Source: an uncultured Clostridia bacterium (GTDB lineage: Bacteria; Bacillota; Clostridia; Oscillospirales; UBA644). Taken from it: a stretch of DNA of 34,405 nt. Made by a program: the position numbers and the translations under genes. The DNA lies in NCBI GenBank assembly GCA_944386295.1, contig CALXAO010000096.1, forward strand, positions 1-34,405, read 5' to 3'. Of this stretch, positions 1-34,405 are shown piece by piece (positions within the stretch are counted from its first letter, which is position 1; every line of letters begins with the position of its first letter). The notes beneath the pieces were generated by a model. It did not search any database and had not been told where the DNA came from. It was given only the letters and a program-made list of their open reading frames with translations.

Positions 1-292
1 ATTTTTCTTTGTGTTATTTAATATTTTTTTTTCATATTGCTTTATTTCTCTTGGCATACAAAATCCGGTAGTATTTTCATTCTACCATAAAGGGGGGGCT
101 ATTGTCCGTTTTTACCGGACCTGTGCAAATGCCCAGGGGCCTTCTTTTTACGGGTGGGAATTTATTCCTGAAAACCGCAAACTGGAACACACAATTTCGC
201 AAAAATATCCCTTGTTTTATTGAAAAAAATGTGGTATACTATCCTTAATAGAAAAAAAGGTTTTCGCAGTAAAAAGATAAAGGAGTTTTTTT
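1..292. other. Upstream non-coding region
   Basis: I see no convincing gene here. A 70-codon open frame (11-223) has no Shine-Dalgarno sequence and an unremarkable composition, so I do not call it. The stretch is AT-rich, with a short inverted repeat GTCCG/CGGAC (104-108 and 116-120) of unknown meaning, and it ends in the promoter and ribosome binding site (AAAGGAG, about 280-286) of the first oxidoreductase gene. The end of any upstream gene lies outside the window. Confidence 0.6.
212..240 (+). promoter_or_regulatory. Sigma-A promoter for the first oxidoreductase operon
   Basis: A -35 TTGTTT (212-217), a 17-bp spacer and a -10 TATACT (235-240) preceded by TGG (extended -10). The predicted start near 247 leaves a leader of about 45 nt before the ATG at 293. 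Confidence 0.65.
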
Positions 293-1360
293 ATGAAAAA
301 GATAGGAATTGCGGTGATTGGGTGCGGTTCTATTGCGCAAAGCGCGCATATTCCGGCATATCAAAAAAATGAAAAAGCGGAACTTCTCTGTTTTTGCGAT
401 ATTCTTCCGGAAAGGGCAGAGGAAATGGTTCGGCAGTATGGTGGTCGGGCAGTAACTGATTATCGGGAGTTGTTGGATGACAAAGCAATCAGGGCGGTAT
501 CGGTTTGTACACCGAACAATCTGCATGCTTTGATTTCAATTGACTTTATGCGGGCAGGGAAAGCTGTACTATGTGAAAAACCGGCGGCTAGGATTTATTC
601 TGAGGCGCTGGAGATGCAACGAGTAAGACAGGAAACTGGGATGTTGCTGAATATTGGCGTGTGTAACCGTTTTAATACAGCGGTAAATAAAATTAAGGAG
701 CTGATTGACGCTGGAGCACTGGGAGATATTTACCATGTATATGTCAGTTTTCGGTCGCATCGGTCAATTCCGGGGTTAGGGGGCGCCTTTACAACAAAAG
801 CGGTTGCCGGTGGCGGAGCACTGATTGATTGGGGTGTACATTTCCTAGATATTGTTATGTATTGCTGTGGGGATCCTCGACCGAAAACAGTGTCGGGGCA
901 GGCATTCAGCCGACTTGGCCGGGATATCGAAGGATATACCTATACGGACATGTGGGCTGGACCTCCGGTAAAAGGAGGGATTTATGATGTTGAAGATTCT
1001 GTTACAGCACTCATTCGGACAACAGGTCCGGTGATTACGCTCCATGGTGCGTGGGCACAGAACATTGGGGAACAGGAAATGTATATTGACTTTATGGGAG
1101 ATCGGGCGGGAATTCGTCTCCAGTACGGAAAAGATTTTCGTCTTTATCGGACGGAAAAAGGAATGTTAGAAGAGGTTGTACCAAAGTTTAAAATGACGAA
1201 TCATTACGAAAATGAAATTGACAGCTTTTTAGACTGTGTTCAGCAAGGAACTACAAATGCGGCGGACATCGACAATGCTGTAATTACCTCTCAAATTATG
1301 CAGGCAATCTATGATTCTTCCAAAACCGGGCGGGAAATTCTTTTGGAAGGTGCGGTGTAA
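293..1360 (+). CDS. Gfo/Idh/MocA family NAD(P)-dependent oxidoreductase
   Basis: A 355-residue cytosolic dehydrogenase of the Gfo/Idh/MocA family, which oxidises or reduces sugars, inositols and related polyols. The N-terminal Rossmann fold begins with a GCGSIAQ dinucleotide loop (residues 10-16). The family motif EKP appears as CEKPAA near residue 95, giving the catalytic lysine, and GGALIDWGVHFLDI (from about residue 170) is the usual DxGxHxxD active-site motif, so the enzyme looks fully competent. The ATG follows AAAGGAG at good spacing. A second family member starts 5 bp after the stop, and an AraC regulator follows, so the three form an operon. Substrate cannot be told from sequence; a plant- or mucin-derived sugar is plausible. 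The family call is secure, the substrate unknown. Confidence 0.9.
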   Translation: MKKIGIAVIGCGSIAQSAHIPAYQKNEKAELLCFCDILPERAEEMVRQYGGRAVTDYRELLDDKAIRAVSVCTPNNLHALISIDFMRAGKAVLCEKPAARIYSEALEMQRVRQETGMLLNIGVCNRFNTAVNKIKELIDAGALGDIYHVYVSFRSHRSIPGLGGAFTTKAVAGGGALIDWGVHFLDIVMYCCGDPRPKTVSGQAFSRLGRDIEGYTYTDMWAGPPVKGGIYDVEDSVTALIRTTGPVITLHGAWAQNIGEQEMYIDFMGDRAGIRLQYGKDFRLYRTEKGMLEEVVPKFKMTNHYENEIDSFLDCVQQGTTNAADIDNAVITSQIMQAIYDSSKTGREILLEGAV

Positions 1361-1365
1361 GTTTT

Positions 1366-2211
1366 ATGATTCGAATCGGGCTAATTGATTATTTTTTGGA
1401 TCAGTATCATGCAGTGCATTATCCCGGTTGGCTTAGGGATGCTTCTTGTGGGGAAGTTTGTGTGACTGGTGCATGGGCTTTGATTGATAAGCCGGGTGGA
1501 AAATCCAATGCAGAATGCTGTGCAAATTTGGGAATAATGCTTTATTCCTCTCCTGAAGAGGTAATTGCGGATTCCGATGGGATCATTGTAATGGCTCCCG
1601 ATCATCCGGAAATGCATGAGAGACTTTGCCAGATGCCGTTGTCCAGCGGAAAACCTACTTATGTGGATAAAACCTTTGCTCCTGACCGTGCATCAGCGCT
1701 ACGGCTTGTCAAATTGGCATTGAAGTCCGGAACGCCTTTTTTCTCTGCATCGGCATTGCGTTTTGCTCCGGAGTATGCTGGAGTGGATACCGAAGGAATT
1801 GTACATTTTAGCAGCCGGGGACCGGGCAGGTTTTACAATTACGGAATTCATCAGTTGGAGCCTATTGTTGCTTTAATGGGAACAGGAATTGCACGGGTGT
1901 TGTATTTTGGTTGTGGCCCGGCAGAAGGTTTTTTGTTTCAATACGGAGATGGCCGTACAGCAACGATTACTCATTTGGGTGGAAATTGTGAGTTCAATGT
2001 CGCTTTGTGCTATGAGAACGGAAAAGGTGTTGTTCTTCCTCTCGCCGAAGGATATTATCCTCAATTTATTCGGCAACTGGTGGCTTTTTTTCAGGATTTG
2101 GTTCCGAGGGTTAACTGGAAGGAAACCGTAGAAATTATAACTGCCCTGGAAGCCGGAAAGATGGCAATGGCAAGTCTCGGACAGTGGGTACCTTTGTCCC
2201 AGGACGTTTAA
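1366..2211 (+). CDS. Gfo/Idh/MocA-like oxidoreductase, short variant
   Basis: A 281-residue protein, shorter than the 330-400 usual for the family. The N-terminus (IRIGLIDYFLDQYHA) has a beta strand and loop where the normal GxGxxG is missing, so dinucleotide binding may be altered. The EKP motif is replaced by VDKTFAPD near residue 100, keeping the lysine, followed by SASALRFAPEY, a pattern I associate with a subgroup of putative dehydrogenases. In place of DxGxHxxD there is FYNYGIHQLEPI, which keeps GxH but lacks the usual first acidic residue. It lies 5 bp after a canonical family member and directly before an AraC regulator, so it probably acts in the same sugar pathway, perhaps as a partner or as an enzyme with different chemistry. 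Family is likely; activity is uncertain. Confidence 0.75.
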   Translation: MIRIGLIDYFLDQYHAVHYPGWLRDASCGEVCVTGAWALIDKPGGKSNAECCANLGIMLYSSPEEVIADSDGIIVMAPDHPEMHERLCQMPLSSGKPTYVDKTFAPDRASALRLVKLALKSGTPFFSASALRFAPEYAGVDTEGIVHFSSRGPGRFYNYGIHQLEPIVALMGTGIARVLYFGCGPAEGFLFQYGDGRTATITHLGGNCEFNVALCYENGKGVVLPLAEGYYPQFIRQLVAFFQDLVPRVNWKETVEIITALEAGKMAMASLGQWVPLSQDV

Positions 2212-2221
2212 GGTGCTTCGG

Positions 2222-3124
2222 ATGAATCGGGAAATTTTTTCTTCCTCTGTACAAGGAGGGAAACGCTTTCACATTGATCACGGTTTTTGGGATTCTCCTT
2301 TACCTTGCGGTATGGTAGAGCTTTATCAGCTAGGGGAATTGTGTTGTGAACACGGATTTCAAATTGAGGCTCATGAGCAGAAGGTTTACGAGATCATTTA
2401 TGTGATTTCCGGTAGTGGGAGTTCCACGATTGCGGGAGAAACGGTGTTTCTAAAGGAAGGCAGTCTCTTGGTTAATTCTGTGGGACATGTGCATTCCATG
2501 GCAGCGGGAGAAACCGATCTGTTCCGTTATGCCTATTTGGGGTTTCTATTTCGTTCTTCAGCCGAGGAGCCGGAATTGCAAGCGCTTCAACGGTGTTATA
2601 AGTATCAGCCTTATTATTTGATTCCAGATCAAAACAATATTATTTATCCTTTTCTGCAAAGTATCGGAGAGTTATATTCATCTGATCTGCTAAATTTGCA
2701 AATGGTAAAAAATTATTGTGAGCAATTGGTGATTCTTACCGCTCGGAATTTACTGCGGCAGAACGGGGAAACGTCGGAAAAATTACTGGGGCGAATGTCT
2801 TCGACGCATGGGGTATATGACGTAATTCGCTATGTAGAAGAAAACGTTTGTACCCTTCGGCAGGTAGTGGAGGTTGCCTCCGCTTTGGGATATGGGTATT
2901 CGTATCTTTCGCATTTCTTTAAAGAGCGAACTGGGATATCTTTGCAAAAATACATTAGTTATAAAAAAGCTGAGTATGCGGCCCGGTTGCTGAAGTGCAG
3001 CGGACTGAGCGTCACAGAAATTTCCGTGCGATTGTGCTACGAAAGTCCGCAGGCCTTTTCAAAAGCTTTTAAACGGGTCATGGGAATTTCTCCGTCTTTA
3101 TATGTAGGAAAAGGTTCTCAATAA
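2222..3124 (+). CDS. AraC family transcriptional regulator
   Basis: A DNA-binding regulator of about 300 residues. The N-terminal half is a cupin-like ligand domain (HEQKVYEIIYVISGSG, then a KEGSLLVN strand). The C-terminal ~100 residues hold the two AraC helix-turn-helix units (SYLSHFFKERTGIS and the later YESPQAFSKAFKRVMGISP). I choose the ATG at 2222 because AAGGTG (2210-2215) sits 6 nt upstream and overlaps the stop of the preceding gene; a GTG at 2213 in the same frame would lie inside that ribosome binding site. It ends the operon with the two oxidoreductases and likely senses their sugar substrate and activates the locus. The family call is secure; the ligand is unknown. Confidence 0.88.
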   Translation: MNREIFSSSVQGGKRFHIDHGFWDSPLPCGMVELYQLGELCCEHGFQIEAHEQKVYEIIYVISGSGSSTIAGETVFLKEGSLLVNSVGHVHSMAAGETDLFRYAYLGFLFRSSAEEPELQALQRCYKYQPYYLIPDQNNIIYPFLQSIGELYSSDLLNLQMVKNYCEQLVILTARNLLRQNGETSEKLLGRMSSTHGVYDVIRYVEENVCTLRQVVEVASALGYGYSYLSHFFKERTGISLQKYISYKKAEYAARLLKCSGLSVTEISVRLCYESPQAFSKAFKRVMGISPSLYVGKGSQ

Positions 3125-3157
3125 AAGAGCGCCGAGACGTTATGTTTCGGCGCTCTT
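3125..3157. terminator. Bidirectional intrinsic terminator
   Basis: A perfect 11-bp stem AAGAGCGCCGA / TCGGCGCTCTT with a loop of about 11 nt, between two convergent genes. On the minus strand it is followed directly by a T-run from the AraC stop region, so it best serves the minus-strand oxidoreductase; on the plus strand the T-tail is weaker. Confidence 0.75.
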
Positions 3158-3162
3158 GACTG

Positions 3163-4371
3163 TTAATGTTTTTCTTCCCATTCTCTGCGGCGGGCATCGT
3201 AAATTTCATCGGGAATCTGAATATCTCCTTTAGAATAGGAGGGAATTTCTCCGGTTTCCACGCAGCGAGTGTCATTTCTGTATTTTTCTCGATCTTCTTT
3301 GTTTCGCAGATTCGGAATGTTTACCGTTATGCCTCCTTCCAGCACTGAAAAATAGGCGAACATTCCGGGCAAATACATGTCCATTGCCTCATAAACGTCA
3401 ATAATGTCTGCCTTGGGATTTCCCTGGAGAGCTTCCATGCAGTTCCACATGGCGAGATAGTCTGACCCTCCGTGTCCGGATTTTTCCGCCTCTGGCACCG
3501 GGCTCCCCGGCAGATAAGTTAGCCCCTCGGTTTCTCCGTCCAAATTTAGATAGATCCGCCGGTTACCGTGCGCTCCGGCCGCGTCTTCTCGGGCACTTTC
3601 CATACGGCCTTTGGAGCCGTATATCGTGTACCAGACCGAGTTCCGGGAAATTCCTGTTCCATGTCCACTTTTAATAATGCTGCCGTTTTCCAGGGTCACC
3701 ATTTCAATTCCAAAAGAACCTGACCGGGCACCAATGCGGGCCATGCGCTCGTTGTGTATTCCTTCAAACCCGCAGACCCTAATCGGCCGTAATCCGGTAA
3801 TATGAATTAGCGGGCCCATAGAATGCGTGCAGTAGAAAAAGGCGTGCATGCCGTTTCGCCAGTGATTTTTGTCGCCGTAGGTGATGTCTGTCCAGATGGG
3901 TTCGCAGTTGTGAAAATATTCTCCTTCCCCGTATTCAAACTCACCTAACTTTCCTTCCCGGTAAAGCCGCCGCATTTCCCGGGGCGCGCCCATATAACAG
4001 TAATTTTCCAGATAAAAGTATCGTTTTCCGGTTTGTTCGGTGCATTCTACCAAAGCTACGGCTTCGGCCATGTTTTTACAAGGCAGTACTTCAGAAATGA
4101 CATGCTTTCCTTGTTCCATGGCTTTGATTGCGAAGGGTGCATGTTCGTCTGCATAGTTAGCCAGAACCACTACATCCATATCATGTTTCAAAAAGGAATT
4201 GTAATCGGTGTAATAAGCTACCGAATCTCCCCATTGGGCGCTCTTTTGTTCCAATCCTTTTTCCCATTTATCGCAGATGGCCACCAATTGTGCGTTATCT
4301 GCGCTGCGGGCATAACTCATCATACTGGAGCCTCGGCCCACGCCGATAACCCCTACTTTAATCGGTTCCAT
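3163..4371 (-). CDS. Gfo/Idh/MocA family protein, possibly GH109-like NAD-dependent glycosidase
   Basis: A 402-residue Rossmann-fold protein starting MEPIKVGVIGVGRGSS (dinucleotide-binding GVGRGS). The EKP position reads ISEVLPCKN, lacking the catalytic lysine. The active-site region reads FYCTHSMGPLIHITG, which resembles the THGLGP motif I recall from GH109 alpha-N-acetylgalactosaminidases, enzymes of this fold that cleave glycosides through a transient oxidation with bound NAD. It could therefore be a redox glycosidase or a keto-sugar enzyme rather than a simple dehydrogenase; this is inference. The ATG at 4371 follows AAAGGAG and a strong promoter. It is divergent from an AraC regulator across about 150 bp that carries candidate operators, so that regulator probably controls it. 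Fold is secure, reaction uncertain. Confidence 0.85.
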   Translation of the reverse strand: MEPIKVGVIGVGRGSSMMSYARSADNAQLVAICDKWEKGLEQKSAQWGDSVAYYTDYNSFLKHDMDVVVLANYADEHAPFAIKAMEQGKHVISEVLPCKNMAEAVALVECTEQTGKRYFYLENYCYMGAPREMRRLYREGKLGEFEYGEGEYFHNCEPIWTDITYGDKNHWRNGMHAFFYCTHSMGPLIHITGLRPIRVCGFEGIHNERMARIGARSGSFGIEMVTLENGSIIKSGHGTGISRNSVWYTIYGSKGRMESAREDAAGAHGNRRIYLNLDGETEGLTYLPGSPVPEAEKSGHGGSDYLAMWNCMEALQGNPKADIIDVYEAMDMYLPGMFAYFSVLEGGITVNIPNLRNKEDREKYRNDTRCVETGEIPSYSKGDIQIPDEIYDARRREWEEKH

Positions 4372-4401
4372 TTGAATTTCTCCTTTCGGTTTTGTGGTTT
4401 T

Positions 4402-4430
4402 ATTATAGCATGCTTTTGAGGGAATGGCAA
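4402..4430 (-). promoter_or_regulatory. Sigma-A promoter of the minus-strand oxidoreductase
   Basis: Read on the minus strand: -35 TTGCCA (4430-4425), a 17-bp spacer, and a perfect TATAAT (4407-4402) preceded by TGC (extended -10). Confidence 0.85.
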
Positions 4431-4460
4431 TGGAAAAATTCCTCTTTTTTATGGAAAAAA
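4431..4460. promoter_or_regulatory. Candidate AraC-type operator: two direct repeats 21 bp apart
   Basis: The octamer TGGAAAAA occurs at 4431 and again at 4452, each followed by a pyrimidine-rich CCT tract. The 21-bp period (two helical turns) and the position between the -35 boxes of two divergent promoters are typical of an AraC dimer binding direct repeats. The role is inferred. Confidence 0.45.
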
Positions 4461-4471
4461 ACCTTTTCCTC

Positions 4472-4500
4472 TTGACATTTTCTTAGGTTTGGAGTATGAT
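4472..4500 (+). promoter_or_regulatory. Sigma-A promoter of the AraC regulator
   Basis: A consensus -35 TTGACA (4472-4477), a 17-bp spacer and TATGAT (4495-4500). The predicted start lies near 4507, so any upstream in-frame start (for example TTG at 4489) would be untranscribed. Confidence 0.8.
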
Positions 4501-4518
4501 AGGGACGAGGTGAATTCT

Positions 4519-5325
4519 GTGGATAATATTTGTCGGTTTATTCCTACTCGTCAGACCGAAACCGAGCTTCAGATCATTCATTTTGTTTTGGAATGTTCCT
4601 GTCCGGTTTCGGATCGCCCTGTTTTGTCTCCAATGTGGGGTGTTTATCTTGTCCGGCAGGGGAAGGGACAGCTTTGTACGCCCTGTGGAGACTGGATGCT
4701 GGAGACGGGGACCCTGTTTTTTACCTTTCCTGCCAAGCCTTATCGAATTGAAAATTTGGAAGGATTGGAATATTATTATATTACTTTTTTAGGCAGCCGT
4801 GCTCCGGCTCTGTCAGAACGGACGGGTGTTTCTCCTGCCTTCCCGGTTTGTTCAACAGATTTCAAACTGCTGTCTCTTTGGGAGGACGCTCTGCAGCAGG
4901 CCCGGGGTGAGACTGCAGATCTGACAGCTGAGGGCTTATTGCTTTATACTTTAGCAACCCTGTGTCGGTCTTCCGGGGAAATCGATACCCGGCCTCAAAA
5001 AAATGCTATTTTGGAAATTAAGGCCTATGTGGACGGACATTATTTTGAGCCGGGGCTGACTTTACGGGAAATCTGTGAGCTGTTTTCCTACAGCGCTAAG
5101 TATGTTTCAGCTGGGTTCCGGCGATTGACCAAGATTTCTTTTCGGGAATATGTGCAGAATAAACGTTTGGAGCATGCTGAGGGCCTTATGCGTAGCGGCT
5201 TTGACACTGTCCGGGAGATTTCTTTCTTTTCCGGGTATTCTGACCCATTATATTTCTCCAAGGTTTTTCGGAAACGGTACGGAATGTCCCCTACTGATTA
5301 TTTGCGTCGCCTGCGAGAGAATTGA
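4519..5325 (+). CDS. AraC family transcriptional regulator
   Basis: A 268-residue AraC regulator. The N-terminal domain is cupin-like (PMWGVYLVRQGKGQL, then ETGTLFFTFPAKPYRIENL). The C-terminal domain has the two helix-turn-helix units (TLREICELFSYSAKYVSAGF and YSDPLYFSKVFRKRYGMSP). I set the start at GTG 4519: GAGGTG (4507-4512) lies 6 nt upstream, while the longer frame from TTG 4489 overlaps the -10 box. The leader would be only about 12 nt, so the ribosome binding site sits at the extreme 5' end of the message. The gene is divergent from the GH109-like oxidoreductase and likely regulates it through the 21-bp-spaced repeats. Its last 35 bp overlap the convergent YihY gene. Confidence 0.87.
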   Translation: MDNICRFIPTRQTETELQIIHFVLECSCPVSDRPVLSPMWGVYLVRQGKGQLCTPCGDWMLETGTLFFTFPAKPYRIENLEGLEYYYITFLGSRAPALSERTGVSPAFPVCSTDFKLLSLWEDALQQARGETADLTAEGLLLYTLATLCRSSGEIDTRPQKNAILEIKAYVDGHYFEPGLTLREICELFSYSAKYVSAGFRRLTKISFREYVQNKRLEHAEGLMRSGFDTVREISFFSGYSDPLYFSKVFRKRYGMSPTDYLRRLREN

Positions 5326-6103
5326 TTTTTGCGCCGATAAACAGTAGATACATGCAAGCGTACAGCCATAGCAAGCAGACTGCTGCTGAGGACAAGCTTC
5401 CATAAATTCGGGAATAATCGGCCAGGCGGTCGGCGTAAAATGCAAATCCGGCAGAATAAATAATCCATCCGGCGGCAGTGACAGCTGCCCCTTTTTTTTG
5501 CGCCCAGAGGCGGCCTTTCCGGGCGGGAAGCGCGCCATACAGGGTTGCAGTTGTTAGCCAAAGGAGTACAAAGCCGGCACCCACGCCCAGTATGAAACGG
5601 AGAATCCGCAGAAAAGTTTGGTCGGTTTGTAGCCAACGGCTACCGAACAGCATTCCGACCGATACTAGCAAAAGCCCTCCTGTCAGCAGTACCGTCTGTC
5701 CCACTGCTGTTAACCGCCGAAGCAGCCAAGGGCGGTCTTCCTGCAAACCCAGTACTGCGTTCAGCCCCCGTGTCAGGGCGAAAACTCCCTGAGACGAGGC
5801 AAACAGGGCGCTGAAAATTGACAGAGAAATCAGGCCAGGGGAGGATTCCAGTGCTTCTTCCCATGCTGTCAGAAGCAACTCGGAGACGCCGGCCGGCAGC
5901 AGCCACCGGAGTGGATTTATAAGAACTTCGGGAGGATAGGGAAATCGGCGCAAAAGTCCGCCCATGGCCATGGCGAGGGGAAAAACCGACAGCAAAATAA
6001 AAAACGAGGCTTCGGCCGCATAGGCCGATAGGGGAATCCCTCGCAGGCTTTTTTCCAGCCGAAATAGAGCCCGAAGTCCATTTTTAAGCTTTATTTTTTC
6101 CAA
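5291..6103 (-). CDS. YihY/virulence factor BrkB family membrane protein
   Basis: A 270-residue integral membrane protein of the YihY/BrkB family (once mislabelled RNase BN). Hallmarks are AYAAEASFFILLSVFP near residue 28 and YSRIYGSLSSAAVCLLWLY near residue 230; about six hydrophobic helices span the protein. The molecular role of the family is not settled; export or envelope functions have been suggested. The start is TTG at 6103, with GAGG (6113-6110) 6 nt upstream on the minus strand. It appears monocistronic, is divergent from the dockerin gene, and its 3' end overlaps the AraC gene by 35 bp in convergent orientation, so antisense interference is possible. Family secure, function unknown. 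Confidence 0.88.
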   Translation of the reverse strand: MEKIKLKNGLRALFRLEKSLRGIPLSAYAAEASFFILLSVFPLAMAMGGLLRRFPYPPEVLINPLRWLLPAGVSELLLTAWEEALESSPGLISLSIFSALFASSQGVFALTRGLNAVLGLQEDRPWLLRRLTAVGQTVLLTGGLLLVSVGMLFGSRWLQTDQTFLRILRFILGVGAGFVLLWLTTATLYGALPARKGRLWAQKKGAAVTAAGWIIYSAGFAFYADRLADYSRIYGSLSSAAVCLLWLYACMYLLFIGAKINSLAGDANNQ

Positions 6104-6151
6104 ATTTTACCTCACTGTTCTGAAAAAAATGTGATTTTTGTTCCGGGTATC

Positions 6152-6180
6152 TTGACAATCCTTTTGACAGATGTTATAAT
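6152..6180 (+). promoter_or_regulatory. Consensus sigma-A promoter of the dockerin/cohesin operon
   Basis: TTGACA (6152-6157), a 17-bp spacer and TATAAT (6175-6180), both perfect, with TGT before the -10. This is the best promoter in the window, so the operon is probably well expressed. The leader is about 110 nt to the ATG at 6297. Confidence 0.9.
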
Positions 6181-6296
6181 GAAATCGGCAAAATAGCCGG
6201 ATTTCTGGCATTTTTCAACACAAACAATCATCTGGAGAGCTGTCGATTAAGGGGGAAACGGCAGATTCGCCAATTTATGTTTTAAGGAGTTTTCCT

Positions 6297-7697
6297 ATGG
6301 ATTTGATTACAAAACAGTGGAAAAAAGTTCTCTCTCTGTTTCTGTGCTGCGTGTTTTTTGTCGGCCTGTGCGGCGGGTTTGCCGCGGATGACGAAACAGT
6401 CGGTGTGGGGAATTTGCCTACCAATGGGGTAGGAGGGGACTATACCGACAATACCTTTATTGCAAAGCGTTTGGATGTGGTCTTTTCTGAATTTCCGGTG
6501 GGGACTTTTTTTTCCTATACTGGCAAACCCTGTACTTGCCATAATAAGTGCAGTTATTGGGGAGGCTGTGACTGCATTTCCATTTATTCTGATCCGGAAA
6601 AAAACGGTAAGGAAATATATTTGTATTCGATACAATGTATGGGCTTTGCCCACTATGTGTTTTACAAGCTGTTTGGTTATATTGATAGTATTAATTACGA
6701 TACGACTGTTTATCACAGCCTTGGATCTTTGCCGGCCGGAAAGGTGACGGCTGCCAGTGCCCGCTCCCTGCTGTCCTCGGCTAAAACTGGGGCAGATATC
6801 CGAGTTCGGGACAAGCACTCTATGATTCTTTTGACTCAGGATCAGGACGGTTTGATGGTGCTTCAGGCCAACTGGGCTGTGCCCTGTATGGTGAATATCA
6901 GCTACTGGACCTGGGAGCAGTTTGCGTCTCGGTACAATGCCTATGGCATTGAATATGTGAACATGCCCAACGAATACCCCTCTTCAGACGGCGAATATAT
7001 TCCGCCGGAACCGAAACCTCCTGCCGCATTTGAGCCGGGCCGGTACCGGGTTACGCCCTCCGTAGGATTGCGCCTCCGGTCGGGTCCGGGGACCGATACC
7101 CAGCAGTTGGCTCTGGTTCCAGAAAATACAGAGTTGGAAATTACCGAAATTCAAAATAACTGGGGCAAAACTATTTACGATGGAAAAGAAGGTTGGGTGT
7201 CGATGGAATACACCGAGTGGCTGGGCCCTCTACCGCTTCCTCCGTTAGATTTGACGGCGCTTCATCTGGAGGTGCCGGCCGAATGTGAAATTTTTTACCG
7301 GGGGCAGGCTCTGGACTTTTCTGTTTTGAAGGTAGTTGGCGAATATTCCGATGATTCTCGCCGGACGTTGACGGCGGAAGAGTATACTTTACAGTATGAT
7401 TTCCCTTCGGCGGGAGATTATACAGTGTCTGTAATTTCTGGCGAAGTGCAAGCCTTTTTTGAAGTTCGGATTCTCCCAGCCGGCGACTTAGATGTTGATG
7501 GGAAAGTCAGTATGGAGGATATGCTTCTGTTTTTGCGGATTTTAGATGGTACTGAGGTTGCTGGTGCGCATTGTCGGATTGGCGGAGACCTAAACCGGGA
7601 TGGGCAGCTGACAGAAGCCGATGCCCAGGTTCTTATGCGGTATCTGGCCGGGCTGGAGACTGAATTAGTCTGCGGACCGGAAGAAAGCGTGCCGTGA
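6297..7697 (+). CDS. Secreted cysteine-peptidase-like protein with SH3, Ig-like and dockerin domains
   Basis: A 466-residue exported protein. Residues 1-29 are a signal peptide ending near GGFAA. A cysteine cluster CTCHNKCSYWGGCDC lies at 79-93. Residues ~105-215 resemble a CHAP/papain-like amidase or peptidase domain: QCMGFAHYVFYKLFG supplies Cys114, KHSMILL His174 and ANW Asn192 as a plausible triad. Residues ~248-310 are a bacterial SH3 domain (GLRLRSGPGTDTQQLALVP). Residues ~314-392 look like a bacterial Ig-like domain. Residues 397-452 are a type I-like dockerin with two calcium loops (DLDVDGKVS, DLNRDGQLT). It is probably a cell-wall or extracellular enzyme held on the surface through its dockerin. 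The next two genes encode cohesin-like proteins. Catalysis is inferred from three residues only. Confidence 0.82.
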   Translation: MDLITKQWKKVLSLFLCCVFFVGLCGGFAADDETVGVGNLPTNGVGGDYTDNTFIAKRLDVVFSEFPVGTFFSYTGKPCTCHNKCSYWGGCDCISIYSDPEKNGKEIYLYSIQCMGFAHYVFYKLFGYIDSINYDTTVYHSLGSLPAGKVTAASARSLLSSAKTGADIRVRDKHSMILLTQDQDGLMVLQANWAVPCMVNISYWTWEQFASRYNAYGIEYVNMPNEYPSSDGEYIPPEPKPPAAFEPGRYRVTPSVGLRLRSGPGTDTQQLALVPENTELEITEIQNNWGKTIYDGKEGWVSMEYTEWLGPLPLPPLDLTALHLEVPAECEIFYRGQALDFSVLKVVGEYSDDSRRTLTAEEYTLQYDFPSAGDYTVSVISGEVQAFFEVRILPAGDLDVDGKVSMEDMLLFLRILDGTEVAGAHCRIGGDLNRDGQLTEADAQVLMRYLAGLETELVCGPEESVP

Positions 7698-8437
7698 TGC
7701 GGAAGGGAATTGTTTTGATTTTGACCTTGGCTTTTTTATTCAGTCTGATCTGTGGCCTTGGTGCTGTCGGAGTGTCTCCGTCCATTCGACTGACAGTGTC
7801 GGAGGTGTCGGGAGATCAGATAACAGTACAACTGAGGGCCGAGGGAATGGATTGGGTTGGTTTGTCTGTGCAGTTGTTGTATGATCCTTCTCGGTTGACA
7901 TTACTTTCAGCTGGAGAAGGAACAGGAATTGCTGCGGCTCGGCAGGATGGGTTCAGTTTTCTCTGTCAAAGTGGTGATCCAGCGCAGTCCTCCCAGACCG
8001 GCCGGTGTGCTTTCGTTGCAGCCACTGGGGCCAAGGACTGTGCTATGAGCCGTTACGACTCTGTGGCGGCTGTGTTTGTGTTTCGTCTTACCGATCTTGC
8101 CATCGATGTTATCCCTGTGCAGCTGGCGGTGGCGTCTCTTCTGGACGTGTCGGGGGTTCCGCTGCTGGAATATACAGGATTTACGCCCGACCAGCCCCCG
8201 GTAGTGTACGGAGAGTACTCTTTACCAACCTATGAATTTGGAGATGTGAACGGGGATGGAGAGCTGACGGTTTACGATGCGTTGTTGCTTTTACAGAATC
8301 TAGCCGGTTCTGTTTCCTTGACGCCACGGAATTTGGCGGCGGGCAAGGTTGCGGGCCAGGCTGATCTGACGGTCTATGATGCTTTGTTGATTTTACAGCG
8401 ATTGGCCGGTGCAGTGGATACATTTCCTGCGGCATAA
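7697..8437 (+). CDS. Secreted cohesin-like/dockerin adaptor protein
   Basis: A protein of 246 residues from the ATG at 7697, which overlaps the preceding TGA by one base (an in-frame GTG at 7694 is the alternative). After a signal peptide (residues ~1-25) comes a beta-rich domain (~30-155) with cohesin-like features: IRLTVSEV, MDWVGLSVQLLYDPSRLTLLS, and a late VAAVFVFRL strand. Residues ~182-240 form a dockerin: the first calcium loop DVNGDGELT is canonical, while the second is degenerate (GKVAGQADLT) although its helix VYDALLILQRLAG closely matches the first. Carrying both a cohesin-like and a dockerin module, it could bridge the dockerin enzyme before it and the membrane-anchored cohesin-like protein after it. 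Binding is inferred, not shown. Confidence 0.78.
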   Translation: MRKGIVLILTLAFLFSLICGLGAVGVSPSIRLTVSEVSGDQITVQLRAEGMDWVGLSVQLLYDPSRLTLLSAGEGTGIAAARQDGFSFLCQSGDPAQSSQTGRCAFVAATGAKDCAMSRYDSVAAVFVFRLTDLAIDVIPVQLAVASLLDVSGVPLLEYTGFTPDQPPVVYGEYSLPTYEFGDVNGDGELTVYDALLLLQNLAGSVSLTPRNLAAGKVAGQADLTVYDALLILQRLAGAVDTFPAA

Positions 8438-8459
8438 CAGGAGAGGAGGATCTTTACCT

Positions 8460-9410
8460 GTGACTTTAAAAAAAATATGTTCCACGACATTACTATTAGT
8501 TTTTCTAGTAGCTGTTGTTTCCCTTTTTCTCCTTATCGGCCAGGCTGCGCCCAAAAAACCGATTTACGTGACGGTGTCCGAGGTAAAAAACGATACACTG
8601 ACTGCTGAAATTTTTGCTCCCGGTTTGAATTGGGCGGCATTTGACTTTCGCGTTCTGTTTGATCCTGCTGTATTGGCTGTAGAAGATGGGGGAATCCAGG
8701 TAGGCTATATTTTGGACGAATTGCCTCGGGGACAATCCATTACTTTTGTTCCAGGGCCGATAACGGCGGCTAACAGTACCGGCGTCCTTTCCTGCACTGG
8801 AGTCGCTCCAGTGGGTACAGATATGAGTGCTTATTCCGGTTCGTTGGTTTTGATTCAATTTCGGGTACTGAATGAATCTGTAATGGATACTGTGTTGAAG
8901 CTTGCTGTTCGTTCTTTGATTGACAGCCAGAACAAACCGGTGGCTGATTATACAACCTTTGGTCAGAATGATACTCCTGTAATTTATGATTCTCTTTCGG
9001 TTCAACTGCGGGTTCCAGAACCTCCCACAGACACGTCGACGCAAGAAACCTCTTCTACCGATCATCCCACTGTGTCCACATCTACATCCACATCCACATC
9101 TACCTCTACCCGCACGGAAAATCCAACCGATACAGATATTCCAACGGATACGGATCTTTCCTCTTCTGAAACGGAGACCGACCTGCCTCCGGTAACCGAT
9201 ACGGATACCGATTGGTCACATACGACCAATCTTCAGGATTCGGACATCACGGACGATTCGGAGACCGATACGGTTTCAGGTGTATTTACCCGGGAGGAAC
9301 CTCCGCAAGAGAGGAAATCCTTTGCCTATTGGCCGGAGGTTGTTTCGGTGGGTTTTGCCGTCCTATTTGTAGCAGGCTGTGCTGTCCTGGCTTTCCTGCG
9401 CCGCAGATAA
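8460..9410 (+). CDS. Membrane-anchored cohesin-like surface protein
   Basis: A 316-residue protein from GTG 8460, chosen because AGGAGG (8444-8449) precedes it; the frame is open farther upstream but that part overlaps the previous gene. Residues 1-30 are a signal peptide. Residues ~33-185 are a cohesin-like domain clearly paralogous to that of the preceding gene (shared TVSEV, G-[LM]-[ND]-W, [FY]DP-x-x-L and a matching late strand). Residues ~187-280 are a Thr/Ser/Asp-rich linker with repeated TDTD and ST units, likely spanning the cell wall. Residues ~294-312 are a transmembrane helix followed by a short RRR tail, which gives an outside-facing anchor. It ends the operon and is followed by a strong terminator. 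It may be the surface anchor for the two dockerin proteins. Confidence 0.8.
   Translation: MTLKKICSTTLLLVFLVAVVSLFLLIGQAAPKKPIYVTVSEVKNDTLTAEIFAPGLNWAAFDFRVLFDPAVLAVEDGGIQVGYILDELPRGQSITFVPGPITAANSTGVLSCTGVAPVGTDMSAYSGSLVLIQFRVLNESVMDTVLKLAVRSLIDSQNKPVADYTTFGQNDTPVIYDSLSVQLRVPEPPTDTSTQETSSTDHPTVSTSTSTSTSTSTRTENPTDTDIPTDTDLSSSETETDLPPVTDTDTDWSHTTNLQDSDITDDSETDTVSGVFTREEPPQERKSFAYWPEVVSVGFAVLFVAGCAVLAFLRRR
9075..9110 (+). repeat. Hexanucleotide tandem repeat in the Ser/Thr linker
   Basis: Six in-frame copies of TCYACM (TCCACA, TCTACA, TCCACA, TCCACA, TCTACC, TCTACC) encoding a run of Ser-Thr. Unit length is a multiple of three, so copy-number change would lengthen or shorten the linker without a frameshift. 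Confidence 0.75.
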
Positions 9411-9431
9411 ATACAAAATTTGCTGTTGTTC

Positions 9432-9463
9432 GCGCCCCTGCGTTTGTGGGGGCGCTTTTTTTT
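9432..9463 (+). terminator. Intrinsic terminator of the dockerin/cohesin operon
   Basis: Stem GCGCCCC (9432-9438) with GGGGCGC (9449-9455), followed by eight T residues (9456-9463). Confidence 0.92.
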
Positions 9464-9540
9464 GTTTCGTGAAAATGCACAAAGAGAACTGGTCTATTTT
9501 GTGAAAAGCGCTGAAATTTGGGGTAATTTCACAAACATAC

Positions 9541-9569
9541 TTGATTTTTTATTTTATTTATGGTATTCT
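9541..9569 (+). promoter_or_regulatory. Promoter of the EF-G-like gene
   Basis: TTGATT (9541-9546), a 17-bp spacer and TATTCT (9564-9569) preceded by TGG (extended -10). The leader to the ATG at 9676 is about 100 nt. Confidence 0.65.
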
Positions 9570-9631
9570 GAACAAAGAGGCCGCATATGGAATCCTTTGG
9601 AGTTCTGTATCTGACCCGGAAATTTAACAAC

Positions 9632-9655
9632 GGCGGAAGAACCCTGTTTTCCGCC
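9632..9655 (+). other. Hairpin in the 5' leader of the EF-G-like gene
   Basis: GGCGGAA (9632-9638) can pair with TTCCGCC (9649-9655), ending 5 nt before the AGGAG at 9661-9665. There is no T-tract, so it is not a terminator. It could tune ribosome access; no known riboswitch is recognised. Confidence 0.4.
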
Positions 9656-9675
9656 CCGAAAGGAGACAACAGCAA

Positions 9676-11691
9676 ATGCAATACCCTGCCACAAATATTC
9701 GGAACGTATGTCTGATGGGCCACGGAGGCAATGGCAAAACCTCTCTCGCGGAGGCAATGCTTTTTTATTCCAAAGCAACCGACCGACTGGGAAAGATTTC
9801 CGAAGGAAACACGGTTTGCGATTTTGACGCGGAGGAAATCAAACGCCAGATCAGCATTTCGGTATCAGTAGCTCCGGTTGAGTGGAAGGGCTGCAAAATT
9901 AATCTGATTGATACGCCGGGGTATTTTGATTTTGAAGGAGAGGTTTTGCAGGGCATGTCTGCTGCCGACTGTGCTGTTATTGTCCTTTCTGCCAAAAACG
10001 GTCTGCATGTAGGGACGGAAAAATCCTTCAAATTTTGCCAGCAACGGGCGTTGCCCAATATTTTTGTGGTAACGAAAATTGACGAGGAGCATGGCGATTT
10101 CCGGAAAGTATATACGTCTCTGCGGGAAAAATTCGGTATGCGGGTTTGTGCCCTTAATTATCCCCTGACTACGGGGAGTAACGTGGCAGGCTGGGTAGAT
10201 CTGTTGCTCGAAAAAGCTTATAAGGAGACCAATGGAACTCTAACAGAAATTCCCATTCCACCCGGGGAAACGGAATTCCTGACGCAGCTAAAAGCGGACC
10301 TGAATGAGGCCTTGGCCGAAACCAGTGAGGACTTGATGGAAAAATTCTTTGCCGAAGAACCTTTTACGGCCGAGGAAGTATCGGCTGCTCTGAAGGTAGG
10401 GATTTCTCGGCGAGCGTTACTTCCGGTGGTGTCCTGTTCTGGTGTGACGCTGGATGGGATTGCACCTTTGCTGAATCTTTTGGTAGAAGATGTTTCCGCT
10501 CCGGTTCCAATGGAGCTGCCGGTAACCGCTCTGCGGGTTTTTAAAACCGTAGCCGACCCCTTTGTGGGCAAGATGTCCTTTTTTAAGGTTCTTTCTGGAA
10601 CTTTGACTGCGGGTATGACTCTGTACAACCGCCGGGGAGGTCAGGAAAAAATTGGCCGAGTTTTTGTTCCGAAAGGAAAAAAGCAAACCGAGGTTCCGGA
10701 ATTATTAGCCGGAGATATTGGTGTACTGACGAAACTGCAGAACACTGCAACTGGTGATGTGCTTTGTTCTTCTTCTGATATGGAAGTAGATGTGCCAAAA
10801 ATTGACTATCCCCGCCCCTGTCTTTCCATGGCTGTTTTGCCGAAAAATAAAGGCGAGGAGGAAAAGATTGCCCAGGGCCTCCAGCGTCTTAAAGAAGAAG
10901 ATCCAGTGTTTGATTACCATATTGATTCTGAAACCCGAGAACAAATTGTCAGCGGTATGGGAGAGACGCATCTGGACGTGATTGTCAGCAAACTGAAAAA
11001 TAAGTTTGGTGTGGAGGTGGAGTTGAAAGCTCCCCGAATTGCCTACCGGGAAGCTATCCGCAAAAAGATCCGCCAGCAGGGCAAGCACAAAAAACAGTCG
11101 GGCGGTCATGGACAGTATGGCGATGTATGGATTGAGTTTGAACCTTATGAGGGGAATGATTTGCAGTTTGAGGTTAACATTTTTGGCGGTTCTGTGCCAA
11201 AGAACTTTCATCCTGCCGTGGAAAAAGGTCTGCGGGAATGCTGCCGCCGAGGGGTTCTGGCCGGGTATCCGGTGGTTGGTTTGAAGGCAACCCTGGTGGA
11301 TGGCTCCTATCACGATGTGGATTCCTCGGAAATGGCTTTCAAAACTGCCGCTTCTATTGCGTTTAAGGAAGGTCTAGTGAAGGCTTCTCCGGTGATTTTG
11401 GAACCAGTGGGAAGTTTGGTTGTTACTGTGCCCGACGGCATGATGGGCGATGTAATTGGGGATATTAACAAGCGCAGGGGGCAGATTATGGGCATGAGGC
11501 CGGCCAAAGATGATGGTTATACGGAGGTGTCTGCTGAAGTTCCCATGGCTGAAATGGCCTCCTACGCAGTGGATCTGCGGTCTATGACCCGAGGTCGGGG
11601 GACTTTTGTGTTGGATTTCCTGCGGTATCAGGACGCGCCGGCCAATGTGGCTCAGATGGTTATTGAAACTGCAAAGCAAGCCGAAGAATAA
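9676..11691 (+). CDS. EF-G-like translational GTPase (EF-G2 type)
   Basis: A 671-residue homologue of elongation factor G, slightly shorter than the ~690 of canonical FusA. G1 is GHGGNGKTS (15-23), G3 DTPGY (79-83) and G4 TKID (133-136, normally NKxD). In switch I the near-invariant RGITI reads RQISI (58-61). These deviations match the EF-G-like group I recall as EF-G-2 (for example Thermus). Domains II to V are all present, including HGQYGDVWIEFEP in domain IV and the domain V segment around PDGMMGDVIGDINKRRG. It is probably a ribosome-associated GTPase rather than the housekeeping EF-G; the family's physiological role is poorly defined. ATG at 9676 follows AGGAG by 10 nt. It is monocistronic, with its own promoter and terminator and no ribosomal protein neighbours. 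Confidence 0.88.
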   Translation: MQYPATNIRNVCLMGHGGNGKTSLAEAMLFYSKATDRLGKISEGNTVCDFDAEEIKRQISISVSVAPVEWKGCKINLIDTPGYFDFEGEVLQGMSAADCAVIVLSAKNGLHVGTEKSFKFCQQRALPNIFVVTKIDEEHGDFRKVYTSLREKFGMRVCALNYPLTTGSNVAGWVDLLLEKAYKETNGTLTEIPIPPGETEFLTQLKADLNEALAETSEDLMEKFFAEEPFTAEEVSAALKVGISRRALLPVVSCSGVTLDGIAPLLNLLVEDVSAPVPMELPVTALRVFKTVADPFVGKMSFFKVLSGTLTAGMTLYNRRGGQEKIGRVFVPKGKKQTEVPELLAGDIGVLTKLQNTATGDVLCSSSDMEVDVPKIDYPRPCLSMAVLPKNKGEEEKIAQGLQRLKEEDPVFDYHIDSETREQIVSGMGETHLDVIVSKLKNKFGVEVELKAPRIAYREAIRKKIRQQGKHKKQSGGHGQYGDVWIEFEPYEGNDLQFEVNIFGGSVPKNFHPAVEKGLRECCRRGVLAGYPVVGLKATLVDGSYHDVDSSEMAFKTAASIAFKEGLVKASPVILEPVGSLVVTVPDGMMGDVIGDINKRRGQIMGMRPAKDDGYTEVSAEVPMAEMASYAVDLRSMTRGRGTFVLDFLRYQDAPANVAQMVIETAKQAEE

Positions 11692-11694
11692 TTC

Positions 11695-11732
11695 CAGAGG
11701 GAAGGCAATTGTCTTCCCTCTGATATTTTTTT
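11695..11732 (+). terminator. Intrinsic terminator after the EF-G-like gene
   Basis: A perfect 10-bp stem CAGAGGGAAG / CTTCCCTCTG (11695-11704, 11713-11722) with an 8-nt loop and a T-run at 11726-11732. Confidence 0.9.
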
Positions 11733-11751
11733 GTCAATTTGATTTTCGGAC

Positions 11752-11780
11752 TGGACAGAAGGGAAAAAGTATGCTATAAT
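11752..11780 (+). promoter_or_regulatory. Promoter of the phosphofructokinase operon
   Basis: TGGACA (11752-11757), a 17-bp spacer and TATAAT (11775-11780) with TGC before it (extended -10). It places the true start codon of the next gene downstream of about 11787. Confidence 0.82.
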
Positions 11781-11864
11781 AAAAAAGTTCGCAAGGGCAG
11801 GATTTGGACCCTGTCCCGTGGATGGGCGATGCATGGAGTGATTCGGAAAGGAAGTTTTTGTATA

Positions 11865-13088
11865 ATGAAACAAAATAATCTGCTGGTGGGGCAGTCGGGA
11901 GGGCCAACCTGTGCCATTAATGCCACTTTGGCCGGAATTTTGCAGGGGGCAGCCCGGGAATTTCCCCAAAGCCGGATTTACGGGATGTTGCATGGGATTG
12001 TTGGGGTTCTGGAAGATCGGCTGACAGATTTGACAGAGCTGTCTCGCAATCCGAAGACTCTGGATCTACTCCGGGTAACGCCTGCTGCTGCCCTTGGCTC
12101 CTGTCGGCACCGACTGAATTCTGATCCAGCGCATCCGGATTATGATCTTTTGTTGGAAAGGTTTCGGCAGTACGGAATTGGGACAGTGTTTTATATTGGC
12201 GGAAACGATTCCATGGATACGGTGGCCAAACTGGCTCCCCGGGCTGCGAGGGAGGGTATCTGCGTTCTAGGGGTGCCCAAAACTATTGATAACGATTTGA
12301 CTGGTACTGATCATACTCCCGGTTTTGGATCGGCAGCCAAGTATGTAGCCACCTCTCTGAGTGAAATCGCTTGTGACTGCGCTGTTTACCAGACACGAGC
12401 GGTGACAGTAACAGAGGTGATGGGCCGGGATGCCGGTTGGCTAACTGCCGCGGCCGGGTTACCCCGTTTAATCGGGGAACCCACTGCAGATTTGATTTAT
12501 TTACCTGAAACGCCTTTCCGTTTTGAATCTTTTTTGGAAGAGGTGGAGAACGTTTTTTCCCAGAAGCCGTCAGTGACCGTGGCAGTTTCGGAAGGAATCC
12601 GTTTTGCCGACGGGACCTATGTGGGTGCTGATAACCGACAGCGGATGGATGCTTTCGGGCATGTGCAACTGGCTGGGGCGGCTAATGTTCTTACTGATTT
12701 TCTATCTTGCCGCCTTGGCTGCAAAACCCGGGGAATTGAACTGAATCTTCCTCAGCGCTGTGCTGCTCATTTGCTGTCTGAGACCGATATTTCTGAAGCA
12801 GTGCGTATTGGGCAGGCCGCTGTTGCTGTGGCTCGGGCTGGGCAAAGTGGACAGATGCTATCCTTCCGACGGGTAAGCGATATCCCGTATACTGTGGAAA
12901 TCGATACGGTGCCTGCCGAACAGGTTGCAAACCGAGTGAGAGCAGTGCCGGAAGAATGGCTGGCGCCGGCTGGTGAGGTGTCTCCTCAACTTTTGATGCA
13001 GATTGCTCCTTTAATTCGGGGAGAAGTATCCCTGCCCCGAAAGGACGGGCTTCCGGTGCATTTTTTGCTGGAAAGAGAAATAAAATAG
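11865..13088 (+). CDS. 6-phosphofructokinase, probably pyrophosphate-dependent
   Basis: A cytosolic glycolytic enzyme of 407 residues that phosphorylates fructose 6-phosphate to the 1,6-bisphosphate. The frame is open from 11739, but the promoter TATAAT at 11775-11780 lies inside that extension, so I start at ATG 11865, where the conserved QSGGPTCAIN begins at once. The phosphoryl-donor loop reads GGNDS (112-116) with Asp115 where ATP enzymes have Gly, and VPKTIDND (137-144) has Lys139 where ATP enzymes have Gly; both are the recognised signature of PPi-dependent PFK. MGRDAGW (186-192) binds the sugar phosphate. It leads an operon with the MntP-like exporter 24 bp downstream. If PPi-linked the step is reversible and could serve gluconeogenesis. 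Confidence 0.9.
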   Translation: MKQNNLLVGQSGGPTCAINATLAGILQGAAREFPQSRIYGMLHGIVGVLEDRLTDLTELSRNPKTLDLLRVTPAAALGSCRHRLNSDPAHPDYDLLLERFRQYGIGTVFYIGGNDSMDTVAKLAPRAAREGICVLGVPKTIDNDLTGTDHTPGFGSAAKYVATSLSEIACDCAVYQTRAVTVTEVMGRDAGWLTAAAGLPRLIGEPTADLIYLPETPFRFESFLEEVENVFSQKPSVTVAVSEGIRFADGTYVGADNRQRMDAFGHVQLAGAANVLTDFLSCRLGCKTRGIELNLPQRCAAHLLSETDISEAVRIGQAAVAVARAGQSGQMLSFRRVSDIPYTVEIDTVPAEQVANRVRAVPEEWLAPAGEVSPQLLMQIAPLIRGEVSLPRKDGLPVHFLLEREIK

Positions 13089-13112
13089 TCTGACAAAAGA
13101 AAGGAACTTGAA

Positions 13113-13685
13113 TTGTATATGGGAATTGGAGAATTGCTTTTGCTGGCGATGGGATTATCCATGGACGCTTTTGCGGTTGCTGTCTGCAAGGGGCTGTCCA
13201 TGGGAAAAGTCACGGGCAAAAGTGTATTGACGGTAGGCCTTTGGTTTGGTGGTTTTCAGGCTCTGATGCCGCTGGTTGGCTTTTGGGTGGGACAGCAGTT
13301 TGCCTCGGCTATTGAAAGCTTTGATCACTGGATTGCTTTTGCGTTGCTTGTCCTCATTGGCGCTAATATGATTCGGGAGGCCTTATCTAAAAAGGAAGAG
13401 GAGGCGGTACCGGCCGATCTGTCGGCCCGAACCATGTTTCTCATGGCGGTGGCTACTAGCATTGATGCTCTTGCGGTAGGAGTGTCGCTTTCTTTAGCTG
13501 GAACGGTAAATATTTGGGCGGCTGTGGTACTGATTGGCTGTGTAACCTTTGTTCTTTCGGGAGTAGGGGTGAAAATTGGAAATCTTTTTGGAACTCGGTT
13601 TGAGAAAAAAGCGGAGATGGTGGGGGGAATTATTCTAATTTTTTTGGGTTCCAAGATTTTGCTGGAACACCTGAATCTTTTTTAA
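13113..13685 (+). CDS. mntP: MntP/YtaF family manganese efflux pump
   Basis: A 190-residue inner-membrane protein with about six helices in two homologous halves. Each half carries the family's acidic motif: GLSMDAFAVAVCKGL near residue 14 and ATSIDALAVGVSLSL near residue 113. MntP exports Mn(II) and protects from manganese overload. AAGGAA (13101-13106) favours TTG 13113 (6-nt spacing) over the ATG at 13119 (12 nt); the two differ by two residues. It follows phosphofructokinase by 24 bp with no terminator between, so co-transcription is likely. No yybP-ykoY manganese riboswitch is visible upstream. The next gene has its own promoter. Family call strong; the substrate is taken from the family. 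Confidence 0.88.
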   Translation: MYMGIGELLLLAMGLSMDAFAVAVCKGLSMGKVTGKSVLTVGLWFGGFQALMPLVGFWVGQQFASAIESFDHWIAFALLVLIGANMIREALSKKEEEAVPADLSARTMFLMAVATSIDALAVGVSLSLAGTVNIWAAVVLIGCVTFVLSGVGVKIGNLFGTRFEKKAEMVGGIILIFLGSKILLEHLNLF

Positions 13686-13758
13686 TCTCTTTGCCTTGGC
13701 CGCCCTGTGTCGGGGCATTTTATTTTTGATTTTTTACAGATTTTTTGCTTTTGGTCTC

Positions 13759-13787
13759 TTGACAAAATAAAAAATTCCATGTAAAAT
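13759..13787 (+). promoter_or_regulatory. Promoter of the MarR/ABC exporter operon
   Basis: Consensus TTGACA (13759-13764), a 17-bp spacer and TAAAAT (13782-13787). The predicted start near 13794 is at the centre of a palindrome. Confidence 0.85.
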
Positions 13788-13806
13788 GTTTAGTACCGAA
13801 CAATTT
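13783..13806. promoter_or_regulatory. Candidate MarR operator palindrome
   Basis: A 24-bp interrupted palindrome with core TGTTTAGTACCGAACA (13787-13802), symmetric at TGTT/AACA and the central GTAC, and flanking AAA/TTT arms. It overlaps the end of the -10 box and the predicted start site, as expected for autorepression by the MarR protein encoded next. Confidence 0.6.
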
Positions 13807-13823
13807 AGAAAGGGAGCGATTCC

Positions 13824-14279
13824 ATGCCGCGGGAAAAAGAAACGGTGGGGCACGCGGTCCGAACCCTAAATCATGTAGTGCACCGCAATTTTATCAGTGC
13901 TGCCCGGGCGGCGGGGCTGGATGAGATAACCGTTATGCACGGTTGGATTACCGGATATCTGTACGATCATGCCGACCAAATTGTTTGCCAGCGGGATATT
14001 GAGGCCCGGTTTTCCATTGGCCGGTCGGCGGTAACCGGAGTTGTCCAATGTATGGAGGGAAAGGGCCTTCTTGTCCGGAAACCGGTCGAGAGTGATGGCC
14101 GGCTGAAGCAACTGCGATTGACGGAAAAAGGCCGGCAGGTGCATGAGAAGACTATTTGTCTAATCGAGCATCTGGAGGAGGAACTTTGCCGGGGAATTTC
14201 TCCGGAAGAGCTTGCCGCGTTTTTTGAAACAGTAAAAAAACTGAAACATAACGGAAAGAGAGTAGAAGTAAGAGAATGA
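13824..14279 (+). CDS. MarR family transcriptional regulator
   Basis: A 151-residue winged-helix regulator. The core shows IEARFSIGRSAVTGVVQCMEGKG (helix-turn-helix, about residues 60-82) followed by the wing LVRKPVESDGRLKQLRLTEKGR, the standard MarR signature. The ATG follows AAAGGGAG. It heads an operon with a heterodimeric ABC exporter and an acetyltransferase; its TGA overlaps the ABC ATG (ATGA). With a palindrome over its own start site, it probably represses the operon and is released by a toxic small molecule or drug exported by the pump. The ligand is unknown. Confidence 0.93.
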   Translation: MPREKETVGHAVRTLNHVVHRNFISAARAAGLDEITVMHGWITGYLYDHADQIVCQRDIEARFSIGRSAVTGVVQCMEGKGLLVRKPVESDGRLKQLRLTEKGRQVHEKTICLIEHLEEELCRGISPEELAAFFETVKKLKHNGKRVEVRE

Positions 14280-16027
14280 TTAAAACCCTTGCCAAACAAG
14301 TCAAAGAATATTGGAAAGCATCCGTGGCCACACCGCTGTTCATGATTTTGGAAGTGATTTTGGAGACAATTATTCCTCTTCTGATGGCTTCTATGATTGA
14401 CGATGGAGTGGAAAAAGGAGACATGGGGCATATTCTGCGGATTGGCGCCTGGATGGCTGTCTGCGCTGCGGGCGGTTTGTTTGCCGGCGTGATGGGCGGC
14501 AAATATGGGGCTAGAGCTTCTACCGGCTTTGCTCGCAATTTGCGGCAGGCTATGTTTGAGAATATCCAGACGTTTTCCTTTGCTAATATTGATCGATTCA
14601 GTACGGCAAGTTTGGTAACCCGCCTGACTACTGACGTAACTGTTTTACAGGACGCGTATCAGATGATTTTGCGGATGTTTACCCGAGCTCCCGCTAGTCT
14701 GCTCTGCGCTATGGTAATGGCATTTACCATTAGTCCCAAGTTGGCCAGCATTTATCTGGGCGCCTGCCTAGGGCTTGGTGTTTGCTTGTTTTTTATTATG
14801 AAGCGGGCTACAAAGTACTTCCAGCAGGCTTTTCCCAAATATGATGACATGAATGCCTCGGTGCAGGAAAATGTGTCAGCGGTGCGGGTTGTTAAGGCTT
14901 ATGTCCGGGAGGACTACGAGACGAAAAAGTTCCGTAAAACCAGTGAAAATATTAGCAAAATTTTTACTAAGGCTGAACGGAGTCTGTCTTATAATTCTCC
15001 TCTGATGATGCTGGCTGTTTATAGCTGTATTCTGCTGATCAGCTGGGTGGGGGCGAAAATGATTGTTGTAGGGGATCTAACCACCGGGAATCTTGCCAGT
15101 TTACTGACTTACTGCATAAATATTCTTATGAGTCTTATGATGCTGTCCATGATTTTTGTCATGGTTACTATGTCGGCTGCGTCTGCTCGCCGGATTGCAG
15201 AGGTTCTTAATGAAACTAGCAGTTTGCAGAATCCTTCCGTTCCTGATTTCGATATTCCCGATGGAAGTATCCGATTTGACCGGGTTCGGTTTTCCTATCA
15301 TGCGACCAGCGAAGAACCAGTACTTAAGGATATTAACTTGTCGGTTCGGTCGGGGGAAACCATTGGTATTATTGGGGGAACAGGTAGCGCTAAGACCAGT
15401 CTGGTAAATCTGATCAGCCGTTTGTATGATGTGTCGGAGGGTACGGTGTTTGTAGGGGGGAAGGACGTGCGGACTTATGATCTGGAAACCTTGCGCTCTC
15501 AGGTAGCGGTCGTTCTCCAGAAAAATGTGTTATTTTCCGGTACGATTTTGGAAAATCTTCGATGGGGGAATCCCGATGCCACAGAGGAAGAATGCCGTCA
15601 GGCCTGCCTGCTGGCCTGTGCTGACGAGTTTATCCAGCGAATGCCCGACGGGTACCATACCCGCATTGAACAGGGAGGGACCAATGTGTCAGGCGGACAG
15701 AAACAGCGGCTTTGTATTGCTCGGGCTTTGCTGAAAAAGCCAAAGATTTTAATTCTGGATGATTCCACCAGTGCTGTGGATACTGCTACCGATGCGAAAA
15801 TTCGCAAAGCTTTTACAGAAGAGATCCCAGATACTACAAAAATTATTATTGCACAGCGAATTTCCAGCGTGCAGCATGCCGATCGAATTGTAGTGATGGA
15901 TAATGGGTCCATAGATGGGATCGGCACCCATGAACAGCTGTTGAAAACCAATGCTATTTATCAAGAGGTTTATGCATCTCAGACTGGCGGCAGCGGTGAT
16001 TTTGATGAGAACGGAGGGGAACAGTAA
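14276..16027 (+). CDS. ABC exporter subunit 1 (degenerate-site half)
   Basis: A 583-residue half-transporter: an N-terminal six-helix exporter domain (~1-310) and a C-terminal ATPase domain. Walker A is GGTGSAKTS (about 365-373), with Ala replacing the invariant Gly before Lys. The signature is VSGGQKQR (near 471), and Walker B is LILDDSTSAVD (near 492), with Asp in place of the catalytic Glu. These changes are usual in the first subunit of heterodimeric Firmicute exporters (YfiB/LmrC type), which keep one hydrolysing site and one degenerate site. It overlaps the MarR gene by 4 nt and its partner by 1 nt, so the proteins are translationally coupled and should assemble 1:1. Likely exports a drug or other lipophilic compound. 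Confidence 0.92.
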   Translation: MIKTLAKQVKEYWKASVATPLFMILEVILETIIPLLMASMIDDGVEKGDMGHILRIGAWMAVCAAGGLFAGVMGGKYGARASTGFARNLRQAMFENIQTFSFANIDRFSTASLVTRLTTDVTVLQDAYQMILRMFTRAPASLLCAMVMAFTISPKLASIYLGACLGLGVCLFFIMKRATKYFQQAFPKYDDMNASVQENVSAVRVVKAYVREDYETKKFRKTSENISKIFTKAERSLSYNSPLMMLAVYSCILLISWVGAKMIVVGDLTTGNLASLLTYCINILMSLMMLSMIFVMVTMSAASARRIAEVLNETSSLQNPSVPDFDIPDGSIRFDRVRFSYHATSEEPVLKDINLSVRSGETIGIIGGTGSAKTSLVNLISRLYDVSEGTVFVGGKDVRTYDLETLRSQVAVVLQKNVLFSGTILENLRWGNPDATEEECRQACLLACADEFIQRMPDGYHTRIEQGGTNVSGGQKQRLCIARALLKKPKILILDDSTSAVDTATDAKIRKAFTEEIPDTTKIIIAQRISSVQHADRIVVMDNGSIDGIGTHEQLLKTNAIYQEVYASQTGGSGDFDENGGEQ

Positions 16028-17943
16028 TGCCTGGACCTATGATGCGCGGCCCCGGTCCCCGAGGGCTAAAATCCCAGGTGGCCCATCCCGGAAAGGTGTT
16101 TTTTCGACTGATACGCTATCTGATGGCCCATTATTGGTTTCAGTGGATTGTAGTGGTGGCCTGTATTGTAATCGGTGTACTTGCCAACGTGCAGGGCACT
16201 CTGTTTACTCGTACGCTGATTGACGATTACATTACGCCGCTTTTGTCAACAGAAACGCCGGATTTTGGGCCGCTGGCAGGGGCAATTCTTCGTGTGGCTC
16301 TGTTCTATGGTATAGGGATTCTGGCCAATTTTATTCAAGCAAGACTGATGATCCGAATTACCCAGGGAACGATGCGGAACATGCGGGATGATTTGTTCAG
16401 TCACATGGAAACTCTGCCAATCCGATATTTTGATACCCATGCTCATGGGGATATTATGTCGATTTACACCAACGATATTGATACCTTACGGCAAATGATT
16501 TCCCAAAGCATTCCTATGACTCTGGACTGTGTAATTACAGTGGCCAGCGTGCTGGTCAGCATGATTCTGCTCAGTGTGCCTCTGACGGCAGTGTCTCTAA
16601 TAATGATTGCCCTGATGCTGATTGCTACCAAAGTCCTTGCCGGGAAAAGTGGCAGTTATTTTGTTCGGCAACAGAAAGACTTGGGGGCGGTAAACGGCTA
16701 TATTGAAGAAATGATTGAGGGGCAGAAGGTGATTAAGGTTTTCTGCCATGAGGAAGCTTGTGTAGAAGATTTCCGGAAGCTGAACGATCAGTTGTTTCAC
16801 AGTGCCGACAATGCTCGGGCGTTTTCCAACGTGCTGGGGCCGGTTAATGCTCAATTGGGAAATTTAAGCTATGTGCTTTGTGCTATTGTAGGCGGCGGTT
16901 TGGCTTTGGGAGGCGTTGGCGGACTGACCCTTGGGGGGTTGGTCAGCTTTCTTACCTTCAGCAAAAACTTTAGCCGGCCCATCAATCAGATCAGTCAACA
17001 GTTGAATTCTGTGGTGATGGCACTGGCGGGTGCTGATCGGTTTTTCCGTTTGCTGGACGAAACGCCTGAAACAGACAACGGATATGTGACTCTGGTTAAT
17101 GCCCGGCGAAACGAGGATGGAAGCCTGAAGGAGACAGAGGCACGCACTGGGCTTTGGGCATGGAAGCATGTGCATCAGGCTGATGGGAGCGTAGATTATG
17201 TAGAACTGAAGGGGGCCGTAGTTTTTGACGGTGTGGATTTCGGTTATGATCCGGAAAAGATTGTATTGCATGATGTGCATCTGTATGCACAGCCGGGGCA
17301 AAAAATTGCTTTTGTTGGTTCTACCGGTGCGGGAAAAACTACTATTACCAACTTAATTAATCGGTTTTACGATATTCAGGACGGTAAAATTCGTTATGAC
17401 GGTATCAATATTAATAAAATACGCAAAAGCGATCTTCGTCGTTCCTTGGGTATTGTGCTGCAGGACACCCATTTATTTACCGGAACAGTGATGGAAAATA
17501 TTCGGTTCGGTAAGCTGGATGCCACTGACGAGGAAGTAATTGCTGCGGCAAAATTGGCCAATGCTGATGCCTTTATCCGGCGTCTGCCTGATGGATATCA
17601 GACGATGCTTACCGGAGACGGTAGCAATTTGAGTCAAGGACAGCGGCAACTACTGTCTATTGCCCGGGCGGCAGTTGCCGACCCTCCGGTGTTAATTCTT
17701 GATGAGGCAACCTCTTCTATTGATACCCGTACTGAGCGGATTGTGCAGGATGGTATGGATAAGCTGATGCAGGGACGGACTTCCTTTATTATTGCGCATC
17801 GACTATCCACGGTCCGAAACAGTGACTGTATTATGGTTTTGGAGCAGGGACGGATTGTGGAAAGGGGAACCCACGATCAGCTGATTGAGCAGGGCGGCCG
17901 GTATTATCAGCTGTATACCGGAAATGCCGCGAAACAAGCATGA
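16027..17943 (+). CDS. ABC exporter subunit 2 (catalytic half)
   Basis: A 638-residue half-transporter with an exporter membrane domain (~40-350), an extra ~50-residue linker (NARRNEDGSLKETEARTG and on) before the ATPase, and an ATPase domain. Walker A GSTGAGKTT (near 431) and Walker B LILDEATSSID (near 556, catalytic Glu present) are canonical; the signature is LSQGQRQ (near 534), with Gln where Gly is common. It pairs with the preceding half to form one active ATP site. Its ATG overlaps the partner's TAA by one base (TAATG), and its own TGA overlaps the GNAT start by 4 nt. The N-terminus is Pro/Gly-rich (MPGPMMRGPGPRG). Substrate unknown. Confidence 0.92.
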   Translation: MPGPMMRGPGPRGLKSQVAHPGKVFFRLIRYLMAHYWFQWIVVVACIVIGVLANVQGTLFTRTLIDDYITPLLSTETPDFGPLAGAILRVALFYGIGILANFIQARLMIRITQGTMRNMRDDLFSHMETLPIRYFDTHAHGDIMSIYTNDIDTLRQMISQSIPMTLDCVITVASVLVSMILLSVPLTAVSLIMIALMLIATKVLAGKSGSYFVRQQKDLGAVNGYIEEMIEGQKVIKVFCHEEACVEDFRKLNDQLFHSADNARAFSNVLGPVNAQLGNLSYVLCAIVGGGLALGGVGGLTLGGLVSFLTFSKNFSRPINQISQQLNSVVMALAGADRFFRLLDETPETDNGYVTLVNARRNEDGSLKETEARTGLWAWKHVHQADGSVDYVELKGAVVFDGVDFGYDPEKIVLHDVHLYAQPGQKIAFVGSTGAGKTTITNLINRFYDIQDGKIRYDGININKIRKSDLRRSLGIVLQDTHLFTGTVMENIRFGKLDATDEEVIAAAKLANADAFIRRLPDGYQTMLTGDGSNLSQGQRQLLSIARAAVADPPVLILDEATSSIDTRTERIVQDGMDKLMQGRTSFIIAHRLSTVRNSDCIMVLEQGRIVERGTHDQLIEQGGRYYQLYTGNAAKQA

Positions 17944-18740
17944 GGCCGCTTTTGGACAGCCGGTTGGATCGGCTGCGCTATGTGGACTTGCATTTGGAAC
18001 GGGACTGCCGACCGGTGCCGGATTTTCCCTTGCCGGCTGGGTTTCGGTTTGTTTTTTATCAGCCTGGAGACCGGGCGGCCTGGTTGGCGATTGAGCGTTC
18101 TGCCGGGGAAATTCTGGATGAAACTGAAGGTGCGGAGGCCTGGGCAGAATATTTTGGTTCTTGGGAAAACCGTCTTTCCGCGCAGATGTTGTTTGTGGAG
18201 GATGCCTCCGGGGAAAAGGTCGCCACTGCCACCGCCTGGTTTCATCCGGAAATTTCTGCGTCCGAAGGTGTTCTCCATTGGGTTGCGGTTCGTCGGCCGG
18301 ACCAGGGAAAGGGCTTAGCCCGTCCGCTGATTGCACGGACCCTGGATCTTTTGCGATCTTTTGGGTTGGACCGGATTCAGCTGCATACCCAGACTACGAC
18401 CTGGCTGGCCGTGATGCTGTATCTGGATTTTGGGTTCCGGCCTACAGCGGAAAATGCCCGAACTGGGCGGGAAGGCTATCAGATTCTTCGGACTCTGACT
18501 GAACATCCTGCTTTAGCGGACTTTCCACCTCTGCCCGAAAACTCTCTGTGGGATCCGGCTACCGTAGCAGTGGAAGAATTTTTGAAGAACCGGTACGGCA
18601 GCTTGCCGCCCTGCAAGGTTTGGCAGACCGGTCCGAAAAAGAGGTATCGCTTTTTGCAGGAGGGTGTTTTGTGGGAAGGAACCTATCAGTTTTCCTCCGA
18701 TGGGGCTGTTGTTCTTGCGGAACCTTTGATCTTAAGCTGA
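17940..18740 (+). CDS. GNAT family N-acetyltransferase
   Basis: A 266-residue cytosolic acetyltransferase. The acetyl-CoA loop is VAVRRPDQGKGLARPL (near residues 117-132), followed by the fourth-strand region QLHTQTTTWLAVMLYLDFGF typical of GNAT. The final ~75 residues extend beyond the usual fold and do not resemble a domain I know. The gene overlaps the ABC exporter by ATGA and so belongs to the MarR-controlled operon; chemical modification plus export would make a two-layer defence against one toxic compound, but this is inference. No terminator is obvious after it; a new promoter lies about 60 bp downstream. Confidence 0.85.
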   Translation: MRPLLDSRLDRLRYVDLHLERDCRPVPDFPLPAGFRFVFYQPGDRAAWLAIERSAGEILDETEGAEAWAEYFGSWENRLSAQMLFVEDASGEKVATATAWFHPEISASEGVLHWVAVRRPDQGKGLARPLIARTLDLLRSFGLDRIQLHTQTTTWLAVMLYLDFGFRPTAENARTGREGYQILRTLTEHPALADFPPLPENSLWDPATVAVEEFLKNRYGSLPPCKVWQTGPKKRYRFLQEGVLWEGTYQFSSDGAVVLAEPLILS

Positions 18741-18802
18741 CAGATTTGGAAATTTTTTTTAAGGAAAGACGCTGGGAATTTCCGAACAATCCAAAAAAAC
18801 TC

Positions 18803-18831
18803 TTGCAAACGGTCGAAAAATATGGTATACT
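18803..18831 (+). promoter_or_regulatory. Promoter of the secreted-protein/acetyltransferase pair
   Basis: TTGCAA (18803-18808), a 17-bp spacer and TATACT (18826-18831) preceded by TGG (extended -10). Confidence 0.75.
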
Positions 18832-18895
18832 GAAAACAAACAGAATTTTCTTTTTGGAATAAAACCACCTATGATTTCCCAGAAAGGATGGTCTT

Positions 18896-20536
18896 ATGAA
18901 ACGGTTTTGTTCTTTTCTGCTGGCCCTGACAGCAGTACTGACCCTGCTTCTTCCCCTGTCGGCCGAATCGGAAGAGAGTCTGCGGGACAGACTGCGGGCC
19001 ACCATTCCGGAGACTTTTGCCTTGCAAACGCATGGGGCGGTGGAGCCTTGGCTGGATTACTGGATGGAAACCAATCCCAAGATGCGGGAAAACGAAATGA
19101 TGGAACTGTGCTTTTACAGTTATCTGCGAGCCTTTGATTTTACCCGACAACAGTTTGATGAGGCGATGGCTGCCGACCCGGAATATGCGGCAACAGTGAA
19201 CGGTGACGCCTTGTGGGAGCTGTATTTGTCGCTGTATTCCTATTTAGATGAATATCCCTATTATCCTAGCCCTCCTATTCTGAAGCCCACAGAGGACAGT
19301 GACGTGCGCTTTGAGATGGATCTGGAATACGAATACCGCTATATCCGCTTTACCTCTGCGGCTCGGACGATTGATCTTACAGAGTTGTTTGAGCAGTACT
19401 TATCTACAGAGGAAGCGTTTGTATTTCGGGGTGACAAGGCCTATGCTACCGATGGAACCTTCATTTATGCAGGGGATCATTTTTCCTATGACCGGAGCGA
19501 TTACGATTCTTTTTATTATCTGATGCGAGGTACGGTTCTTGATACATTGCCTGACAGCGCGGAAGGGCTGTTGACCCCGTTGCAGGAACAGCCAGATGAT
19601 ACTTTGGTGCGTTTGCCGGACGAGGAAGGTTATTTATATACTGATTACACAAACAACCGGATTATGCGCTGTAATGCCGATGGAGGAAATGAAACAGTCT
19701 TTTACGAGGGCCGGGACCTGCTCATCGGAACGGGACTTACGGTGGATCGGAATGGAAACATTTCCTTTCGGTGCAGCTATGATTACAGTTATGATACCTC
19801 TTTGGGAACCTGGGTGTCCCGGGTAGGGGTTTGTGTGCTGAATCGGCATGGCGGGGTTCTCAAGCTGATTCCTGGAGCATCGGAGCTGGTGTATTACGAC
19901 GATCCGGAGCTGGTCCGGGGCATGGCGATTGCCGCCGGACATACCTATGAAGAGGGCGATCTGAATGTGCGCAATATTATTAGCCTGACTACCGGACAGA
20001 TTATTGGGGTTATTGACGGCAATCAGAATGTGAACGTGTCATCTTTTGCCTATTCCCACGCAGTGTCTCTTTATGCATCTTGTCTGGCTGAATGTTATAC
20101 CGAATATCTGGGGGAGGGCAAATATTCTCGCCGGGTGGAGGTGTATCAGCTGGAGAATATGGAATATTTGTATACGCTGACGATTTCCAATTCCTCCAAA
20201 GACGGTGTGTTCCGAGTGTTGTCGGTTTCAGAGGATGGAACAAAAATCAAACTGTTTTTTTCCATTCCGGGGGCAGATGGGCGGACGGTGTCCGGGGTGT
20301 TCCCTATTGATCTGAAGCCCCTTTTGGCTGAGGAAGATGCGAACGAACCGCAGGTGCCGGATTATCCTTCTTATTCGGGCAATTATATTGATGGCCCGGT
20401 AGTTAAGGACGGGATTGAGTCCTTTATCAACACTTCTGCTCAGGCGTCTCTGTTTTTGAAAATTGTATGTGGTGCCCTGGTTTTTTTGATTGTAGGCACG
20501 ACGCTGTTTCTAATCAACGAGATTCGTAAAACCTGA
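18896..20536 (+). CDS. Membrane-anchored extracellular protein of unknown function
   Basis: I do not recognise this 546-residue protein. Residues 1-23 are a signal peptide (MKRFCSFLLALTAVLTLLLP, then SAES), and a C-terminal helix (KIVCGALVFLIVGTTLFLI) followed by NEIRKT would anchor it with the bulk outside the cell. The first ~200 residues are Glu/Tyr-rich and probably helical. The middle (~235-400) has strand-turn repeats such as EGYLYTDYTNNRIMRCNADG and LTVDRNGNISFR, reminiscent of NHL or beta-propeller blades. The ATG at 18896 follows AAAGGA by 7 nt. An O-acetyltransferase gene follows after 11 bp, with its ribosome binding site overlapping this stop. Surface sensing or polysaccharide binding are possible roles, without proof. 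Confidence 0.8.
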   Translation: MKRFCSFLLALTAVLTLLLPLSAESEESLRDRLRATIPETFALQTHGAVEPWLDYWMETNPKMRENEMMELCFYSYLRAFDFTRQQFDEAMAADPEYAATVNGDALWELYLSLYSYLDEYPYYPSPPILKPTEDSDVRFEMDLEYEYRYIRFTSAARTIDLTELFEQYLSTEEAFVFRGDKAYATDGTFIYAGDHFSYDRSDYDSFYYLMRGTVLDTLPDSAEGLLTPLQEQPDDTLVRLPDEEGYLYTDYTNNRIMRCNADGGNETVFYEGRDLLIGTGLTVDRNGNISFRCSYDYSYDTSLGTWVSRVGVCVLNRHGGVLKLIPGASELVYYDDPELVRGMAIAAGHTYEEGDLNVRNIISLTTGQIIGVIDGNQNVNVSSFAYSHAVSLYASCLAECYTEYLGEGKYSRRVEVYQLENMEYLYTLTISNSSKDGVFRVLSVSEDGTKIKLFFSIPGADGRTVSGVFPIDLKPLLAEEDANEPQVPDYPSYSGNYIDGPVVKDGIESFINTSAQASLFLKIVCGALVFLIVGTTLFLINEIRKT

Positions 20537-20547
20537 GGGAGGCTTTT

Positions 20548-21147
20548 ATGGAAAAAAAACCTGCAGTACCCTTAAACTGTTATTTTCAGGGTTGCTATAA
20601 TCCGAAATTTGAAGCAGAAATTGCTAAAGGAAAAGAACAGTGTTACCGGTACAATCAGCTGTCACCTAATGATCGGGTGGGTCAGCGGACAATTCTGGAA
20701 AAGCTGTTGGGAAGCATGGGAAAAGATACTGTAATTACCCCTCCCTTTTGGTGTGATTACGGTTACAATATTACTGTGGGCGATTTTTTTTATTCCAACC
20801 ACAATTTGATTATTACCGACGGGGCCCGGGTTACTTTTGGCGATCATGTGTTTATTGCCCCCAACTGCTGTTTTACCACAGCCGAGCATGCTCTTGATCC
20901 GGAACAGAGAAAGGCTGGTATAGAACTGGCTAAGCCGATTACGGTAGGGAACAATGTTTGGATTGGGGCGGGTTCCGTGATTCTGGCCGGCGTCACTATT
21001 GGGGATAATTCGGTTATCGGTGCTGGCAGTGTGGTAAAAAAGTCCATCCCAGCCAATGTGATTGCGGTGGGAGTGCCCTGCCGGGTTCTGCGGGAAATTA
21101 CTGCAGCAGATAGAGACCGTTATCCCTTGTATGAAGGCGGGTATTAA
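20548..21147 (+). CDS. Sugar O-acetyltransferase (maltose/galactoside acetyltransferase type)
   Basis: A 199-residue left-handed beta-helix acetyltransferase of the Maa/LacA family, which moves acetyl from acetyl-CoA to a sugar hydroxyl. The N-terminal helical region (YRYNQLSPNDRVGQRTILEKLLG) is family-typical. Hexapeptide repeats run from about residue 70, with FIAPNCCFTTAEHALD carrying the catalytic His (usually TAxHP, here EHAL). The last coils read VWIGAGSVILAGVTIGDNSVIGAGSVV and end in GVPCRVLREI. Functional units are normally trimers. It is co-transcribed with the surface protein upstream and ends in a strong terminator. Physiological substrate unknown; detoxification of non-metabolised sugars is the usual suggestion. 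Confidence 0.9.
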   Translation: MEKKPAVPLNCYFQGCYNPKFEAEIAKGKEQCYRYNQLSPNDRVGQRTILEKLLGSMGKDTVITPPFWCDYGYNITVGDFFYSNHNLIITDGARVTFGDHVFIAPNCCFTTAEHALDPEQRKAGIELAKPITVGNNVWIGAGSVILAGVTIGDNSVIGAGSVVKKSIPANVIAVGVPCRVLREITAADRDRYPLYEGGY

Positions 21148-21149
21148 AG

Positions 21150-21185
21150 AAGAACGCTTCCCGAAGAATCGGGGAGCGTTCTTTT
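21150..21185 (+). terminator. Intrinsic terminator
   Basis: A 14-bp stem beginning AAGAACGCTTCCCG (from 21150) and closing CGGGGAGCGTTCTT (to 21183) with one G-T pair, a 6-nt loop and a short T-run. Confidence 0.85.
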
Positions 21186-21255
21186 ATCAAAATGACGGGA
21201 AGATACCGGTTTTTATGAAAGTTCTTAGGTGTTGTTCCGAAAATTTTTTCTCCTC

Positions 21256-21284
21256 TTGACTTTTGTCGGAAAGTGTGGTATTCT
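21256..21284 (+). promoter_or_regulatory. Promoter of the MATE exporter
   Basis: TTGACT (21256-21261), a 17-bp spacer and TATTCT (21279-21284) with TGG before it (extended -10). Confidence 0.75.
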
Positions 21285-21321
21285 CTCGGTGAAAGAATAC
21301 ATCGAAAGGTGAGGATTTCCC

Positions 21322-22686
21322 ATGACCAGTACCTTGACAAAGGGGTCTCCTGCAAAAGTAATTCTGCTTTTTACCCTGCCGTTGTTTGTGGGAAACCTGT
21401 TTCAACAGCTGTATAACGCCGCGGATACGTTGATTGTCGGACGGACTGTGGGCGTGGATGCTTTGGGCGCAGTGGGCAGTGCCGGGGCGGTTCTGAATCT
21501 GATTTTGTGGTTTTCCAATGGAATTTCTGCAGGATGTACAATTATTCTGGCACAGCGTTTGGGGGCAGGGGACGAAAAAGGCATGCGCCGCAGCATTGCG
21601 GCAACCGCGCTTTTGTGCGGAGGAATGGCCCTGCTTATGACGGTATGTGTTACACCTTTTACCCGTACTCTGCTGATCTGGATGCGTACGCCTGAAGTAC
21701 AGCTGGATTATGCGGTCCAGTATTTGTTTGTGATTCTGTGCGGAACGGTGGTCTCGGTGGCTTTCAATGTGTTTACCAATCTGCTTCGGGCGTTGGGGGA
21801 CAGTCGGACTCCCCTTTGGTTTTTGATGGTGGCATGTGGGATTAATATTGTTCTGGATTTTGTCTTTATTCTCGGCTGCGGTATGGGGGTTGCCGGGGCA
21901 GCACTTGCTACAGTACTCGCTCAACTGGTGGCTTCCCTTGGATGTTTTGCGGTTATGCTTATAAAATATCCGGTTACGCATCTGAAAAAAGAGGATTGGC
22001 GTTTGTCTGGCAGGGAGATTCGACGGCATCTGGGGCTTGGGGTTCCCTTAGGTTTCCAGTATTCCATTATCGGCATTGGGATTCTAGCGCTTCAGGTTGT
22101 ATTGAACGGGTTGGGGAATGTGGCGGTGTCAGCGCAGACTGCTGCGGGGAAAGCGGAGGTGTTTGCTACCCTGCCTCTGAACTCTTTCGGCGCTACCATG
22201 GCTACCTATGCGGCCCAGAATTACGGAGCCCACAGTGTGTCCCGCATCCGGAAGGGCGTGCTGCAATGTTCCATTATGTCGGTGGCTTACAGTGTGGTGA
22301 CTGGGGCTGTCAGTTTTTTCTTTGGAAAAGAGTTGATTGCAATTTTTGTTGGCAATGAGGTTCCGGAAGTGGTTACCTACGGCAGCTATTATTTGAAGGT
22401 TGCCGGGATGTTCTATTTTACCCTAGCCCTGCTGTATATTTTGCGCAGTACTCTGCAGGGGCTTGGCAAGGGCGGGTTGACTACAGTGGCCGGAATTATG
22501 GAGTTAGTTATGCGGGTATTTGCCGCCTGGGTGCTTTCGGTTCCTTTCGGGTATTATGGGGCCTGTTGGGCCAGTCCTTTGGCTTGGGCGGGTGCGTTTT
22601 TTGCTCTTCTGATTTCCTATATTATTACCATGCGGAAACTGCACCAGCAGGAACTGGCGTGGGAAGCAGTTAAGGTTTCAAAGTAA
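21322..22686 (+). CDS. MATE family efflux transporter
   Basis: A 454-residue integral membrane protein of the MATE (MatE/DinF-NorM) family with about twelve helices in two similar halves. The N-terminal signature GNLFQQLYNAADTLIVGR is the family hallmark, and FNVFTNLLRALGDSRTPLW (first half) is mirrored by LYILRSTLQGLGKGGLTTV (second half). These proteins export cationic drugs or metabolites using a Na+ or H+ gradient. The ATG at 21322 has GAGG 7 nt upstream. It is monocistronic between its own promoter and a hairpin terminator. The substrate cannot be predicted. Confidence 0.94.
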   Translation: MTSTLTKGSPAKVILLFTLPLFVGNLFQQLYNAADTLIVGRTVGVDALGAVGSAGAVLNLILWFSNGISAGCTIILAQRLGAGDEKGMRRSIAATALLCGGMALLMTVCVTPFTRTLLIWMRTPEVQLDYAVQYLFVILCGTVVSVAFNVFTNLLRALGDSRTPLWFLMVACGINIVLDFVFILGCGMGVAGAALATVLAQLVASLGCFAVMLIKYPVTHLKKEDWRLSGREIRRHLGLGVPLGFQYSIIGIGILALQVVLNGLGNVAVSAQTAAGKAEVFATLPLNSFGATMATYAAQNYGAHSVSRIRKGVLQCSIMSVAYSVVTGAVSFFFGKELIAIFVGNEVPEVVTYGSYYLKVAGMFYFTLALLYILRSTLQGLGKGGLTTVAGIMELVMRVFAAWVLSVPFGYYGACWASPLAWAGAFFALLISYIITMRKLHQQELAWEAVKVSK

Positions 22687-22690
22687 TAAA

Positions 22691-22732
22691 AGAAATGCCT
22701 TTTTCTTATGAGAAAAGGGCATTTCTTTTATT
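22691..22732 (+). terminator. Intrinsic terminator of the MATE gene
   Basis: Stem AGAAATGCCTTTTTCT (22691-22706) with AGAAAAGGGCATTTCT (22711-22726), one T-G pair, a 4-nt loop and a T-rich tail. The tail end of the glutamate dehydrogenase remnant on the other strand runs into it. Confidence 0.88.
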
Positions 22733-22744
22733 TGTAAACTTAGA

Positions 22745-23690
22745 TCCAACCTCTGATTTGACCTCTTCCGCAACCTGGTTAATGGCAATGACATATGCGG
22801 TACCTCGCATATACAGATTTTTACTGACGGCAACATCATATACGTCCCGGAAGGCGGAGGTTGTCTTAGCTTTCATTTTTTTCCAAAACTTCTTCTTTGC
22901 TCCAGAAAATAGTTCATGTTGCACTGTACCTGCTCAAAGTGACTGCAGGTTACGCCACCGGCGTTGCACAGGAAGTCGTCGGGAACCGAGAAGATATTCT
23001 TTTTTTGATCAAAACATCGTAGTCCGGTGTAGTGAGCCCGTTGGCCTCCTCGCAGATGACTTTAGCTTGATTACTGATTTTTGCAAGGGGTTCGGGAATG
23101 CGCTGGTTTTCTAGGGCGCAAGGCAACAGAATATCCAAGTCCTGGGTAAATCCATTCGGTACCGGGTAGAATCTTGCAGTCCAGCTCCTGTGCCTTCGCA
23201 TTTCAATGGTTCCAAAGGAATCCTTGCAGAGCGCTATTTTTTCCACGTCAATGTCGTCTTCCTTGTAAAAGTATAGGCTGTTTTGTCTGCCTGATTCCAT
23301 CAGAAGATTGCCTTAATAGTTTCTCCTTGCATGGTATACAGACAGGCAGCGTATTCTGCTACGTTGCCAAATCCCTGGCAGGCTGGCGGTTGTTTTGCGA
23401 TATCCATGTTGAAGCTTTTCAGTGCTTCCCGAAGTGTGTAGAGGACACTGTAGCCAGTGACTTCTGTCCGTCCCAGAGATCTCCCCATTTCCACCGGTTT
23501 TCCGGTAATCATTTCGGGGTACCGTCCTCCGCAGATAGCTTCGTATTCATCCATCATTCACAACATATTCTGGCCGTTTGTCATGATGTCGGGTGCAGGA
23601 ACATCGGAAATCGGGCCAATATTTTTAGCAAGCTGCCAGACCAAATCCACGGCAAATCCGTTCCTGTTCACCCTTGGAGAGGTTGTGAGG
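22745..23690 (-). pseudogene. Glutamate dehydrogenase remnant (truncated, frameshifted)
   Basis: Minus-strand fragments read in order as a hexameric NAD(P)-glutamate dehydrogenase lacking roughly its first 120 residues: NLSKGEQERICRGF, then NIGPISDVPAPDIMTNGQN, MMDEYEAI, MITGKPVEMGRSLGRTEVTG, QGFGNVAEYAA, LPCALENQ, VICEEANGLTTPDYDV, PDDFLCNAGGVTCSHFEQVQ and TSAFRDVYDVAVSKNLYMRG. Lesions include a frameshift near 23640, a TGA at 23560-23558 where Trp is expected (NML*MMDEY), a shift near 23300, a shift at or near a 7-base T run on the plus strand (23000-23006), and shifts near 22900-22915. The natural C-terminus is lost in a neighbouring terminator. No promoter or start survives. The exact ends are approximate. 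An intact enzyme would link 2-oxoglutarate and glutamate. Confidence 0.9.
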
Positions 23691-23766
23691 GGCTCAGATT
23701 TGAATTTTTTTATTATTTATAGTTCTTTGGGGATTGCAAGTGTCAAAATCTAATTTTGAAAAAAGT

Positions 23767-23800
23767 AAAAAACAGGGGAACAGCAAGGTTTTTACCTCGC
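23767..23800 (-). terminator. Possible terminator of the queuine-salvage operon
   Basis: On the minus strand GCGAGGT/ACCTTGC (23800-23794, 23789-23783) forms a 7-bp stem with one G-T pair, and a T6 run follows after about 10 nt (23772-23767). The gap before the T-run makes it weak. The rest of 23700-23853 is AT-rich with no gene visible. Confidence 0.3.
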
Positions 23801-23853
23801 TCCAGAAGAGGCAAAAATGGTTGGATAGAAACAAAAAGCACTGTTTTTTTTCT

Positions 23854-24546
23854 TTAGCCCACACCCAGATCGGTGTTGTTATGCAGAACTTCTGCCTTAG
23901 GATCTGCCTCCAGCACAGGGGCCATTTCCCGACAGAACCAGTCAGCCAGGGCCTCGTCCCGGTGGATATGGGTGGAATTTGGACAAAATAAGTTAACGCT
24001 GTAATAATCAAACCATGCCTGGGCTAGCGTCAGGTCCTCGCGGATACCATAGGGTGTTTGGCCTTGGCACCCTACCAGCAGGCAGCCTCCCCGAAAGTGT
24101 TTTGCAAGCTTCCGGGCGGTAACGCTGTCGGGAACTCCTTTGTTCCATGCCCGACGAAGGGAGGGGTCAAAGCTTTCAATACCGCAGCGAAAAAAAACGC
24201 TTTGTTGGGGAAATTGTTTCGCAAAATCCTCCAGCTGATCCCGGTAAGAATAGTGGGCTTCAAACCATAGGGTGTGAATGCCTTTTGTTTCAGCTACTTG
24301 GCGAATTTTTTGTACTGTTTTCTGGTCCAGCTCTGGACAAGAACCGGAATTAATAATGTCCAGCACGCCAAACTCCCCGGTGACCTGCTCCAAAACTGGA
24401 CGGTTAACTTCAAAGGGGGTATCACTGACATCTTTCCAGTAATCGCAGAATGTACACCGTTTCCAGCGACAGCCGGTGCCCTGTAGTAAAAGAAATTCTC
24501 GTTTCATTTTGACCGGAATCCGTGCATATCGGACTAAGTTGCTCAT
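23854..24546 (-). CDS. Radical SAM protein, candidate queuine lyase QueL
   Basis: A 230-residue radical S-adenosylmethionine enzyme. The cluster motif is GCRWKRCTFC (Cys26, Cys31, Cys34), a CX4CX2C spacing rather than the common CX3CX2C. Later elements fit a short radical SAM barrel: INSGSCPELD near residue 66, then LWFEAHYSYRDQL and FFRCGIESFDPSLRRAWNKG. Its ATG overlaps the stop of a YhhQ/VUT queuosine-precursor transporter (ATGA), with AGGAGG in front. From memory, a radical SAM enzyme of comparable context in Clostridioides difficile (QueL) splits queuine to preQ1 for tRNA modification, alongside YhhQ and Tgt. I call it by that context; tgt and a queuosine hydrolase are not in this window. 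Radical SAM is certain, QueL is inferred. Confidence 0.72.
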   Translation of the reverse strand: MSNLVRYARIPVKMKREFLLLQGTGCRWKRCTFCDYWKDVSDTPFEVNRPVLEQVTGEFGVLDIINSGSCPELDQKTVQKIRQVAETKGIHTLWFEAHYSYRDQLEDFAKQFPQQSVFFRCGIESFDPSLRRAWNKGVPDSVTARKLAKHFRGGCLLVGCQGQTPYGIREDLTLAQAWFDYYSVNLFCPNSTHIHRDEALADWFCREMAPVLEADPKAEVLHNNTDLGVG

Positions 24547-25232
24547 TGAGGCACCTCCTCTTCCTTCTGAGAAATGCAGTGCTTTTTCAGCCAGACAATC
24601 AAGCCGTAAGCCAGGGGTGTACCAAATAGGACTTCTAAAACGACCTTAATCAGATACTGGGCCAGGATCATGGTTCCAAGATCTTGTACTGGCAGTGTTC
24701 CGCCGAAAGCAAGAAGCACAAAGAGTACGGTATCAAATATATATCCTACCATGGAACTGCCAATGGTTCGTAACCAAAGGTGCTTTCCAGCGGTAATTTC
24801 CCGAAGCCGGTCCATGACCCAGGCGTTTGTCAGTTCTCCTCCCAGAAAGCCCACCAGAGAGGCCGCCACAATACGGGGAACATAAGCGAAAATAATGGCA
24901 TAGGCCTGTGCAGTTTCCGCTGCCGCATCAGGGGCTGGAAGCAGCAGGCCTAACGCAGTACAAAGGACTACGGTCAGGTTGCAGACAAAACTAAGCAGAA
25001 TAACCTTCTGTGAGGTTTTGTATCCCCACAACTCGGTCAATACATCTCCCAGCATATAGGCTAAGGGAAAGGTAATAGTCCCCGCATCAAACAGGGTCAG
25101 CCCAAAAACGGTAATCGGTTTGACTGCCATTAAATTGGCTGTTATATAAAGAGTAATCAGAAATCCGGAAATCACTAGCAAAGCAGTGTTTCCATTCCGG
25201 TTTTTTGAAGGGTTCTCCGGGACCTTGTTCAT
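24543..25232 (-). CDS. Queuosine precursor transporter, YhhQ/VUT family
   Basis: A 229-residue membrane protein of the DUF165/VUT family, with about six helices. Family features are FDAGTITFPLAYMLGDVLTE near residue 47, the SLVGFLGGELTNAWVMDRL segment (near 130) and RTIGSSMVGYIFDTVLFV (near 156). YhhQ of E. coli imports preQ0/preQ1; relatives import queuine or queuosine. The ATG directly abuts the stop of the YbaK gene, and the gene ends in a 4-nt overlap with the radical SAM gene, which supports a joint role in salvaging 7-deazaguanine bases. C-terminal residues are charged (KKHCISQKEEE). Family call strong, exact substrate inferred. Confidence 0.88.
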   Translation of the reverse strand: MNKVPENPSKNRNGNTALLVISGFLITLYITANLMAVKPITVFGLTLFDAGTITFPLAYMLGDVLTELWGYKTSQKVILLSFVCNLTVVLCTALGLLLPAPDAAAETAQAYAIIFAYVPRIVAASLVGFLGGELTNAWVMDRLREITAGKHLWLRTIGSSMVGYIFDTVLFVLLAFGGTLPVQDLGTMILAQYLIKVVLEVLFGTPLAYGLIVWLKKHCISQKEEEVPQ

Positions 25233-25718
25233 TTAATTTTCTTCCTTTCGTGCGATAATGTCAGCTGTCCGGTAGGGGAGCAGCTTTTTTAAATCTTCTG
25301 GTGCCACCTCCAGCTGTCGGCCGATCCGGCCACCGCTGAACAGGATCTGCTCAAAGTCGAGAGCAGAGGAATGTAGGGTTGTGGGAAAAAGCTTTTTCAT
25401 ACCGATGGGGGAACATCCCCCGTGAATATAGCCAGTTAGGGGGAGGAGTTCTTTTGACTTTACCATATCAATAGATTTTTCGCCTACCGAGGCAGCGGCT
25501 TTCTTTTTGTCCAGTTCTTCCCCAACCGGAACCAGAAATACATAGTTTTTGCCTGATTTTCCTACAGTAACTAAAGTTTTAAACACTTGGTTGGGGTTCT
25601 GGTCCAGCAGACGGGCAATTTCTTCTCCGGTCAAAGTACCGTCGTTTTTGTAGGCGTAGGTACGGTAGGGGATTTTTTTCTGGTCCAGAAGCCGCATAGC
25701 GTTTGTTTTTTCTTCCAT
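25233..25718 (-). CDS. ybaK: YbaK/EbsC family Cys-tRNA(Pro) deacylase
   Basis: A 161-residue trans-editing factor that hydrolyses Cys wrongly attached to tRNA(Pro). It shows the YbaK pattern: LDQNPNQVFKTLV with the key Lys near residue 46, FLVPVGEELDKKKAAAS, then GYIHGGCSPIGMKK and the late GGRIGRQLEV. I choose ATG 25718 because AAAGGA (25730-25725) lies 6 nt upstream; another ATG at 25724 directly touches that site. The start overlaps or abuts the end of the broken permease gene, and its TAA touches the transporter ATG, so it is inside the operon. Catalytic residues look intact. Confidence 0.93.
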   Translation of the reverse strand: MEEKTNAMRLLDQKKIPYRTYAYKNDGTLTGEEIARLLDQNPNQVFKTLVTVGKSGKNYVFLVPVGEELDKKKAAASVGEKSIDMVKSKELLPLTGYIHGGCSPIGMKKLFPTTLHSSALDFEQILFSGGRIGRQLEVAPEDLKKLLPYRTADIIARKEEN

Positions 25719-25720
25719 AG

Positions 25721-26577
25721 TCATTCCTTTCCGAGGGTCAATTCTGACAGCAGTATTGCACCGAAAATCAATCCAAAGCCCAACAAATTTCGGGGTGAGA
25801 GAGGCTCGTTCGCGAACAGGACCGAAAACAGGACGCTAAATACCGATTTCTGAGATAGGAAAATAGCAGCGGTGGCGGGAGGGTATATTTGGGGCCCACG
25901 GTTTGCAAAAGCAGTGCTGTTCCTGTAGTCCATTTATACAAGCAACGCCGGGTCGAGAAACATTTCCCAGGCAGGGAAAGTTTCGGTTAAGCCGCCGATA
26001 AACTAGGCAAAGAGGGTGGTAAATAAAAGCTGAAGCACTGGTTAAAGCACGGGGCTCTTCCGGAAGTTGCTTTTGCTACAATAGTCATGTGTAGGGCAAC
26101 ACCTCCCAGCAGAGTCCGTCCATCGCCTAAGGTTTCTGTCTATTGGCTGCCGAGGGTCAGCAGTCCAATTCCAAACAAACAGAGCAGCGCTGCCCCAAGC
26201 CGGTGTTTTCCGGGAGGCTTGCGGTTTATGATCCAGGGAAAAAAGGTATGAAGACGTGGTAGACTGCGATGAGGAAAGCTCTTTTTCCTGGGGTGGTTCC
26301 TTCCGCGATTCCCAGCGTCTGGACGCTGTATGCAGCAAAAAAAGGCTCCTCCCATGTAAACCCCTCCCAGCAGGGATTCCCAATTCCGCTGTTTCCAGTG
26401 GAGTAAAAAAAATACTCCCAGGAAAAGTCCTCTTGCCGTAAAACAAAGTGCCAGAAGAAAATGGGTGGGAATCCGGTTCCCCGCGTTGTTCATAAGTACA
26501 AAGGAGCTTCCCCAGATCAGAGCTGCTCCCAGCAGAGACCTTCGAGCAAGAAGCGGCCAGCTTAATTCTTTCCGCAT
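25721..26577 (-). pseudogene. Broken DMT/EamA family permease
   Basis: Minus-strand pieces form a drug/metabolite transporter of the EamA type. The start, MRKELSW, is followed by LLGAALIWGSSFVLMNNAG (classic first helix). A frameshift at a 7-base run (26337-26343) moves the frame to FAAYSVQTLGIAEGTTPGK; a second near 26245 returns it to PWIINRKPPGKHRLGAALLCLFGIGLL. A TAG (26142-26140) then interrupts GSQ*TETLGDG, a further in-frame stop and shift follow, and the end reads PPATAAIFLSQKSVFSVLF and PRNLLGFGLIFGAILLSEL. Total length fits a ~285-residue original, so loss is by point lesions rather than a large deletion. It sits between intact genes of the same operon, its start overlapping the LURP-one gene by 16 bp. 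Confidence 0.88.
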
Positions 26578-27032
26578 TTTTCTGCGTCAATGGCCAGGGC
26601 CACCATCAGTACTCGGAGGGCATCCTCCGGGCGGACAATATCCAGTACATAGGTGTCAGTCCAGTTCCAAATCTGTTTTTCCACTCCGGCTATTTTATTT
26701 CCAGAGGCATTCTGAACTACATAATTCCATTCCATCCAGTCCCCTACTACCGTCCAGCCGCCGCAGTCTAGGGTAAATCGAGGGCGAAACAGGGTCCATT
26801 CCTGGCGAATTTCCCCTATTTTTTGTTCTCCTACAAACAACTCGAACTTGGGAAGGAAGGTTAGTATCTTTTCCTGAACGGTACCAATGTGTTCTCCGGC
26901 TGCGTTGAGAATGTGCAGGCAGTGTCCCCAATCCAGTTTGCCCTGAATTGTATAAACAGTTTGGCCGGCTTCATTAAAAATATCATAGCTGTCAAACCAG
27001 GAAAAAAAACGCTGTTTAAAAAGCAGTTTCAT
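26562..27032 (-). CDS. LURP-one-related (LOR) family protein
   Basis: A 156-residue protein of the LURP-one-related/tubby-like beta-barrel fold. Typical features are the opening LLFKQRFFSWFDSYDIFNEAG, repeated strand pairs such as YTIQGKLDWGHCLHILNAAG and GTVQEKILTFLPKFELFVG, and the final helix DTYVLDIVRPEDALRVLMVALAIDAEKC, which would run through the barrel. Function in bacteria is unknown; membrane or lipid association is suggested by similarity to phospholipid scramblases. Its ATG overlaps the Crp-type regulator by 4 nt with AGGAG in front, and its stop overlaps the start of the broken permease. Family call good, role unknown. Confidence 0.85.
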   Translation of the reverse strand: MKLLFKQRFFSWFDSYDIFNEAGQTVYTIQGKLDWGHCLHILNAAGEHIGTVQEKILTFLPKFELFVGEQKIGEIRQEWTLFRPRFTLDCGGWTVVGDWMEWNYVVQNASGNKIAGVEKQIWNWTDTYVLDIVRPEDALRVLMVALAIDAEKCGKN

Positions 27033-27700
27033 AACGTACTCCTTTTTTCTTCGAAATCAGGAAGACGAATCTGCCGGCGCTGTACCCAGACCAGCCCTTC
27101 CTGTTTCATTTTAGACAGTTCCCGGAGCATGGCGGAACGGTCAGCGCAAATATAGTCGGCCAATTCTGAGGTGTTGAAGGGTAGCGTAAACGCAGGGCTT
27201 TCCGCCTCAATAGCAAGCAGTCGGAAACAGGCCAGGAGCTTTTCCCTGATAGACCGCTGGCTGAGAACTTCAATTCGTTGGCTAAGACGTAGGTTTTTTT
27301 TTGAAATCAGCTCCAGCAGATTTTCTACCAGCCGAGAATGACACCGACAGGCATTGGCGCAGCGTTTGGTAATATCGTCGTAGTTGAGAAACAAAACTGT
27401 GCAGTCGGCCTCGCAGCACACATATAAGCAGTCAGTTTTTCCGTCGGAAAAGGCTAGCTGTTCTCCAAAGAGATTGTCGGGTCCCAGCGTTTCCAAAATA
27501 GTTCGGGTTCCATTGACATTGAGTCGAACCAGGGAGGCTCTGCCAGAGCAGAGAATGCCAATATTGCCGCTGTCCTGGCCAAAGTCATGAATTACCTGAC
27601 CGCTTTTATAGGCGGCTTTCCGTACCCTCAGACAGGGTTCCATGCGTTGGCAGTCCTCCGGTGAAATGCCCCGGAAAAGAATGTTTTGGGACAAATTCAA
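27029..27700 (-). CDS. Crp/Fnr family transcriptional regulator
   Basis: A regulator of about 223 residues. The N-terminal cyclic-nucleotide-binding-type beta roll begins with ILFRGISPEDCQRM and contains GQVIHDFGQDSGNIGILCSG and LGPDNLFGEQLAFSDG. The C-terminal winged helix includes LPFNTSELADYICADRSAMLRELSKMKQEGLV. The cysteines (for example CCEAD, CANACRC) are not arranged like the Fnr N-terminal cluster, so oxygen sensing by an Fnr-type cluster is not supported. The frame is open to a TTG at 27721, but AAAGGAAG (27718-27711) lies just inside it and fits TTG 27700, where family similarity begins. It leads the operon toward the queuine genes and is divergent from the NrdD-tail-like gene; a 5-4-5 inverted repeat lies between. 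Confidence 0.87.
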   Translation of the reverse strand: MNLSQNILFRGISPEDCQRMEPCLRVRKAAYKSGQVIHDFGQDSGNIGILCSGRASLVRLNVNGTRTILETLGPDNLFGEQLAFSDGKTDCLYVCCEADCTVLFLNYDDITKRCANACRCHSRLVENLLELISKKNLRLSQRIEVLSQRSIREKLLACFRLLAIEAESPAFTLPFNTSELADYICADRSAMLRELSKMKQEGLVWVQRRQIRLPDFEEKRSTL

Positions 27701-27740
27701 GATATGCGTTCTTCCTTTCAAAAAAAATTTGGTTTTTTAA

Positions 27741-27754
27741 GTTGCAAATGCAAC
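27741..27754. promoter_or_regulatory. Candidate Crp/Fnr-family operator, GTTGC-N4-GCAAC
   Basis: A 5-4-5 inverted repeat GTTGCAAATGCAAC, the layout used by Crp/Fnr-family proteins (compare TTGAT-N4-ATCAA of Fnr). It lies between the divergent Crp-type gene and the NrdD-tail-like gene. The link is inferred. Confidence 0.5.
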
Positions 27755-27769
27755 AGCATATTAACTTTA

Positions 27770-27785
27770 TTTATGATATCATAAA
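27770..27785. promoter_or_regulatory. Perfect 16-bp palindrome in the divergent promoter region
   Basis: TTTATGATATCATAAA is perfectly self-complementary. It contains a possible -10 TATGAT for the plus strand (27772-27777; a poor -35 TGCAAC at 27749-27754 would be 17 bp away). It could be a second operator; clear promoters for either gene could not be fixed here. Confidence 0.4.
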
Positions 27786-27823
27786 ATTATTACAAATTCA
27801 ACCATAAAAGAGGGGAAATCGGT

Positions 27824-28087
27824 ATGATTCGCATAAATGTCACAGGGGGAACCATGGAACAGGCGGAAATCAATGCGTATCTTCAACGGGCACGAACGCG
27901 GTTTCCCGACCGGAAGCTGACGGCGGTGGATATTGCCATTGAGGGAGAGGAAGTTCGGTTGGATTATCATTTTCAGGAAGTTCCTTTTCAACGCATTCGC
28001 CGGATTACCGGATATCTGGTAGGGACCATGGACCGTTGGAACGATGCTAAGCGGGCAGAAGAACGGGACCGAGTAAAACATATCTGA
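27824..28087 (+). CDS. Stand-alone NrdD C-terminal-like small protein (anaerobic RNR-related)
   Basis: An 87-residue protein. The last 30 residues, RIRRITGYLVGTMDRWND then AKRAEERDRVKH, match the C-terminal glycyl-radical region of class III (anaerobic) ribonucleotide reductase NrdD, where the radical Gly sits in RVxGY; here it would be Gly63 in RITGY. The first 55 residues (TGGTMEQAEINAYLQRARTR, TAVDIAIEGEEVRLDYHF) are a small alpha/beta unit. It lacks the ten-stranded catalytic barrel and the CxxC zinc site, so it cannot be a reductase alone. It may be an accessory or spare-part subunit, as GrcA/YfiD is for pyruvate formate-lyase; that is inference. The ATG has AGAGGGG 8 nt upstream, and a perfect terminator follows immediately. 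Confidence 0.75.
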   Translation: MIRINVTGGTMEQAEINAYLQRARTRFPDRKLTAVDIAIEGEEVRLDYHFQEVPFQRIRRITGYLVGTMDRWNDAKRAEERDRVKHI

Positions 28088-28126
28088 AAATTGCAGGCCG
28101 TATCTATAGATACGGCCTGCAATTTT
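28087..28126. terminator. Bidirectional intrinsic terminator
   Basis: A near-perfect palindrome with a stem of about 19 bp centred at 28106/28107 (AAAATTGCAGGCCGTATC arm), A-rich on one side and T-rich on the other. It serves the NrdD-tail gene on plus and glmS on minus; the glmS TAA lies inside it. Confidence 0.92.
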
Positions 28127-29948
28127 ATTCTACGGTTACGGATTTTGCCAAGTTGCGAGGACGATCTACGTCACAACCACGAACAAGAGCCGTTTCATAG
28201 GCCAACAATTGAAAAAGTACTGCGGCAGGAAAGGGACGAAGCCAATCGGGAAGATCCGGAATTGGTAGTCGGTCTACGCACACCGTTTCGGCCGGACTTT
28301 TTTCCGGTGCCAATAAAATTATCTTGCCGCCCCTGGCCTGTACCTCCCGAATGTTGCTGATTGCTTTGGCTGTCAGTATGTTCTGAGTGACCGTGGCAAT
28401 AACCGGAACCCCAGGAGTAATTAGGGCCAAGGTCCCATGCTTTAATTCCCCTGCAGCACATGCCTGGCTTGAAATGTAAGAGATTTCTTTCATCTTTAGG
28501 GAACCTTCCAGGGAAAGTGCGTAGTCCACACCTCGGCCAATGTAAAACAGCTGTTGCGTTTCTTTTAGTCCCATAGCTATTCTTTTGCAGAAAGGTCGTA
28601 GCGCCAGTGAATCTTCCACGCTTTGGGGCATCTGCTCCTGCAGCGCTGCGGTAAGCAGAGCTGCTTCGGTGGGATGCAATGTATTTCGCAGCAGTCCCAA
28701 ACGCAAAGCCAGCAGATAAAATATTGCCATCTGTGTGCTATAGGCTTTTGTACTGGCTACGGCAATTTCCGGTCCGGCGTACGTGTAAATAACACGTTGC
28801 GCTTCCCGGGCAATGGCCGAACCTGCAGTATTGACTACAGCCAGCGTAGGAACCCCCTGCTGATTTGCCAGCCGCAGAGCAGCCAGGGTGTCGGCTGTCT
28901 CTCCCGATTGGGAAACAACCAGCACAAGGTCCCGAGCGGTCAGAATGGGATTGGCATATCGAAATTCCGAGGCGATGTCTACCGTAGTAGAAATTCGGGC
29001 CAAAGATTCCATCACCGCTTTTCCGATCATTCCAGCGTGCATAGCTGTGCCACAGGCGACAATTTTTATCTGTTCGATTCCTTCCAGAAATCCGTCTTCC
29101 AGTCTTTCTTCTTCAAAACAGGGTAGGCCGCTCTGAATGCGAGGAGAAAGGGTTTGCCGAAGAGCTAGGGGCTGTTCGTAAATTTCCTTGAGCATGAAGT
29201 GCTCCATGCCTCCCTTTTCTGCGGCGGCTGGAGTCAGTGTGCTAATTTGAATTTGCTTGCTTATCGGTCGGTTATCTTGGTTAAAAAAAGTTAGACCTTC
29301 TGGTCGGAGTCGGAGTATTTCTCCCTCTTTTAGGGAAAAATATTGATTAGTTCGTGTCAGAATTGCTGTTAAGTCGGATGCTGTAAAGCTGCCGGTTTCT
29401 TCCTGGGCTGCCAGCAGAGGACTGTCTTTGCGCAGGGCGTAAATTTCTCCCGGCAAATCCCGAAACAAGATTGCAAGGGCATAGGATCCCTCCAGTCGAG
29501 CTTGGATTTCCCGAATGGCACGGAGGGGATCTTTCCATTTTTCCCAGGCTTGATCCAGCAGCAGAGCGGCGGCTTCGGTATCTGTTTCTGACTGAAAGAC
29601 ATAACCGTCCTTCTGCAGTTCCTTCCGTAGCGTAATGTAGTTTTCGATAATGCCGTTGTGTACCAGACAGACCCGGTCGGTGCCGTGGGGGTGGGCGTTT
29701 TGTTGGGTGGGGGCCCCATGGGTTGCCCATCGGGTGTGTCCAATACCGCAGGTTGACGGCAGTGGGCTTTGATTTAACATTTTACGCAGGGACGAAACTC
29801 TGCCTGGAATTTTAATCTGTTTTAGTTCACCGTTGGTTTGGACGGCGATTCCTGACGAGTCATAGCCCCGGTATTCCAGAACTTCCAGACCGGCCAAGAT
29901 CCGCTCTGTCCCGTTAAATTCTCCTGTATATCCGATAATTCCGCACAT
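28125..29948 (-). CDS. glmS: Glutamine-fructose-6-phosphate aminotransferase (isomerizing)
   Basis: GlmS makes glucosamine 6-phosphate from fructose 6-phosphate and glutamine, the first step to UDP-GlcNAc for cell wall. The 607-residue protein starts at ATG 29948 so that Cys2 (MCGIIGYTG) is exposed as the N-terminal nucleophile; the frame is open farther upstream but that would bury the cysteine. The glutaminase domain (~1-215) has TRWATHGAPTQQNAHPH. Two SIS sugar-isomerase domains follow (CGTAMHAG and SQSGETADTLAAL; YIGRGVDYALSLEGSLKMKE), and the C-terminus ends in DVDRPRNLAKSVTVE, the expected signature. The ribosome binding site is weak (GAGAG). A glmS ribozyme and a terminator-like hairpin lie upstream, pointing to feedback control by glucosamine 6-phosphate. 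Confidence 0.97.
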   Translation of the reverse strand: MCGIIGYTGEFNGTERILAGLEVLEYRGYDSSGIAVQTNGELKQIKIPGRVSSLRKMLNQSPLPSTCGIGHTRWATHGAPTQQNAHPHGTDRVCLVHNGIIENYITLRKELQKDGYVFQSETDTEAAALLLDQAWEKWKDPLRAIREIQARLEGSYALAILFRDLPGEIYALRKDSPLLAAQEETGSFTASDLTAILTRTNQYFSLKEGEILRLRPEGLTFFNQDNRPISKQIQISTLTPAAAEKGGMEHFMLKEIYEQPLALRQTLSPRIQSGLPCFEEERLEDGFLEGIEQIKIVACGTAMHAGMIGKAVMESLARISTTVDIASEFRYANPILTARDLVLVVSQSGETADTLAALRLANQQGVPTLAVVNTAGSAIAREAQRVIYTYAGPEIAVASTKAYSTQMAIFYLLALRLGLLRNTLHPTEAALLTAALQEQMPQSVEDSLALRPFCKRIAMGLKETQQLFYIGRGVDYALSLEGSLKMKEISYISSQACAAGELKHGTLALITPGVPVIATVTQNILTAKAISNIREVQARGGKIILLAPEKSPAETVCVDRLPIPDLPDWLRPFPAAVLFQLLAYETALVRGCDVDRPRNLAKSVTVE

Positions 29949-29970
29949 AATAGTGTTCTCTCTTTCTTTC

Positions 29971-30014
29971 AAAAAAGAGCAGGCGGGAAAGAGCAAAGCG
30001 TTTCGCCTGCTCTT
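29971..30014 (-). terminator. Terminator-like hairpin with alternative fold between ribozyme and glmS
   Basis: On the minus strand, GAGCAGGCG (30012-30004) pairs with CGCCTGCTC (29985-29977) and six T residues follow (29976-29971), an intrinsic terminator only ~22 nt before the glmS ATG. The loop contains TGCTCTT (29995-29989), which can instead pair with AAGAGCA (30014-30008), the same 5' arm, in a 7-bp hairpin that blocks the terminator. This is an attenuator-like arrangement. Confidence 0.75.
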
Positions 30015-30030
30015 GCATAGTTTTTATTGC

Positions 30031-30180
30031 AGCAGCGCTTTGTTTTACGGTTACCCGTATATTTGACACTGCTTTGACGAGTCGGACGGGAATCCGTCTG
30101 ACCCGGAGAGGCATCCGCCGAAGTGCTCGATCACCTCTCACCTCGTTAACCGTTTCTTCGAAGAAAAACGGTCTGGCGCT
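30031..30180 (-). ncRNA. glmS self-cleaving ribozyme/riboswitch
   Basis: The minus-strand RNA shows the conserved glmS ribozyme core: 5' A|GCGCCAGAC (cleavage between 30180 and 30179), the P2 arm closing with GGTTAACGAGG, then GGTGATCGAGCAC and CGGCGGATGCCTC, all matching the conserved blocks of the Bacillus ribozyme. P4 (GCAGTG/CGCTGC, 30072-30067 with 30037-30032) and a P4.1 hairpin (TACGG/CCGTA, 30059-30046) follow. The ribozyme cuts its own message when glucosamine 6-phosphate binds, lowering GlmS. Its cleavage site is 2 nt after the glmM stop codon. The 3' boundary is approximate. Confidence 0.95.
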
Positions 30181-30181
30181 T

Positions 30182-31537
30182 TTATTTGTCGTTAAGACGC
30201 TGGGCAATGACCTCTGCCATTTCCTGCGCTGCTCGGTCTGCCGTTGTGGGATCGGCGTGTTCGGACATGACTCGCATAAGAGGTTCTGTGCCCGAAGCGC
30301 GGACAACCAACCGTCCTTTGTCTCCCAGGTTATTGCGGATTCGGTCCATGGCTTCTTTAATTACGGGATCGGTGTAAAAAGCCAGCTTTCCGGCAGGGGA
30401 AACTTCTAAATTAATTAGAGTTTGGGGATAATGGGTCATGCAGGTTCGTAGGTCGGACAGCTTTGCGCCGGTGCGTCGCATCTGACAAAGAAGCTGAATC
30501 GCGGTCAACTGGCCGTCACCGGTGGTTGCAAAATCGCGAAAAATAATGTGACCTGACTGCTCTCCGCCGAAACTGAGTTCTTCCAGTAGCATCTGTTCCA
30601 GCACAAACCGGTCGCCGACTTTTGTGGAGACAAACCCAATGCCATTTTCTTCACAAAATTTCTGAAAGCCAAAGTTGCTCATAACAGTGCCCACAAGCGT
30701 ATTTTTTGCCAATTTTCCCCGCTGCATCATATCCAGGGCGCAGATAGCCATAATTACGTCTCCATCTACAAGCGCGCCCTTTTCGTCCACACAGTAGCAT
30801 CGGTCAGCGTCTCCGTCAAAGGCGATTCCTGCATCCAGATCATGAGTTCGCATGTATTCCTGTAGCGCTTCCGGGTGGGTAGAGCCGCATTCCCGGTTAA
30901 TATTTTTTCCGTCGGGGTGGTCAAACAGCAGATGGCATTCGGCGCCCAGCTCATGAAAAAGCCGTTTGGCTGTTCGGGAGGCTGATCCGTTGGCGCAGTC
31001 TACTGCTATCCGCAGGCCTTCCAGGGAATAGGGAACTGTGCTTTTAAGATGCTCAATGTAATCCTTTGGGGCGGTATCCCGGTAAACTGCGTTGCCGATC
31101 TGTGCTCCTGCGGCCAGTTCCGGTAGTTGAACACTGTCTAGTACAATGCGTTCAATTTCTTCCTCTAGGGCATCCGGAAGTTTGTAGCCGTCGCCGCTGA
31201 AAATTTTAAGCCCGTTGTAGGCAAAGGGGTTGTGGGAGGCGGAAATCATTACGCCCGCTTCCGCTTTGTACTTTCCTACCAGAAAGGCTACTGCTGGGGT
31301 GGGAATTACGCCCAAGTCAATGACATCGGCTCCTACCGAACAAAGTCCGGCTGTCACTGCCGCCGAAAGCATTTTGGAAGAAATCCGTGTGTCGGTTCCC
31401 ACTACGATCCGGGGTCGGCGCCGGTCGGCGTCGGACAGAACCGTCGCTGCTGCCCGTCCAATCTGTAGGGCTAGTTCACAGGTTAAGGTTTCGTTGGCAA
31501 TGCCCCGTACGCCGTCGGTTCCGAAAAGTCTTCCCAT
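30182..31537 (-). CDS. glmM: Phosphoglucosamine mutase
   Basis: GlmM interconverts glucosamine 6-phosphate and glucosamine 1-phosphate, the step after GlmS. The 451-residue protein has normal length. It starts GRLFGTDGVRGIAN; the phosphoserine loop is GVMISASHNPFAYNG near residue 100; the metal loop is DGDADRC near 240; and the C-terminal phosphate-binding loop is RASGTEPLMRV near 425. The ATG has AAGGAG 9 nt upstream, 6 bp after the GlmU-C-like gene. The TAA lies 2 nt before the glmS ribozyme cleavage site, so ribozyme action would trim the glmM message exactly at its end and separate it from glmS. Confidence 0.97.
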   Translation of the reverse strand: MGRLFGTDGVRGIANETLTCELALQIGRAAATVLSDADRRRPRIVVGTDTRISSKMLSAAVTAGLCSVGADVIDLGVIPTPAVAFLVGKYKAEAGVMISASHNPFAYNGLKIFSGDGYKLPDALEEEIERIVLDSVQLPELAAGAQIGNAVYRDTAPKDYIEHLKSTVPYSLEGLRIAVDCANGSASRTAKRLFHELGAECHLLFDHPDGKNINRECGSTHPEALQEYMRTHDLDAGIAFDGDADRCYCVDEKGALVDGDVIMAICALDMMQRGKLAKNTLVGTVMSNFGFQKFCEENGIGFVSTKVGDRFVLEQMLLEELSFGGEQSGHIIFRDFATTGDGQLTAIQLLCQMRRTGAKLSDLRTCMTHYPQTLINLEVSPAGKLAFYTDPVIKEAMDRIRNNLGDKGRLVVRASGTEPLMRVMSEHADPTTADRAAQEMAEVIAQRLNDK

Positions 31538-31543
31538 AAAAAA

Positions 31544-32212
31544 TCACTCCTTAATTACAATGTGTTCTGCGTCTTTGTAAATGCTGTTTTCAGGAATATA
31601 TCCCCGCACGCAGGAGAGGGGATAGACTGTAGTGTTTTGGCCCAGAATTGTGCCGGGACAAAGAACGCTGTTGCAGCCAACCTCGGTTCCATCACCCAAA
31701 AATGCGCCTGCTTTTATTCTGCCAAGGTTCAATTTTGTAGAGCCAAGAGAGACTGTGACCTGAGACCTATCGCTTTTTACGTTGGACGTAACCGCTCCGG
31801 CTCCCAAATGGGACCGATATCCCAGGATAGAGTCCCCCACATAGTTGAAATGGGGTACCTGCACCTGGTCAAAAAGCAAGGCGTTTTTGACTTCGGTTGA
31901 ATTTCCTACCACACAGTTCCGGCCTACTAACACCTTTCCCCGCAGATAAGCGCCTGGCCGCAGCTGGGCACCTCGGTCGATAATGCAGGGGCCTTCAATT
32001 ACTGCGGCAGGTGCAATGCTGGCGTCCCGGGCAATCCATTGACCGGGGGCTGGGTGAGAGAATTCCTCTTTGGAGAGGGTCGGTCCGGTTTGCAAAATCC
32101 ACGTCTCAATCTTATCCAGTATCTGCCAGGGGTATTCCTCTGGGACAAACAGTTCCTCTGCTCGGGTGTGGCCCGGGGCAAACAAAGTCCGATTGATTAA
32201 TTTTAGTTCCAT
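31544..32212 (-). CDS. Left-handed beta-helix acyltransferase resembling the GlmU C-terminal domain
   Basis: A 222-residue hexapeptide-repeat protein. A ~65-residue N-terminal helical region is followed by beta-helix coils (ASIAPAAVIEGPCIIDRGA, PGAYLRGKVLVGRNCVVGN). Then STEVKNALLF and VPHFNYVGDSILGYRSHLGAG correspond to the acetyltransferase domain of GlmU, with the catalytic His in PHFNYVGD. There is no uridylyltransferase domain. In an operon with glmM and glmS it probably acetylates glucosamine 1-phosphate or a related nucleotide sugar; a separate uridylyltransferase would then be needed. I choose ATG 32212 because AGGAGG (32226-32221) lies 8 nt upstream; the in-frame GTG at 32221 is inside that site. 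Fold certain, substrate inferred. Confidence 0.85.
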   Translation of the reverse strand: MELKLINRTLFAPGHTRAEELFVPEEYPWQILDKIETWILQTGPTLSKEEFSHPAPGQWIARDASIAPAAVIEGPCIIDRGAQLRPGAYLRGKVLVGRNCVVGNSTEVKNALLFDQVQVPHFNYVGDSILGYRSHLGAGAVTSNVKSDRSQVTVSLGSTKLNLGRIKAGAFLGDGTEVGCNSVLCPGTILGQNTTVYPLSCVRGYIPENSIYKDAEHIVIKE

Positions 32213-32235
32213 AATTTTCACCTCCTTTCAGGTGT

Positions 32236-32269
32236 TTCTATTTCTGCGTTTTCCTCAGCAAAAATAGAA
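32236..32269 (-). other. Hairpin at the 5' end of the glm operon message
   Basis: A 12-bp stem (TTCTATTTTTGC with GCAGAAATAGAA, one wobble) begins within a few bases of the predicted transcription start and ends about 10 nt before the AGGAGG. It could stabilise the 5' end of the message or modulate initiation. No T-tract follows. Confidence 0.5.
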
Positions 32270-32273
32270 CTTT

Positions 32274-32302
32274 ATTATAACACATTTTTTCCCGTTTTGC
32301 AA
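32274..32302 (-). promoter_or_regulatory. Promoter of the glm operon
   Basis: On the minus strand: TTGCAA (32302-32297), a 17-bp spacer and TATAAT (32279-32274) preceded by TGT (extended -10). It should drive the GlmU-C-like gene, glmM and glmS. Confidence 0.85.
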
Positions 32303-32365
32303 TACCTGGCGGTGAAGTGTGAATTTTTTGCGAAACATTGAAATTTCGGCAAAATTCATCTTTTT

Positions 32366-32399
32366 TTGACACAAAAAAGTTCCAAATGTGTCGTATACT
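32366..32399 (+). promoter_or_regulatory. Probable promoter region with inverted repeat, lipoprotein operon
   Basis: TTGACA (32366-32371) and TATACT (32394-32399) are good boxes but 22 bp apart, too far for simple sigma-A use. Between them lies the inverted repeat GACACA/TGTGTC (32368-32373, 32387-32392), which overlaps the -35. An activator or DNA-twisting regulator could be required. Confidence 0.45.
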
Positions 32400-32446
32400 A
32401 AAATTGAATCTTTTGAGATTACAGCAAACGCAAGGAGACGTTCTGC

Positions 32447-32848
32447 ATGATAAAGAAAATCCTTTTATTGGCCTTTTCTTTTTTTATTTTATGCAGTTTT
32501 TGTTCCTGCGGTTCCCAAAACCGTCTGGATGCACTGCAAAAGGCCTTTGACAAGGCTGGGTACGAAACCGAGGCTCCCGCACTGCTGGAAGAGGGTATCT
32601 GGTATCTTCGCGTGGTTGTCACCCTGGACGTAGCAGATCAGGTTACCTCTCCCGATGACATTGTATATTACGAAGCTTATATAATGTATTACGAAGATTC
32701 TGCGGCGGCGGAGACGGCCTACCAGAATATGTCTTCCTCTGGAATTGGCGGCGAGGCAGTGCGGAAGGGAAATTATATTTTATCCTATATCTCTGTGGAT
32801 CCCTTTGCCGATGGCTACCGACAGATTTTTTCCCAGGTGCTGGATTGA
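32447..32848 (+). CDS. Small putative lipoprotein, unknown function
   Basis: A 133-residue protein I do not recognise. Residues 1-20 form a signal peptide (MIKKILLLAFSFFILCSFCS), and FCSC followed by GSQNR suggests a lipobox with Cys21 as the lipid-modified residue, though Phe at -3 is atypical. The mature part looks like a small alpha/beta fold: LQKAFDKAGYETEAPALLEE, then DDIVYYEAYIMYYEDSAAAETAYQNM and GNYILSYISVD. The ATG has AAGGAG 9 nt upstream. Its TGA overlaps the next ATG by one base, coupling it to an AraC regulator. It may be a surface sensor or binding protein feeding that regulator; this is speculation. Confidence 0.8.
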   Translation: MIKKILLLAFSFFILCSFCSCGSQNRLDALQKAFDKAGYETEAPALLEEGIWYLRVVVTLDVADQVTSPDDIVYYEAYIMYYEDSAAAETAYQNMSSSGIGGEAVRKGNYILSYISVDPFADGYRQIFSQVLD

Positions 32849-33672
32849 TGGAAAATAACGGACGGGATTGTTACCGGAATCTCCGGTCTCAAACTGGGTC
32901 CCTGACCCTTTATTACAGTGGTCGGGAGCGGTGCCTTCCCAATCACTTTTTTGGTCCGGCGGTCCGGTCCCAGTATCTGTTTCACTATGTGCTTTCGGGT
33001 AAAGGCACCTTTCAGACCCCGGAAAAAAATTATTCGGTTCAAGAGGGACAGGGATTTCTGATCTGCCCTGGGCAGCTGACTTTTTACAAAGCCGACTGCT
33101 CTGACCCCTGGGATTATTGTTGGTTTGGCTTTGATGGTACCGATGCTGAGCAGATTCTTTTTGACTGCGGGCTGTCGGCCCGAACTCCGATTTTTACCGA
33201 TCAAACCGGAAAACTGAAGGATTCGGTGCTGGAGCTTTTAGCACTGTTTGTCTCGGCGCCTCAGGAGAAATATGCCGTATTGGCGGAATTTTATCGTATT
33301 TTTTCTCTGATGGCCCTGCCTGACCGAAACCGGAAGCAGGGAGAACAGGATTATGTGGCCCAGGCGGTGGATTATATTCGACATAATTATTCATATCCAC
33401 TTCGGGTAGAGGATTTGGCGGCGCGGACCGGGCTAGACCGGACCTACCTTTACAAGCTGTTTATTAAGCATACTGGCCAGTCTCCCCAGCAGTATCTCAT
33501 TGGTCAGCGACTGACCGCTGCCGCACGCCTGCTTCAAGATACTAAATTGACCTCGGCGGAAATCGCCTGTTCTTGCGGTTTTAGGGATGCCCCATCCTTT
33601 TGCCGTAGCTTCCGCAAACACTATGGGAAAAGCCCCACAGAATACCGCAAGGACGCGTTGCGTATCTGTTGA
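32848..33672 (+). CDS. AraC family transcriptional regulator
   Basis: A 274-residue AraC regulator. The N-terminal cupin domain has QYLFHYVLSGKGTFQTPEKN and QEGQGFLICPGQLTFYKAD, the AraC arabinose-binding-domain type. The C-terminal domain carries two helix-turn-helix units (RVEDLAARTGLDRTYLYKLF and GFRDAPSFCRSFRKHYGKSP). ATG 32848 overlaps the lipoprotein stop (TGATG); an in-frame TTG at 32845 is the alternative. It precedes a lamin-tail-domain surface protein by 45 bp and may regulate this operon or a distant sugar locus. Ligand unknown. Confidence 0.9.
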   Translation: MENNGRDCYRNLRSQTGSLTLYYSGRERCLPNHFFGPAVRSQYLFHYVLSGKGTFQTPEKNYSVQEGQGFLICPGQLTFYKADCSDPWDYCWFGFDGTDAEQILFDCGLSARTPIFTDQTGKLKDSVLELLALFVSAPQEKYAVLAEFYRIFSLMALPDRNRKQGEQDYVAQAVDYIRHNYSYPLRVEDLAARTGLDRTYLYKLFIKHTGQSPQQYLIGQRLTAAARLLQDTKLTSAEIACSCGFRDAPSFCRSFRKHYGKSPTEYRKDALRIC

Positions 33673-33717
33673 GCCGAAGAATAAACTACACAACAACATC
33701 ATCAAAGGAGAATTGCC

Positions 33718-34405
33718 ATGCCTCGCGTTTCCCCATCCCGCCCAAAAAAAACATTCCGCCGCCTGCCTTTTTTACTGTTGGGGCTGGGGCTTCTTCTTGC
33801 TGCCGGTGCAGTTCTGCTGGCGGTGTATTTGCTTCACCCTCCCCAGGTTCCTCCTGTGCCTGGTCCGGATACTGGATCGGTAGATTCTACGACCTTGCTC
33901 CCGAGCGATACTTCCGATCCCCTGTTTGGCGATTTGTTGCTCAGCGAAGTATCACCAGCGAACCGAACCTGGATTCCTGATGGGGACGGAGAATACAATG
34001 ACTGGATTGAATTATACAACGCTTCCTCTCGAACGTTAGATTTGAAGGGTGTTACCCTTTCGGACAGTAGTCGGACCTGGAGTTTGCCGTCTCTCTCCCT
34101 AGGTGTGGGGCAATATCTTATCGTTTATGCGTCCGGTAAGGATCGGGCAGGGACAGAACTGCATACTTCCTTCCGTTTAGGGCAGTATACTGACCGGGTG
34201 ATCCTATCCCATAACGGTGCGGTTATCGATCAAATTCTATGGACTGAGCCTATGTCAGACAATACTTCTCTTGCCCGGTCGGGCGACCAATGGGAGTCCC
34301 GGCGGCAAGCTACTCCCGGTTATCCCAATACTTCGGAGGGTGAGCGTGCTTTTTTGGAGTCGGCCGAATCGGCTGGTAAACTGCAAATCTGGGAAATGAT
34401 GACCT
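33718..34405 (+). CDS. Membrane-anchored lamin-tail-domain (LTD) protein, 3' end outside window
   Basis: An open frame from ATG 33718 (AAAGGAG 7 nt upstream) to the window edge, 229 residues with no stop. Residues ~17-40 are a membrane helix after a basic N-terminus (RPKKTFRR), so the rest faces outward. A short Pro/Thr/Ser linker (~41-66) precedes a lamin-tail domain at ~70-180: LLLSEVSPANRTWIPDGDGE, YNDWIELYNASSRTLDLKGV and VGQYLIVYASGKDR are typical of LTD. In Firmicutes this domain often sits before a CotH kinase domain or a nuclease, so the missing part could be one of these; nothing in view decides it. It follows an AraC regulator by 45 bp. Confidence 0.85.
   Translation, partial: MPRVSPSRPKKTFRRLPFLLLGLGLLLAAGAVLLAVYLLHPPQVPPVPGPDTGSVDSTTLLPSDTSDPLFGDLLLSEVSPANRTWIPDGDGEYNDWIELYNASSRTLDLKGVTLSDSSRTWSLPSLSLGVGQYLIVYASGKDRAGTELHTSFRLGQYTDRVILSHNGAVIDQILWTEPMSDNTSLARSGDQWESRRQATPGYPNTSEGERAFLESAESAGKLQIWEMMT

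Follow-up and report, generated by a model that had tools for sequence, protein, structure and literature searches.

A small cohesin-dockerin operon with a candidate papain-like cargo in an uncultured gut bacterium of the class Clostridia

The three-gene operon

The window analyzed here is contig C96 (34,405 nucleotides) of a 2.39 Mb assembly (93% complete) from an uncultured Clostridia bacterium of the gut. It carries three consecutive genes, A, B and C, all on the plus strand and in a unit spanning positions 6152-9455. Its features are as follows, with window coordinates and, in brackets, the evidence for each.

6152..6180, + strand: promoter, sigma-70 type, TTGACA-17-TATAAT plus extended TG (12/12 matches, 17-nt spacer)
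6297..7697, + strand: gene A, predicted secreted papain-like protein with SH3, Ig-like and dockerin domains, 466 aa (ORF list, Pfam)
6426..6986, + strand: putative papain-like (CHAP/NlpC-like) domain of A (alignment of 32 sequences; AlphaFold pLDDT 89.5)
7065..7214, + strand: SH3_3 domain of A (Pfam E 1e-11, above cut-off)
7293..7466, + strand: Big_3 Ig-like domain of A (Pfam 21.6 bits against a cut-off of 21.2; E 2.6e-4)
7479..7646, + strand: dockerin of A, two intact Ca loops, asymmetric recognition helices (Pfam Dockerin_1 E 8e-7, 29.6 bits)
7694..8437, + strand: gene B, predicted secreted adaptor with cohesin and dockerin, 247 aa (ORF list)
7784..8227, + strand: predicted cohesin domain of B (AlphaFold and Foldseek, best E 1.9e-6)
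8240..8404, + strand: dockerin of B, symmetric repeats, second Ca loop degenerate (PF00404 23.6 bits; symmetry)
8460..9410, + strand: gene C, predicted membrane-anchored cohesin, 316 aa (ORF list, hydropathy)
8559..9008, + strand: predicted cohesin domain of C (30% identity to B, E 6.6e-16; PF00963 16.2 bits)
9030..9314, + strand: Thr/Ser/Asp-rich linker of C (27 T, 16 S and 15 D in 95 residues)
9339..9395, + strand: transmembrane segment of C, followed by an RRR tail, no LPxTG (hydropathy)
9432..9455, + strand: intrinsic terminator, GC-rich, just 3' of C (10-bp stem, T8 tail)

With a perfect promoter match upstream and a strong terminator downstream, A, B and C most likely form a single transcription unit, in agreement with a previous sequence-only reading of this DNA that had placed one consensus promoter ahead of three consecutive genes. 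The start of gene B (GTG 7694 or ATG 7697) overlaps the stop of gene A, the preferred start of gene C is GTG 8460, preceded by a AGGAGAGGAGG ribosome site, and the N-termini of A, B and C (3/3) are signal-peptide-like by hydropathy. A BrkB-family gene lies upstream of the triad in this genome. A plasmid origin of the operon was rejected, since megablast against the plasmid collection gave no match. Elsewhere in the window, a 546-aa ORF (18896-20533) had no Pfam match.

Gene A and its putative papain-like domain

The SH3, Ig-like and dockerin domains that the sequence-only reading had recognized in A were all recovered above the Pfam cut-offs, as SH3_3, Big_3 and Dockerin_1. The N-terminal domain had no sequence match in Pfam, NCBIfam or PDB, leaving no named family to which it could be assigned by sequence, and no CHAP or NlpC family profile matched among the 32 members of the A-domain family. 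A phage relative was also sought and rejected, with one weak match only (23.5%, E 0.01). Across the 32 aligned relatives, with identity down to 25%, Gln113-Cys114, His174 and Asn192 are invariant, in the spacing Cys-(60)-His-(18)-Asn; this order and spacing we take to be that of CHAP domains. A CxCHxxC..CxC segment (window 6531-6575) is nearly invariant among the same relatives and is possibly a metal site or a disulfide knot.

Foldseek comparison of the A model with PDB gave the CHAP and NlpC/P60 enzymes Ly7917, MepS, PcsB and PlyC as the nearest structures, and the nearest in the viral structure library were phage endolysins and CHAP proteins; these matches are not significant alone, with E values of 0.02-0.1 (best 0.017-0.025) and none below 0.001 in PDB or the viral library. 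The peptidase-like cargo envisaged earlier would be consistent with both the invariant Cys-His-Asn residues and this fold class, and we read the N-terminal domain, from alignment and model together, as a putative new papain-like family without a name in Pfam or NCBIfam, found in 49 of the 394 genomes sampled from the order. Because the structure matches are weak, we infer peptidase activity from the residues and fold class only, and the substrate would presumably be a wall polymer or a peptide. Like the CHAP and NlpC-P60 wall hydrolases (phage endolysins, PcsB, MepS), A combines the Cys-His-Asn order with a neighboring SH3 domain and finds its best matches in their fold class, whereas its lack of a sequence match in the three databases and its extra cysteine-rich segment set it apart from them.

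The SH3_3 domain of A points to the cell wall, as does a dockerin protein with an Amidase_3 domain from the related genome G361. That protein (L179 1483-2256) is an N-acetylmuramoyl-L-alanine amidase ending in a C-terminal dockerin; here a cell-wall hydrolase is the dockerin cargo.

We consider it quite improbable that the A domain lacks catalytic activity or serves adhesion alone, with the complex acting as an adhesin or spacer at the surface. Such a role would be consistent with the non-significant structure match to known hydrolases, with the adhesive-looking GLUG, LRR and Ig-repeat proteins among the dockerin cargo in the family, and with the crystallized NlpC/P60-dockerin module of Ruminococcus flavefaciens, in which no protease activity was detected (PMC3573020), but it is at odds with the invariance of Gln-Cys, His and Asn over 32 sequences that have diverged to 25% identity.

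Adaptor and anchored cohesin

Foldseek comparison of B, as modeled by AlphaFold (pLDDT 87.5), with PDB gave 49 cohesin chains among the best 50 matches, of types I and II and including those of R. flavefaciens and C. perfringens, the remaining one being a dockerin. A carbohydrate-binding or other fold for the beta domain of B was rejected on the basis of these matches. The dockerin of B reached 20.7 bits against a cut-off of 22.9 when the whole protein was scanned, and 23.6 bits, above the cut-off, in the genome scan; its second calcium loop, KVAGQADLTVYDA, has lost the acidic ligands, likewise in 4/5 orthologues, and the accompanying helix is nearly identical to that of repeat 1. The viral contigs contained no relatives of B.

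Sequence profiles gave a mixed picture for the beta domains. In the hmmscan against Pfam neither that of B nor that of C had a match, and a PF00963 search of the genome itself placed C at 16.2 bits (E 0.015), below the cut-off of 24.1, and did not list B, whereas the C orthologue in G006 reached 31.5 bits, above the Pfam cut-off; the B orthologue in G010 scored 22.7 bits against the same cut-off. The profile comparison suggested in the sequence-only reading gave scores below the cut-off for C itself and above it for its G006 orthologue. The domain of C is assigned as a cohesin because it is homologous to that of B and because of this orthologue. The earlier cohesin-like assignment, made by pattern, would thereby stand for both proteins, for B through its predicted structure and for C through homology, as would the portrayal of B as a cohesin-like domain plus a dockerin and of C as a cohesin-like domain on a Ser/Thr linker with a C-terminal membrane anchor, the linker and anchor being supported by residue composition and hydropathy.

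Having exactly one cohesin and one dockerin, B corresponds to the definition of a monovalent adaptor scaffoldin, and C, with its cohesin and C-terminal membrane anchor, fits the class of nonSLH (TM-anchored) anchoring scaffoldins, both of which are named classes (PMC11557425). C diverges fast, with 24-31% identity across the orthologue alignment, which could indicate relaxed constraint.

Cohesins and dockerins elsewhere in the genome

Three cohesins were detectable in the genome, each of them single: those of B and C and that of a TM-anchored protein on contig C81. Five dockerin proteins were detected, namely A, B, a metallophosphatase, a GLUG-repeat protein and a DUF6528 protein, and 0/5 matched a glycoside hydrolase family. 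No GH5 or GH9 was found anywhere in the genome, no cohesin array or primary scaffoldin with several cohesins was found, and the 20 larger neighboring ORFs scanned had no GH domain. With single cohesins, no array, no dockerin-borne GH match and no GH5 or GH9, the system is by these tests not a cellulosome, GH absence being judged by dockerin-protein content plus GH5 and GH9 only, in a genome that is 93% complete; some parts of the system may lie in the missing sequence or be too divergent to detect. The earlier statement that no glycoside hydrolase or large scaffoldin lies nearby agrees with the 20 ORFs and the three single cohesins, but the operon is not the whole system, given the C81 cohesin and the three additional dockerin proteins.

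The C81 cohesin protein (L044 4741-5571) has a Ser/Thr/Asp linker and a transmembrane anchor and lies just downstream of a lipoprotein resembling PpiC/SurA-type foldases. Two further 'cohesin' matches in this genome, on C104 and C50, were rejected, since they cover signal peptides and unrelated sequence. On contig C100 (G000:C100, L042), two neighboring paralogous metallophosphatases (3-1745 and 1758-3512, both on the minus strand) differ at their ends, one closing with a dockerin and the other with its own transmembrane anchor, which suggests two alternative modes of attachment for one enzyme; the GLUG-repeat dockerin protein adjoins this pair.

Conservation of the triad and probable dockerin specificities

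Four MAGs of a sister genus, each recovered from the cecum or rectum of water deer, keep the triad, with orthologue identities of 42-46% for A and 34-38% for B, and the layout of enzyme, adaptor and anchor recognized in the original reading is thus conserved in four other genomes. The gene order is fixed, B lying between A and C in 5/5 triads, and a BrkB-family homologue sits beside the triad in three of the four sister-genus MAGs. Full-length relatives of B were confined, in an order-wide sample, to the genome studied here and the four triad MAGs. The family of A extends further: a dairy cattle rectum MAG (G008) has A at a contig end, and in another family of the order 10/10 A homologues examined end in a dockerin.

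The genomes of that other family with an A homologue have 50-89 dockerins where counted, including a GH-like protein. This abundance, together with the dockerin-bearing peptidases of the Limousia mucinolysome (PMC12997984), would be consistent with an operon left over from, or auxiliary to, a larger dockerin system of the cellulosome or mucinolysome kind that degrades polysaccharides or mucin. We regard this reading as unlikely in view of the five detected dockerins of the present genome, none on a GH-family protein, and of its lack of GH5, GH9 and a cohesin array in the searches above. In G164, G262 and G361 (family f19), the 50-89 dockerins occur in genomes of 1.7-1.9 Mb; the dockerin proteins scanned in this family were LRR, amidase, GH-like and unknown proteins.

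Internal symmetry is a mark of type I dockerins with a dual binding mode. In a comparison of five proteins each for A and B, based on 15-residue segments chosen and aligned by hand, the B dockerin repeats had a mean identity of 0.72 within proteins versus 0.51 between proteins, a value reached only by the true pairing out of 120, whereas those of A had 0.27 within versus 0.24 between proteins, with 38/120 pairings reaching it. The symmetry of B is kept despite the degenerate second calcium loop in 4/5 orthologues. As the repeats are symmetric in B and not in A, the two dockerins probably recognize different cohesins and would represent two specificities. Furthermore, a dockerin helix signature is common to B, the GLUG protein of the same genome and repeat 1 of the C62 protein, and is missing from A. 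Judging from these sequence features, the simplest wiring would have the A dockerin bind the B cohesin, and the B and GLUG dockerins bind the anchored cohesins.

Alternatively, A might dock directly on the anchored cohesins of C and C81, with B as an extender or competitor that recruits other dockerin proteins, an arrangement that appears somewhat unlikely to us. In genome G236, from another family, the A homologue is directly followed by a TM-anchored protein in which Pfam recognizes a cohesin; in the sheep rumen MAG RGIG7067 (L056) it adjoins an anchored protein whose N-terminus is cohesin-like by eye only, with no Pfam call. Neither stretch, as far as read, has a separate adaptor. The helix signature common to B, the GLUG protein and the C62 first repeat, but not A, would also accord with direct docking. 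However, the fixed position of B between A and C in all five triads argues against it, and the difference in symmetry between the A and B dockerins would suit a type-switching adaptor. The RGIG7067 cluster (L056 2704-7038) consists of the membrane-anchored Big_2 protein, a dockerin-bearing M14 carboxypeptidase and, following these two, the dockerin-bearing A homologue, and shows dockerin cargo of the peptidase type in another gene arrangement.

Proposed surface complex and comparison with known systems

We consider it reasonably probable that the operon encodes a small surface-docking complex with C as anchor, B as adaptor and the papain-like A as main cargo. In outline the set resembles a cellulosome pared down to its docking components, with an apparently peptidase-like enzyme in place of cellulases. 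C would sit in the membrane and present its cohesin outside on the long linker. B would act as a monovalent adaptor, its dockerin docking on an anchored cohesin (that of C or of the C81 protein) and its cohesin taking up a dockerin of another specificity. The dockerin of A, a putative secreted CHAP/NlpC-like hydrolase, would engage B or else bind an anchored cohesin without an intermediary, and the SH3 domain of A would direct the enzyme to peptidoglycan or to a different wall polymer that carries peptides. The binding order A-B-C is our inference; the same cohesins might also serve the metallophosphatase, GLUG-repeat and DUF6528 dockerin proteins, and because these exist in the genome, A need not be the main cargo. 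More tentatively, and with less than even confidence, the set might be a self-contained cohesin-dockerin machine for cell-wall or peptide hydrolysis at the cell's own surface, built on an undescribed papain-like family that occurs with dockerins across the order. If so, enzymes would be displayed at the surface by the cohesin-dockerin principle independently of polysaccharide digestion.

Cohesins and dockerins outside cellulosomes have been described before, but what they are used for is poorly understood. The three-protein set described here is small enough for full purification and reconstitution; its gene order is conserved, its dockerins appear to be of two specificities, and its cargo family is unnamed. 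It would allow one to ask directly what cohesin-dockerin display does outside fiber digestion. Each part has a precedent, in adaptors, TM-anchored cohesins and dockerin-bearing peptidases, whereas we found no description in the open-licence literature of a closed enzyme, adaptor and anchor operon without polysaccharide-degrading enzymes, nor of the papain-like family of A.

B shares with cellulosomal adaptor scaffoldins the combination of one cohesin and one dockerin, and the C-terminal TM helix that follows the cohesin of C is listed as an anchoring motif (PMC11557425). The operon differs from these systems in having no primary multi-cohesin scaffoldin, CBM or dockerin-bearing cellulase, and in that a single operon encodes adaptor, anchor and a peptidase-like cargo. 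The minimal cellulosome of Clostridium saccharoperbutylacetonicum (PMC7157769) likewise has very few cohesins and dockerins, but includes eight dockerin-bearing GHs and a CBM3 scaffoldin, its cargo being cellulolytic.

Dockerin-bearing peptidases are many in R. flavefaciens (PMC2930009) and number six in the Limousia mucinolysome (PMC12997984). Limousia, also a member of the gut Clostridia, has a surface-anchored cohesin as well, but differs in its five scaffoldins, two of them with cohesin arrays, its many mucin GHs and its LPxTG anchor. The R. flavefaciens NlpC/P60-dockerin protein RflaF_05439, which binds the surface-anchored ScaE cohesin and for which no activity was found, resembles A in its papain-like Cys-His domain and C-terminal dockerin, and its retention on the cell surface via an anchored cohesin is similar to the display proposed for A (PMC3573020). 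It was absent from the best 50 Foldseek matches of A, and is unlike A in belonging to a large cellulosome and in having tandem NlpC/P60 domains, an X-dockerin and a sortase-type anchor.
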